46,604 nucleotides of DNA, taken from contig QCTB01000004.1 of NCBI GenBank assembly GCA_003209055.1, positions 1-46,604 of the forward strand, read 5' to 3'. The notes under the pieces are model-generated. The model searched no databases and was not told where the DNA came from. It saw nothing but the letters and a program-made list of their open reading frames with translations. The translations under genes and the position numbers were made by a program. The stretch comes from Prochlorococcus sp. AG-670-O13. Its GTDB lineage: Bacteria > Cyanobacteriota > Cyanobacteriia > PCC-6307 > Cyanobiaceae. Shown here one piece after another: positions 1 to 46,604 of this stretch (positions are counted from its first letter, which is position 1; each line of letters starts with the position of its first letter).

Positions 1-258
1 ACTTTTCTATTAAAAAATTGGTTTTTAAAGAAAAATAAATTTTTTGCTTGGCCAAATATAAAAGCTAACAAGTTCATTATCCCAGAAAGAATAGGCAACG
101 TTTCACCCAAACAAATAGCTAATGAAGCCCTTTTTCTCTTGAAAAATAACAAATATTTGAAAGAACAAAAAAGATATTTATTAAAACAAAGAGGGAAAGC
201 TGGAGCTGTTCAAAAATTAGCTTACATTATTTTTAATTCAATCAAAAAACTTAGCTAA
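1..258 (+). CDS. C-terminal fragment of a CDS truncated by the window start; possibly glycosyltransferase / lipid-A-disaccharide synthase-like
   Basis: Open frame 1 from base 1 to TAA at 256-258: ...KANKFIIPERIGNVSPKQIANEALFLLKNNKYLKEQKRYLLKQRGKAGAVQKLAYIIFNSIKKLS*. 'IPE..G..SP..IA.EAL.LL' resembles the C-terminus of LpxB-like glycosyltransferases. Confidence 0.55.
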   Translation, partial: TFLLKNWFLKKNKFFAWPNIKANKFIIPERIGNVSPKQIANEALFLLKNNKYLKEQKRYLLKQRGKAGAVQKLAYIIFNSIKKLS

Positions 259-1302
259 TTACCAAGGATCATCAATTTCAAAAGATTCTGATTGCGGTTT
301 GTCAATAACTAATTTTTGTTCTTCAACAGGTTCGATATCTAAAGGTTCTTTTGATCTTTGAATTGGTCTCTTTGAAGCCCGATTATTCCTAGACTGCTTT
401 TTAAGGACATATTCTGTCGTATTTTCTTCATCAAGTTGATTATCTTCATCAAGTTGAGATTCTGATTTCTCAGTAAAGTCATTATCCAAATAAAGTTGTT
501 TTTTTTGATTAATTTTTTCTGTTGCAGTTTCAATTTCTACATATTCAAGTTCGTCTTCATAATCTTCTTCTTCTTCTATGAATACTTCTTCTTTCAATTC
601 TTCCATCAGATTATTTTGATCTTCTGATTCAGAACCTGACAATAATTGATTCTCTACTGGAACAAGATTTGCTGTATATCTATTAGCTTCTCTTTCTTCC
701 CAAGAAGAACCACCGACGCCAAGTTTTTCGAGTAATCCACTACTTAATTGATTGAGTTTCTCCTCTGCGCCTTCATAAACAATTATTCTATCGGTACCAC
801 TGCTGACTATCTCATCTACAGGAATTTCCCATGTGCTTAAAACACCCTCACCTAAAAGAGGTACTCCTACAGCACCCATAACAAGAGAAATTAAATCACC
901 AGTCTCAATATCGAAGGAAAATCCAAGAACTCTTCCAAGAAGCTGGCCAGATTCTGTAATTACCTGGCAATTTATAACTTTCCCATATCTTTCAGGAGAA
1001 AAATTATCACTTAAAGAATCTAAAGAATCAACCAAAATTACATCCCCAACTTGCTTTATGCTTTCAAGAGGCATCCATTTAGGTAAACCTGGCAAAAATC
1101 TTGTAAGAGGATTATCTCTAAGACCTAAAGCAACTACTTCTCTTCTATCGATATCAACAACAACTTCACCTACCACCCCTAATCTCCTACCAGTATCAGT
1201 AGTAATGACTTGTGTCCCCATAAGTTCAGACCTCAACCATAAGCGTTCGCTAGGTACAGAATTGCGGCGATTATTATTGGTGGATGTTTTCGACAAACTC
1301 AT
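259..1302 (-). CDS. PRC-barrel domain protein with long acidic/low-complexity C-terminal region
   Basis: 347-aa ORF; two tandem PRC-barrel-like segments (LMGTQVITTDTGRRLGVVGEVVVDIDRREVVAL; VINCQVITESGQLLGRVLGFSFDIETGDLISL) then an E/D-rich tail. Confidence 0.85.
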   Translation of the reverse strand: MSLSKTSTNNNRRNSVPSERLWLRSELMGTQVITTDTGRRLGVVGEVVVDIDRREVVALGLRDNPLTRFLPGLPKWMPLESIKQVGDVILVDSLDSLSDNFSPERYGKVINCQVITESGQLLGRVLGFSFDIETGDLISLVMGAVGVPLLGEGVLSTWEIPVDEIVSSGTDRIIVYEGAEEKLNQLSSGLLEKLGVGGSSWEEREANRYTANLVPVENQLLSGSESEDQNNLMEELKEEVFIEEEEDYEDELEYVEIETATEKINQKKQLYLDNDFTEKSESQLDEDNQLDEENTTEYVLKKQSRNNRASKRPIQRSKEPLDIEPVEEQKLVIDKPQSESFEIDDPW

Positions 1303-1347
1303 AAATGTCTTTCTGTCATTCTGACGTAAAAATTTAAAAAAGTGAGA

Positions 1348-4300
1348 TTATGCAGCATTTGGTAATCCAATAACTTGGGTATTAGCACCTCTAGCTTGAG
1401 CAACACCGATTGTTCGTTCAGATGCACTTATCATAGGTCGTCTGTGGCTTACGACTATAAATTGAGCATTTGATGACTGAGTTGAAATTAATTTTGACAA
1501 CCTTTCAACGTTAATACCATCTAAAAAACTATCTACTTCATCTAATGCATAAAAAGGAGAAGGCTTATACTTTTGCAAAGCGAATAAAAAACTTAAAGCA
1601 GTTAATGATTTCTCTCCACCTGACATTGAAGCTAATCTTCTAACATTTTTCCCTTTAGGATGAGCCACTAAAGTTAAACCTCCCTCTAAGGGGGAAACAG
1701 TATTTTCAAGCTGTAGGAATCCATCTCCATCAGACAAATTAGCAAAGATTTCTCTGAAATGTTTATCAACTTCCACGAATGCCTGCATAAATGCTTCTTG
1801 TCTCATAGTTGAAACAGTTTCTATTCTTAATAACAATTCAGATCTTTCATTTGATAAAACTTCCAATCGTTCCATTAAATCATTTAACCTTGCAGTCAAT
1901 TCTTCTAATTCATCTAGAGCTAACATATTTACGGGTTCTAAACTTTCAATTTTCGCATTAATCATTAAAATTTCTGATTGCAATGAATCAAGAGTCTTAT
2001 TCGCATACTCTCCCAAGTTAGGCAAAGGTTCAGGTAGCTCTTTTTTATAATTTTCTAACTTGATAGTCTCACTGCGCATTTCCTCATTTTGAGAACTTAT
2101 ATCTCTTTCAAGATATTCCAACTTCAAAGTGAACTGATTTATTTCTTGTCTTTTATTAGAGATTGATGAGTTCAACTCATCCCTTTTTCTTCTTAATATT
2201 CCAAGATCCTGTTCAAGTTCTGATTTTTGATCATCAAGACTGGCAAGCTCTCTTTTATAATGATCTCTTTTCTTTATCCATTCGTTATGGGCAATAGAAA
2301 GTTCTTTAACTGATTGCTCTAGATTCTTTTCTTGTAGAGATATTAGATTTAATTGATTTTTAAGGCGTTCTTTATTTAAAACATATTGATTCTTTTTATT
2401 TAATAATTGATCTTTTTCTTGAATTAATAATTCAAGTTTTTTATCTAACTTTTCAAAATCATTATTATGAACCGTCAAAGCGGATGTTTTATTATCTGCA
2501 TAATTCTTTTTAAGGATCATCTCCAAGTCATCCAATTGTTTTTTAAGAGGTTTTATTTGATTCTGAATAAGATCCAATTTTTTATTAAATAAATTATTTT
2601 GGCTAGTAAGCTTGCTTAACCTCGAATTATTATCATTAATTCTTTGCATCGAAACTTTAAGAGAATTATTATTTACTTCGATTTCTTTATTTGAGGATGC
2701 ACAATCCTCTAGTATTTCTCTCTGATCAACATTAAGTTTATTTAAATTGTTAGTTTTAATTAAACAATCCTTGTCTGATTTCCTCAAAGCTTCTTCAATT
2801 ACATGTAGTCGTTGTTTTATAGGGTGGGCCTCATCAACATCATTATTAGTTCCAAACCTGTAAGCAAGATCTTTATTAACCTTGCTCCCTCCAGTGATTG
2901 CACCACTAACTTCAAAAAGTTCTCCACTAAGGGTAACCATTCTAATTTTTTGTTTAGATGATTTCGCTGACTCTAAATCTGAGAAGACTAATGTATCTCC
3001 AAAAACGTATTTAAAAACATCTGCATAAATATCATCACAATCAATTAAATTAATAGCTTTATCTACAAATCCAGACTCTTTAGAATTTTCAAATCTTGTA
3101 AGTGCGAAATTTTTTTTGTAACTTTTAATTCTATTAAGTGGAAGAAAAGTTAATCTTCCAGCTTTCTTTTTTTTAAGAATTTCAATTGCTCTTGACGCAA
3201 TAGATTCATTATCAACAACAATTTGTCCAAGTCTATTACCAGCCGCAATTTCCAATGCATACCTGTGCTTTTCATTTACTGCGCCTAATTGAGCAACATA
3301 TCCATGTATACCCTCTAGACCTGCCTCTAAAAGTATTCTTAATGCATAAGATCCCCTTGTTTCATTTAAAGCCTCTTTTCTACTTTCACATCTTGATAAA
3401 TCCTTTTCAAGCCTTAATTGTTCATTGTTTAGCCTTAATTTAGTTTTATTTAATACATCTATTTCAGTTTTTAAAGTATCAATTTCAGATCTAATACTGC
3501 TTAACCTGCGATTTTTTGTATCATTTGATTTTCCATTAATTTGATTGAATTCTGAAAGTTTTTGTTTTTCTAACTTTAATAAATCTATTTGAGATACTAT
3601 TTCGTCTTTTTGAATATTAATTTGTATGATTTCCTCTTCAATATTCCTTTTACTAGATTCAAGAGGTTGGATTAAAGATTTTAAAGTTTCTAATTCATTA
3701 TTCAACTTTATACTTTGCTTTGAAAATTCACCTGATTCACCAGCAGCATCAGAAAGTTTTTTTCTAGATAACTTATGCTTTAAAGTTAAATCTTTAATCT
3801 CGAGGTTTAATTTTTCTAAATAATTATCATTAAAGTTCTCTTGTTGATTCTTTTCTAATTCATTATTTTTTTTTGATATTGCAATACTATCCCTTTGTGC
3901 TTGTAATTTAATACCTGCCTCTTTATTAACAATAGCTATTCTTTCTAATTCTCTTAAGTTTGAATTGATACTCCCTATATCAGAATTTACTTTTATTAAG
4001 TTATCTTCACCTTTCTCTTTTAATTCGGCAATCATAACTTTCATTGCATCTTGCAATACCAATATTTCTTTCCCAAGAGATTCTTTTTGTTGATTATATA
4101 GAATCTTATTCTTATCTAATTCAATTGCTTTTTTCTTAATGAATTCAATATGTTGAACTTGCTTATCGTATAAAAATACTTTTTCAATCTCTTTAATATA
4201 AAGAAGTTTTGACTTTAACTCTTTATATTTTTTTGCTCTTTCACATTCTTTTTCAAGTTTAATTTTACTAGATTGCAATTCATTTTCTAAAATCTCACAT

Positions 4301-4938
4301 CTCTCTTGTCTTTCAAAAACATCATTAAGTTTTGAATGCGTTTGCTCAATTCTGCTATCAAAAAGAGCTACACCTGCCAATTCATCAATAAGTGTTCTCC
4401 TTTCTTTATTATTCATAGATACTATTCTGGTAACATCTCCCTGCATCACAACATTACTGCCTTCTGGATCAACACTTATATCTCTAAGAATTCTCTGTAT
4501 TTGTTGTAAGGTACATTGACGTCCATCAGAGGTATAAGTCGACGCATATGATCCACCAGGCATTAGCCGTAATTTTCTAGAAACTACCCATTCTTTTTGA
4601 TCTTTATTAAGAGCAATATCGTCCTCTTCTAACTCCAAAGGTGGAATATCTTCTCTTGGGGACCAATCTTCAATATTGAACTTTACGGTAACAAATGTCT
4701 CCGAAGATTTACCTTCTTTTACTTTCGAATTATTTATTAAATCTGGTAATCTCTCCGCTCTCATACCTCTACTATTTGCCAAGCCGAGGCAAAACAAAAT
4801 CCCATCCAAAATATTACTTTTTCCAGATCCATTTGGACCAGTGACCACTGTAAAACCTTCTTCGAGAGGAATTTTTACACTTCCCCCGAAAGATTTAAAA
4901 TTTTCAAACTCGACCTGATTGATGTGTACCAATCGCAA
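1348..4938 (-). CDS. smc: Chromosome segregation protein SMC
   Basis: 1196 aa; Walker A GPNGSGKSNILDGI, hinge (LEAGLEGIHGYVAQLGAVNEKHRYALEIAAGNRL), signature LASMSGGEKSLTALSFLFAL, Walker B FYALDEVDSFLD, long coiled coils. Confidence 0.97.
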   Translation of the reverse strand: MRLVHINQVEFENFKSFGGSVKIPLEEGFTVVTGPNGSGKSNILDGILFCLGLANSRGMRAERLPDLINNSKVKEGKSSETFVTVKFNIEDWSPREDIPPLELEEDDIALNKDQKEWVVSRKLRLMPGGSYASTYTSDGRQCTLQQIQRILRDISVDPEGSNVVMQGDVTRIVSMNNKERRTLIDELAGVALFDSRIEQTHSKLNDVFERQERCEILENELQSSKIKLEKECERAKKYKELKSKLLYIKEIEKVFLYDKQVQHIEFIKKKAIELDKNKILYNQQKESLGKEILVLQDAMKVMIAELKEKGEDNLIKVNSDIGSINSNLRELERIAIVNKEAGIKLQAQRDSIAISKKNNELEKNQQENFNDNYLEKLNLEIKDLTLKHKLSRKKLSDAAGESGEFSKQSIKLNNELETLKSLIQPLESSKRNIEEEIIQINIQKDEIVSQIDLLKLEKQKLSEFNQINGKSNDTKNRRLSSIRSEIDTLKTEIDVLNKTKLRLNNEQLRLEKDLSRCESRKEALNETRGSYALRILLEAGLEGIHGYVAQLGAVNEKHRYALEIAAGNRLGQIVVDNESIASRAIEILKKKKAGRLTFLPLNRIKSYKKNFALTRFENSKESGFVDKAINLIDCDDIYADVFKYVFGDTLVFSDLESAKSSKQKIRMVTLSGELFEVSGAITGGSKVNKDLAYRFGTNNDVDEAHPIKQRLHVIEEALRKSDKDCLIKTNNLNKLNVDQREILEDCASSNKEIEVNNNSLKVSMQRINDNNSRLSKLTSQNNLFNKKLDLIQNQIKPLKKQLDDLEMILKKNYADNKTSALTVHNNDFEKLDKKLELLIQEKDQLLNKKNQYVLNKERLKNQLNLISLQEKNLEQSVKELSIAHNEWIKKRDHYKRELASLDDQKSELEQDLGILRRKRDELNSSISNKRQEINQFTLKLEYLERDISSQNEEMRSETIKLENYKKELPEPLPNLGEYANKTLDSLQSEILMINAKIESLEPVNMLALDELEELTARLNDLMERLEVLSNERSELLLRIETVSTMRQEAFMQAFVEVDKHFREIFANLSDGDGFLQLENTVSPLEGGLTLVAHPKGKNVRRLASMSGGEKSLTALSFLFALQKYKPSPFYALDEVDSFLDGINVERLSKLISTQSSNAQFIVVSHRRPMISASERTIGVAQARGANTQVIGLPNAA

Positions 4939-5014
4939 GTCACAATAGCTAAGTAAGAATAGCTACTTTTCAAAAAATCTCAAGAGAAATATTAAGATTA
5001 TTTATAAAAACAAA

Positions 5015-5377
5015 TTAATTATTTTTAGTTAATTGACAAAAATTCCCATCAATTGTTAATGATCCTTTTAATAATTTGCCGTTCAATATGAATTTTATTT
5101 TTTGAGCATCTTGATTTTGATAAATATAAGTGAAAGTTCCATGATCAATTCTTTTTATTAAACCTCTATTATTAGAAAGTTTATATTCAGCTCTAGAAAG
5201 CCATACCAATCTATGATTTATTTGTTTGTCTATTTTAACAAAACCTTTGTGAATTAAAGGAATTTTTTGTAATTTCCAAGTAAAGCAATCTAATTTATCT
5301 TCGACGAGAAAATCATAGTGAATATCACATAAATTATTACTTAGAATCTTATGTTCAAGTAAAACCCATCGGTTCAT
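5015..5377 (-). CDS. Small protein resembling the LigD N-terminal 3'-phosphoesterase domain (stand-alone)
   Basis: 120 aa; EHKI...DIHYDFLVED...TWKLQKIP then HRLVWLSRAEYKLSNNRGLIKRIDHGTF...KIKFILNGKLLKGSLTI, matching the layout of the LigD PE fold (H..HYDF.LE; H.L.Y....S..RG...R.D.GTY; L.G..L.G.). Confidence 0.6.
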   Translation of the reverse strand: MNRWVLLEHKILSNNLCDIHYDFLVEDKLDCFTWKLQKIPLIHKGFVKIDKQINHRLVWLSRAEYKLSNNRGLIKRIDHGTFTYIYQNQDAQKIKFILNGKLLKGSLTIDGNFCQLTKNN

Positions 5378-5456
5378 TATTTAATGCATCTATAATTTAT
5401 TGCATTTCTACATTTAAGTTTAGATATTAGATAACAATTAAGCTCCAATGTAAAAC

Positions 5457-5594
5457 CTAATTACCTGCATCAGGAACAAATCTCAAAGCAATAAATAGCA
5501 AACTACCAGCTCCTGCAATAGCTGCTGCTACCAATCCAAAATCAGTTGGAATTGTTCGGGATGCAAAAATAATTGCTGCAAGTGTAATATCCAT
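5457..5594 (-). CDS. Small hydrophobic single-TM protein (45 aa)
   Basis: Not in ORF track (short). MDITLAAIIFASRTIPTDFGLVAAAIAGAGSLLFIALRFVPDAGN*; clear TM segment. Confidence 0.6.
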   Translation of the reverse strand: MDITLAAIIFASRTIPTDFGLVAAAIAGAGSLLFIALRFVPDAGN

Positions 5595-5784
5595 GATGAA
5601 ATAAAAACTTAATTTAAGTAAAGTCAGTAATAGCTTAACAAAACCTTATTCCATAAAAGGAGAGATAAATGAAATGTAAATAAACTTTTATATCTCTATT
5701 ATTTTATTATTAAAAACAAATCTATATAAAAGGGTTTCATAATAAGAAAATACAGACTACTCTAAAAGTAACCAAGGTGGATTA

Positions 5785-6246
5785 ATGGAAGCTTTTCATC
5801 CTCCCAAAGAAGTTAAAGAAACAGTTGAAGATTCTGTTCTGCCAGAAAAAGAAGGCATTTCAGAAAAATGGTTACGTGAAAAAATCGATAGTTTAATTCC
5901 TATAATACAAGAAAAATGGCCTACTATTGCTCAGCAAACTCTTGATACTGCAAAAGGAAGTATTGATGATTTAGTCGGAGTAATCGCAAGTCATACAGGA
6001 ACTTCTGCGAGTGGTATTAAAAATCAATTATTTGAAATAATTGATTCAATTCAAGAAAATAATTGGGAAATTGCCGAAAAAATAGAGCCAATTGAAAGTC
6101 AATTAGAAGAATTACTGGATGAACTGAACAATACATTAAGGCCAAAAATAGAAAGCCCAATTAGGAAAAAACCAATTTTATCTATTGCTATTGCGGCTGG
6201 TATAGGATTGTTGATAGGTAGTTTAATCAATAGCGGAAGAAAATAA
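5785..6246 (+). CDS. DUF883/YqjD-like membrane-anchored protein
   Basis: 153 aa; amphipathic helical body with C-terminal RKKPILSIAIAAGIGLLIGSLI, typical of DUF883-type C-terminal anchors; directly followed by a YqjE-like gene. Confidence 0.6.
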   Translation: MEAFHPPKEVKETVEDSVLPEKEGISEKWLREKIDSLIPIIQEKWPTIAQQTLDTAKGSIDDLVGVIASHTGTSASGIKNQLFEIIDSIQENNWEIAEKIEPIESQLEELLDELNNTLRPKIESPIRKKPILSIAIAAGIGLLIGSLINSGRK

Positions 6247-6633
6247 ATGGATAAACCCAAAAGCAAAAACTTTGCTAATACAGCTTCAAGGATCTCAGCA
6301 ATTGCAAGTTCAGTAATGGATTTACATGTACGAATAGCGCTTCAAGAAGTTGATAGAGAAAAAAGAAGATTAATAAGCGGGGGTATATTTATTGCCATAG
6401 GCGGAATATTATTATTTTTGGTCTTAATTTGTATTCACATTATTTCTTATCTAACTCTTAGTAAATTTAATAATTGGAGGACAGAATATAATTTACTCCT
6501 AATGATTTTTGTTGATTTGTTTCTTGCAGGTTTGAGTTTAAAGCTAGGCGGGAAACTAGCTAAAGGACCTTATCTACCCCAAACATTAGAGGGATTAGGA
6601 AAAACAACAAAGGCAGTATTAGGTAAAAAATAA
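6247..6633 (+). CDS. YqjE / phage holin superfamily-like membrane protein (Actinobacteriophage-holin-III-like)
   Basis: 128 aa, two TM segments, 'ALQEVDREKRRLISGGIFIAIGGILLFLVL'; starts immediately after the upstream stop codon. Confidence 0.6.
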   Translation: MDKPKSKNFANTASRISAIASSVMDLHVRIALQEVDREKRRLISGGIFIAIGGILLFLVLICIHIISYLTLSKFNNWRTEYNLLLMIFVDLFLAGLSLKLGGKLAKGPYLPQTLEGLGKTTKAVLGKK

Positions 6634-6634
6634 A

Positions 6635-7759
6635 TTACCTTATTAAATATTTAATCCATCTGCAATCAATGCCTCCATTACTTACTGGGATTTTCAAAGA
6701 GGATTTCATTTTTAAATATCTTGTGAGTCTTGGATTCCCACTTAATAACCAGAATTCCCAACCAGAAAAATTTCTCTTCAAAAAGGTACCCATATCCGTA
6801 TATAAATTAATTAATTCATTTTCATCACCTAGTTTTTTTCCATAAGGTGGATTACATAAAACTAATCCTGCTGGAGAATTCAATTGGATTTTTTTAAAAT
6901 CATCATTTAGTAACTCAATATAATTTTCAAGTCCTGCTAGTTTTATATTTGCTTTTGCTTGATCAAAAACATCTTTATTAATCTCACAACCAATAATCTT
7001 TGATAATTTCTCAAAGGTAATAACTTTTTTCTGAGCTTTTTTTTTCTCATCTAGATAAACATCTTTATTAAAATCGAGCCAATTTTCAAAAAGATAAAAT
7101 GGCTGAGATTTAAGTGGAACTTTAAGAATTTGATTAATAGCCTCTATTAAAAAAGTTCCTGAACCACACATAAGATCAACCAAAGGTTTAGTTCCGTTCC
7201 ATTCAGTCATCTTTAATAATCCAGAAGCTAAATTTTCTTTAAGTGGAGCATTTCCAATAGCAGGTCTGTAACCTCTTTTATGAAGACTTTCAAAACTACT
7301 CTGCAAGCTAAGAACACCACGATCATTATTTAAATGTAAATGAATTATCAAATCAGGATTATCTAAAGAAATATTTGATCTTTTGTTCCAAACAGATTGT
7401 TGAAGATCTGTAATTGAATTTTTAACCTCAAGAGCAGTAAAATGAGAATGGCTCAACGACGAAGTTCTACCAGTTACTTGTACATTGAATGTTTTTTCAG
7501 AGGGTAACCATTTTAACCAATCAAATGAATCTCTAACTCCCTCATATAAAGAAAGCCTGTCAAAGCATACAAAACTTGCAACTTCTCTATAAAAACGAAA
7601 AGCAACTCTTGAAAAAAAATGAATTCTGTAGAAAGTGGCATAATCACACTCAAAAGAAACTGATCTTTTATATGTATTAATATTAAATCCACCCAAATCA
7701 ATAATCTCACTTGCTAAATATTTCTCTAAACCTTCAGGAGATGATGCAATTACATTCAT
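6635..7759 (-). CDS. THUMP-domain RNA (guanine-N2) methyltransferase, RlmL/Trm11 type
   Basis: MNVIASSPEGLEKYLASEI start; LVDLMCGSGTFLIEA motif I and LVLCNPPYGKKL motif IV. Confidence 0.9.
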   Translation of the reverse strand: MNVIASSPEGLEKYLASEIIDLGGFNINTYKRSVSFECDYATFYRIHFFSRVAFRFYREVASFVCFDRLSLYEGVRDSFDWLKWLPSEKTFNVQVTGRTSSLSHSHFTALEVKNSITDLQQSVWNKRSNISLDNPDLIIHLHLNNDRGVLSLQSSFESLHKRGYRPAIGNAPLKENLASGLLKMTEWNGTKPLVDLMCGSGTFLIEAINQILKVPLKSQPFYLFENWLDFNKDVYLDEKKKAQKKVITFEKLSKIIGCEINKDVFDQAKANIKLAGLENYIELLNDDFKKIQLNSPAGLVLCNPPYGKKLGDENELINLYTDMGTFLKRNFSGWEFWLLSGNPRLTRYLKMKSSLKIPVSNGGIDCRWIKYLIR

Positions 7760-7811
7760 AGAAATTTAAAAAAATTAATGAAATAACTATTCAATAATCA
7801 TTTTGCCTGCC

Positions 7812-8093
7812 AGAATATAAATGTCCACTCGGACTAGGTGATCTCAACCAATGTTTCGGACAGCGGTTCGATTCCGCTCAACTCCATTTACTGCTGGGGT
7901 TGTAATGGTTTCGACGGGGCGTAAGGAAGATGACTGAAGCCTGCTCGGTTAGAGCAAAAACACAAACGCTAACAAAATAGTTAGTTTCTCCCGTCAAACA
8001 GCACCAGTTGCTGCTTGATCTCAAAGGAGATGGGGTGATATCAGCCTTATCAACCAAATGATCCAAGGAGCCTGGAAGGGCTCCACCATTCTA
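7812..8093 (+). ncRNA. ssrA: Permuted (two-piece) cyanobacterial tmRNA; boundaries approximate
   Basis: Acceptor piece (CAGCGGTTCGATTCCGCTCAACTCCA, T-arm plus 3' acceptor) precedes the coding piece (GGGGTTGTAATGGTTTCGACGGGG); GGGGTTG pairs with CAACTCC (one G-U). Tag reading frame 7968-8018 = ANKIVSFSRQTAPVAA*. CCA not encoded. Confidence 0.95.
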
Positions 8094-8244
8094 AATTAAT
8101 CAAAGACTGTATTAGATAATTTATTAATTTGTAAAATTTACTTCAAGAGAATGTATTAGAAATTATTTTTTAAACTTTATGAGTATAAATACTGAGAAGA
8201 TTAGAAAAAATTTATTTTAACGTATTAGAAAATTAATAAGAAAA

Positions 8245-8364
8245 ATGAGCACAAAAAATAAAATTAATGACTTATTAATAAACCTTAAACCTAGAGTTTT
8301 AAGATTTGCAGGTTCAAATTTTCCAACAGAACTTTGGAGCAATAATCAGATAAAAAAAAAATAA
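8245..8364 (+). CDS. Possible 39-aa small ORF
   Basis: MSTKNKINDLLINLKPRVLRFAGSNFPTELWSNNQIKKK*; not in ORF track; no further support. Confidence 0.3.
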   Translation: MSTKNKINDLLINLKPRVLRFAGSNFPTELWSNNQIKKK

Positions 8365-8399
8365 AAAGATATCTGCATAAATATTTATAAAATTCTTTT

Positions 8400-9362
8400 T
8401 TACAAACTTGAGAAAGGATTACTTGGCATTTTTGTCAAACATTTTTTAGAAGCTTGTTGAAGCATTTCGAATTCTTCTTTATTTAGATTCCATTTAAATA
8501 CGTTTGATATATCAATAACTTGAGACTTTTTCCTCATTCCTACTAGAGGTATAGCTCCTTGATAACAACACCAATTAATTGCCACTTGAGCTTGTGAAAC
8601 TGATCTTGAGATAGCAATCTTTTTAAGACATCTCCTTAATTCGATAGTTGATTTTTTATAATTGTTAAAAATCAAACTACGTAGAAATGAATTTTGCTTG
8701 TCTTCATCTTTTTCAGGATCCATACATAGTATTCCAAAAGATAAAGGACTATAAGCAAAAAAATCAATATCATTATTTTCGCAGATTCTTTTTACACTAA
8801 TCTGTTTTAGGAAGTTAGGAGATAACAAAGAAAACTGAATCTGAACACTTTTAACTTTCTTATCTCTTATTGATAAGTATTGAATGATTTTCTCTAATCT
8901 TTGAGGCCCAATATTGGATAACCCAATTTGAAAATTAAAGCCTTTGTCAATTAAATCGCAAAGATTATTTAATAATTGTAATTCTTGCCAAGGGTTATAT
9001 TTTGCAGTTGACCAATGTATTTGGACTATATCTAATTTATTATTTAATCTTTCTAAACTTTTGAGAAAGGGTTTAGTAAGGCCATTATTACCAACTCTCC
9101 ATGGATAGGGAGCAAGCTTAGTTGCTACTTGGATTCTTTTTCTTTGAAAATAAGAAGTATCTAATAAAAATTTTCCTAAAAGTTCTTCACTTCTACCATT
9201 AAGTTTTCCAGTTCCATAAGAATCTGCAGTATCAATTAAGTTAAACCCTCTTTTTAATGCTTCCTGATAAGTCTGACGTAAATTATCATCATTAGTGATT
9301 TGATAATCCCAAAAAATTTGATTTCCCCAAGACCATGTTCCTAATCCAATTCTTTTTTTCAC
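8400..9362 (-). CDS. Aldo/keto reductase
   Basis: GLGTWSWGN..., FNLIDTADSYG, VQIHWS, IGLSN, AINWCCYQGAIPLVGMRK motifs of the AKR family. Confidence 0.93.
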   Translation of the reverse strand: MKKRIGLGTWSWGNQIFWDYQITNDDNLRQTYQEALKRGFNLIDTADSYGTGKLNGRSEELLGKFLLDTSYFQRKRIQVATKLAPYPWRVGNNGLTKPFLKSLERLNNKLDIVQIHWSTAKYNPWQELQLLNNLCDLIDKGFNFQIGLSNIGPQRLEKIIQYLSIRDKKVKSVQIQFSLLSPNFLKQISVKRICENNDIDFFAYSPLSFGILCMDPEKDEDKQNSFLRSLIFNNYKKSTIELRRCLKKIAISRSVSQAQVAINWCCYQGAIPLVGMRKKSQVIDISNVFKWNLNKEEFEMLQQASKKCLTKMPSNPFSSL

Positions 9363-9513
9363 TTACTAAAGTTTAAATACAATTTAAAGATTACTTGAAA
9401 CTAGATATTCTACAAAACATTATGTATCAAATATAAGTTTTAAAACTTTTCAAATAATTACCTATTGACATTAAGAAATTATTCTCCAAAGTAAGGAAAA
9501 TATTAGTAAAAAA

Positions 9514-10185
9514 TTGTTTATTACTGTTTGCGGGCAAAAAGGAGGAGTTGCTAAAACTTGTACAAGTATTCACCTCGCAAGTGTATGGCATTCTGAAGGC
9601 AAAAAAGTATGTATAGTCGATGCTGATAAAAATAGATCAGCATTAGCCTACTCATCCAGAGGGAACCTTAAATTCCCTGTTTTTCCAGTGAGTTCAGCTG
9701 CAAAAGCCTCCAGATCTTCCGAAATTGTTATTACTGATGGGCAAGCAAGCAGTGATACAGAAGAACTTAAACATCTTGCATACGGATCAGATTTAGTAAT
9801 TCTACCCACAACTGCAAAAGCAAGGTCTGTTGAATTAACTGTTGAATTAGCCAGTCTATTAAATACTCTAAAAGTTAATTATGCAGTTGTAATTGTAAAA
9901 GTAGATTTTAGGCAACAAAAAGCAGCCCAACAAGCTAAAGCAGCTTTAGAAAATTTTGGTTTATACGTTTTTGATACATTTATTCCTTTACTTTCAGCCT
10001 TTGATAAAGCAGAAGCATCTGGAAATGCAGTATTTGAAGCTGTAGACGATCTAGGAAGATCAGATCCTCGTCGAATGACGGGCTGGTCTGCCTACTGTTC
10101 CATTGCATCTCAAATTCCATGCCTGATTTCGAAGCACTCATCCGACACCAACAACTTAAACAGCCAAAAAACAATCAGCGCCTAA
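9514..10185 (+). CDS. ParA-family ATPase (TTG start), no ParB partner seen
   Basis: N-terminal GQKGGVAKTCTSIHLA (deviant Walker A), VCIVDADKN; translation starts at TTG in the supplied ORF. Confidence 0.85.
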   Translation: MFITVCGQKGGVAKTCTSIHLASVWHSEGKKVCIVDADKNRSALAYSSRGNLKFPVFPVSSAAKASRSSEIVITDGQASSDTEELKHLAYGSDLVILPTTAKARSVELTVELASLLNTLKVNYAVVIVKVDFRQQKAAQQAKAALENFGLYVFDTFIPLLSAFDKAEASGNAVFEAVDDLGRSDPRRMTGWSAYCSIASQIPCLISKHSSDTNNLNSQKTISA

Positions 10186-10361
10186 AAGTTGTAGAGTCAC
10201 CTGATCTCGAAAAAGAAAAAAGCGAGCATTCAGAAATAAGAAAGCCTAGCTTTTTAAGTAATTTTTTTGTAGGGTTTATAGGTTCTGTAATTGGAACTTC
10301 AACAATACTTTTCCTTTATATAAATAATTATCTACCACTGGACTTACTGAAACTTAAGTAG
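10119..10361 (+). CDS. Small membrane-anchored protein overlapping the ParA 3' end
   Basis: 80 aa; overlaps ParA by 67 nt in another frame; C-terminal TM (NFFVGFIGSVIGTSTILFLYI). Confidence 0.55.
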   Translation: MPDFEALIRHQQLKQPKNNQRLKVVESPDLEKEKSEHSEIRKPSFLSNFFVGFIGSVIGTSTILFLYINNYLPLDLLKLK

Positions 10362-10430
10362 TTAATTTGATATTGGCATCACAAAATTGATTTTATTTAG
10401 TACTAGAACAATTTAATTAGTAAGTATAAA

Positions 10431-11324
10431 CTAGTCAACGAGATTTCTAAATCTTGTAAATCGGGGTTCAAATAATAATTTAACTGTTCCAAGAGGACCA
10501 TTTCTGTGCTTGCAGGTAATTATTTCTGCAATGCCTCTATCCTCAGTTTCTGGATTATAATACTCATCTCTATAAATCATGGTAATAATATCTGAATAAA
10601 CTTCTAATGGTTCAAAGTCTCTGATATCACTTAACATTGGTCTCTTATTTTTTCTTTTCTCTACATCCTTGCTTAGTTGAGAAATAACTATAATAGGGAC
10701 ATTAAGTTCCTTTGCCATCCTTTTAAGACTCTTCGCTAATTTCAATAAATATTCTTCTCGATTCGATACATCTGAAATAGGCAAATAATCAAGTAATTGA
10801 ACATAATCAAGAATTACAAGTCCTAAACTCTTTTTTTCTGATTCCTCTTTAATCTTTTGACAGATTAATTGCATCTCTTTAATTGAACTTATTGGTTGAT
10901 CTGTTATGTGTAGGGGTAATTTGCTCAAAGAATCAATACCCTCACTCAATAAAGACCATTCATCTTGCTGTAACCTGCCCGTTCTTAATCTGCCTGATTC
11001 TATTCCTAACTCCATTGCTAAAAATCTATTAGATATTTGTTCCTTACTTATCTCAAAATGAAATAGACAAACTGGAAGATTCTGCGTTTTAGAAACATTT
11101 AAAGCCATATTCAAAGATAAAGAGGTCTTACCCATCGCAGGTCTTCCTCCCAAAACAATTATTCCACCTCTTGGCAGTCCTTGAGTCATGGCATCGTAAT
11201 CATAAAAACCTACTGGCATTCCAGATTCAGTTTTACCCAAAGCGCGATTTTCAATTTCTTCAAATTTATCACTCAATATCTCTCCAATTACTTTTGTTCG
11301 TTCAGTAATACTTTCTTCTTCCAT
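10431..11324 (-). CDS. DnaB-like helicase C-terminal (RecA-like) domain protein without N-terminal domain
   Basis: 297 aa; GIIVLGGRPAMGKTSLSLNMA Walker A, LVILDYVQLLD Walker B, PIIVISQLSKDVEKR, SDIRDF; no DnaB N-terminal domain. Confidence 0.85.
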   Translation of the reverse strand: MEEESITERTKVIGEILSDKFEEIENRALGKTESGMPVGFYDYDAMTQGLPRGGIIVLGGRPAMGKTSLSLNMALNVSKTQNLPVCLFHFEISKEQISNRFLAMELGIESGRLRTGRLQQDEWSLLSEGIDSLSKLPLHITDQPISSIKEMQLICQKIKEESEKKSLGLVILDYVQLLDYLPISDVSNREEYLLKLAKSLKRMAKELNVPIIVISQLSKDVEKRKNKRPMLSDIRDFEPLEVYSDIITMIYRDEYYNPETEDRGIAEIITCKHRNGPLGTVKLLFEPRFTRFRNLVD

Positions 11325-11403
11325 TTTTTTTTATAGGGAAACTTATATAAGCAAAATCTACAAAGAATGCAAACTAAGATTTTACAGTTAATTATTTATC
11401 CTA

Positions 11404-11556
11404 CTAACTTGTAAATAAATCTTGTATCACATATATATCTATTGCTTTAGGATACTTTTGTTGAAAAAATTTTATTGCATTACTTGGAGAAATAGCGTAA
11501 AGATTAATCTTTATCCTATATTCATTAACCAAAACTTAAATTAGATAATTTTTCAC
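11404..11556 (-). pseudogene. Degenerate copy of the small ORF at 16181-16336
   Basis: GTG-initiated frame VKNYLI*VLVNEYRIKINLYAISPSNAIKFFQQKYPKAIDIYVIQDLFTS*; in-frame TAA at codon 7; clearly homologous to VKNYLISGLVDEYRIKINLFAISPNHAIKVFQQKYPKAEDIFVIQNLSRKK. Confidence 0.7.
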
Positions 11557-11661
11557 GTTATAAAGTAAAGATTTCGTAATTTCAATCCAAATTTTGAAAT
11601 TTTACTTTTTAGAATCAGATCTTGATAGTTGTTATGAAAGTAGATCGTTATGTTGGAATTA

Positions 11662-11697
11662 ATAGTTATGAAAGTTAAATCCTATAATCATAACTAT
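11662..11697. promoter_or_regulatory. 10-bp perfect inverted repeat upstream of the YGNTTYGP gene pair
   Basis: ATAGTTATGA (11662-11671) / TCATAACTAT (11688-11697); also direct repeats GTTATGAAAGT at 11631-11641 and 11665-11675. Confidence 0.4.
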
Positions 11698-11845
11698 CTG
11701 TGATAAATGTAATAATTTACTTAAACATAATTTTGGGCAAATTATCAGTAGTAAAAGCTGATTAGATCTTAAAATTAATTTTTTTTAACTTTTATTGTCA
11801 AAAGAAAATTTTAGAGTATTATTTTTGGTAAATAATAATAATTTT

Positions 11846-12205
11846 ATGAAATTAGGCCCAATAAATTTAAATAATAGTTTAATTTCCCCATTAAAATTAA
11901 CGGGTACTTTTGCGGCAGCATCAATAACTTTTGGAATTATCCCTGTAGATGCTAATACTTGGAGCACTTACGGAAATACAACTTATGGTCCAAATGGTTC
12001 ATATAGCACTTACGGAAATACAACTTATGGTCCAAGTGGTTCATATAGCACTTACGGAAATACAACTTATGGTCCAAGCGGTTCATATAGCACTTACGGA
12101 AATACAACATATGGTCCAAGCGGTTCATATAGCACTTACGGAAACACAACTTATGGTCCAAATGGTTCAATAAGTTGTTACGGTAATACTTGTTATGGAC
12201 CTTAA
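11846..12205 (+). CDS. Secreted YGNTTYGP repeat protein, copy 1
   Basis: ATG at 11846 in the frame of ORF 11795-12205; 119 aa; signal-like N-terminus then units of about 14 aa (STYGNTTYGPSGSY), last unit SCYGNTCYGP. Confidence 0.8.
   Translation: MKLGPINLNNSLISPLKLTGTFAAASITFGIIPVDANTWSTYGNTTYGPNGSYSTYGNTTYGPSGSYSTYGNTTYGPSGSYSTYGNTTYGPSGSYSTYGNTTYGPNGSISCYGNTCYGP
11965..12203 (+). repeat. 42-bp tandem coding repeats
   Basis: Repeating agcacttacggaaatacaacttatggtccaagtggttcatat units. Confidence 0.9.
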
Positions 12206-12220
12206 AATTATTTTCTTAAT

Positions 12221-12580
12221 ATGAGATTAGGTTCAATTAATTTAACAAAAAATATAATAAGCTCTGTTCAAATTATTGGTATTTGCACAGCTGCAGGTTT
12301 AACTTTTGGAATACAACAAGTTGAAGCAAATACGTGGAAAAGCTACGGAAATACAACATATGGTCCAAGCGGTACATATAAAACCTATGGTAATACCACC
12401 TATGGACCAACTGGTACGTGGAAGAGTTACGGAAATACAACATATGGTCCAAGCGGTACTTATAAAAGCTATGGCAATACAATGTATGGGCCAAGAGGTA
12501 CCTATAAGACCTATGGAAATACAACATATGGTCCAAGCGGTACTATGAAATGTTATGGAAACACTTGTTATGGTCCATAA
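12221..12580 (+). CDS. Secreted YGNTTYGP repeat protein, copy 2 (paralogue)
   Basis: 119 aa, same length and layout; units SYGNTTYGPSGTYK/W; last unit KCYGNTCYGP. Confidence 0.8.
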   Translation: MRLGSINLTKNIISSVQIIGICTAAGLTFGIQQVEANTWKSYGNTTYGPSGTYKTYGNTTYGPTGTWKSYGNTTYGPSGTYKSYGNTMYGPRGTYKTYGNTTYGPSGTMKCYGNTCYGP

Positions 12581-12594
12581 ACTAATTTATTAAA

Positions 12595-13305
12595 TTGATA
12601 ATAGATATAGGTTGGTGCATTGCTGAGGAATTATCTTCCTCTATCTTTTTTGAACCTCAATCCTCTCAAATTAATTTTAAAAAAAAATCATCTAACGTAA
12701 AATCTGAAGGGGTAGTTAGATGTCCTGCTGTTCACAATTTAACTCTAAATAGAATTTTTAATATTAGATCTCCATATACTATAAAACTAAAAGCAATAGA
12801 GACTAGTGAACACAAAATTGATATTCGAGGAGTATATCCAGATACTGAAGTAGATGCATCAATTTTGCCATCTATTATAAGTATTGAACCAAGAGAATTA
12901 TGGATAGATAAAAATATACCAATCCTACAATTCAAAATGCCCTATGTTTTTTTCTCAGATATCCCAGTTTGGATTAACCAACTTGAAGCACCGTCTCAAA
13001 AAATAATTAAATCTTGGAGTTTGATACAAGGAAGATTTGACATTTACTCTTGGCAAAGATCTCTAAATTTCGCCACACAATGGTTTGATATTAAAAAAGA
13101 TTTTTATATTAAAAGAGGAGATCCTATCTTCCAAATATTTTTTGATACGACAGAAGCTTCTAACGAATTCAAATTAAAAAAAGTCATCTTAGATGAAAAA
13201 ATTAAAAGAAGAATTGCAAGTTGCGAAGGAGTTACTAAATTGATAAAAAATACAGGACAATTAATATCATCTAATAGAGACCCTAATCTGAAATTATTAC
13301 AATGA
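12595..13305 (+). CDS. Conserved hypothetical protein, possibly DUF6065-like (TTG start uncertain)
   Basis: 236-aa ORF, no ATG near the start; '...ERGDP'-like motif IKRGDPIFQIFF. Confidence 0.6.
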   Translation: MIIDIGWCIAEELSSSIFFEPQSSQINFKKKSSNVKSEGVVRCPAVHNLTLNRIFNIRSPYTIKLKAIETSEHKIDIRGVYPDTEVDASILPSIISIEPRELWIDKNIPILQFKMPYVFFSDIPVWINQLEAPSQKIIKSWSLIQGRFDIYSWQRSLNFATQWFDIKKDFYIKRGDPIFQIFFDTTEASNEFKLKKVILDEKIKRRIASCEGVTKLIKNTGQLISSNRDPNLKLLQ

Positions 13306-13631
13306 TGGATCAAAGAAAAACTGTATATGGGAACCAAGGACAATTAGTGCCAGATTTTTATATACATAGCATTAGTAGAGCATATATTGAAGATGAAAAT
13401 CTTATGCTTATTTTAGCTACAGCGGTAGGTATAGAAACATCAACAGAAAAATATGCAAATGAAATAGCTAGGATTATTATCCCCTTATCAAAGGTTATTG
13501 AGATTAATAAATCTATATCTGATGCCACTGCATACGCAATACAGAATAAAAATATCAAAACACAAAATACTTCTGAAGATCCTAATAATGAACCTAAATA
13601 TAATCTTGGTGAATCATTAGGTTTATTTTAG
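13302..13631 (+). CDS. Hypothetical protein translationally coupled to the upstream gene
   Basis: ATGA overlap (13302-13305) with the preceding stop codon; 109 aa. Confidence 0.65.
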   Translation: MMDQRKTVYGNQGQLVPDFYIHSISRAYIEDENLMLILATAVGIETSTEKYANEIARIIIPLSKVIEINKSISDATAYAIQNKNIKTQNTSEDPNNEPKYNLGESLGLF

Positions 13632-13771
13632 TTTGAATACAAAAATGAAAATCTTAGATGTAATGAAGACATTTGGATTATCCACATCCTTTCATATCAA
13701 TTCATATAAAAGATTAAAGTAGTAATTTCTTAAATCCCCCTCCGATTAACTGCTACATTTATTTGTTTTTA

Positions 13772-14182
13772 TTATTCTTGTAAATTTGCATTAGAAGGTT
13801 TGCACATTAAATAAATAAAATATATTGAACCTAAGATTGGAAGAATTTGAATAAAAATCCATTTCCAATTCTTCGAAATATCATTTAATCTTCTAATTGA
13901 AATTGATAAACCAACTAGAATATTTCCCAGGATATAAAATAAAGAAACAATCGATATTATTTGACTTATAACGGCAAATATTGTGCTAAGAAGAGAAAAA
14001 CCAAAAACTATAGGGTCATTAGTAAGGAAAGCGTACTGAAAATTAAAAAGCAAATTTTGAATAACATTCAATGTTATAAATAAAATTAAACTTGCTAATT
14101 CATAAAACCAAAAATCTTTTCTTGATGTTTTCCCTTTAAAGGCAAAAGCATTTTTCCATGCTAATGCAAAGGATTTAATCAT
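13772..14182 (-). CDS. DUF805 family membrane protein
   Basis: ALAWKNAFAFKGKTSRKDFWFYELASLI and ISIRRLNDISKNWKWIFI: typical DUF805 (GR.SRxxFW; RRLHD) pattern, several TMs. Confidence 0.88.
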   Translation of the reverse strand: MIKSFALAWKNAFAFKGKTSRKDFWFYELASLILFITLNVIQNLLFNFQYAFLTNDPIVFGFSLLSTIFAVISQIISIVSLFYILGNILVGLSISIRRLNDISKNWKWIFIQILPILGSIYFIYLMCKPSNANLQE

Positions 14183-14342
14183 GAATTTATAGTTATTAAA
14201 AATATTATATTTTAGATATTCAGTAAAATAATATTAAATAGTGATTTTTGGGTCAATTTAAATACTATGACTCCACTATTTTTCTAGGAGTATTTTATAA
14301 ATAAATTAATAGCTTGATTCATTACAGCGCATAAGTTCTTAT

Positions 14343-14378
14343 TTAGGTTGTATACTCGCTATTGGTTTCCACGTACCT
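14343..14378 (-). repeat. argJ 3'-end copy A2 (att-like)
   Basis: Minus strand AGG TAC GTG GAA ACC AAT AGC GAG TAT ACA ACC TAA = RYVETNSEYTT* versus ArgJ KYVEINSEYTT*. Confidence 0.8.
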
Positions 14379-14419
14379 TAAAAACTATTGCTATCACTAG
14401 GTTTATGTCTCCAAAACTG

Positions 14420-14441
14420 GTGTTATACTAGTGTTATAAAG
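14420..14441 (+). repeat. 11-bp tandem direct repeat pair
   Basis: GTGTTATACTA-GTGTTATAAAG. Confidence 0.75.
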
Positions 14442-14481
14442 GAATTTCAACACTATCAAACCTATTGGTATCACTTAACTA

Positions 14482-14503
14482 GTGTTAGAAAAGTGCTATG
14501 AGG
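14482..14503 (+). repeat. 11-bp tandem direct repeat pair
   Basis: GTGTTAGAAAA-GTGCTATGAGG. Confidence 0.6.
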
Positions 14504-14608
14504 ATGTTAGTAGTAAGTATTAATTAGGCAGCAAGATTGGTATATTTTTTTTAAAGGTTGTAAGATTTATTAAATTCTAAATTTAAATATTATAAAATTA
14601 CGATTTTA

Positions 14609-14986
14609 ATGCATAATTTTTATTTCCCTAAATTATTTAACAAACCATTTTTCTTAGTTCCTTTTACATTCTTTTTGAATCATTCTGCCTTTGCTATTGA
14701 CTATAGTTGCATAGTTTCGACATATGATGATAAATCCGTGAATATGCAAATTTCTTCTGAAGGTTCTAAATATAAAGTTTATGTTGGCAAAACTTTTATG
14801 GGAAATTTTAAATTAATAGAAAATAATAGTAGTTTTCTTCATATTTTTAATTCATGGGAAACATTAGAGTCATCAATGCATATAGGAATTGATAAAAAAA
14901 CAAATTATTTAATATCTAATCTGATGGATTTTAAAAAAGAAAGATCATCTACACGAGCGATTGGTTTCTGTAAAGAAGAGTATTAA
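14609..14986 (+). CDS. Small secreted hypothetical protein (argJ-array cassette gene)
   Basis: 125 aa, hydrophobic signal-like N-terminus FFLVPFTFFLNHSAFAID; lies between argJ-end copies A2 and A1. Confidence 0.65.
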   Translation: MHNFYFPKLFNKPFFLVPFTFFLNHSAFAIDYSCIVSTYDDKSVNMQISSEGSKYKVYVGKTFMGNFKLIENNSSFLHIFNSWETLESSMHIGIDKKTNYLISNLMDFKKERSSTRAIGFCKEEY

Positions 14987-15002
14987 AATCATTAATAATT
15001 TG

Positions 15003-15024
15003 GTGTTATTTTAGTGTTACATTC
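15003..15024 (+). repeat. 11-bp tandem direct repeat pair
   Basis: GTGTTATTTTA-GTGTTACATTC. Confidence 0.7.
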
Positions 15025-15069
15025 AAAAATTAGTTTCTTATAATCAACTGCTATAAAAAGCATCTGAGT

Positions 15070-15102
15070 TTATGTCGTATATTCGCTATTAATTTCTCCA
15101 TA
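15070..15102 (-). repeat. argJ 3'-end copy A1 (att-like)
   Basis: Minus strand TAT GGA GAA ATT AAT AGC GAA TAT ACG ACA TAA = YGEINSEYTT*. Confidence 0.8.
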
Positions 15103-15146
15103 GGGGTATAAATCAAGTTATAACTGTGATCTCAAGGATTTAATTA

Positions 15147-15168
15147 GTTTCATATTGGTGTCATAAAT
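15147..15168 (+). repeat. 11-bp tandem direct repeat pair
   Basis: GTTTCATATTG-GTGTCATAAAT. Confidence 0.6.
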
Positions 15169-15207
15169 CTTTTTAAGGTCTTCAAAAGTATTGCTATCAC
15201 TAAACTA

Positions 15208-15229
15208 GTGTCATATTGGTGTCATAAGT
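15208..15229 (+). repeat. 11-bp tandem direct repeat pair
   Basis: GTGTCATATTG-GTGTCATAAGT. Confidence 0.7.
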
Positions 15230-15268
15230 AGACTAATAAATATAGACTGCTATTGCTAGAAAACTGTT

Positions 15269-15553
15269 TTAACAAGAATACTTTGTTGAGCATTCAAATG
15301 TTTTAAATACTCTTGGAAAAAATATATCAGTATCAGCATCAACTTTTCCAGTAACCCCAACCGACCCATCTATCCCAACAGATCCATTTATACTTGCTTC
15401 AGTTGCTATGGCACCTTGAATATAAACAGGTCCTTTTACTCTGACTTCCTTTAATGAAGATGTTTTGAGTCTTAAAGGAAGCAAAAGTATAGAAAATGCC
15501 AACAATAGATTTGAAAGTGGGTGAGCAAATTTCAAAATTGTTTCTTTGTTCAT
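15269..15553 (-). CDS. Small membrane-anchored protein with short beta-repeat-like segment
   Basis: ATG at 15553 in the frame of ORF 15269-15640: MNKETILKFAHPLSNLLLAFSILLLPLRLKTSSLKEVRVKGPVYIQGAIATEASINGSVGIDGSVGVTGKV... Confidence 0.55.
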   Translation of the reverse strand: MNKETILKFAHPLSNLLLAFSILLLPLRLKTSSLKEVRVKGPVYIQGAIATEASINGSVGIDGSVGVTGKVDADTDIFFPRVFKTFECSTKYSC

Positions 15554-15636
15554 GAGTTTAATGAATGTTAAATAAATGTATATCAATAATCCTTTCTTGG
15601 CATGATGATTAGCAATGATGAATAACTTTACTTTTA

Positions 15637-16179
15637 TCAATCATTAATTATTTCATCGATTATTCCGTAAAAAATTGCCTCTTTAGGAGTTAGGAAGTTA
15701 TCTCCCCTACTGCTCCAGTATTTACTATCCTCTTTAATACGCTCAAGATTCTGATTAGTTTTTTCTAATAATCTTCCATAAATTTCTGCTTTTGCTCTTC
15801 TCATCGAATGTACATCCTCACTAGTAATAATTTCTTTCTTTTCTGGATAAGATATTTCGGATAAACTAATTTTTGAATGTGGATAACTAAATCGTAGTCC
15901 TTTTGTTCCTGAAGCAAGAATAAGTGTTGATAAACCACTCGCAGTGCCATTACAAATAGTATGTACTTCAGTACGGGGAGAAATGTATTGAATTGCATCT
16001 AATATCGCCAAACCATAAGATACTGAACCGCCCGGGGAATTAATAAAGAAATTGATGTGAGATTTATTATTTTTACTATCTAATTCGAGTAATTTATAGA
16101 CTATTTTATCTGCGACAGTTTCTGTTATTTCTCCATTAAGAAAAATATTACTTTCACCAGAATTATTTAACTCATCCAT
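15637..16179 (-). CDS. Divergent ClpP/ClpR-like protein, catalytic Ser and His positions not conserved
   Basis: FFINSPGGSVSYGLAILDAIQYI, HTICNGTASGLSTLILASGTKGLRF, FLTPKEAIFYGIIDEI align to ClpP; likely start MDELNN at 16179, 1 nt after the upstream small-ORF stop codon. Confidence 0.8.
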   Translation of the reverse strand: MDELNNSGESNIFLNGEITETVADKIVYKLLELDSKNNKSHINFFINSPGGSVSYGLAILDAIQYISPRTEVHTICNGTASGLSTLILASGTKGLRFSYPHSKISLSEISYPEKKEIITSEDVHSMRRAKAEIYGRLLEKTNQNLERIKEDSKYWSSRGDNFLTPKEAIFYGIIDEIIND

Positions 16180-16180
16180 A

Positions 16181-16336
16181 TTATTTCTTTCTAGATAAAT
16201 TCTGAATGACAAAAATATCTTCTGCTTTGGGATATTTTTGTTGAAAAACCTTTATTGCATGATTAGGGGAGATGGCAAACAAATTTATTTTGATTCTATA
16301 TTCATCCACTAAACCTGATATTAGATAATTTTTCAC
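16181..16336 (-). CDS. Small (51 aa) protein, GTG start, upstream of and adjacent to the ClpR-like gene
   Basis: GTG..: VKNYLISGLVDEYRIKINLFAISPNHAIKVFQQKYPKAEDIFVIQNLSRKK*; protein-level similarity to the copy at 11404-11556 supports coding. Confidence 0.65.
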   Translation of the reverse strand: MKNYLISGLVDEYRIKINLFAISPNHAIKVFQQKYPKAEDIFVIQNLSRKK

Positions 16337-16523
16337 TAACAAATAATTACTCTTAATAGAGTCATTTTATAATCTTATATTAATTAAATTTAAACTTATT
16401 TCCATTCATTGTTATCCCATATAGAGTTCTTTGTTTTTTGTTCTAAATCACTTATCTATAAAGGTCCCAGTTCTAAAAAAGATTAATTCTTATTAGAAAA
16501 AAATTATTATGTGGAAATCAAGG

Positions 16524-16545
16524 GTTATAACACTGTTATATAAAA
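16524..16545 (+). repeat. 11-bp tandem direct repeat pair (degenerate)
   Basis: GTTATAACACT-GTTATATAAAA. Confidence 0.5.
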
Positions 16546-16557
16546 TTTAAATCGCTT

Positions 16558-16582
16558 AAATCCATTGCCCTGCAATGGATTT
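16558..16582 (-). terminator. Perfect 11-bp hairpin directly after the argJ stop codon
   Basis: AAATCCATTGC CCT GCAATGGATTT, perfect inverted repeat, 3-nt loop, 3 nt beyond the argJ stop. Confidence 0.6.
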
Positions 16583-16585
16583 GAA

Positions 16586-17824
16586 TCAAGTCGTGTATTC
16601 GCTATTTATTTCAACATATTTTTTAGAAAGATCACATCCCCATGCAGTACCTTTGGATAGGCCAGAATTAAGATTAAGAATAATTAGCACAATATCTTCC
16701 TCTAAATATTTACCGTTCATTTTAGACTTCATATAATCTGAGACTTTTTGCGAATCATATTGACATAAGTTCCCACTTTCCAAAATTTGATAATCACCAA
16801 TGTATAAATCAACATGATTAAGGTTAAATTCAACCTCAGAATTGCCAGCAGCTGCAATAATTCTTCCCCAATTGGGATCACAGCCATGTATTGCAGTTTT
16901 TACCAGTGAAGAATTACATATAGATTTAGCAATTCTGATTGCATCATCATCATGTTTCGCTCCTTGAACTAAAACCTCTAATAAGCAATTTGCTCCTTCT
17001 CCATCTCTTGCAATATTTTTTGCCAAGTTTTGACATACGATATCAATTCCTAACTGGATGATTGACAAGAATTTTTTATTAATTTTTTTACCCGTATTTA
17101 TTCCAATAAAAGAATCATTAGTGCTAGTCTCCCCATCGACTGATATTGCATTAAAGGATTTTTTTATAGCAATAGAAATCATCTTTTCCCATTCTTCTTT
17201 CTCAACTCCTACATCACATGTAAGAAAGGCTAACATTGTAGCCATGTTCGGATAAATCATTCCGGATCCTTTTGCAAATCCAGCTATTCTCACTTTTCTA
17301 CCTTCAATATTTGTCTCTATTGCAACTTTTTTGCAAGTCAAGTCAGTAGTTAAGATTGCTTCTGAAGCATTTTGGAAACTATTTACTTGTAAGTCACTTA
17401 CTAATTTTGGTAAATTTTTAACTAGATTATTTATTGGTATAGGTACACCAATCACGCCTGTTGAGCACATTAAAACCTCTTCTTCTTCGATTCCTAATAG
17501 TTCTGAAATCTTAGATGTAGCAATTAAAAAATGTTGAGTTCCAAAATTCCCTGTACACGCATTTGCTTGGCCAGAATTAATTAGAATTGCTCTAACAAGG
17601 CCTGAACTCTTTTTAATTCTTTTTTCACAAATTTCTACACAAGAAGCTCTAACTTTTGACTGAGTAAACATGCCACTACAAATACTACCTTCTGGGGCTA
17701 GTATTAATGCTAAATCTTTCTTTTTAGAAGTTTTTAATCCAGCCGATATTCCCGCAAAACAAAAGCCTTCCGGTGTTACATCACCCTCACTAATAAACGA
17801 CCAATTGGCATCAATTTGACTCAA
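16586..17824 (-). CDS. argJ: Bifunctional glutamate N-acetyltransferase / amino-acid acetyltransferase ArgJ
   Basis: 412 aa; KGSGMIYPNMATMLAF (ArgJ autocleavage region GMIxPxMATML), GCDPNWGRIIAAAGN. Confidence 0.96.
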   Translation of the reverse strand: MSQIDANWSFISEGDVTPEGFCFAGISAGLKTSKKKDLALILAPEGSICSGMFTQSKVRASCVEICEKRIKKSSGLVRAILINSGQANACTGNFGTQHFLIATSKISELLGIEEEEVLMCSTGVIGVPIPINNLVKNLPKLVSDLQVNSFQNASEAILTTDLTCKKVAIETNIEGRKVRIAGFAKGSGMIYPNMATMLAFLTCDVGVEKEEWEKMISIAIKKSFNAISVDGETSTNDSFIGINTGKKINKKFLSIIQLGIDIVCQNLAKNIARDGEGANCLLEVLVQGAKHDDDAIRIAKSICNSSLVKTAIHGCDPNWGRIIAAAGNSEVEFNLNHVDLYIGDYQILESGNLCQYDSQKVSDYMKSKMNGKYLEEDIVLIILNLNSGLSKGTAWGCDLSKKYVEINSEYTT

Positions 17825-17898
17825 TCTTTTTTATAATTTTAATTCATACTAACTACTCTTTAATACTAAAGAAACAGCTAATTATATTATTATTAAAT

Positions 17899-18513
17899 AT
17901 GGGCATCCCACAAAAATTAATAAATAATCAAAGAAGGATTGGTCTTACTGGAGGTATTGCAAGTGGGAAATCCACAATAACTGATTACATCAGAACACAT
18001 AAAAATATTCCAATCTTAGATGCAGATCATTTATCAAGAGAACTTATCGAGCCAAAGACATTAGTTTATAAAAAAATATTAGACTATTTTGGAAATCAAA
18101 TAATTGATAAATACTCATCTGAAAATATAATAGATAGAAAACTTTTAAAAAAAATTATTTTTCAAAATAAAAAAGATAGAGAATGGATTGAAAAACTAAT
18201 GCATCCCCTAATCAAAGACAAAATGATAGAAGAATGTAATCAATACAAAGAAAATGAAATCATACTATTAGTTATACCGCTATTATTTGAGGCAAAATTT
18301 GAAGATATTTGTACTGAGATATGGCTAATCAAATGTAAAGAAGAAAATCAAATAAAAAGACTTATTAAAAGAGACAAAATAAGTGTGAAAGAAGCGTCTA
18401 AGATTATAAACCTTCAATTAAAATTTGAAGAAAAAATAAATTTCTCAAATGTTATTTTAGATAACTCAGATCACCATAATTTGTGGATTGACACAATAAA
18501 AAGAATAATCTAA
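17899..18513 (+). CDS. coaE: Dephospho-CoA kinase
   Basis: RIGLTGGIASGKSTITDYI, ILDADHLSREL, VIPLLFEAKFE. Confidence 0.95.
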   Translation: MGIPQKLINNQRRIGLTGGIASGKSTITDYIRTHKNIPILDADHLSRELIEPKTLVYKKILDYFGNQIIDKYSSENIIDRKLLKKIIFQNKKDREWIEKLMHPLIKDKMIEECNQYKENEIILLVIPLLFEAKFEDICTEIWLIKCKEENQIKRLIKRDKISVKEASKIINLQLKFEEKINFSNVILDNSDHHNLWIDTIKRII

Positions 18514-18517
18514 AAAT

Positions 18518-19990
18518 TTAACTATTCAATTTTTCTGCAAGAAGTTGATTAGCAAGCTTGGGATCTGCTTTACCTTGTGTTTTTTTCATAAGCTGTCCGA
18601 CAAAAAAACCAATTAATTTTGTTTTTCCTTTCTTAAAAGATTCAACCTCTTTGGGATACTCAATAATAAGTTCTTCAATAATTGCCAAAATACTTGAAGA
18701 ATCAGATATCATGGCTAAACCTTTTTCTCCAACTAAACTTTTTGGAGAAATATTCTTTTGAATTAACTCAGGTAAGATATCTTTTGCTATTTTTCCACTA
18801 ATAACTTTTTTAGAGATCATATTAATCATTTCAGCAAGATTAAAAGGACTAAGCTGTAAGTCAGAAAAACTTTTCTTTTGAGATTTTAAGTAGCCAACAA
18901 TATCGCTTGTTATCCAATTTGATGCAAGTTTAGGGTCGGCACCATTTTCTACTGTCTCTTCAAAAAAGTTTGCCATAAAAACTTCATCCGAAATAACTCT
19001 CGAATCATATGGTGACAAGCCTAATTCTTCAACATATTTTTGTCTTTTCTTTGAAGGTAATTCAGGTAATTCCTTAAGCCATTGCTCTTTTTGTTCTTTT
19101 GATATTTCAATAGGACCTAGATCGGGATCAGGGAAATATCTATAATCACTACTACCTTCTTTTAATCTCATACTTTTTGTTAATTGCTTAGATTCATCCC
19201 ATAATCTAGTTTCTTGATAAATTTCTCCTCCATTCTCATATACATCAATTTGTCTTTCTATTTCATACTCACAAGCCTTTTGAATTGCAGAGAATGAATT
19301 CATATTTTTTATTTCAACTTTGGTACCAAAAGGGGCATTAGAACCTCTCCTGACAGAAATATTTACATCACACCTTAAGGAACCTTCTTGCATATTTCCA
19401 TCTGAAACACCAAGGTATCTAACAGTTCTTCTTATTTCCGAAGCATACTCTGATGCTTCTCTGCCTGTCCTAATATCTGGTTTACTTACAATCTCAACAA
19501 GAGCTATACCTGCTCGGTTGTAATCAACTAATGAGTACTTTGAGCCAGCTAAGCGATCACTTCCTGCATGAACTAGTTTGCCAGCATCTTCTTCCATATG
19601 AAGTCTTTCAATCCCAATCTTTTTTACATATGTCTCTTTATTTTTTTCTGCTATTTCAACTTCCAGCCAACCATTTTCTGCTAAGGGTTCATCAAATTGA
19701 GAGATTTGATAATTTTTAGGCAAGTCAGGATAAAAGTATTGTTTTCTATCAAATTTACAATGTTCTGCAACATCCAAATTTAAGGCTAAAGAAGTTTTAA
19801 CTGCATACTCTAAAACAGTTTCATTTAAAACAGGAAGAGTTCCTGGCAAACCACAAACAACTGGATCTACATGAGTATTAGGTTCATCACCAAAAGCGGT
19901 TGATGCAGATGTAAAAATTTTACTTTTAGTATTAAGCTGAACATGGGTTTCTAAACCAATCACAGCTTCCCAAGGTTCTAAATTTTTCAT
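18518..19990 (-). CDS. gatB: Aspartyl/glutamyl-tRNA amidotransferase subunit B
   Basis: EAVIGLETHVQLNTKSKIF, VDYNRAGIALVEIVS, DYRYFPDPDLGPI, GatB/YqeY C-terminal domain. Confidence 0.97.
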   Translation of the reverse strand: MKNLEPWEAVIGLETHVQLNTKSKIFTSASTAFGDEPNTHVDPVVCGLPGTLPVLNETVLEYAVKTSLALNLDVAEHCKFDRKQYFYPDLPKNYQISQFDEPLAENGWLEVEIAEKNKETYVKKIGIERLHMEEDAGKLVHAGSDRLAGSKYSLVDYNRAGIALVEIVSKPDIRTGREASEYASEIRRTVRYLGVSDGNMQEGSLRCDVNISVRRGSNAPFGTKVEIKNMNSFSAIQKACEYEIERQIDVYENGGEIYQETRLWDESKQLTKSMRLKEGSSDYRYFPDPDLGPIEISKEQKEQWLKELPELPSKKRQKYVEELGLSPYDSRVISDEVFMANFFEETVENGADPKLASNWITSDIVGYLKSQKKSFSDLQLSPFNLAEMINMISKKVISGKIAKDILPELIQKNISPKSLVGEKGLAMISDSSSILAIIEELIIEYPKEVESFKKGKTKLIGFFVGQLMKKTQGKADPKLANQLLAEKLNS

Positions 19991-20068
19991 TATTAAATAT
20001 TCCTTACTTAATCTTATTGGATATAAGGTAAAAGAGGATCATAACATCTGTAAACTATAAAAAATAAA

Positions 20069-21178
20069 ATGGAATCAAAAACAAAAAATTCAATTTTAAT
20101 TATTGGTGGAGGACTAATAGGTTTATCTATTGCTTATCAATTTGCTCGTAATAAATTCAAAGTTGAAGTTTTAAGCAGAAACAGAAGTGAATCAGCTGGA
20201 TTTGTTGCTGCAGGTATGTTAGCCACACATGCTGAGGGTCTTGAGGATGAGTTATTAATATTTGGACAACAAAGTCAAAGTTTAATTCCAGAATGGATTA
20301 GAAATATTGAAAATGATAGTGGTATTAATTGTGGTTTAAAAAAATGTGGCATAGTAGTACCTTTCAAAAATATTAAAGAGTTGAAAGAATTCCCAACTTA
20401 TAAGTATGGCAAATATCTAAATAAGAATAACCTGAGAAAAGAAATTAATGGAATAAATGGATCTTGGGAGCACGGATTACTATTTGAACAAGACGGTCAA
20501 ATAGATAACAGAAGAAGACTTATGCGTGCTCTTGAACGTGCATGTTCTTTACATGGGGTAAAGTTTCAGGAAGGATCTGATGTGAAAGAATTGATAGTAG
20601 AAAAAAATAAAATTCTTGGTGCAAAAGTTTTAAATGCTACGGGAGAAAGTAAAAATATTTTTTGTAAAAAAGTAATCTTATGCTGTGGTGCTTGGAGTAA
20701 AAAAATTTTAAATAATTTACCAATTTTTCCAGTCAAGGGACAAATGCTATCTATACAAGGTCCAGAAAATTCTATTAAAAGAGTTCTTTTTGGTCCTAAT
20801 ACTTACTTAGTACCTAGAGATGATGGTCTTATTGTGGTAGGAGCTACCGTTGAAGACAAAGCTGAATTTAATCAAGGCAATACTCCTAAGGGAATAAATC
20901 AACTTCAGGAAGGTATTAAGTCTTTATTACCAGAAGCATTAAACTGGCCACAAATGGAACATTGGTGGGGATTTAGGCCTTGTACTCCTGACTTTAAGCC
21001 AATAATTGGTAGATCTGATATTGGCAACCTTTATTTTGCTACTGGGCATTATAGAAATGGAGTACTCTTTGCAGCTATTACAAGCGATATTCTTTTCAAA
21101 TTAATTCAAGACAAAACATTAAACAATATTGAATCTAATTTTATTAACAAATTTAGATTCAATAGATTTAATATTTAA
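20069..21178 (+). CDS. thiO: FAD-dependent glycine oxidase ThiO-like
   Basis: SILIIGGGLIGLSIAYQFA Rossmann motif; WGFRPCTPDFKPIIGRS; FATGHYRNGVLFA typical of ThiO. Confidence 0.85.
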   Translation: MESKTKNSILIIGGGLIGLSIAYQFARNKFKVEVLSRNRSESAGFVAAGMLATHAEGLEDELLIFGQQSQSLIPEWIRNIENDSGINCGLKKCGIVVPFKNIKELKEFPTYKYGKYLNKNNLRKEINGINGSWEHGLLFEQDGQIDNRRRLMRALERACSLHGVKFQEGSDVKELIVEKNKILGAKVLNATGESKNIFCKKVILCCGAWSKKILNNLPIFPVKGQMLSIQGPENSIKRVLFGPNTYLVPRDDGLIVVGATVEDKAEFNQGNTPKGINQLQEGIKSLLPEALNWPQMEHWWGFRPCTPDFKPIIGRSDIGNLYFATGHYRNGVLFAAITSDILFKLIQDKTLNNIESNFINKFRFNRFNI

Positions 21179-21183
21179 TTTCT

Positions 21184-21642
21184 TTAATTTTCTGATCGCC
21201 ATTCAGAGTCAGAAGTCTCCCAATCACATATTTCATGTTTATCAAACCATAAATTAATTTCAAATTTCGCAGTTTCTTCTCCATCTGAACCATGAATTAT
21301 ATTTCTGCCTATATCTATAGCTAAATCCCCCCTAATAGTTCCAGGTTCAGCATCGAGAGGCTTTGTAGGACCGATTAATTTTCTCGCGCTTAAAATAACT
21401 CCTTCTCCTTCCCAAATCATCGCAACCACAGGACCACTTGATATAAATTCAACTAAATCTTTAAAAAAAGGTCTCTCTCTATGGACGCCGTAGTGGTCCT
21501 GCGCAAGTTGTTTTGATGGAATTAATTGTTTTAAACCTACCAATTTAAAGCCCTTTTTTTCAAACCTCCCAATAATCTCGGCAATATATCCTCTTTGAAC
21601 TCCGTCTGGTTTAATTGCAAGAAACGTTCTCTCTTTGATCAT
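21184..21642 (-). CDS. ndk: Nucleoside diphosphate kinase
   Basis: [34 protein letters not shown] active-site motif. Confidence 0.97.
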
Positions 21643-21764
21643 TTAATTTAGTAATCTCTCTATGTATATTCTTCTTTAAGGTGGTAACTTGGCAAGTAAT
21701 CATTAAAATAAAAGATATTGTTTTGAGTAATTTTCAAAAACATTCATAAATCACAAAAACAAAA

Positions 21765-23711
21765 TTGGCCAATTTTGATCCAAAAAAATTAAATAAAAAT
21801 TGGACCATAAAAGATAGTATTTCTACTTATGGTATTGATAAATGGGGAGATAAATATTTTTCAATCAATTCAGATGGAAATATATCGATAAGCCCAAATA
21901 GAAAATCCAAAAAAAAAGTCGATCTTTTTAAACTTGTTAAGGAAATTAAAAGTAGAGAAATAAATACTCCCTTAATAATAAGATTTAACGATATTTTAAA
22001 AGACCGAATTACGGAATTAAATAATGCCTTCTCTAAAGCAATAGATACTTATGACTATAAAAATATTTATCAAGGAGTTTTTCCTATTAAATGTAATCAG
22101 CAAAAAAATGTATTGGAAAAAATCATTGAGTATGGGGATCACTGGAATTTTGGTTTAGAAGTAGGAAGTAAGTCAGAATTATTAATTGGATTATCGATTC
22201 TAGAAAATCAAAAATCACTTTTAATTTGTAATGGATATAAAGATAAAAAGTATATTGAGACTGCAATATTAGCAAGAAAACTTGGTAAACAACCAATTAT
22301 AGTTGTTGAGCAAAGAGATGAAGTTCAAAGAATTATAGAAGCTGTTAAAGATCTCAAAGCAACCCCCATACTTGGAATTAGATCAAAATTATCCAGTAAG
22401 AGTAGTGGAAGGTGGGGTAAATCAGTAGGGGATAATTCCAAGTTTGGATTATCAATTCCAGAAATAATGCTAACAATAAAAGATCTCAAAGAAGCAAATC
22501 TAATAAATGAAATGAAGTTGCTACATTTCCATGTTGGAAGCCAAATCAGTGATATATCAGTAATAAAAGACGCATTACAAGAAGCCAGTCAAATATTTGT
22601 TGAATTATCTAAGTTAGGCGCACCAATGAAATATATAGATGTTGGAGGCGGCTTAGGAATAGACTTCGATGGAACTAAAACGTCTTCCAACACTTCGACA
22701 AATTATTCTCTTCAAAACTACGCAAATGACGTCATTGCAACAGTAAAAGATTCATGTGAAGTAAATAATATACAACATCCAATCATAATCTCAGAAAGTG
22801 GTAGAGCAATAATCAGTCATTGTTCAGTTTTAATTTTTAATATTTTAGGGACAAGTCATGTCAACTCCCAAGCCACAGTATTCGATCAAAAAAAACCATC
22901 ATTAATCATCACAAATCTGATAGAAACCCTTAATCAGCTAAAGAATCTTAGAGATAAAAAAGAAGATTTATCTGAAATAATAGAATTATGGAATGACGCT
23001 AAAAAATTTAAAGAGGATTGCTTAGTCGCTTTTAGATTGGGATTTATCTGTTTGGAAGAACGTGCGTATGCGGAAGAACTTACATGGGCTTGTGCAAAAG
23101 AGATTGCGAATCACTTGGAGAATGATGAAATTATGCATCCAGATTTATCTGAAATAACCGATACGCTCGCATCAACATATTACGCAAATTTATCAGTTTT
23201 TAAATCTATTCCTGATACTTGGGCAATTAATCAAGTTTTTCCAATTATTCCAATACATAGACATTTAGAAGAGCCCTTTTGTAAGGGAAACTTTGCGGAT
23301 TTAACTTGTGATTCTGATGGCAAGCTGAATAGTTTTATTGACAATGGAAAGATTAAATCACTTTTAAATTTACATCCTCCAGAAAAAAATAATGATTATC
23401 TAATAGGAATATTTATGGCAGGAGCATATCAAGAAGCATTAGGGAATTTCCATAATTTATTTGGAAATACAAATGTTATTCATATTGATATAAATGAAGA
23501 TAATTCTTATAAAATTAAAAACATTATTAAAGAAAACAGCAAATCAGAAATTTTAGAGTTATTAGATTACAGTTCAGATAATTTAGTTGAATCAATAAGA
23601 GTAAATACTGAATCTGCCATCAATAATAAAACTTTGACTATTCAAGAAGCCCGAAAGTTAATTGACCAAATAGAAACCAGTTTAAGAAAAAGTAGTTATT
23701 TATCAGAATAA
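21765..23711 (+). CDS. speA: Biosynthetic arginine decarboxylase
   Basis: 648 aa; [19 protein letters not shown] (PLP Lys), [24 protein letters not shown]; alternative (TTG) start. Confidence 0.95.
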
Positions 23712-26356
23712 CTAAGGAGCTTTGTCCTCAAATCATTTCTTGCATATTCCAAAGCATCATTTAATTTATCAATATCTTTAGCACCTGCTTGAGCAAAGTT
23801 AGGTTTACCTCCCCCTCCTCCAGAGCAAATACGTGAAATATCATTTATTAATTTCCCTGCATGCATACCTCTTTTAACTAACTCTTCCCCAAAAGAGACA
23901 ACAAATAATAATTTTCTATTTTCCTTATCTGGTATTCCTCCAAGAATCACAATTGACTTATCTCCCAATTTAGAAGTTAAATCTAATGCAGCAGATTGTA
24001 GAGAATTTCCATCTAGTCCATCAAGTTGACTAATAATCAGCGAAAATAATCCAATTTTACTTGCAGAAGAACTTAACGAGGAGTATTTAAAATAAGCAAT
24101 TTCATCTTTAAGTTTTTGTATATCTTTATTTTTATTAATCAACTCTAATTGCAAAGAATTTACCCTATCCAATAGTTGATTAGGATTTGCTTTTAACAAA
24201 TCACTAAGTTGACTTACGAGAGAATTTTTATCACTAAAGTATTCAAACGCTGATTGCCCTGACAATGCTTCGATTCTTCTTACGCCTGCCGAAATTCCTT
24301 CTTCACTAATTATTTTAAAACAACCTAATTCGGATGTTGTTTTTACATGAGTTCCACCGCATAGTTCCATTGAAACTCTTGGCACATCAACAACTCTTAC
24401 TTCATCATCATATTTCTCTCCAAACATTGCCACTGCTCCTCTCTCGAGAGCCTCACTCTTGGCCATATTTTTAATATCAAGAGAATGATTTTCCAAAATC
24501 CAAGAATTAACTAAAGTCTCAACTTTAATAATTTGATCTTTTGTAATAGGTTGAGAAGAGTTGAAATCAAATCGTAATTTATTAAATGCGACTAATGAGC
24601 CTTTTTGTCCAACGCTTTCATTAACAACTACTTTGAGAGCAGATTGAAGGAGATGGGTAGCAGTATGATTTGCCGCAGCCTTAGCTCTAGCCAAATCATT
24701 TACTTTAGTTTTAACTTTTTGTCCCAGAGTTAATATTCCTTTTTTAACTAATCCATAATGCAAAAAAACGTTTTTCTTTCGTATGACGTTATCAACTGTA
24801 ACCTCTAGATCATTAGAGAATATCGTTCCAATATCACCAACTTGACCTCCAGATTCTCCATAGAAAGAAGTCTGGTCAAGGACAATTAAAACTTTCTGCC
24901 CTTCACTTGCTTGCTTAACCAAGGTTGATTCCAGAAAGATACCCTGAATTTCTGCATCTGAATCGAGTGAATCATACCCATTAAAAAGAGTTTTATCAAA
25001 CAATTCTATTTCGCGTTCTAATGAACCCTCTAATGTCAAATCAATAATCTGAGAAGCAGCTTTAGCTCTTTCTTTTTGTGCAGACATTTCTTTGTCAAAC
25101 CCTTTAACATCAACACCTATATTGTTTTCTTGAGCAATTTCTTCTGTTAATTCTAATGGAAAGCCATAAGTATCATAAAGTTCAAATGCTTTAAACCCAG
25201 TAATCATTTTCTGGCCCGATGAAATCAATTCATCTAGTAATTTCTCTCCTCTATCGAGAGTTTCTCTAAATCTTATTTCTTCAATTTTTATCTCACTCAA
25301 TATATGGTCACAATTATTTTTTAAATCTGGATAATTTTCTTGCATTAACTTAATACCTAAACTTGCAAGTTTAGATAAAAATTCATTTTTTAAGCCTAAT
25401 AACCTTCCATGCCTAACCATTCTTCGAATCAGTCTTCTTAATATATATCCCCTTCCGAGATTACTTGCTACTACACCATCAGAAATTAAATGTATAACTG
25501 CTCTTATATGATCTGCAATAATTTTTAAAGAGATTTTGGTTCTTTCATCTGAAGAATAGTAATCAACTTTGGAGATCTCAGAAACTTTTTGAATAATTGG
25601 AAAAATCAAATCTGTTTCGTAGTTATTCTTCTTCTTTTGCAATATTTGAGCCATTCTTTCAAGCCCCATTCCAGTATCAATATTTTTGTATTTCAAATCT
25701 GTCAATTGACCATCAGGGTCACGGTTATATTGCATAAATACAAGATTATAAAATTCTATAAAACGATCATCATCTTCTAAATCAATATTCTGAAGACCTT
25801 TTTCAGGTTTAAAGTCATAATATAATTCTGAACATGGTCCGCAAGGACCTGTTTTCCCTGAAGACCAGAAATTATCTTTTTCTCCAAGCTTTATTATCCT
25901 TTGTGGATGAATCCCGATATCTTCTTTCCAAATCTTTACCGAATCATCATCTTCATGAAACACGCTTACTATTATATTCTCGGGAGAAAGTCCGTAAATA
26001 TCAGTAACTAATTCCCAAGCCCACTTAATCGCCTCTTGCTTAAAATAATCTCCAAAAGAAAAATTCCCAAGCATCTCGAAGAAAGTATGGTGTCGAGCAG
26101 TAACTCCAACATTTTCAATATCTTTTGTTCTTATACACTTTTGACTAGATGTGGCTCTTTTTGACGGCCTTTCTTGCAATCCTAAAAAAACTGGCTTAAA
26201 AGGCAGCATTCCAGCGATCGTGAGCATAACTGTAGGATCATCAGGAATTAAAGATGCACTTGGAATAATTTTATGTAATTTTTCATGGTAAAAATTTAAA
26301 AATTCTTTTCTTATTTCATCACCTGTAATTGGAGTGTTTTTAGTTTGAGATTTCAT
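23696..26356 (-). CDS. alaS: Alanyl-tRNA synthetase
   Basis: 886 aa; [37 protein letters not shown]. Confidence 0.97.
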
Positions 26357-26470
26357 TTATAACAGAAACAATAATGAAGTGATTAAAAAACAAATTCGGT
26401 AATTCCACACTTAGATTCACGCGGATTTATATTGTATTTAACTAAAGTCATAATACAAAAGAATAATAGT

Positions 26471-28246
26471 ATGATAGCTTCTGCAAAAACAAGTACTTCA
26501 AAGATAACTAAAGTTGAGCAAAAATTATCTGTGCAATATAAAGTTTTTGCAGATGACTCAAGTGCAATTAGATCACTTGACTGGGATCGAAGTAGGTTTG
26601 ATATTGAATTTGGATTAAGAAATGGAACTACTTATAATAGTTTTATCATTAAGGGTCAAAAACTAGCAATAATTGATACAAGCCACGCTAAATTTGAAAA
26701 ACTATGGTTTGAGCAATTACTTAGAGAAGTAAATCCAGCAGAAATTGATTATTTAATTACAAGTCATACAGAGCCAGATCACTCAGGTTTAATTGGAAAC
26801 CTCTTAACTCTTAATCCACAAATAATAGTAGTTGGTTCAAAATTAGCGCTTAAGTTTATTGAGGATCAAATACATATTCCATTTAAAAGTTTAGAAGTAA
26901 AAAGCGGACAATATTTAGATCTTGGTGCTAACCCCACAAGTGGAGTTAATCATAATATTGAATTTATAAGTGCACCAAATTTACATTGGCCAGATACGAT
27001 TTTCTCCTACGATCACGGTACGAACGTTTTATACACATGCGATGCTTTTGGATTGCATTATTGTTCTGATGAATTTTTTGATAATGATCAAAAAGAAATA
27101 TATGAAGATTTTCGTTTTTATTACGATTGCCTAATGGGTCCGAACGCAAGAAGTGTCCTACAAGCTATTAAACGAATCGATAAGTTACCTAAACTTAAAA
27201 CTATAGCTGTGGGTCATGGGCCATTGCTTCATAATCAAGTAAATTTTTGGAAAGAAAAGTATTCAGAGTGGAGTGGTAACAAAAGTAAAGGTAATGAATT
27301 TGTATCTGTCTGCTACATCAGTGATTATGGATATTGTGATCGATTAAGCCAAGCTATATCTCACGGCATAAGTAAAGCAGATGCACAGGTTCAATTAATC
27401 GATTTAAGATCTTCAGATTCTCATGAATTAACAGGTTTAATTTCAGAATCTAAAGCCGTAGTAATTCCAACCTGGCCAGTTAATTCTGATAATGAATTAA
27501 AAGAGTCTCTTGGTACTCTTTTTGCCGCATTAAAGCCTAAACAATTTACAGCAGTTTACGATGCTTTTGGAGGAAATGATGAGCCGATAGATTCACTAGC
27601 AAGTAAGTTGAGAGAATTAGGACAAAAAGAAGCATTTTCACCTCTTAGAGTTAAAAATATTCCAGATCCAATCATCTATCAACAATTTGAAGAAGCTGGA
27701 ACTGACTTGGGACAATTAATTAATAAAAAGAAAAATATTGCTTCAATGAAAAGTCTTGATTCAAATCTGGATAAAGCTTTAGGAAGATTAAGTGGAGGTT
27801 TATATGTAGTTACAGCTAGCCAAGGTGAGGGTTCAACTTTTAGACAAAGCGCTATGGTAGCAAGCTGGGTTAGTCAGGCAAGTTTTAGTCCACCAGGGAT
27901 TACAGTTGCAGTAGCAAAAGATAGAGCTATTGAATCTTATATGCAAGTTGGAGAAGGTTTTGTAGTTAATATATTGCGAGAAGATAACTATCAAAAAATG
28001 TTTAGACATTTTTTAAAAAGATTTGCACCTGGAGCAGATAGATTTGCTGATGTAGAGATAGTGAACAATATCGCAAATGGTGGGCCAGTACTTTCTGATT
28101 CTCTCGCATTTTTAGATTGTAAAGTAAGTTCACGATTAGAGACTCCAGATCATTGGATTATTTACGGTATAGTTGAGAATGGAAGTGTTTCTGATTTATC
28201 CTGTAAAACTGCCGTTCATCATAGGAAAGTTGCTAATCACTACTAA
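26471..28246 (+). CDS. Flavodiiron protein with canonical diiron ligands (Flv3-type) and C-terminal flavin reductase domain
   Basis: SHTEPDHSG (HxExDH), flavodoxin core, C-terminal flavin-reductase domain; likely ATG 26471 (MIASAKT) within ORF 26432-28246. Confidence 0.9.
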   Translation: MIASAKTSTSKITKVEQKLSVQYKVFADDSSAIRSLDWDRSRFDIEFGLRNGTTYNSFIIKGQKLAIIDTSHAKFEKLWFEQLLREVNPAEIDYLITSHTEPDHSGLIGNLLTLNPQIIVVGSKLALKFIEDQIHIPFKSLEVKSGQYLDLGANPTSGVNHNIEFISAPNLHWPDTIFSYDHGTNVLYTCDAFGLHYCSDEFFDNDQKEIYEDFRFYYDCLMGPNARSVLQAIKRIDKLPKLKTIAVGHGPLLHNQVNFWKEKYSEWSGNKSKGNEFVSVCYISDYGYCDRLSQAISHGISKADAQVQLIDLRSSDSHELTGLISESKAVVIPTWPVNSDNELKESLGTLFAALKPKQFTAVYDAFGGNDEPIDSLASKLRELGQKEAFSPLRVKNIPDPIIYQQFEEAGTDLGQLINKKKNIASMKSLDSNLDKALGRLSGGLYVVTASQGEGSTFRQSAMVASWVSQASFSPPGITVAVAKDRAIESYMQVGEGFVVNILREDNYQKMFRHFLKRFAPGADRFADVEIVNNIANGGPVLSDSLAFLDCKVSSRLETPDHWIIYGIVENGSVSDLSCKTAVHHRKVANHY

Positions 28247-28263
28247 AAAATAAATCTTTAAAG

Positions 28264-30066
28264 ATGTCTGTAATTAATACAATTTCACTTTTAGAAAATA
28301 AAAACTTATCAATATTTGAAATAACTGAAAATTTTACTTGCATCAGATTTCTTGATCAAAATAAAGAAAGGTTTGAGCTCGAATTTAATCTTGAGAAAGG
28401 AACTTCATTTAATACCTTTTTAATTATAAGTAATAATGATTTTTTCATTATTCATCCACCTGAAAAAGAATATTCAGAATCAATTAACGAAATAATTTCA
28501 AATTTTCATAATGAGTTTAATTTCAACAAAATTGACATCATTACTGGTCATGTAAATCCTAAAATTATTGAAACTATAAAGTCAATCAGCGACCAATTCA
28601 GCAACTTAGCTATCACATGTTCGAATCCTGGTTTTAAGCTTATTAGTGAACTTTGGAATCAAAAAAATCCAAACTTAAAAACTTTTAATGAGAGAGAATT
28701 ACCTAAAATTAACATTGTAAAAAAAGAACTTTATCTAGAACTAGAAAATATTTCATTAAAACTAATTCCTGTACCAACTGCCCGATGGCCCGGTGGTTTA
28801 ATCATATATGAAGAGAATCAGGAAATACTTTTAAGTGAAAAAATATTTTCTGCACATTTAGCATCTGAAGAATGGTCAGAAACCAACAGAATAAGTACAG
28901 AAATTGATAGAAAATATTTTTATGATTGTCTTATGGCACCCATGTCTAATCAAATATTATCAATAGCAGAAAAAATTTCTGAATTAGACATTAAAACTAT
29001 TGCTCCACTCCACGGTCCAGCAATTGAGTACAGCTTAAAAAGCTTTTTAAATGACTACACTAGATGGGGAGAAAATCTTTCAACAAACAATTCTAAAATT
29101 GTCTTGATATACGCTAGTGCTTATGGCAATACAGCTTCAATAGGTGATGCATTAGCTAAAGGTGTAAATAGAACTTCAGTAGAAGTTGAAAGTATTAATT
29201 GTGAATTTACATCTAATGATGAACTTATAAAATCTATTCAAAACGCTGATGGATATCTAATCGGATCGCCTACTTTGGGGGGACACGCCCCAACCCCAAT
29301 AGTAAGTGCTCTAGGAACTTTATTATCAGAGGGTAATAGAGATAAACCAGTAGGCATCTTCGGTAGTTTTGGATGGAGCGGAGAAGCAATAGATTTGCTT
29401 GAAACAAAACTAAAAGATGGTGGATTTAAATTTAGTTTTGATCCAATAAGAATAAAATTTAGTCCTAATAAACCAAAAATTAAAGAACTAGAAGAAATTG
29501 GTACTCATTTTGGGAGAAAAATTTTAAAAAAAGCAAAACAAAAAATCAGAAAATCTGATACCGGAATGATATCCAGTAAAACTGATCCAACATTGCAAGC
29601 TTTAGGAAGAGTACTTGGTTCACTGTGTGTTCTGACTGCATCAAAAGGGAAAGATGAAAATAATGTAAAAGGAGCTATGCTTGCATCTTGGGTAAGCCAA
29701 GCAAGTTTTTCTCCTCCTGGATTGAGTATTGCAGTAGCAAAAGATAGATCAGTAGAATCACTTCTTCAAAAAGGTGACTCTTTCGCCTTAAATATTCTTA
29801 GCGAAAATGATTTCAGGGAGCCTTTAAAAAGGTTTACAAAACCTTTCTCGCCAGGGGAAGATCGATTTGAGGGTTTAGATATTGAATTAACACCTAATAA
29901 TCAAGTTATAATTCCTGAGGCATTAGCATGGTTAGATGCTTGTGTAAAAGAAAGAATGGAATGCGGAGATCATTGGGTAATATATGCTGAGGTTTTACAC
30001 GGCAATATATTAAAATCCGATAGTCTAACTGCTGTTCATCACCGTAAGAGTGGAGCTAACTACTAA
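28264..30066 (+). CDS. Flavodiiron protein with degenerate metal ligands (Flv1-type)
   Basis: Paralogous to upstream gene; the HxExDH region reads GHVNPKIIE; flavodoxin (YASAYGNTASIGDAL) and flavin-reductase domains retained. Confidence 0.9.
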   Translation: MSVINTISLLENKNLSIFEITENFTCIRFLDQNKERFELEFNLEKGTSFNTFLIISNNDFFIIHPPEKEYSESINEIISNFHNEFNFNKIDIITGHVNPKIIETIKSISDQFSNLAITCSNPGFKLISELWNQKNPNLKTFNERELPKINIVKKELYLELENISLKLIPVPTARWPGGLIIYEENQEILLSEKIFSAHLASEEWSETNRISTEIDRKYFYDCLMAPMSNQILSIAEKISELDIKTIAPLHGPAIEYSLKSFLNDYTRWGENLSTNNSKIVLIYASAYGNTASIGDALAKGVNRTSVEVESINCEFTSNDELIKSIQNADGYLIGSPTLGGHAPTPIVSALGTLLSEGNRDKPVGIFGSFGWSGEAIDLLETKLKDGGFKFSFDPIRIKFSPNKPKIKELEEIGTHFGRKILKKAKQKIRKSDTGMISSKTDPTLQALGRVLGSLCVLTASKGKDENNVKGAMLASWVSQASFSPPGLSIAVAKDRSVESLLQKGDSFALNILSENDFREPLKRFTKPFSPGEDRFEGLDIELTPNNQVIIPEALAWLDACVKERMECGDHWVIYAEVLHGNILKSDSLTAVHHRKSGANY

Positions 30067-30084
30067 ACCAAATTATTTTTATTT

Positions 30085-30609
30085 ATGCCTGATTCAAAAG
30101 ATCTTATAATCATTTCAGTAAGTTGCGGAAAAAATCTAGAACTTTCAAAAAAATTTCAAGAAAAAAGTAATGAACTAAAATTCAAGTCTGAAATTTTGGA
30201 TCTTACTACTTTTGATATACCTTTATTCAATCCACGAATTCATACAAAAGAAAGTATTCCTATCGAAATAATTGAAATAAAAGAAAAGCTTATTGCTTCA
30301 GAAAAATGGATTATATGTGCTCCTGAATATAACGGTTCGATTCCTCCAATTCTCTCTAATTTAATAGCATGGCTATCCATCTCAGGAGACGATTTTAGGA
30401 ATTTATTTAATGGGCGACCAATAGCAATTGCAACTTTTTCTGGTGGAGTAGGATTAGAATTATTAACATCATTACGAATTCAATTGGTACATCTAGGCAG
30501 TCAAGTTTTAGGTAGACAGCTATTGTCTTCATTTAGTAAGCCGGTGGATATAAAAACAATAGAAGATATAATTCAACGACTATCACAAATGAAAAAATTA
30601 ACAGTATAA
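30085..30609 (+). CDS. NAD(P)H-dependent FMN reductase-like protein
   Basis: ICAPEYNGSIPPILSNLIAWL motif of the NADPH-dependent FMN reductase family. Confidence 0.85.
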   Translation: MPDSKDLIIISVSCGKNLELSKKFQEKSNELKFKSEILDLTTFDIPLFNPRIHTKESIPIEIIEIKEKLIASEKWIICAPEYNGSIPPILSNLIAWLSISGDDFRNLFNGRPIAIATFSGGVGLELLTSLRIQLVHLGSQVLGRQLLSSFSKPVDIKTIEDIIQRLSQMKKLTV

Positions 30610-30638
30610 ATTTTTATAAAAAAATTTATACGAATTAT

Positions 30639-32429
30639 TTATTTATTTGCATTCCATACTTTTAAAATTTCCCTAGCCATAGGTAAAGCATGTACAGATC
30701 CACCGCCAGGTGTATTTTGTGCAAAAGCAACTATTAGTAACTCACTTTTGTCAGAGGGCGTGAAGCATACAAACCACGCATGATCAGAACCTCCTTCTCC
30801 ATCTTCAGCAGTACCAGTTTTTCCAGAAACTGGAGGCAAATTAGATACTCCATAATTAATAGAAACGCCTGTTCCAGATTCAACTACTTTTCTCAAACCA
30901 TTTTTAACTAACTTAATATTATTGGGATCAATATCAATTTTTATACGCTTATGATTTGAACCTATTTGATAATTTGTTTTAGATAAATGAGGCGTTACTA
31001 AATAACCACCATTCGCTATAGCAGCATATGCACGAGCTATTTGTATAGGCGTTACTTGCACAACAAATTGACCTATAGACATACTGGCAATATCCTCAGA
31101 GACCCAAGGGGTTTTTCCTGGTGCCCCCCATCCTCTCCCTTCTTTAGCCCATTGACTACTTGCTACTAAACCAATATTTTCTTGCTCAGAAATTTCGATT
31201 CCAGATAATTTACCAAATCCAAACTTCCTAGAAACATCATAAATATCATCTACACCTACCCCATAGCCAATCTGATAAAAAAAAGTATTACTAGAAACTC
31301 GGAGGGCATCCTCATAACCTATTGTTCCGAAGCCTAAATCATTATGTTCTCTAAAACATTGACTCCCGTATGTAATACAAGGTTTAGTTTCTAATAAAGT
31401 TTTGGGAGGGAACTTTCCACTTTCTAAACCAGCAATGGCGGTTACAATTTTCCAAACGCTGCCTGGATCATAAGCATTCAAAGCTCTATTAAATAAGGGT
31501 TTTGAAGGTGAGTTAAATAGGGCATCATATTCTTTTTGAGGTTTAAAATCTTTTGAAAAAAAGTTCAAATCAAAGGTAGGTTTACTAGCCATAGCTCTTA
31601 TGGCACCATCTCTTGGATCCATAACTATTATGGCTCCTCCTTTTTTATCTTTAAGCACTTCCTCAGCAATTAATTGAAGATCCATATCAATTGTCAATAC
31701 AATATCCTTACCTTGTTTTGAAGGTTTAATACCTAATGATTTTGTAAATGTGCCAAACGAATTTACTTCAATCAATTCGCCACCCCATTCCCCTCTAATA
31801 TATTTTTCATATACAAACTCAATACCAGTTCTTCCTATTAAGTCATTAAATTTATAACCTTTGTTAGACAAAATATTAAATTCTGAATCTGTTATAGGTT
31901 GCGTATATCCAATAACATGAGATGCAACAGTTTTATATGGGTAATTTCTAATCAATTTTGTTGCAATCTCTAAACCATTAAAATAATTTTCATTTTCTTT
32001 AAATTTGATAACTTGTTCAACTTTTAAATCATCTAATAGAGTTATTGAAAATTTTTTATTGCTTAATCCATCAGAATATTTCGTTTCCAATAAATCAGAA
32101 GAAATATTCAATAATAGAGAAATCTTGGATTTATATTTCTTCCATACTTCTTCATTAATATATTGAGGTTTTATTATTAAAGAATACTTTAACCGGCTAT
32201 CTGCCAAAATTATTCCATTTTTGTCGAGTATTCGCCCTCTAATTGGTTGAGTTGCAATTAACCTAATTCTATTTTCATCAGACATTTTTCTAAAAGTCTC
32301 ATGATGTAATAGCTGTAAAAAAATTAATCTGATAAATATCAATAAAAAAGCAAAGCTAGTAAATAAATACATAACTATAGGTTGTCTATTAAATGAGGGA
32401 AACTTATTATTCAAGTTGCTATTTTTCAA
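30639..32429 (-). CDS. mrdA: Penicillin-binding protein 2 (transpeptidase)
   Basis: Single N-terminal TM, PBP dimerisation domain, YDPGSVWKIVTAI (SxxK), SSN, VSGKTGTAE (KTG). Confidence 0.92.
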   Translation of the reverse strand: MKNSNLNNKFPSFNRQPIVMYLFTSFAFLLIFIRLIFLQLLHHETFRKMSDENRIRLIATQPIRGRILDKNGIILADSRLKYSLIIKPQYINEEVWKKYKSKISLLLNISSDLLETKYSDGLSNKKFSITLLDDLKVEQVIKFKENENYFNGLEIATKLIRNYPYKTVASHVIGYTQPITDSEFNILSNKGYKFNDLIGRTGIEFVYEKYIRGEWGGELIEVNSFGTFTKSLGIKPSKQGKDIVLTIDMDLQLIAEEVLKDKKGGAIIVMDPRDGAIRAMASKPTFDLNFFSKDFKPQKEYDALFNSPSKPLFNRALNAYDPGSVWKIVTAIAGLESGKFPPKTLLETKPCITYGSQCFREHNDLGFGTIGYEDALRVSSNTFFYQIGYGVGVDDIYDVSRKFGFGKLSGIEISEQENIGLVASSQWAKEGRGWGAPGKTPWVSEDIASMSIGQFVVQVTPIQIARAYAAIANGGYLVTPHLSKTNYQIGSNHKRIKIDIDPNNIKLVKNGLRKVVESGTGVSINYGVSNLPPVSGKTGTAEDGEGGSDHAWFVCFTPSDKSELLIVAFAQNTPGGGSVHALPMAREILKVWNANK

Positions 32430-32434
32430 AAAAT

Positions 32435-32587
32435 TTATGTCTCTTTTTCTAAAAAGTTTTTTTCTAACAAATTAATACTTTCTTTGATATTTTTTAATTT
32501 TTTAACTAAAAATTTATAATCATTTGAATTATTATTTTTATCAAATTCCAAACTTTGTATATCTTTTTCTTGTTCTTTATTATCCAT
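32435..32587 (-). CDS. Possible 50-aa small protein upstream of PBP2
   Basis: Not in ORF track; MDNKEQEKDIQSLEFDKNNNSNDYKFLVKKLKNIKESINLLEKNFLEKET*; ends 5 bp before the PBP2 start codon. Confidence 0.4.
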   Translation of the reverse strand: MDNKEQEKDIQSLEFDKNNNSNDYKFLVKKLKNIKESINLLEKNFLEKET

Positions 32588-32702
32588 AAATTTAATGATA
32601 ACTAGATTAATAAATATATTTCCATATTCCCATTCTAAAGAATAAATTACAAATCATCAAAATAATATTAAGATCTAAAAAAATCCTATTTAGTTAAGAA
32701 AT

Positions 32703-33311
32703 TTACAGTGACTGATCTAAATTTTGTTCAAAATAAGGATTACAACTATTTTTTGAAATACCTAAAGACCAACCAATAAATGCTGAGATAACTACGATGA
32801 CAATTATAGGTAGAAGAGCTTGCTGAGTATTTTCAAGACTTAACCATTCCTTCCAACTTCTGATAAATCGATCTCTTTGGAATTTTCTTTTTTCAATTTC
32901 TTCAGCTCTGGCTTTTTTATTAAAAGACTTTTTTACCCACTTTTCAAAAGATAGCTTTTTTGTGATTGCCATTTTCCTCTCGACTTCTAATAATTGTCCA
33001 GAGTTAAGCTGAGGATGAAATGTACTTATAAGCTCAAGAGTTTTCAAAAACATTTCTACGCTTGCATCTTTGATAAGCTTTTGATCATGACTTAAATCAG
33101 CCCAGTCAATTTCTGGATAAAAACGATTTCTGTTTGGCTGAATTTGCTCTTCTGACATTTGCCCAGGTTCTCTTAACCATCTATTAGTATTTTCATCAAA
33201 CCTTCTCCAATATAAAAATGGATTAATAAAGATTGTTTTCCCAGCAATTTTGACTACATCTTGTTGTAAATGGCTGCTAATTGTATTCTCAGAATTTTTC
33301 CTTTTAACCAA
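32703..33311 (-). CDS. Conserved hypothetical protein with C-terminal TM
   Basis: 202-aa ORF; charged N-terminal region, TM LLPIIVIVVISAFIGWSLGI. Confidence 0.75.
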   Translation of the reverse strand: MVKRKNSENTISSHLQQDVVKIAGKTIFINPFLYWRRFDENTNRWLREPGQMSEEQIQPNRNRFYPEIDWADLSHDQKLIKDASVEMFLKTLELISTFHPQLNSGQLLEVERKMAITKKLSFEKWVKKSFNKKARAEEIEKRKFQRDRFIRSWKEWLSLENTQQALLPIIVIVVISAFIGWSLGISKNSCNPYFEQNLDQSL

Positions 33312-33397
33312 AACCTTAAATTTATTAACTACTTAAAGATTATCTTTTTTTAAAAATTTTTCCAGCAATATCAACTAATATAATTTGATTATTTTCT

Positions 33398-34198
33398 TTA
33401 ATTAATTTTTGACAACTTCCAACGTTTTTTTAAATAATTACAATATTCACATTTTAAAGAAGGTTGAGGAAAATCATTAGATCTTAGTAACTTTACTGTT
33501 TGTATAACTTTGCCTTCTACCCACGATGAAGAACAACTTAACTTAATAAAATGCACGTCAAATTTTAGCTGATTATTAAAGAACTTTTCATTCTTTTTTC
33601 CATTGAAATATAAAAGATAAGCTTCATCTGAAACTTTGAAACCATTTTTTCTAAATAACCACTGATACATTTCTAATTGTCTTTTATATGCTTTTGCATA
33701 ATCATATTTATTAAAAGTTTCAAACCAATCAAAATTATTTCTTGATGTTGCTTTTACGTCAACGATAATAAGTTCTCCATTCATTTTTTCCCATACATCG
33801 TCCACTGCTCCACCAAAATCATAATTATGCTCAACAGACTTATATCTTATCCCTTTAAAATTATTCCTCCAGACATCTATGTCTTTATGTTTAAAAGGTA
33901 CAGCATCAATATTATGTTGTTTAAAAAGTGGATGAGGCTCCTGTATCTCACGATAATAATCAAACTCATTTTTACATAAATTATCTACAGCAATATTTAA
34001 AGTGAATGGCAATGACGGAGGTTTAATTTTATACTTTTTATCAAGAACACAGCATCTAGGGCAACTAAGGTACTTTTCAACAGTAGACCTACTTAATTTA
34101 ATAACTTCATCCATAATTATTCTTATTCCAACTAAATGATTTGACCTAATATTTGCACCTATTTTCCAATAACATAAAATACTTTGGTTAGGCAGCAA
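33398..34198 (-). CDS. PD-(D/E)XK nuclease-like (RecB/Cas4-type) protein with Cys cluster
   Basis: LSRSTVEKYLSCPRCCVLD; GGAVDDVWEKMNGELIIVDVKATS (D...DxK); KAYKRQLEMYQWLF (QxxxY); CEYCNYLKK. Likely true start at MDEVIKL. Confidence 0.8.
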   Translation of the reverse strand: MLPNQSILCYWKIGANIRSNHLVGIRIIMDEVIKLSRSTVEKYLSCPRCCVLDKKYKIKPPSLPFTLNIAVDNLCKNEFDYYREIQEPHPLFKQHNIDAVPFKHKDIDVWRNNFKGIRYKSVEHNYDFGGAVDDVWEKMNGELIIVDVKATSRNNFDWFETFNKYDYAKAYKRQLEMYQWLFRKNGFKVSDEAYLLYFNGKKNEKFFNNQLKFDVHFIKLSCSSSWVEGKVIQTVKLLRSNDFPQPSLKCEYCNYLKKRWKLSKIN

Positions 34199-34242
34199 TC
34201 CACTTGTGAAACTGATATGAGATGCATGTCAAACTTAAATAA

Positions 34243-34305
34243 AACATTCTTTATAATTAATACACCAATATAGCGAAATAATTATAGAGAGTACATTTTC
34301 TTTAA
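34243..34305. repeat. Outermost partial copy of the guaA-array repeat tail
   Basis: cattctttataattaata...aataattatagagagtacatttt resembles the tail after the 11-bp repeats at 39.87 kb (cattctttatactttcc...ctaattgtagagaattag). Confidence 0.4.
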
Positions 34306-34510
34306 CACTCTTCTTTTGGAAACTTCCTTGCTTTTTCTTCACTAAGAGAAAATGTTTATTCATAACAAACATCTTTTCTCTCTCAAATGATAATTTTGCG
34401 ACAACCCTTTCCAAACAAGGATAAGAATCCAAAAAATCTTTTAACTAAAATACCAACCTTAGAAAAAACTTTATACTATTGTCTCTTTAGAAACGGAGAA
34501 TAAGGGCTAC

Positions 34511-34532
34511 CTAAAACCCACGTAAAACCGAT
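34511..34532 (+). repeat. 11-bp tandem direct repeat pair
   Basis: CTAAAACCCAC-GTAAAACCGAT, 34 bp before the core. Confidence 0.75.
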
Positions 34533-34566
34533 TAATTCAAGTTATGACTGTGTTCTTAACATAAGT

Positions 34567-34587
34567 TTATTCCCACTCAATTGTTCC
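34567..34587 (-). repeat. guaA 3'-end copy R3 (exact)
   Basis: Minus strand GGA ACA ATT GAG TGG GAA TAA = GTIEWE*; identical to the last 21 nt of guaA. Confidence 0.9.
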
Positions 34588-34626
34588 AATGCTCTAAACC
34601 AGCACTATGACAAGGGTCGATTTTGC

Positions 34627-34648
34627 GTGACAAACCTATGACAAACCG
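34627..34648 (+). repeat. 11-bp tandem direct repeat pair
   Basis: GTGACAAACCT-ATGACAAACCG. Confidence 0.75.
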
Positions 34649-34809
34649 AATTATTCCTAACATTATGTAAATAGAACTTATTTGTTGAATTAAATGTAGA
34701 GAATTCGTTAGAAACTGCAATTAAAATCAATCAATATTTCACCAGTAAAATCTTTATAAAAATTTTTGTAAAGACTATAATCGCTATAAAGAATCTATTT
34801 TTATAAATA

Positions 34810-36294
34810 ATGAAAGGTTTTGGCGAAAAAAACCAATCAAAGCAAGAAATAACTTCAAAAAATAAACAGAAAGTAAATTTCGGTCAATTAATTAAAAAAG
34901 CATTCGAACTACAATCACAAGGAAAGAAATTAGAAGCAGCAAAATACTATGCATATCTTATTAAACAAGGAATAAAAGACTATAGAGTTTTTTCGAATTA
35001 TGGAATATTTCTTAACGAGATCGGAAAACATAAAGAAGCAGAATTAGAACTTAAAAAAGCAATTTCTTTAAATCCAGAATATCCCAATGCTTACTACAAT
35101 CTCGCAGTTTTATACATAGGTCAAGGAAATTTGGAAAAAGCAGAATTAGAACTTAAAAAAACAATTCAACTTAAATCAGACTTTGCTATTGCTCACTTTA
35201 ATCTTGGATTCATATTAAAAGATCAGGGTAGATTAAAAGAGGCAGAAAAATATACTCAAAAAGCACTTGAAGTTGATCCTCAATTTACGGATGCATATTT
35301 GTCACTATCAACAATGCAAACAAATGATACAAGTCAAAAATGGCATAATCAACTTTTTTCTGAAAGTCTTTTAAAAAATAAAAATAATAGAGAGTTAGTG
35401 AATATTTTTTTCGCGAGATCAAATATTTTTCATAGAAAAGGCAAATATAAAGAAAGTGCTGAGAATCTTATTACTGCAAATAATATCAAACTTAGAATAC
35501 ATAAATCTGAAGCAAATTTATTAATCGATAAAACTAAAAAATTAAAAATATCCTCAGAGAATTATGAAAGAAATAATCAAGAATTTAAAAATTATCCAAT
35601 GTCTATTTTTATAGTAGGTCTTCCTAGATGTGGTTCTACCCTTATCGAATCAATAATCAGTTTTAATAGTAAAGTAATAGATCTTGGAGAAGTAAATATC
35701 CTTGAAAAATCATATAGAGAATATAAGCAATCTGAAAAACAAATAAACCTTAGCGAAATATATTGGAAAAAACTGGAAATAACAGATAATAAAACAACCA
35801 CAACAAATAAGTGGTTATTTAATTATCAGTATGCAGGCATAATTGCCAAAGCAATTCCTAATGCAAAAATAATACATTGTTATAGAAACCCTTTAGATAA
35901 TATTCTTTCAACTTATAGAGCACATTTCGCAACAGGGAATAATTTCTCTTCAAGTTTGGTTGATTCTGCCAAAGTCTATTCTGATCAAGATGAGATTATG
36001 CAAACATATAAGAAAGAATTTAAAAATCATATATATTCATTAAATTACGATAAGTTAGTGACTAATCCTTCAAAGGAAATAAAATCCTTAATTCGTTGGT
36101 TAGGTTGGAACTGGAATGATTTATATTTATCGCCACATTTAAATAATCGTAAAGTCTCAACAAGAAGCAATGTTCAGGTTCGTTCACCAATTAATACAAA
36201 ATCTTTAGGAGGATGGAAAAACTACAAAGAGATGCTTAGACCTGCTATGGAAATCATTACTAAAAAGAACAAATATAAAGACCTTAAGTATTAA
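34810..36294 (+). CDS. TPR-repeat protein with C-terminal sulfotransferase domain
   Basis: N-terminal TPR repeats (AYYNLAVLYIGQGNLEKAELELKKTIQL); MSIFIVGLPRCGSTLIESIIS PAPS-binding P-loop; IIHCYRNPLDNILSTYR. Confidence 0.88.
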   Translation: MKGFGEKNQSKQEITSKNKQKVNFGQLIKKAFELQSQGKKLEAAKYYAYLIKQGIKDYRVFSNYGIFLNEIGKHKEAELELKKAISLNPEYPNAYYNLAVLYIGQGNLEKAELELKKTIQLKSDFAIAHFNLGFILKDQGRLKEAEKYTQKALEVDPQFTDAYLSLSTMQTNDTSQKWHNQLFSESLLKNKNNRELVNIFFARSNIFHRKGKYKESAENLITANNIKLRIHKSEANLLIDKTKKLKISSENYERNNQEFKNYPMSIFIVGLPRCGSTLIESIISFNSKVIDLGEVNILEKSYREYKQSEKQINLSEIYWKKLEITDNKTTTTNKWLFNYQYAGIIAKAIPNAKIIHCYRNPLDNILSTYRAHFATGNNFSSSLVDSAKVYSDQDEIMQTYKKEFKNHIYSLNYDKLVTNPSKEIKSLIRWLGWNWNDLYLSPHLNNRKVSTRSNVQVRSPINTKSLGGWKNYKEMLRPAMEIITKKNKYKDLKY

Positions 36295-36371
36295 TCAAGA
36301 AAAAATTTATTCACCTAAGGAAATAATATGTAGAGAAAACCATTACTCTACGATTTCTCAACAGAGAAAGT

Positions 36372-36393
36372 GTCACAGTGCCGTGACGAACCA
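36372..36393 (+). repeat. Degenerate 11-bp tandem repeat pair
   Basis: GTCACAGTGCC-GTGACGAACCA, 37 bp before core R4. Confidence 0.4.
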
Positions 36394-36430
36394 CTAAACC
36401 TTTACTATTTCTGACAAATTGCCCATAGAA

Positions 36431-36451
36431 CTACTCCCAATCAATGGGTCC
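36431..36451 (-). repeat. guaA 3'-end copy R4 (diverged)
   Basis: Minus strand GGA CCC ATT GAT TGG GAG TAG = GPIDWE*. Confidence 0.65.
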
Positions 36452-36513
36452 ACCCAATTTTGATAATTCACAGTAGTTGGTATGAATTACTTGGATGATG
36501 GCAATATTCTCAC

Positions 36514-36535
36514 GTAAAACCCACGTAAAACCGAT
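36514..36535 (+). repeat. 11-bp tandem direct repeat pair
   Basis: GTAAAACCCAC-GTAAAACCGAT. Confidence 0.8.
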
Positions 36536-36617
36536 TAACTCCATTCTTGATACTTGTAGTTGTAAATATATGCACTAATTGTAGAGAATACATTTTTATT
36601 CTCATCAGGTTTCTAAA

Positions 36618-38045
36618 TTAACAATTTTCCTTTATCCAACTTTTATTCTCAGAACTTTCTTCACCCAAAGATACTGCTTTTTTTGCATCAAAACACGCAC
36701 CGTCTAAATCATTAATTTTTTCTTTTAAAATACTTCTATTAAGGAAACTCAAACCTTGTTCAGCATTAATTAAAATTGATTTATTATAGTCAGAGATTGC
36801 TCCGTAATAATCCTTTAACTCATCCTTTAATAAAGCACGACTAAAATATGCTTCTTCTTTATCAGGATCTATTTCTATTGCCTTGTTTAAATCAAAGAGC
36901 CCTCCTTCGTAGTCTCCAAGCTTTCTTTTAGATATTGCTCTATGAACGAGAAAGTAATAGTCGTTTGGGGCAACTTTTAAATACTTATTGTAAGTGCTAA
37001 TTGCACCATAATGATCGTTCATTTTAGATTGTATATTTCCATAAGTAAAAAGTGCAGAAGAATCAAGAGGTTTGATTTGAATTGCCTTTAAACAATTCTC
37101 TAATGCAGAGATATTATCATTTAGATCTTTTTTTGCTAAGCATAATCTATGGTATAAATACCAACTAGAAGCACTTTGTGATTCATTTTCAAAAAATTTA
37201 GGTTTTCTGTCCAAAAGATCAATGATCAATTTTGAATTACCTTTCTCGTTATTTAATTCGGTTGCCTTAACTAAATGATCTTCAATAGTTATCAATTCTT
37301 TAGAATAATCAAAAGAAGTTCCATTTTTAAAATTAATAAAATGTGAATTTGGTACCCCAATAGAATACGACGAAGATTTATCTTGAAAAGAGTTAGACGT
37401 AGACATAGTATTAATTCCAACTAATTGCCCATAATTATCAAAAATTCCACCACCACTCATACCTGGCACAACTTTACTTGTGTAAACTAATTGATTTCCA
37501 TCCTTTACTTTTACCTTTGACATTGCGATAACTTCTCCTTTTTGAAAATAAAAATTACTATCCGCAAAACCAGAAGAAAATAATACAGCACCTTTTTTCA
37601 GCATTGATAAGTTTGAAAAATTGACAGTTTCATACTCTTTATCAGTTTCAAAAGTAAATATTGCCATATCTAAGTTTTGAATTTGTTTTATAGTCTCGAT
37701 ATTAACTTCATGAAAATTATAATCCGCAGTACGAATATTAAAGGGGAGTTCTAAATCAATATCTTCAAATAAGTGCCAAGCAGTCAAAATAGTATATTCT
37801 CTACCATTTTTTTCAATAATTACACCAGATCCTGATGCAGATGGAATAATTATTTCTACAGCAGCAGATCTTGCTAAAGAGGAATTTTGATAAAATTCTT
37901 TTGCTTGTTCTCTTTCTTTTAAATTACTACTACTAATTGGAATGGATTCAATTTTTCCAAACAAAATTGGCGAAAAAATAATCGCACTTAAGGCAATACT
38001 TTTTTTCAAATAATTTTTTTTTAATAATTTATAGAAAAAAGGCAT
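36618..38045 (-). CDS. Secreted trypsin-like serine protease fused to TPR repeats
   Basis: TAWHLFED (His), LDMAIFTF (Asp), VPGMSGGGIFDNYGQLVGIN (Ser) then TPR units; hydrophobic N-terminus. Confidence 0.85.
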   Translation of the reverse strand: MPFFYKLLKKNYLKKSIALSAIIFSPILFGKIESIPISSSNLKEREQAKEFYQNSSLARSAAVEIIIPSASGSGVIIEKNGREYTILTAWHLFEDIDLELPFNIRTADYNFHEVNIETIKQIQNLDMAIFTFETDKEYETVNFSNLSMLKKGAVLFSSGFADSNFYFQKGEVIAMSKVKVKDGNQLVYTSKVVPGMSGGGIFDNYGQLVGINTMSTSNSFQDKSSSYSIGVPNSHFINFKNGTSFDYSKELITIEDHLVKATELNNEKGNSKLIIDLLDRKPKFFENESQSASSWYLYHRLCLAKKDLNDNISALENCLKAIQIKPLDSSALFTYGNIQSKMNDHYGAISTYNKYLKVAPNDYYFLVHRAISKRKLGDYEGGLFDLNKAIEIDPDKEEAYFSRALLKDELKDYYGAISDYNKSILINAEQGLSFLNRSILKEKINDLDGACFDAKKAVSLGEESSENKSWIKENC

Positions 38046-38079
38046 AAATTAGATATCAAAAAAATGTATTTAATTAGTA

Positions 38080-38862
38080 TTATTTACAATTATTATTAAT
38101 CCAGTCTTTATTTTCAGGATTATCATTACCTAAAGAATTATACATTTTGGCATCCAAACAAGCACCATTTAAATCATTAATTTTTTCTTTTGAGAGACTT
38201 CTATTAAAGTAAGAGTTACTATGTTTAGGATCGTTTTTAATAGCATTACTGTAGTCAGATATTGAACCATAATAATCTTTTAATTCAAATTTTGCTATTC
38301 CACGATTGTAATAAGCACTTACGTATTTAGAATCAATTTCTATTGCTCTATTGAAATCAGATATCGCACCATAATAATCTTTCAAGTCAGTTTTAGCAGA
38401 CCCACGATTGTAGTATGCACCTTTATTTTTTGGATCCATTTCTATTGCTTTATTATAATCAGATATCGCAGCATAATTTTCATTTAAGGAAGCATGACTA
38501 TTTCCTCTAGCGATATAGGCATTAACTTTTTTTGGATTAATTTCTATTGCCTTAGTATGATCTGATATTGAACCTGAATAATCTCCTATCGCATTTTTTG
38601 ACAACCCTCGATTATAAAACGCAGATTGATTTCTAGAATCTGTTTCAATAACTTTTGAATAATCAGATATTGCTCCGTAGTGATCTCCTGCTTTCGCTTT
38701 CTCAAAAGCACTTTTAAAATATATTTTTACTTGAGCATTTACTTGTTTAGGATAAAAAATTATTATTCCAATGGTTGATAAAGAAACTCCAGTTTTAATA
38801 ATTAATGGTTGCCCTAATGGAATTATAGATAATATTGCACCAATAAAAGCAGTCCTTTTTTT
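38080..38862 (-). CDS. Secreted TPR-repeat protein
   Basis: MKKRTAFIGAILSIIPLGQPLIIKTG... signal-like leader; Sel1-like/TPR units GAISDYSKVIETDSRNQSAFYNRGLSK; MKKRTAF start inside ORF 38080-38877. Confidence 0.88.
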   Translation of the reverse strand, partial: KKRTAFIGAILSIIPLGQPLIIKTGVSLSTIGIIIFYPKQVNAQVKIYFKSAFEKAKAGDHYGAISDYSKVIETDSRNQSAFYNRGLSKNAIGDYSGSISDHTKAIEINPKKVNAYIARGNSHASLNENYAAISDYNKAIEMDPKNKGAYYNRGSAKTDLKDYYGAISDFNRAIEIDSKYVSAYYNRGIAKFELKDYYGSISDYSNAIKNDPKHSNSYFNRSLSKEKINDLNGACLDAKMYNSLGNDNPENKDWINNNCK

Positions 38863-38952
38863 CATCTCAAAATTCACTTTTAATTAATATACCAACAATA
38901 GAGCAAATAGACTTTATCCTATTTCTCTTAAGAGACAGCGGAAAGGTGCTGC

Positions 38953-38974
38953 GTAAAACCCACGTAAAACCGCT
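38953..38974 (+). repeat. 11-bp tandem direct repeat pair without a core copy
   Basis: GTAAAACCCAC-GTAAAACCGCT followed directly by the post-core tail. Confidence 0.7.
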
Positions 38975-39050
38975 TAACTCCATTCTTTGTACTTTTCCCT
39001 GTAATTAGATGAAATAATTGTAGAGAATACATTTTTTTTAAAACTTCTAA

Positions 39051-39632
39051 TCAACAATTATCCTTAATCCAATTTTCATTATCAGATGCTGTATCACCCA
39101 AAGAAACTGCTTTTTTCGCATCTTCACAAGCACCTTTAATATCTCCAATATTCTCCTTTGAAATACTCCTATTCTTAAATGCATTTGCATATTGAGGATT
39201 GATTTCTATCGCTTTTGTATAGTCAGATATTGCTCCATAATAATCTTTAAGTTCATCTTTTGCGTATCCACGATTGTTATATGCATCTGCATATTGAGGA
39301 TTGATTTCTATCGCTTTTGAATAGTCAAGAATAGATCCTTTATAATCTTTAAGTTCATCTTTTGCGTGTCCACGATTATAAAAAGCATCATCGTTTTGTG
39401 GATCAATTTCTATTGCTCTTGTAAAGTCAGAAATCGCTCCATTATGATCACCTTTCTCTGCTTTATCAGAACCACGATTATAAAAAAAAGCAGAATTTCT
39501 TGCATATACATTTTCAGAAACTGCGAGCATTAATCCTGTTGTAGATAAAAATAAACCAGTTTTAATAATTAATGGTTGCCCTAATGGAATTAGAGATAAT
39601 ATTGCACCAATAAAAGCAGTTCGTTTTTTCAT
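39051..39632 (-). CDS. Secreted TPR-repeat protein (paralogue)
   Basis: MKKRTAFIGAILSLIPLGQPLIIKTGLFLSTTGLML leader; TPR units. Start of ORF 39051-39680 probably internal (MKKRTAF). Confidence 0.88.
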   Translation of the reverse strand: MKKRTAFIGAILSLIPLGQPLIIKTGLFLSTTGLMLAVSENVYARNSAFFYNRGSDKAEKGDHNGAISDFTRAIEIDPQNDDAFYNRGHAKDELKDYKGSILDYSKAIEINPQYADAYNNRGYAKDELKDYYGAISDYTKAIEINPQYANAFKNRSISKENIGDIKGACEDAKKAVSLGDTASDNENWIKDNC

Positions 39633-39718
39633 ATCAAATTTACTTTTAATCAATATATCAACTTTAGAGAAAACAGGCATTACACGATTTCTCTTAGGAG
39701 ACAGCGAAAAGGTGTTGC

Positions 39719-39740
39719 GTAAAACTCACTTAAAACCGAT
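39719..39740 (+). repeat. 11-bp tandem direct repeat pair
   Basis: GTAAAACTCAC-TTAAAACCGAT, 34 bp before core R2. Confidence 0.7.
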
Positions 39741-39774
39741 TAATTGAAGTTATAACTGGGTTCTTAAAATCCGT

Positions 39775-39795
39775 TTATTCCCACTCAATGGTTCC
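39775..39795 (-). repeat. guaA 3'-end copy R2
   Basis: Minus strand GGA ACC ATT GAG TGG GAA TAA = GTIEWE*; one synonymous mismatch. Confidence 0.85.
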
Positions 39796-39852
39796 ACACA
39801 ATTTTGATGCATCAAAGTTATTGGTATCATTGACTTCAAAAGGGTAATTCTC

Positions 39853-39874
39853 GTGACAAACCTGTAACAAACCG
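39853..39874 (+). repeat. 11-bp tandem direct repeat pair
   Basis: GTGACAAACCT-GTAACAAACCG. Confidence 0.8.
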
Positions 39875-39942
39875 AAGACTTCCATTCTTTATACTTTCCT
39901 CTGTAATTAGATGAACTAATTGTAGAGAATTAGTATTGATAT

Positions 39943-40722
39943 CTAACATTCATCTCTTACCCATTTGGCAGAATCTTTATCTCCCAAAGAAGACGCTTTT
40001 CCCCAATCATCACAAGCACCTTTTAAATCCCCAATCTCTTCCTTAGCAATCCCACGATTTTTATACGCACTTTTATCTTTTGGGTCAATTTCTATCACTT
40101 TTGTATAATCAGAAATTGCTCCGTAATAATCTTTTAATTTATCTTTTACAAATGCACGATTGAAATATGCATCTGTATATTGTGGATCAAGTTCTATCGC
40201 TCTTGTGAAATCAGAAATTGCTCCGTAGTAATCTTTTAAATAAGATTTTGTATCACCTAAATTATTATATGCAGAGGCATATTTTGGATCAAGTTCTATT
40301 GCTTTCGAAAAAGCAATTTTTGCTCCCTCATAATCGCCTAATTCAGATTTGCAATACCCTATTCCATGGTAAGAAGTAGGTCTATCTGCTTTTATTTCTA
40401 TTGCTTTTATATAATCTGAAATTGCCTCATAGCATTTACCCAAAAACTCCCTTGAAACGCCACGATTATGATATGAATAATCATCTTTTGGGTCAATTTT
40501 TATTGCTTTTGTATAATCTGCAATTGCGCCAATATGATCTCCATTTTCTGCTTTTTGATAAGCACGATCAAAATAATAATCAGAATTTCTAGCGCTTACT
40601 TTTTCAGGAACAGAAAGTATCAATCCTGTTGTAGATAAAACTACACCAGTTTTAATTAATAATGGTTGACTTAATGGTATTAAAGATAATATTGAACCAA
40701 TAAAAGCAGTTCGTTTTTTCAT
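39943..40722 (-). CDS. Secreted TPR-repeat protein (paralogue)
   Basis: MKKRTAFIGSILSLIPLSQPLLIKTG leader; TPR units such as YYGAISDFTRAIELDPQYTDAYFNRAFVKDKLKD. Confidence 0.9.
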   Translation of the reverse strand: MKKRTAFIGSILSLIPLSQPLLIKTGVVLSTTGLILSVPEKVSARNSDYYFDRAYQKAENGDHIGAIADYTKAIKIDPKDDYSYHNRGVSREFLGKCYEAISDYIKAIEIKADRPTSYHGIGYCKSELGDYEGAKIAFSKAIELDPKYASAYNNLGDTKSYLKDYYGAISDFTRAIELDPQYTDAYFNRAFVKDKLKDYYGAISDYTKVIEIDPKDKSAYKNRGIAKEEIGDLKGACDDWGKASSLGDKDSAKWVRDEC

Positions 40723-40806
40723 CTAAAAAATACTTTTTATCAATATACCAACTTTAGAAAAAACAGACATTATACGATTTCTCTTAAGTGAGAAGCAAAA
40801 GTGTTC

Positions 40807-40828
40807 GTGACAAACCCGTAACAAACTG
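40807..40828 (+). repeat. 11-bp tandem direct repeat pair
   Basis: GTGACAAACCC-GTAACAAACTG. Confidence 0.75.
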
Positions 40829-40922
40829 ACATCTGAAAACCCTTGGTATCAGGTATTTAGGATTTGAGATTGTGTGTGATAAACCAATAAATTGAAGTTA
40901 TAACTAGGTTTTTAAAAGCAAT

Positions 40923-40943
40923 TTATTCCCACTCAGTAGTTCT
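40923..40943 (-). repeat. guaA 3'-end copy R1 (diverged)
   Basis: Minus strand AGA ACT ACT GAG TGG GAA TAA = RTTEWE*. Confidence 0.75.
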
Positions 40944-41003
40944 ACCCCAAAAGACCCCTTCACTATGGTTGGTATGATTGATATTTTTAAAGTCACAAGT
41001 TTC

Positions 41004-41025
41004 GCAACAAACCTGCAACAAAGTT
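41004..41025 (+). repeat. 11-bp tandem direct repeat pair
   Basis: GCAACAAACCT-GCAACAAAGTT. Confidence 0.75.
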
Positions 41026-41088
41026 AAACCCATAATTTTTTATACTTTTGAATGGTACTTATTGATTTAATTTTGAAAAAATCAATTA

Positions 41089-41568
41089 TTAATTTCGATA
41101 GCACGGACCGTAATGGACAGTAAAATCATATCCATTATTTTGCATATGATTTGTATAAGTCATATACATTATATCCTTTGAATTCTCTATTTTTTTAAAT
41201 GTTATTGTTGAAACTTGAGGTCCTCCTTCAACAGTTCTCATATCTTCTTCTATAGCAACTAGACTATCCTTTTTCAGACTAATAATTTTGAAGTAATTTT
41301 GTATTGATAATTTTTTGTCTTTAAAATTTAGAGTATATTTTTGAATTAATGACTTATTAAATTCATCTACATTTAAATCCCAGTATCTATTTTGTAGGTA
41401 TTCCCAATTGTTGTCATTAGATTCAAGTATATATGTTTGCAATTCACACTTATATTTAATTACTTCAGCATTAACTGTTTCTGAAGAGATAAAGAAAAAA
41501 AGTGGATACGTTAAAAAACTAACTGGTATTAAAAATCTACAAAAATGTTTTCGAAATTTAATAAACAA
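41089..41568 (-). CDS. Small secreted hypothetical protein (guaA-array cassette gene)
   Basis: 159 aa; hydrophobic leader FCRFLIPVSFLTYPLFFFISSETVNAEV. Confidence 0.65.
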   Translation of the reverse strand: MFIKFRKHFCRFLIPVSFLTYPLFFFISSETVNAEVIKYKCELQTYILESNDNNWEYLQNRYWDLNVDEFNKSLIQKYTLNFKDKKLSIQNYFKIISLKKDSLVAIEEDMRTVEGGPQVSTITFKKIENSKDIMYMTYTNHMQNNGYDFTVHYGPCYRN

Positions 41569-41646
41569 AACCTTAAGAAAATAAATAACTCTTAAGAAGA
41601 AATTTAATAGTGTTTGATTTCTTCATAAAGAAAGAAAAAATATTTT

Positions 41647-41668
41647 GCAATAAACTGGCAACAAACAT
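41647..41668 (+). repeat. 11-bp tandem direct repeat pair
   Basis: GCAATAAACTG-GCAACAAACAT. Confidence 0.65.
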
Positions 41669-41717
41669 ACGCAATGAAATCGTAGTTATATTGTCATCTT
41701 GTCTTTATAATTTTACC

Positions 41718-41739
41718 ACAACAAACTCGCAACAAACCG
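41718..41739 (+). repeat. 11-bp tandem direct repeat pair
   Basis: ACAACAAACTC-GCAACAAACCG, 37 bp before the guaA stop codon. Confidence 0.7.
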
Positions 41740-41776
41740 CAAGAATGAGGATATGACTACACTTTGACCCTATAAC

Positions 41777-43363
41777 TTATTCCCACTCAATTGTTCCAGG
41801 GGGCTTACTAGTAATATCGAAAACAACTCTATTTACCTGGGCTACTTCATTAACTATTCTATTAGAAATTCTTTCTAAGGTTTCATAAGGAATTCTTGAC
41901 CAATCTGCTGTCATCCCATCTTCGCTCGATACACAACGCAAAACTATCGGCCAAGCATAAGTTCTTTTATCCCCCATCACCCCTACTGTCTTTACAGGAA
42001 GAAGAACTGCAAATGCTTGCCATATATCATTGTAAAGACCTGCTTTCTTTATTTCATCTCTTACTATCCAATCTGCATCTCTCAAACAGTTTAATTTTTC
42101 ATTAGAAACTTCACCCAAAATTCTTATTGATAAGCCTGGACCTGGAAATGGATGTCTTTTAATAATTTCATCTGGCAATCCAAGAGCCTTTCCAAGTTTC
42201 CTAACTTCATCTTTAAAAAGTTTTCTTAATGGTTCAACTAATTTAAATTGTAAATCTTTTGGCAAACCGCCTACATTGTGATGACTTTTTATTTTTACCG
42301 CAATTCGCTCACCAGTCTTCGGATCTAAATTAGTTCCAGCACTTTCAATAACGTCTGGGTAGAGAGTGCCTTGAGCCAAATATTGAAAAGGACCTAGTCG
42401 ATTACTCTCCTCTTCAAAAACTCTAATAAATTCCTCACCGATTATCTTGCGTTTTTCTTCTGGATCAGTTACTCCTTTCAATTTTTTGATAAATCTATCT
42501 CTAGCATTGATATATTCAACTTTTATATGAAATTTTTTATCAAAAAAATTCATTAGAAATTCAGGTTCACCTTTTCTCATAAAACCCTGATCTATAAACA
42601 TACATGTAAGCTGTTTACCAATTGCTTTATTCAGAAGAAAAGCAAGGGTTGATGAATCTACTCCACCAGACAAAGCAAGTAAAACTTTTTTATCGCCAAC
42701 TTGTTCTTTAATTCTTGGAATTGTCTCGTCTAGAAAAGTTTCAGTAGTCCAATCTGCTTTACATTTAGAAATTGAATAAACAAAATTTTTAATTACCCTC
42801 ATTCCAAATTCTGAATGAATAACTTCTGGATGAAATTGCACACCAAATAATTTCTTTTCTCGATTTGATATTGCAGCATGGAGAGTATTTTCTGTATGGG
42901 CAATTTTAATGAAACCATTAGGTAAATTATTTATAGAATCTCCATGACTCATCCACATAATTGATTTATCTTTGACATTAGAAAGTAAATCACTTTCGCA
43001 ATCAATATTTATTGGTGCTCTGCCATATTCTGCTTTGTTAATCGCGGTAGTAACATTACCACCTAACTCTTTTACCATTAATTGCATTCCATAACATATA
43101 CCCAACACTGGAATATCTAAATTAAAAATCTTAGGATCACATTTAGGTGCATTATCTTCATACACAGAATTTGGGCCTCCACTTAAAATAATTCCTTGAG
43201 GTTTGATATCCTGAATCTCTTTTATAGAAATAAAGTTACTTACTACAAGAGAAAATACATTTGCTTCTCTTATCCTTCTTGCAATCAATTCTGAATATTG
43301 AGACCCGAAATCTAATATTAATATTGAAGGATCTCTGACTTTTTTTAGCAATTTTTTAACCAT
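41777..43363 (-). CDS. guaA: GMP synthase (glutamine-hydrolysing)
   Basis: 528 aa; [34 protein letters not shown]-terminus. Confidence 0.98.
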
Positions 43364-43411
43364 GTATAAAAGTTACCTCAATTTATTTGCAAAAACATAA
43401 ACCACTTAAAA

Positions 43412-44530
43412 TTAGAAACCTTTAAAAGTAGAAATATAGTCTTTACCATTATTACCAGACCAACGTATCTTTCTTTGCCTATCAAAAATAATTGCTGCAA
43501 CTTGCATATCTGTTTTTGTATATCTATTGACGTATTCTACAGAGCGATTTTCAACAGTATTCGACAACTTATTCCATAATTTATCAGCCAACGATAAATT
43601 GAAGCTTTCAAGAAGCAATAAAGCATCTTCAACGGTTTTTAATAGAGAAATTTTGTTAATAATCTCTATCGGAACTTTTTCTATTACAGCCAAATAAACA
43701 AGAATTTCAATCCTAGCATCAGCTAAATGATTATGAGTATGAAAAATTCCTCCTGCCAGTTTAATTAATTTGCCGTGATATCCAAAAAGAATTACTGTTT
43801 TAATTTTTTTTATTGCAGCATCAACTAATAATGGTCCTATCCAATTTCCAACTTTAATTATGGGAAAATCTGTATTAGAACTTTTTGCTAGATCTAAGCC
43901 ATTTTCACCAATAACAAAAATAATTTTTTCATGGACTTCATTAGAAATAATTCTCTCTAATTGAGCTTTTGCATTTTTTAATTGATCAGGTGAAGCACTT
44001 GAATACGTTTCAGCACTAGTACCTATAATAGATAATCCTTCTACAATTCCAAATGATTGATTACTAGTTCTTTCGGCCAAAAATTTTCCATTTGGTAATA
44101 TAATTTCCAAATTTAGCTTGTATCCTTCAGGAATAATATCTAGTAAATTTTCAACTAAGACTTCTTTGGCAAAATTAGAAATACAAATCTCTGATGTTTT
44201 TTTATCAATGCCAACACCATATCCTGGAATAATATTTATTAAATCTGATGACCTAATACTTGCAGTATTGGTTTGTTCTAAAGCAGCTATAGTCCATATT
44301 TCTAAATTTTGTGTTAAATCAAGATGCAAGCCTGAGTCTACAAAAGAAATTCCAAGAGCATTAGACTCTTCATTAATAAGTCCAGATGAATGAACCTTAA
44401 TTTTTATTAAATTTTTTTCTTTAGGAATTTTAATTAATTCATGATCTTCAAACGGTAAACCTATTAATTTTTTTACTGCTGACTTAGCAGCTCCAGTAAC
44501 CCATAAAGGTAAAGAAAATCCTTTTTTCAA
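43412..44530 (-). CDS. cbiD: Cobalt-precorrin-5B (C1)-methyltransferase CbiD
   Basis: 372 aa; IIPGYGVGIDKKTSE, LNLEIILPNGKFLAERTSNQSFGIVEGLSIIGTS, FGYHGKLIKLAGGIFHTHNHLADAR. Confidence 0.92.
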   Translation of the reverse strand: MKKGFSLPLWVTGAAKSAVKKLIGLPFEDHELIKIPKEKNLIKIKVHSSGLINEESNALGISFVDSGLHLDLTQNLEIWTIAALEQTNTASIRSSDLINIIPGYGVGIDKKTSEICISNFAKEVLVENLLDIIPEGYKLNLEIILPNGKFLAERTSNQSFGIVEGLSIIGTSAETYSSASPDQLKNAKAQLERIISNEVHEKIIFVIGENGLDLAKSSNTDFPIIKVGNWIGPLLVDAAIKKIKTVILFGYHGKLIKLAGGIFHTHNHLADARIEILVYLAVIEKVPIEIINKISLLKTVEDALLLLESFNLSLADKLWNKLSNTVENRSVEYVNRYTKTDMQVAAIIFDRQRKIRWSGNNGKDYISTFKGF

Positions 44531-44590
44531 ATCAAGTAATTGAAAAATATTTAATGACTACTAATCTTAGAATGACCTATAAATTAAAAA

Positions 44591-45760
44591 GTGGCCATAC
44601 AACAAAAATTATCATTGATGATACCTGGTCCAACACCAGTTCCTGAAAAAGTTTTAGAAGCGTTAGGAAGACATCCCATAGGACATAGAAGTAAAGATTT
44701 TCAAGATCTTGTAGAGATCACCACCAAAAATTTACAGTGGTTACATCAAACAAAAAATGATGTTTTAACAATTACAGGTAGTGGAACTGCTGCTATGGAG
44801 GCAGGAATAATCAGTACATTAAGTAAAGGAGACAAAGTTATTTGTGGTGAGAATGGAAAATTTGGTCAAAGATGGGTAAAAGTTGCAAAAGAATTTGGAC
44901 TCGAAGTAATTCAGATTAATACGGAGTGGGGCAAACCCCTTGATCCAGCTGAATTCAAAACAATTTTGGAAGAAGACCATAAAAAAGAAATAAAAGCAGT
45001 TATTCTCACACATTCTGAAACTTCAACAGGGGTAATTAATGATTTAAAAGAGATAAGTTCTCATATTCGTAATCATAAAAAAGCGTTATCAATTATTGAT
45101 TGCGTAACAAGTATTGGAGCTTGTAATGTTCCTGTAGATGAATGGGAGCTAGATATTGTTGCTTCAGGTTCTCAAAAAGGGTACATGATACCTCCAGGAT
45201 TAAGCTTTGTATCTATGAGTGAAAAAGCATGGCAAGCTTCAGAAAAATCAAATTTGCCTAAGTTTTATTTAAACCTAAAATCATATAAAAAAAGTCTTTC
45301 AAGTAATAGTAATCCTTATACTCCAGCAGTTAATTTAGTTTTTGCATTAGATGAATCTTTAAAAATGATGAAAGATGAAGGTCTGGATTCAATTTTTAAA
45401 AGGCATGAAAGACATAAATTAGCAGTAAGTGAAGCTGCAAAAAATCTTAATCTAAAATTATTTGCTGATGAAGAGCATTTAAGTCCTTCAGTGACTGCAA
45501 TACAAATTGAAGATATAAATGCAGAACAGTTTAGAAAAACAATAAAAAATAAATATGATATTTTGTTAGCTGGTGGTCAAGATAACTTAAAAGGAAAAAT
45601 ATTCAGAGTTGGTCACCTAGGTTATGTAAATGATAGAGATATAATTTCAGTTATTGCAGCTATTGGAAATACTTTAGTCGAAGAAAATAAAATCACTACA
45701 GAACAACTAGGAGAGGCTCTAAAAGTAACTTCGTACCATTTAAAAAAAAGCTTAATTTAG
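44591..45760 (+). CDS. Class V aminotransferase (serine/alanine-glyoxylate type), GTG start
   Basis: 389 aa; MIPGPTPVPEKVLEALGRHPIGHRSKDF; GSQKGYMIPPGLSFVS. Confidence 0.93.
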   Translation: MAIQQKLSLMIPGPTPVPEKVLEALGRHPIGHRSKDFQDLVEITTKNLQWLHQTKNDVLTITGSGTAAMEAGIISTLSKGDKVICGENGKFGQRWVKVAKEFGLEVIQINTEWGKPLDPAEFKTILEEDHKKEIKAVILTHSETSTGVINDLKEISSHIRNHKKALSIIDCVTSIGACNVPVDEWELDIVASGSQKGYMIPPGLSFVSMSEKAWQASEKSNLPKFYLNLKSYKKSLSSNSNPYTPAVNLVFALDESLKMMKDEGLDSIFKRHERHKLAVSEAAKNLNLKLFADEEHLSPSVTAIQIEDINAEQFRKTIKNKYDILLAGGQDNLKGKIFRVGHLGYVNDRDIISVIAAIGNTLVEENKITTEQLGEALKVTSYHLKKSLI

Positions 45761-45954
45761 GTGCCTGGTTCTTCAACATTTCCACCCAATTCTACTATTT
45801 TCTTTCTTAGAGCTAGCGATTTTTCTTCATCTCCCTGTGTTTGAGCAACAGCGAGAGCAAATTCTAATTTTTCTAATTGATGCCCACCTTCAAAAAAAGA
45901 TAATCTCTTTTTAATTGGGTTTTTATTACCTCTGTAAGAAATTTGTGAAGCCAT
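45757..45954 (-). CDS. Small conserved hypothetical protein
   Basis: Likely start MASQISYRGNKNPIKKRLSFFEGGHQLEKLEFALAVAQTQGDEEKSLALRKKIVELGGNVEEPGT*; 4-nt convergent overlap with the aminotransferase. Confidence 0.65.
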   Translation of the reverse strand: MASQISYRGNKNPIKKRLSFFEGGHQLEKLEFALAVAQTQGDEEKSLALRKKIVELGGNVEEPGT

Positions 45955-46181
45955 AACAAATAACGTATTACTTATATTATGCCAACTCAAGGGCCTTTTA
46001 CGTTGAAAAATCAAACTTAATTTTAAAAAATTAAATTTTATAAGATTAAAACTAGGCTTTATAATTTATCTCACAATAAAATGCATTAAATTTCATAGAT
46101 AATTTAAGAGTAAATAACAACATATAAACAAATCTAAAAAAATTTTTTCTACTATTATTTTCAAATAGCAAAATTATTTCA

Positions 46182-46604
46182 ATGTCTAATATAAATTTAA
46201 TCTATTATTTAATTGCAGGTGCTACTTTTGGAGCACTAGCTCTTAAAACAGGTATCCCGGCTGCTCCTTTGGCTGGGGCTTTAATAGGAGCAAGTCTTTT
46301 AAGCATTAGTGGAAAAATTGAAACTGCAGAATGGCCCAATGGTACAAGAACTTTATTAGAAATTGGAATTGGGACTGTAATTGGTACTAGCTTAACAAGA
46401 GACTCTTTAGTGGAATTGCAAACTTTATGGAAACCAGCAATTCTAATAACCTTTACACTTGTGATCACTGGCTTAGTAGTAGGATTATGGACAAGTAGAT
46501 TACTTAAGGTCGATATAATTACTACCATTCTTGGTGCAGCGCCAGGAGGAATTAGTGGAATGAGTCTAGTTGGTTCAGAATACGGAGTGGGTCCAGCAGT
46601 TGCA
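46182..46604 (+). CDS. AbrB-family (ammonia monooxygenase/AbrB duplication) membrane protein, truncated by window end
   Basis: MSNINLIYYLIAGATFGALALKTGIPAAPLAGALIGASLLSIS...TTILGAAPGGISGMSLVGSEYGVGPAVA; open to the window end. Confidence 0.8.
   Translation, partial: MSNINLIYYLIAGATFGALALKTGIPAAPLAGALIGASLLSISGKIETAEWPNGTRTLLEIGIGTVIGTSLTRDSLVELQTLWKPAILITFTLVITGLVVGLWTSRLLKVDIITTILGAAPGGISGMSLVGSEYGVGPAVA

Follow-up and report, generated by a model that had tools for sequence, protein, structure and literature searches.

Small gene cassettes stacked behind argJ in Prochlorococcus: a putative attachment site used by helper integrases

How do single genes enter and leave the small genomes of Prochlorococcus? 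This genus is the ocean's most abundant photosynthetic cell, and its genomes are among the smallest of free-living organisms, yet it shares an enormous gene pool. The question is raised by the region behind the essential gene argJ in a stretch of 46,604 nucleotides from Prochlorococcus sp. AG-670-O13 (the window), in which short copies of the argJ 3′ end are interspersed with other genes. We consider it likely, from the sequence patterns described below, that these are small non-autonomous integrative cassettes at an argJ attachment site (attB), most likely moved in trans by rarer helper integrases.

The array in the window spans 16586 to 10354 (Table 1). Two displaced copies of the argJ end, PYGEINSEYTT-stop and RYVETNSEYTT-stop, had been predicted, and both lie where claimed, with 25/29 and 22/29 nucleotides identical to the argJ end, respectively. 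With the last 40 nt of argJ as a query, these are the top two matches in 46 kb, and the next-best match is unrelated (26/40, other strand). The predicted extent was too short, as a degenerate copy and a third segment were overlooked. The array reaches 10354 because the degenerate core copy lies there and native empty-site sequence follows from 10353; positions 10294-10353 are 50/60 identical to the sequence directly 3′ of argJ in 33 genomes. The third segment has no recognisable arms and is probably composite and older than cassettes 1 and 2. Its DnaB-type cassette is common to L037, L237, L244, and L254. The window's one detected RNA gene, a tmRNA at 7797-8109, is away from the array.

Table 1. 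Parts of the argJ array in the window, listed from argJ outwards.
Feature	Position	Strand	Remarks
argJ	16586-17824	minus	412 aa, protein end KYVEINSEYTT-stop
Attachment core at argJ end	16586-16606	minus	last 21 nt of argJ
Cassette 1	15091-16585	minus	1495 bp, class-A arms at distal end
Degenerate arm-type repeats, cassette 1, argJ-proximal end	16519-16536	minus	weak: consensus with 2 mismatches, below strict pair test
53-aa ORF, cassette 1	16181-16342		
ClpP/ClpR-like protein, cassette 1	15637-16212		CLP_protease PF00574, E=3e-37
Beta-repeat-like protein, cassette 1	15269-15640		123 aa
Outer arm pair, cassette 1, distal end	15206-15227	minus	ATGACACCAATATGACACTA on argJ strand; exact match to genus-wide class-A motif; 133 bp from next core
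Inner arm pair, cassette 1, distal end	15145-15166	minus	~72 bp from next core
Core copy 2	15070-15090	minus	AATAGCGAATATACGACATAA, encodes NSEYTT-stop
Cassette 2	14364-15069	minus	706 bp, matching class-A arms at both ends
Arm pair, cassette 2, argJ-proximal end	15001-15022	minus	51 bp from core
Secreted protein, sole ORF of cassette 2	14609-14986	plus	125 aa
Arm pair, cassette 2, distal end	14418-14439	minus	72 bp from core
Core copy 3	14343-14363	minus	AATAGCGAGTATACAACCTAA, encodes NSEYTT-stop
Third segment	10375-14342	minus	3968 bp
DUF805 protein, third segment	13772-14182		
ORFs, third segment			109 aa and 236 aa
Two secreted proteins, third segment	11795-12205, 12221-12580		YGNTTYGPSG repeats
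Remnant of 53-aa ORF, third segment	11409-11556		
Lone DnaB C-terminal-domain gene, third segment	10431-11324		
Core copy 4, degenerate	10354-10374	minus	AATATCAAATTAACTACTTAA, 17/21
Native argJ-downstream sequence	10294-10353	minus	empty-site flank

The argJ site was surveyed in 80 genomes of the genus and resolved in 74, with 6 unresolved. In 33 of the 74, a single conserved native sequence comes immediately after argJ, while the other 41, the window included, have one to four cassettes between argJ and this sequence. Copies and variable genes behind argJ are thus present in close relatives, as had been anticipated. The cassettes have a median length of 1.5 kb, are mostly below 3 kb, and usually comprise one gene; each is bounded by a copy of the argJ end of ~21 bp. 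The target gene is restored, and direct repeats of its 3′ end bound the elements.

These sites together yield a junction profile. Occupied argJ genes are host-like to the left of the core (0.94) and foreign to the right (0.32), distal core copies are foreign to the left (0.37) and native to the right (0.92), and internal copies score 0.87 in the core and background to either side of it. The profile indicates that host/element junctions switch within the core, as predicted by reciprocal recombination, and that the core at the argJ end of the window is now a hybrid, in which the part to the left of the crossover comes from the host and the part to the right from cassette 1. The final codons and stop ACTTAA occur in 30/33 empty sites and 28/38 distal copies, and in only 9/41 occupied argJ genes. 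Since ACTTAA is displaced and Ser-codon variants remain with argJ in occupied sites, the crossover is placed between them. It appears that site-specific attachment uses the repeated argJ 3′ end as its core. The original prediction held that the similarity of the copies is maintained at the protein level. The displaced copies are untranslated, so this does not apply to them, but the ArgJ end borne by an element must work: each element supplies the last two codons and stop, and therefore its copy had to encode a working ArgJ end.

The chance that the copies are remnants of argJ 3′-end duplication or homologous recombination is negligible. In G143, close to the end of a contig, there is indeed a truncated argJ copy that is longer. 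Nevertheless, identity ends at the core boundary, and the background level just upstream of it (0.37-0.38) rules out this origin, including the whole-argJ duplication named as an alternative in the prediction. The displaced copies are always oriented like argJ, native sequence begins again exactly where the last core copy ends in 38/41 occupied sites, and arm repeats lie at fixed offsets in each segment.

The cassette ends contain paired 11-bp repeats whose distances from the core are fixed and which resemble the arm sites of integrases. Attachment sites of tyrosine integrases, with repeats of this arm type, are the likely agent, which the original prediction left unnamed. Four matches to the 22-bp paired arm motif lie in the window, all within 14.4-15.3 kb (0.04 expected), and apart from one weak match these are all the matches that the motif has in the assembly. 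The offsets from the core are +48 to +51 or +71 on one side and -72, -82, or -93 on the other. Among nearby pairs, the 11-bp spacing is found in 23/24, 12/12, 22/32, and 38/62 cases for the four best-sampled motifs. A scan of 265 genomes with the class-A motif gave matches mostly behind argJ, the first arm lying exactly 52 bp past the argJ match, and zero for the reversed control. Chance or codon-level convergence is ruled out by the clustering of arms at a single locus and by the exact junctions. The arm repeats fall into several dialects, of which A, B, and C are the three main ones. Both ends have the same dialect in 24/25 typed cassettes, compared to 6.5 by shuffling. At least one cassette, L066, has mismatched ends, and others, L048 and L061, look mosaic; therefore, some cassettes may be dead composites.

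In the proposed mechanism, the argJ 3′ end would serve as attB, and the small integrative cassettes that enter there would make up a large family. In its circular form, a cassette would bear a copy of the argJ end flanked by the paired arm repeats. Arms and core would be bound by a tyrosine integrase of the phage type (lambda-Int-like), which would insert the cassette into argJ by recombination, with the crossover within about GARTAYAC. The last two codons and stop of argJ would be replaced by those of the cassette, and the old end pushed downstream. As argJ would again end in an intact core, the next cassette would enter between argJ and the previous one, and the cassettes would pile up. Cassettes without integrase would most likely be moved in trans by integrases of rarer full-size elements, which would use the same core and arm dialect. 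We infer that cassettes are excised, integrated, and mobilised in trans, that argJ-element integrases catalyse the reaction, and that the cassettes still move.

An integrase relative is found in only 2 of 72 cassettes and absent from 70. No integrase of the argJ-element family was found in the window or in its own assembly, which is 68% complete. Elements with an integrase at argJ are L196, L219, L387, and L389-L391, from this genus and other genera of the family, and between them they carry the three main arm dialects of the cassettes. L196 has a 527-aa integrase and B-type arms, L219 a 457-aa integrase, and L387 a 462-aa integrase with C-type arms at +71/-83/-187. L389-L391 have integrases of 482-550 aa with A-like TAACACC arms at +49/50 and -73 to -85. 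The candidate class-A helpers were seen only in other genera and were matched to class A by motif similarity and geometry, not by identical repeats. The L196 integrase was rejected as sole helper, having weak relatives in only 4 other genomes of the genus; because these were so few, a wider profile search was made, which found the argJ-site integrases in other genera. A prophage origin was also rejected, as a search of IMG/VR with patterns of the core and three arm dialects found no virus contig, cyanophage-like or other, with core and arms.

Cassettes pass between clades. They are 92-96% identical between genomes whose argJ genes are 76-81% identical, with one example at 96% against 78% for argJ. 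One occupied and one empty genome have argJ genes that are 98.5% identical. PADLOC detected no clear defence system among five cargo proteins.

These observations bear on a rather unlikely reading, namely that the cassettes are static CIME relics, once complete elements with a deleted integrase, which are at most carried in cis with an active neighbour. CIMEs do arise by integrase loss in ICE/IME arrays (PMC5704250), and the integrase-less ssrA islands of Dehalococcoides were interpreted as such relics (PMC3146451). Some cassettes have decayed or mismatched ends, and the window's third segment is evidently old. However, the cargo of cassettes is unrelated to that of integrase-bearing elements, and therefore most cassettes are not recent deletion products of them. 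Intact ends of one dialect in nearly all typed cassettes, and the presence of the same integrase-less cassette in divergent clades with identity above that of argJ, also argue against relics. One such cassette even occupies different array positions, first in L224 and fourth in L236.

Shuffling by a resident chromosomal recombinase, as IntI does in integrons, is improbable. A tyrosine recombinase of ~389 aa (PF00589) occurs once per genome in most or nearly all members of the genus, and shows weak similarity to guaA-site integrases. This similarity is limited to short stretches, a single site with at least three arm dialects points to several recombinases, and integrases with matching arms are located at argJ itself in other genomes. 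Movement in trans by rare helper integrases remains the preferred reading.

The argJ cassettes are related to CIME/tycheposon-like accretion. CIMEs and accretion arrays, such as the ICESt1-related ones of Streptococcus thermophilus, are bounded by attL and attR, lack an integrase, and stack in tandem at a gene 3′ end by site-specific recombination (PMC5704250). Cassette 2 and most of the 72 cassettes likewise keep attL and attR and miss integration and transfer genes. In contrast to CIMEs, the argJ cassettes are tiny, mostly one gene, and present in about half of the genomes; their arrays almost never contain an integrase, arm repeats are kept at both ends, and no conjugation genes were seen in them. 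The ssrA islands of Dehalococcoides also form a tandem array at a single-copy gene, bounded by 20-bp direct repeats of its 3′ end; 15/31 lack an integration module, and no duplicates occur within a strain (PMC3146451). They differ in having a serine recombinase, a tmRNA-gene target, and larger islands, whereas at argJ the integrases are of the tyrosine type, the target encodes a protein, and the cassettes have one gene and arm repeats.

Tycheposons are also Prochlorococcus cargo islands with site-specific tyrosine recombinases that remodel the flexible genome, and they are reported at tRNA genes (seven in Prochlorococcus) with sizes of 4-200 kb (Hackl et al. 2023, as described in PMC10872708). 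The cassettes at argJ and guaA differ in site, in being mostly < 3 kb, and in lacking a recombinase; the core is the coding end of argJ and not a tRNA gene. Among the traits of tyrosine-integrase integrative elements, a restored target with direct repeats and empty sites with exact junctions are present, while an integrase within the element is absent from the window cassettes and present in L196, L219, and L387-L391. Integrons are similar in their array of single-gene cassettes with variable content, the newest next to a fixed site, and in an integrase separate from the cassettes. No IntI was identified; integrases adjacent to argJ are present in L219 and L387. The argJ sites differ in being apparently duplex, with a ~21-bp core and 11-bp arm pairs on both sides rather than attC hairpins, and each cassette rebuilds the fixed site, which is a housekeeping-gene end.

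The same arrangement at a second core gene had been proposed, and it is indeed seen at guaA, with copies at 40923, 39775, 36431, and 34567 and 11-bp paired repeats in the window, and with the same design in relatives. The guaA 3′ end is an established target of tyrosine integrases, genomic islands, and IMEs (PMC5704250); the original prediction took account neither of this nor of the Dehalococcoides arrays. In the collection of papers searched, argJ was not described as an integration site.

Judged by sequence, this looks like a gene-swapping system shared by Prochlorococcus and its relatives. More tentatively, and with slightly less than even confidence, marine picocyanobacteria may draw, as a whole community, on a common pool of cassettes with one gene and no integrase. 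Each would carry a rebuilt housekeeping-gene terminus, with arm repeats as the address for one lineage of rare, visiting helper integrases. The cassettes would be satellites, with integrases in the role that phages or plasmids have for others. The system would be integron-like with lambda-type sites, would run in parallel at several core genes such as argJ and guaA, and would be divided into several non-interchangeable dialects. The route is concrete and testable genome-wide, as two sites and a ~21-bp core are defined, the arm dialects can be read, helper integrases have candidates, and cassettes are present in some close relatives and absent from others. If true, it would be an uncommon example of satellites that depend on an integrase and centre on a single cargo gene, and of a site where a protein C-terminus gets rebuilt at every insertion.

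The downstream regions of argJ fall into two states. The sample comprises 79 relatives, with at most 14 kb downstream of argJ from each, and the window itself, giving 80 sites, mostly from fragmentary single-cell assemblies. Empty sites (33/80) have a conserved sequence (GTTTTAGTAAATCTAATGG...) starting directly at the argJ stop. Occupied sites, 41 of the 80 with the window included, carry extra copies of the argJ 3' end (cores, about 21 bp) and variable gene content, as the original prediction anticipated, and the native sequence is displaced by 0.15-9.3 kb. In 38 of these 41, it begins exactly one base past the last of 1-4 extra cores. Six sites, at contig ends or in divergent clades, were left unassigned.

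Averaged over occupied genomes, identity to the empty-site consensus is 0.94 up to the core at argJ and 0.32 past it. At the distal copy, foreign sequence leads into the core (0.37) and native sequence follows it (0.92), while internal copies reach 0.87 within the core and 0.38 and 0.30 outside. This profile is the prediction of reciprocal site-specific recombination. The last two codons and stop read ACTTAA at 30/33 of the empty sites and in 28/38 distal copies, compared with 9/41 argJ genes at occupied sites. Since these end codons vary with the element and the serine-codon variants AGC/TCN stay with argJ, strand exchange is placed between the two, roughly within GARTAYAC. The NADYTT end of ArgJ in other genera of the family is likewise encoded by the displaced copies there, so the core copy fits the end of the host protein. 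In this sense, the similarity is maintained at protein level, as had been claimed.

In the window, a contig of an incomplete assembly (1.06 Mb, 68% complete), two upstream copies had been noted at 15070-15102 and 14343-14378. Both positions are exact, and the two are the best matches in 46 kb to the last 40 nt of argJ. The array measures 6.2 kb rather than 2.2 kb, because the native flank begins only at 10353, behind a decayed core. Its cargo comprises small secreted proteins, the C-terminal domain of a DnaB, a protein with DUF805, and a member of the ClpP/ClpR family.

Features of the window associated with the argJ and guaA arrays
Feature	Position	Details
Decayed core copy	10354-10374
Lone DnaB C-terminal helicase domain	10431-11324	PF03796, E=5.5e-80
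Remnant of 53-aa ORF	11409-11556	77% identical; adjoins DnaB-like gene
Two neighbouring small secreted proteins	11795-12580	14-aa YGNTTYGPSG repeats (42-nt units)
ClpP/ClpR-like protein	15637-16212	GTASGLS at position of active ClpP's catalytic serine motif (by eye)
53-aa ORF	16181-16342	adjoins ClpR-like gene
guaA 3'-end array	34567-41798	four further copies of TGGAACAATTGAGTGGGAATAA; 11-bp paired repeats (GGTTTGTTGCG type)

The sequence of the ClpP/ClpR-like protein suggests a non-catalytic ClpR-type subunit. The remnant indicates that one small gene, with relatives in loci L037 and L072, is carried in two segments. Short repeat proteins resembling the YGNTTYGPSG pair are cargo in L062, L071, and L331.

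The 72 segments between cores have a median of 1,512 bp; 65 are below 3 kb, and 50 contain exactly one ORF of at least 80 aa. Recurring cargo includes YadA-anchor adhesins (18 genomes), lone DnaB C-terminal domains (five genomes), thiamine-binding proteins, PEBP proteins, and SRA-HNH and PD-(D/E)XK nucleases.

Cassette ends bear short repeats in pairs with 11-bp spacing, which from their spacing, position, and pairing are probably arm-type sites. They fall into dialects A (TGACACYAATA and close variants), B (TTGCTTACAGT), and C (GTGATTATGGT), along with two dialects that vary on A. Measured from the core, with + for the argJ-proximal and - for the distal end, their positions are fixed at +50 and -72 for A, +48 and about -82 to -85 for B, and +71 and -93 for C. 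Both ends share a dialect in 24 of 25 typed cassettes vs 6.5 expected from shuffling. Over 265 genomes, most occurrences of the class-A pattern are downstream of argJ, and there the distance from the end of the argJ match to the first arm is exactly 52 bp; a single conserved variant (ATAACACCAATCTGACACTA) at another location is the chief exception. The reversed pattern, used as a control in the genus-wide scan, gave zero matches.

Only two of the 72 segments hold an integrase relative, L196 (527 aa, PF00589) and L219 (457 aa). A profile built from these and the guaA-site integrases detected more integrases a short way downstream of argJ in other genera. Among them are elements L387-L391, which lie between argJ core copies and encode integrases 462-550 aa long. 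The arms of L387, at +71, -83, and -187, are of the C type; those of L389-L391, at +49/50 and -73 to -85, are A-like (TAACACC); and those of L196, at +48 and -85, are B-like. Each main cassette dialect therefore has an integrase-bearing counterpart with the same site and geometry, and such integrases may move the integrase-less cassettes in trans. L196 and L219 also have in common a protein of 78-97 aa with GYSxLVKxLI at its C terminus, which may act as a regulator or directionality factor and has a relative (56% identity) in the unrelated integrase locus L203. Nearly all genomes of the genus have about one copy of a tyrosine recombinase of about 389 aa, e.g., L201 (G109:C1:505148-505567).

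The guaA array of the window carries mostly TPR proteins. Relatives have similar guaA arrays, with integrase-bearing versions (L197, L199) encoding 490-aa integrases directly behind guaA. The proposal of a general mechanism at two core genes thus stands, based on guaA cores and paired repeats in the window and relatives rather than a formal occupancy count.

Integrase-less islands stacked at a gene 3' end are already known as CIMEs (PMC5704250) and at ssrA of Dehalococcoides (PMC3146451), and the argJ cassettes resemble both in this respect. Tycheposons at tRNA genes are known from Prochlorococcus (described in PMC10872708). Within the literature searched, the argJ target, the one-gene scale, and the near absence of integrases appear new, although they may have been described before, especially among tycheposons. 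The matched arm dialects common to cassettes and rare integrase-bearing elements likewise appear new there, with earlier description possible.

One genome has a truncated second argJ copy (last 152 codons; G143:C12:28225-28680) upstream of the intact gene and near a contig end, possibly a single-cell assembly chimera. Integrase-less cassettes are 92-96% identical where argJ is 76-81% identical (L237/L254, L237/L244, L037/L239), and one cassette is first in the array of L224 and fourth in L236. In other pairs (L048/L068, L224/L226), argJ is 98.5-99.3% identical, yet occupancy or content is not the same. These sequence comparisons, which imply no particular transfer mechanism, support recent horizontal gain and loss of cassettes.
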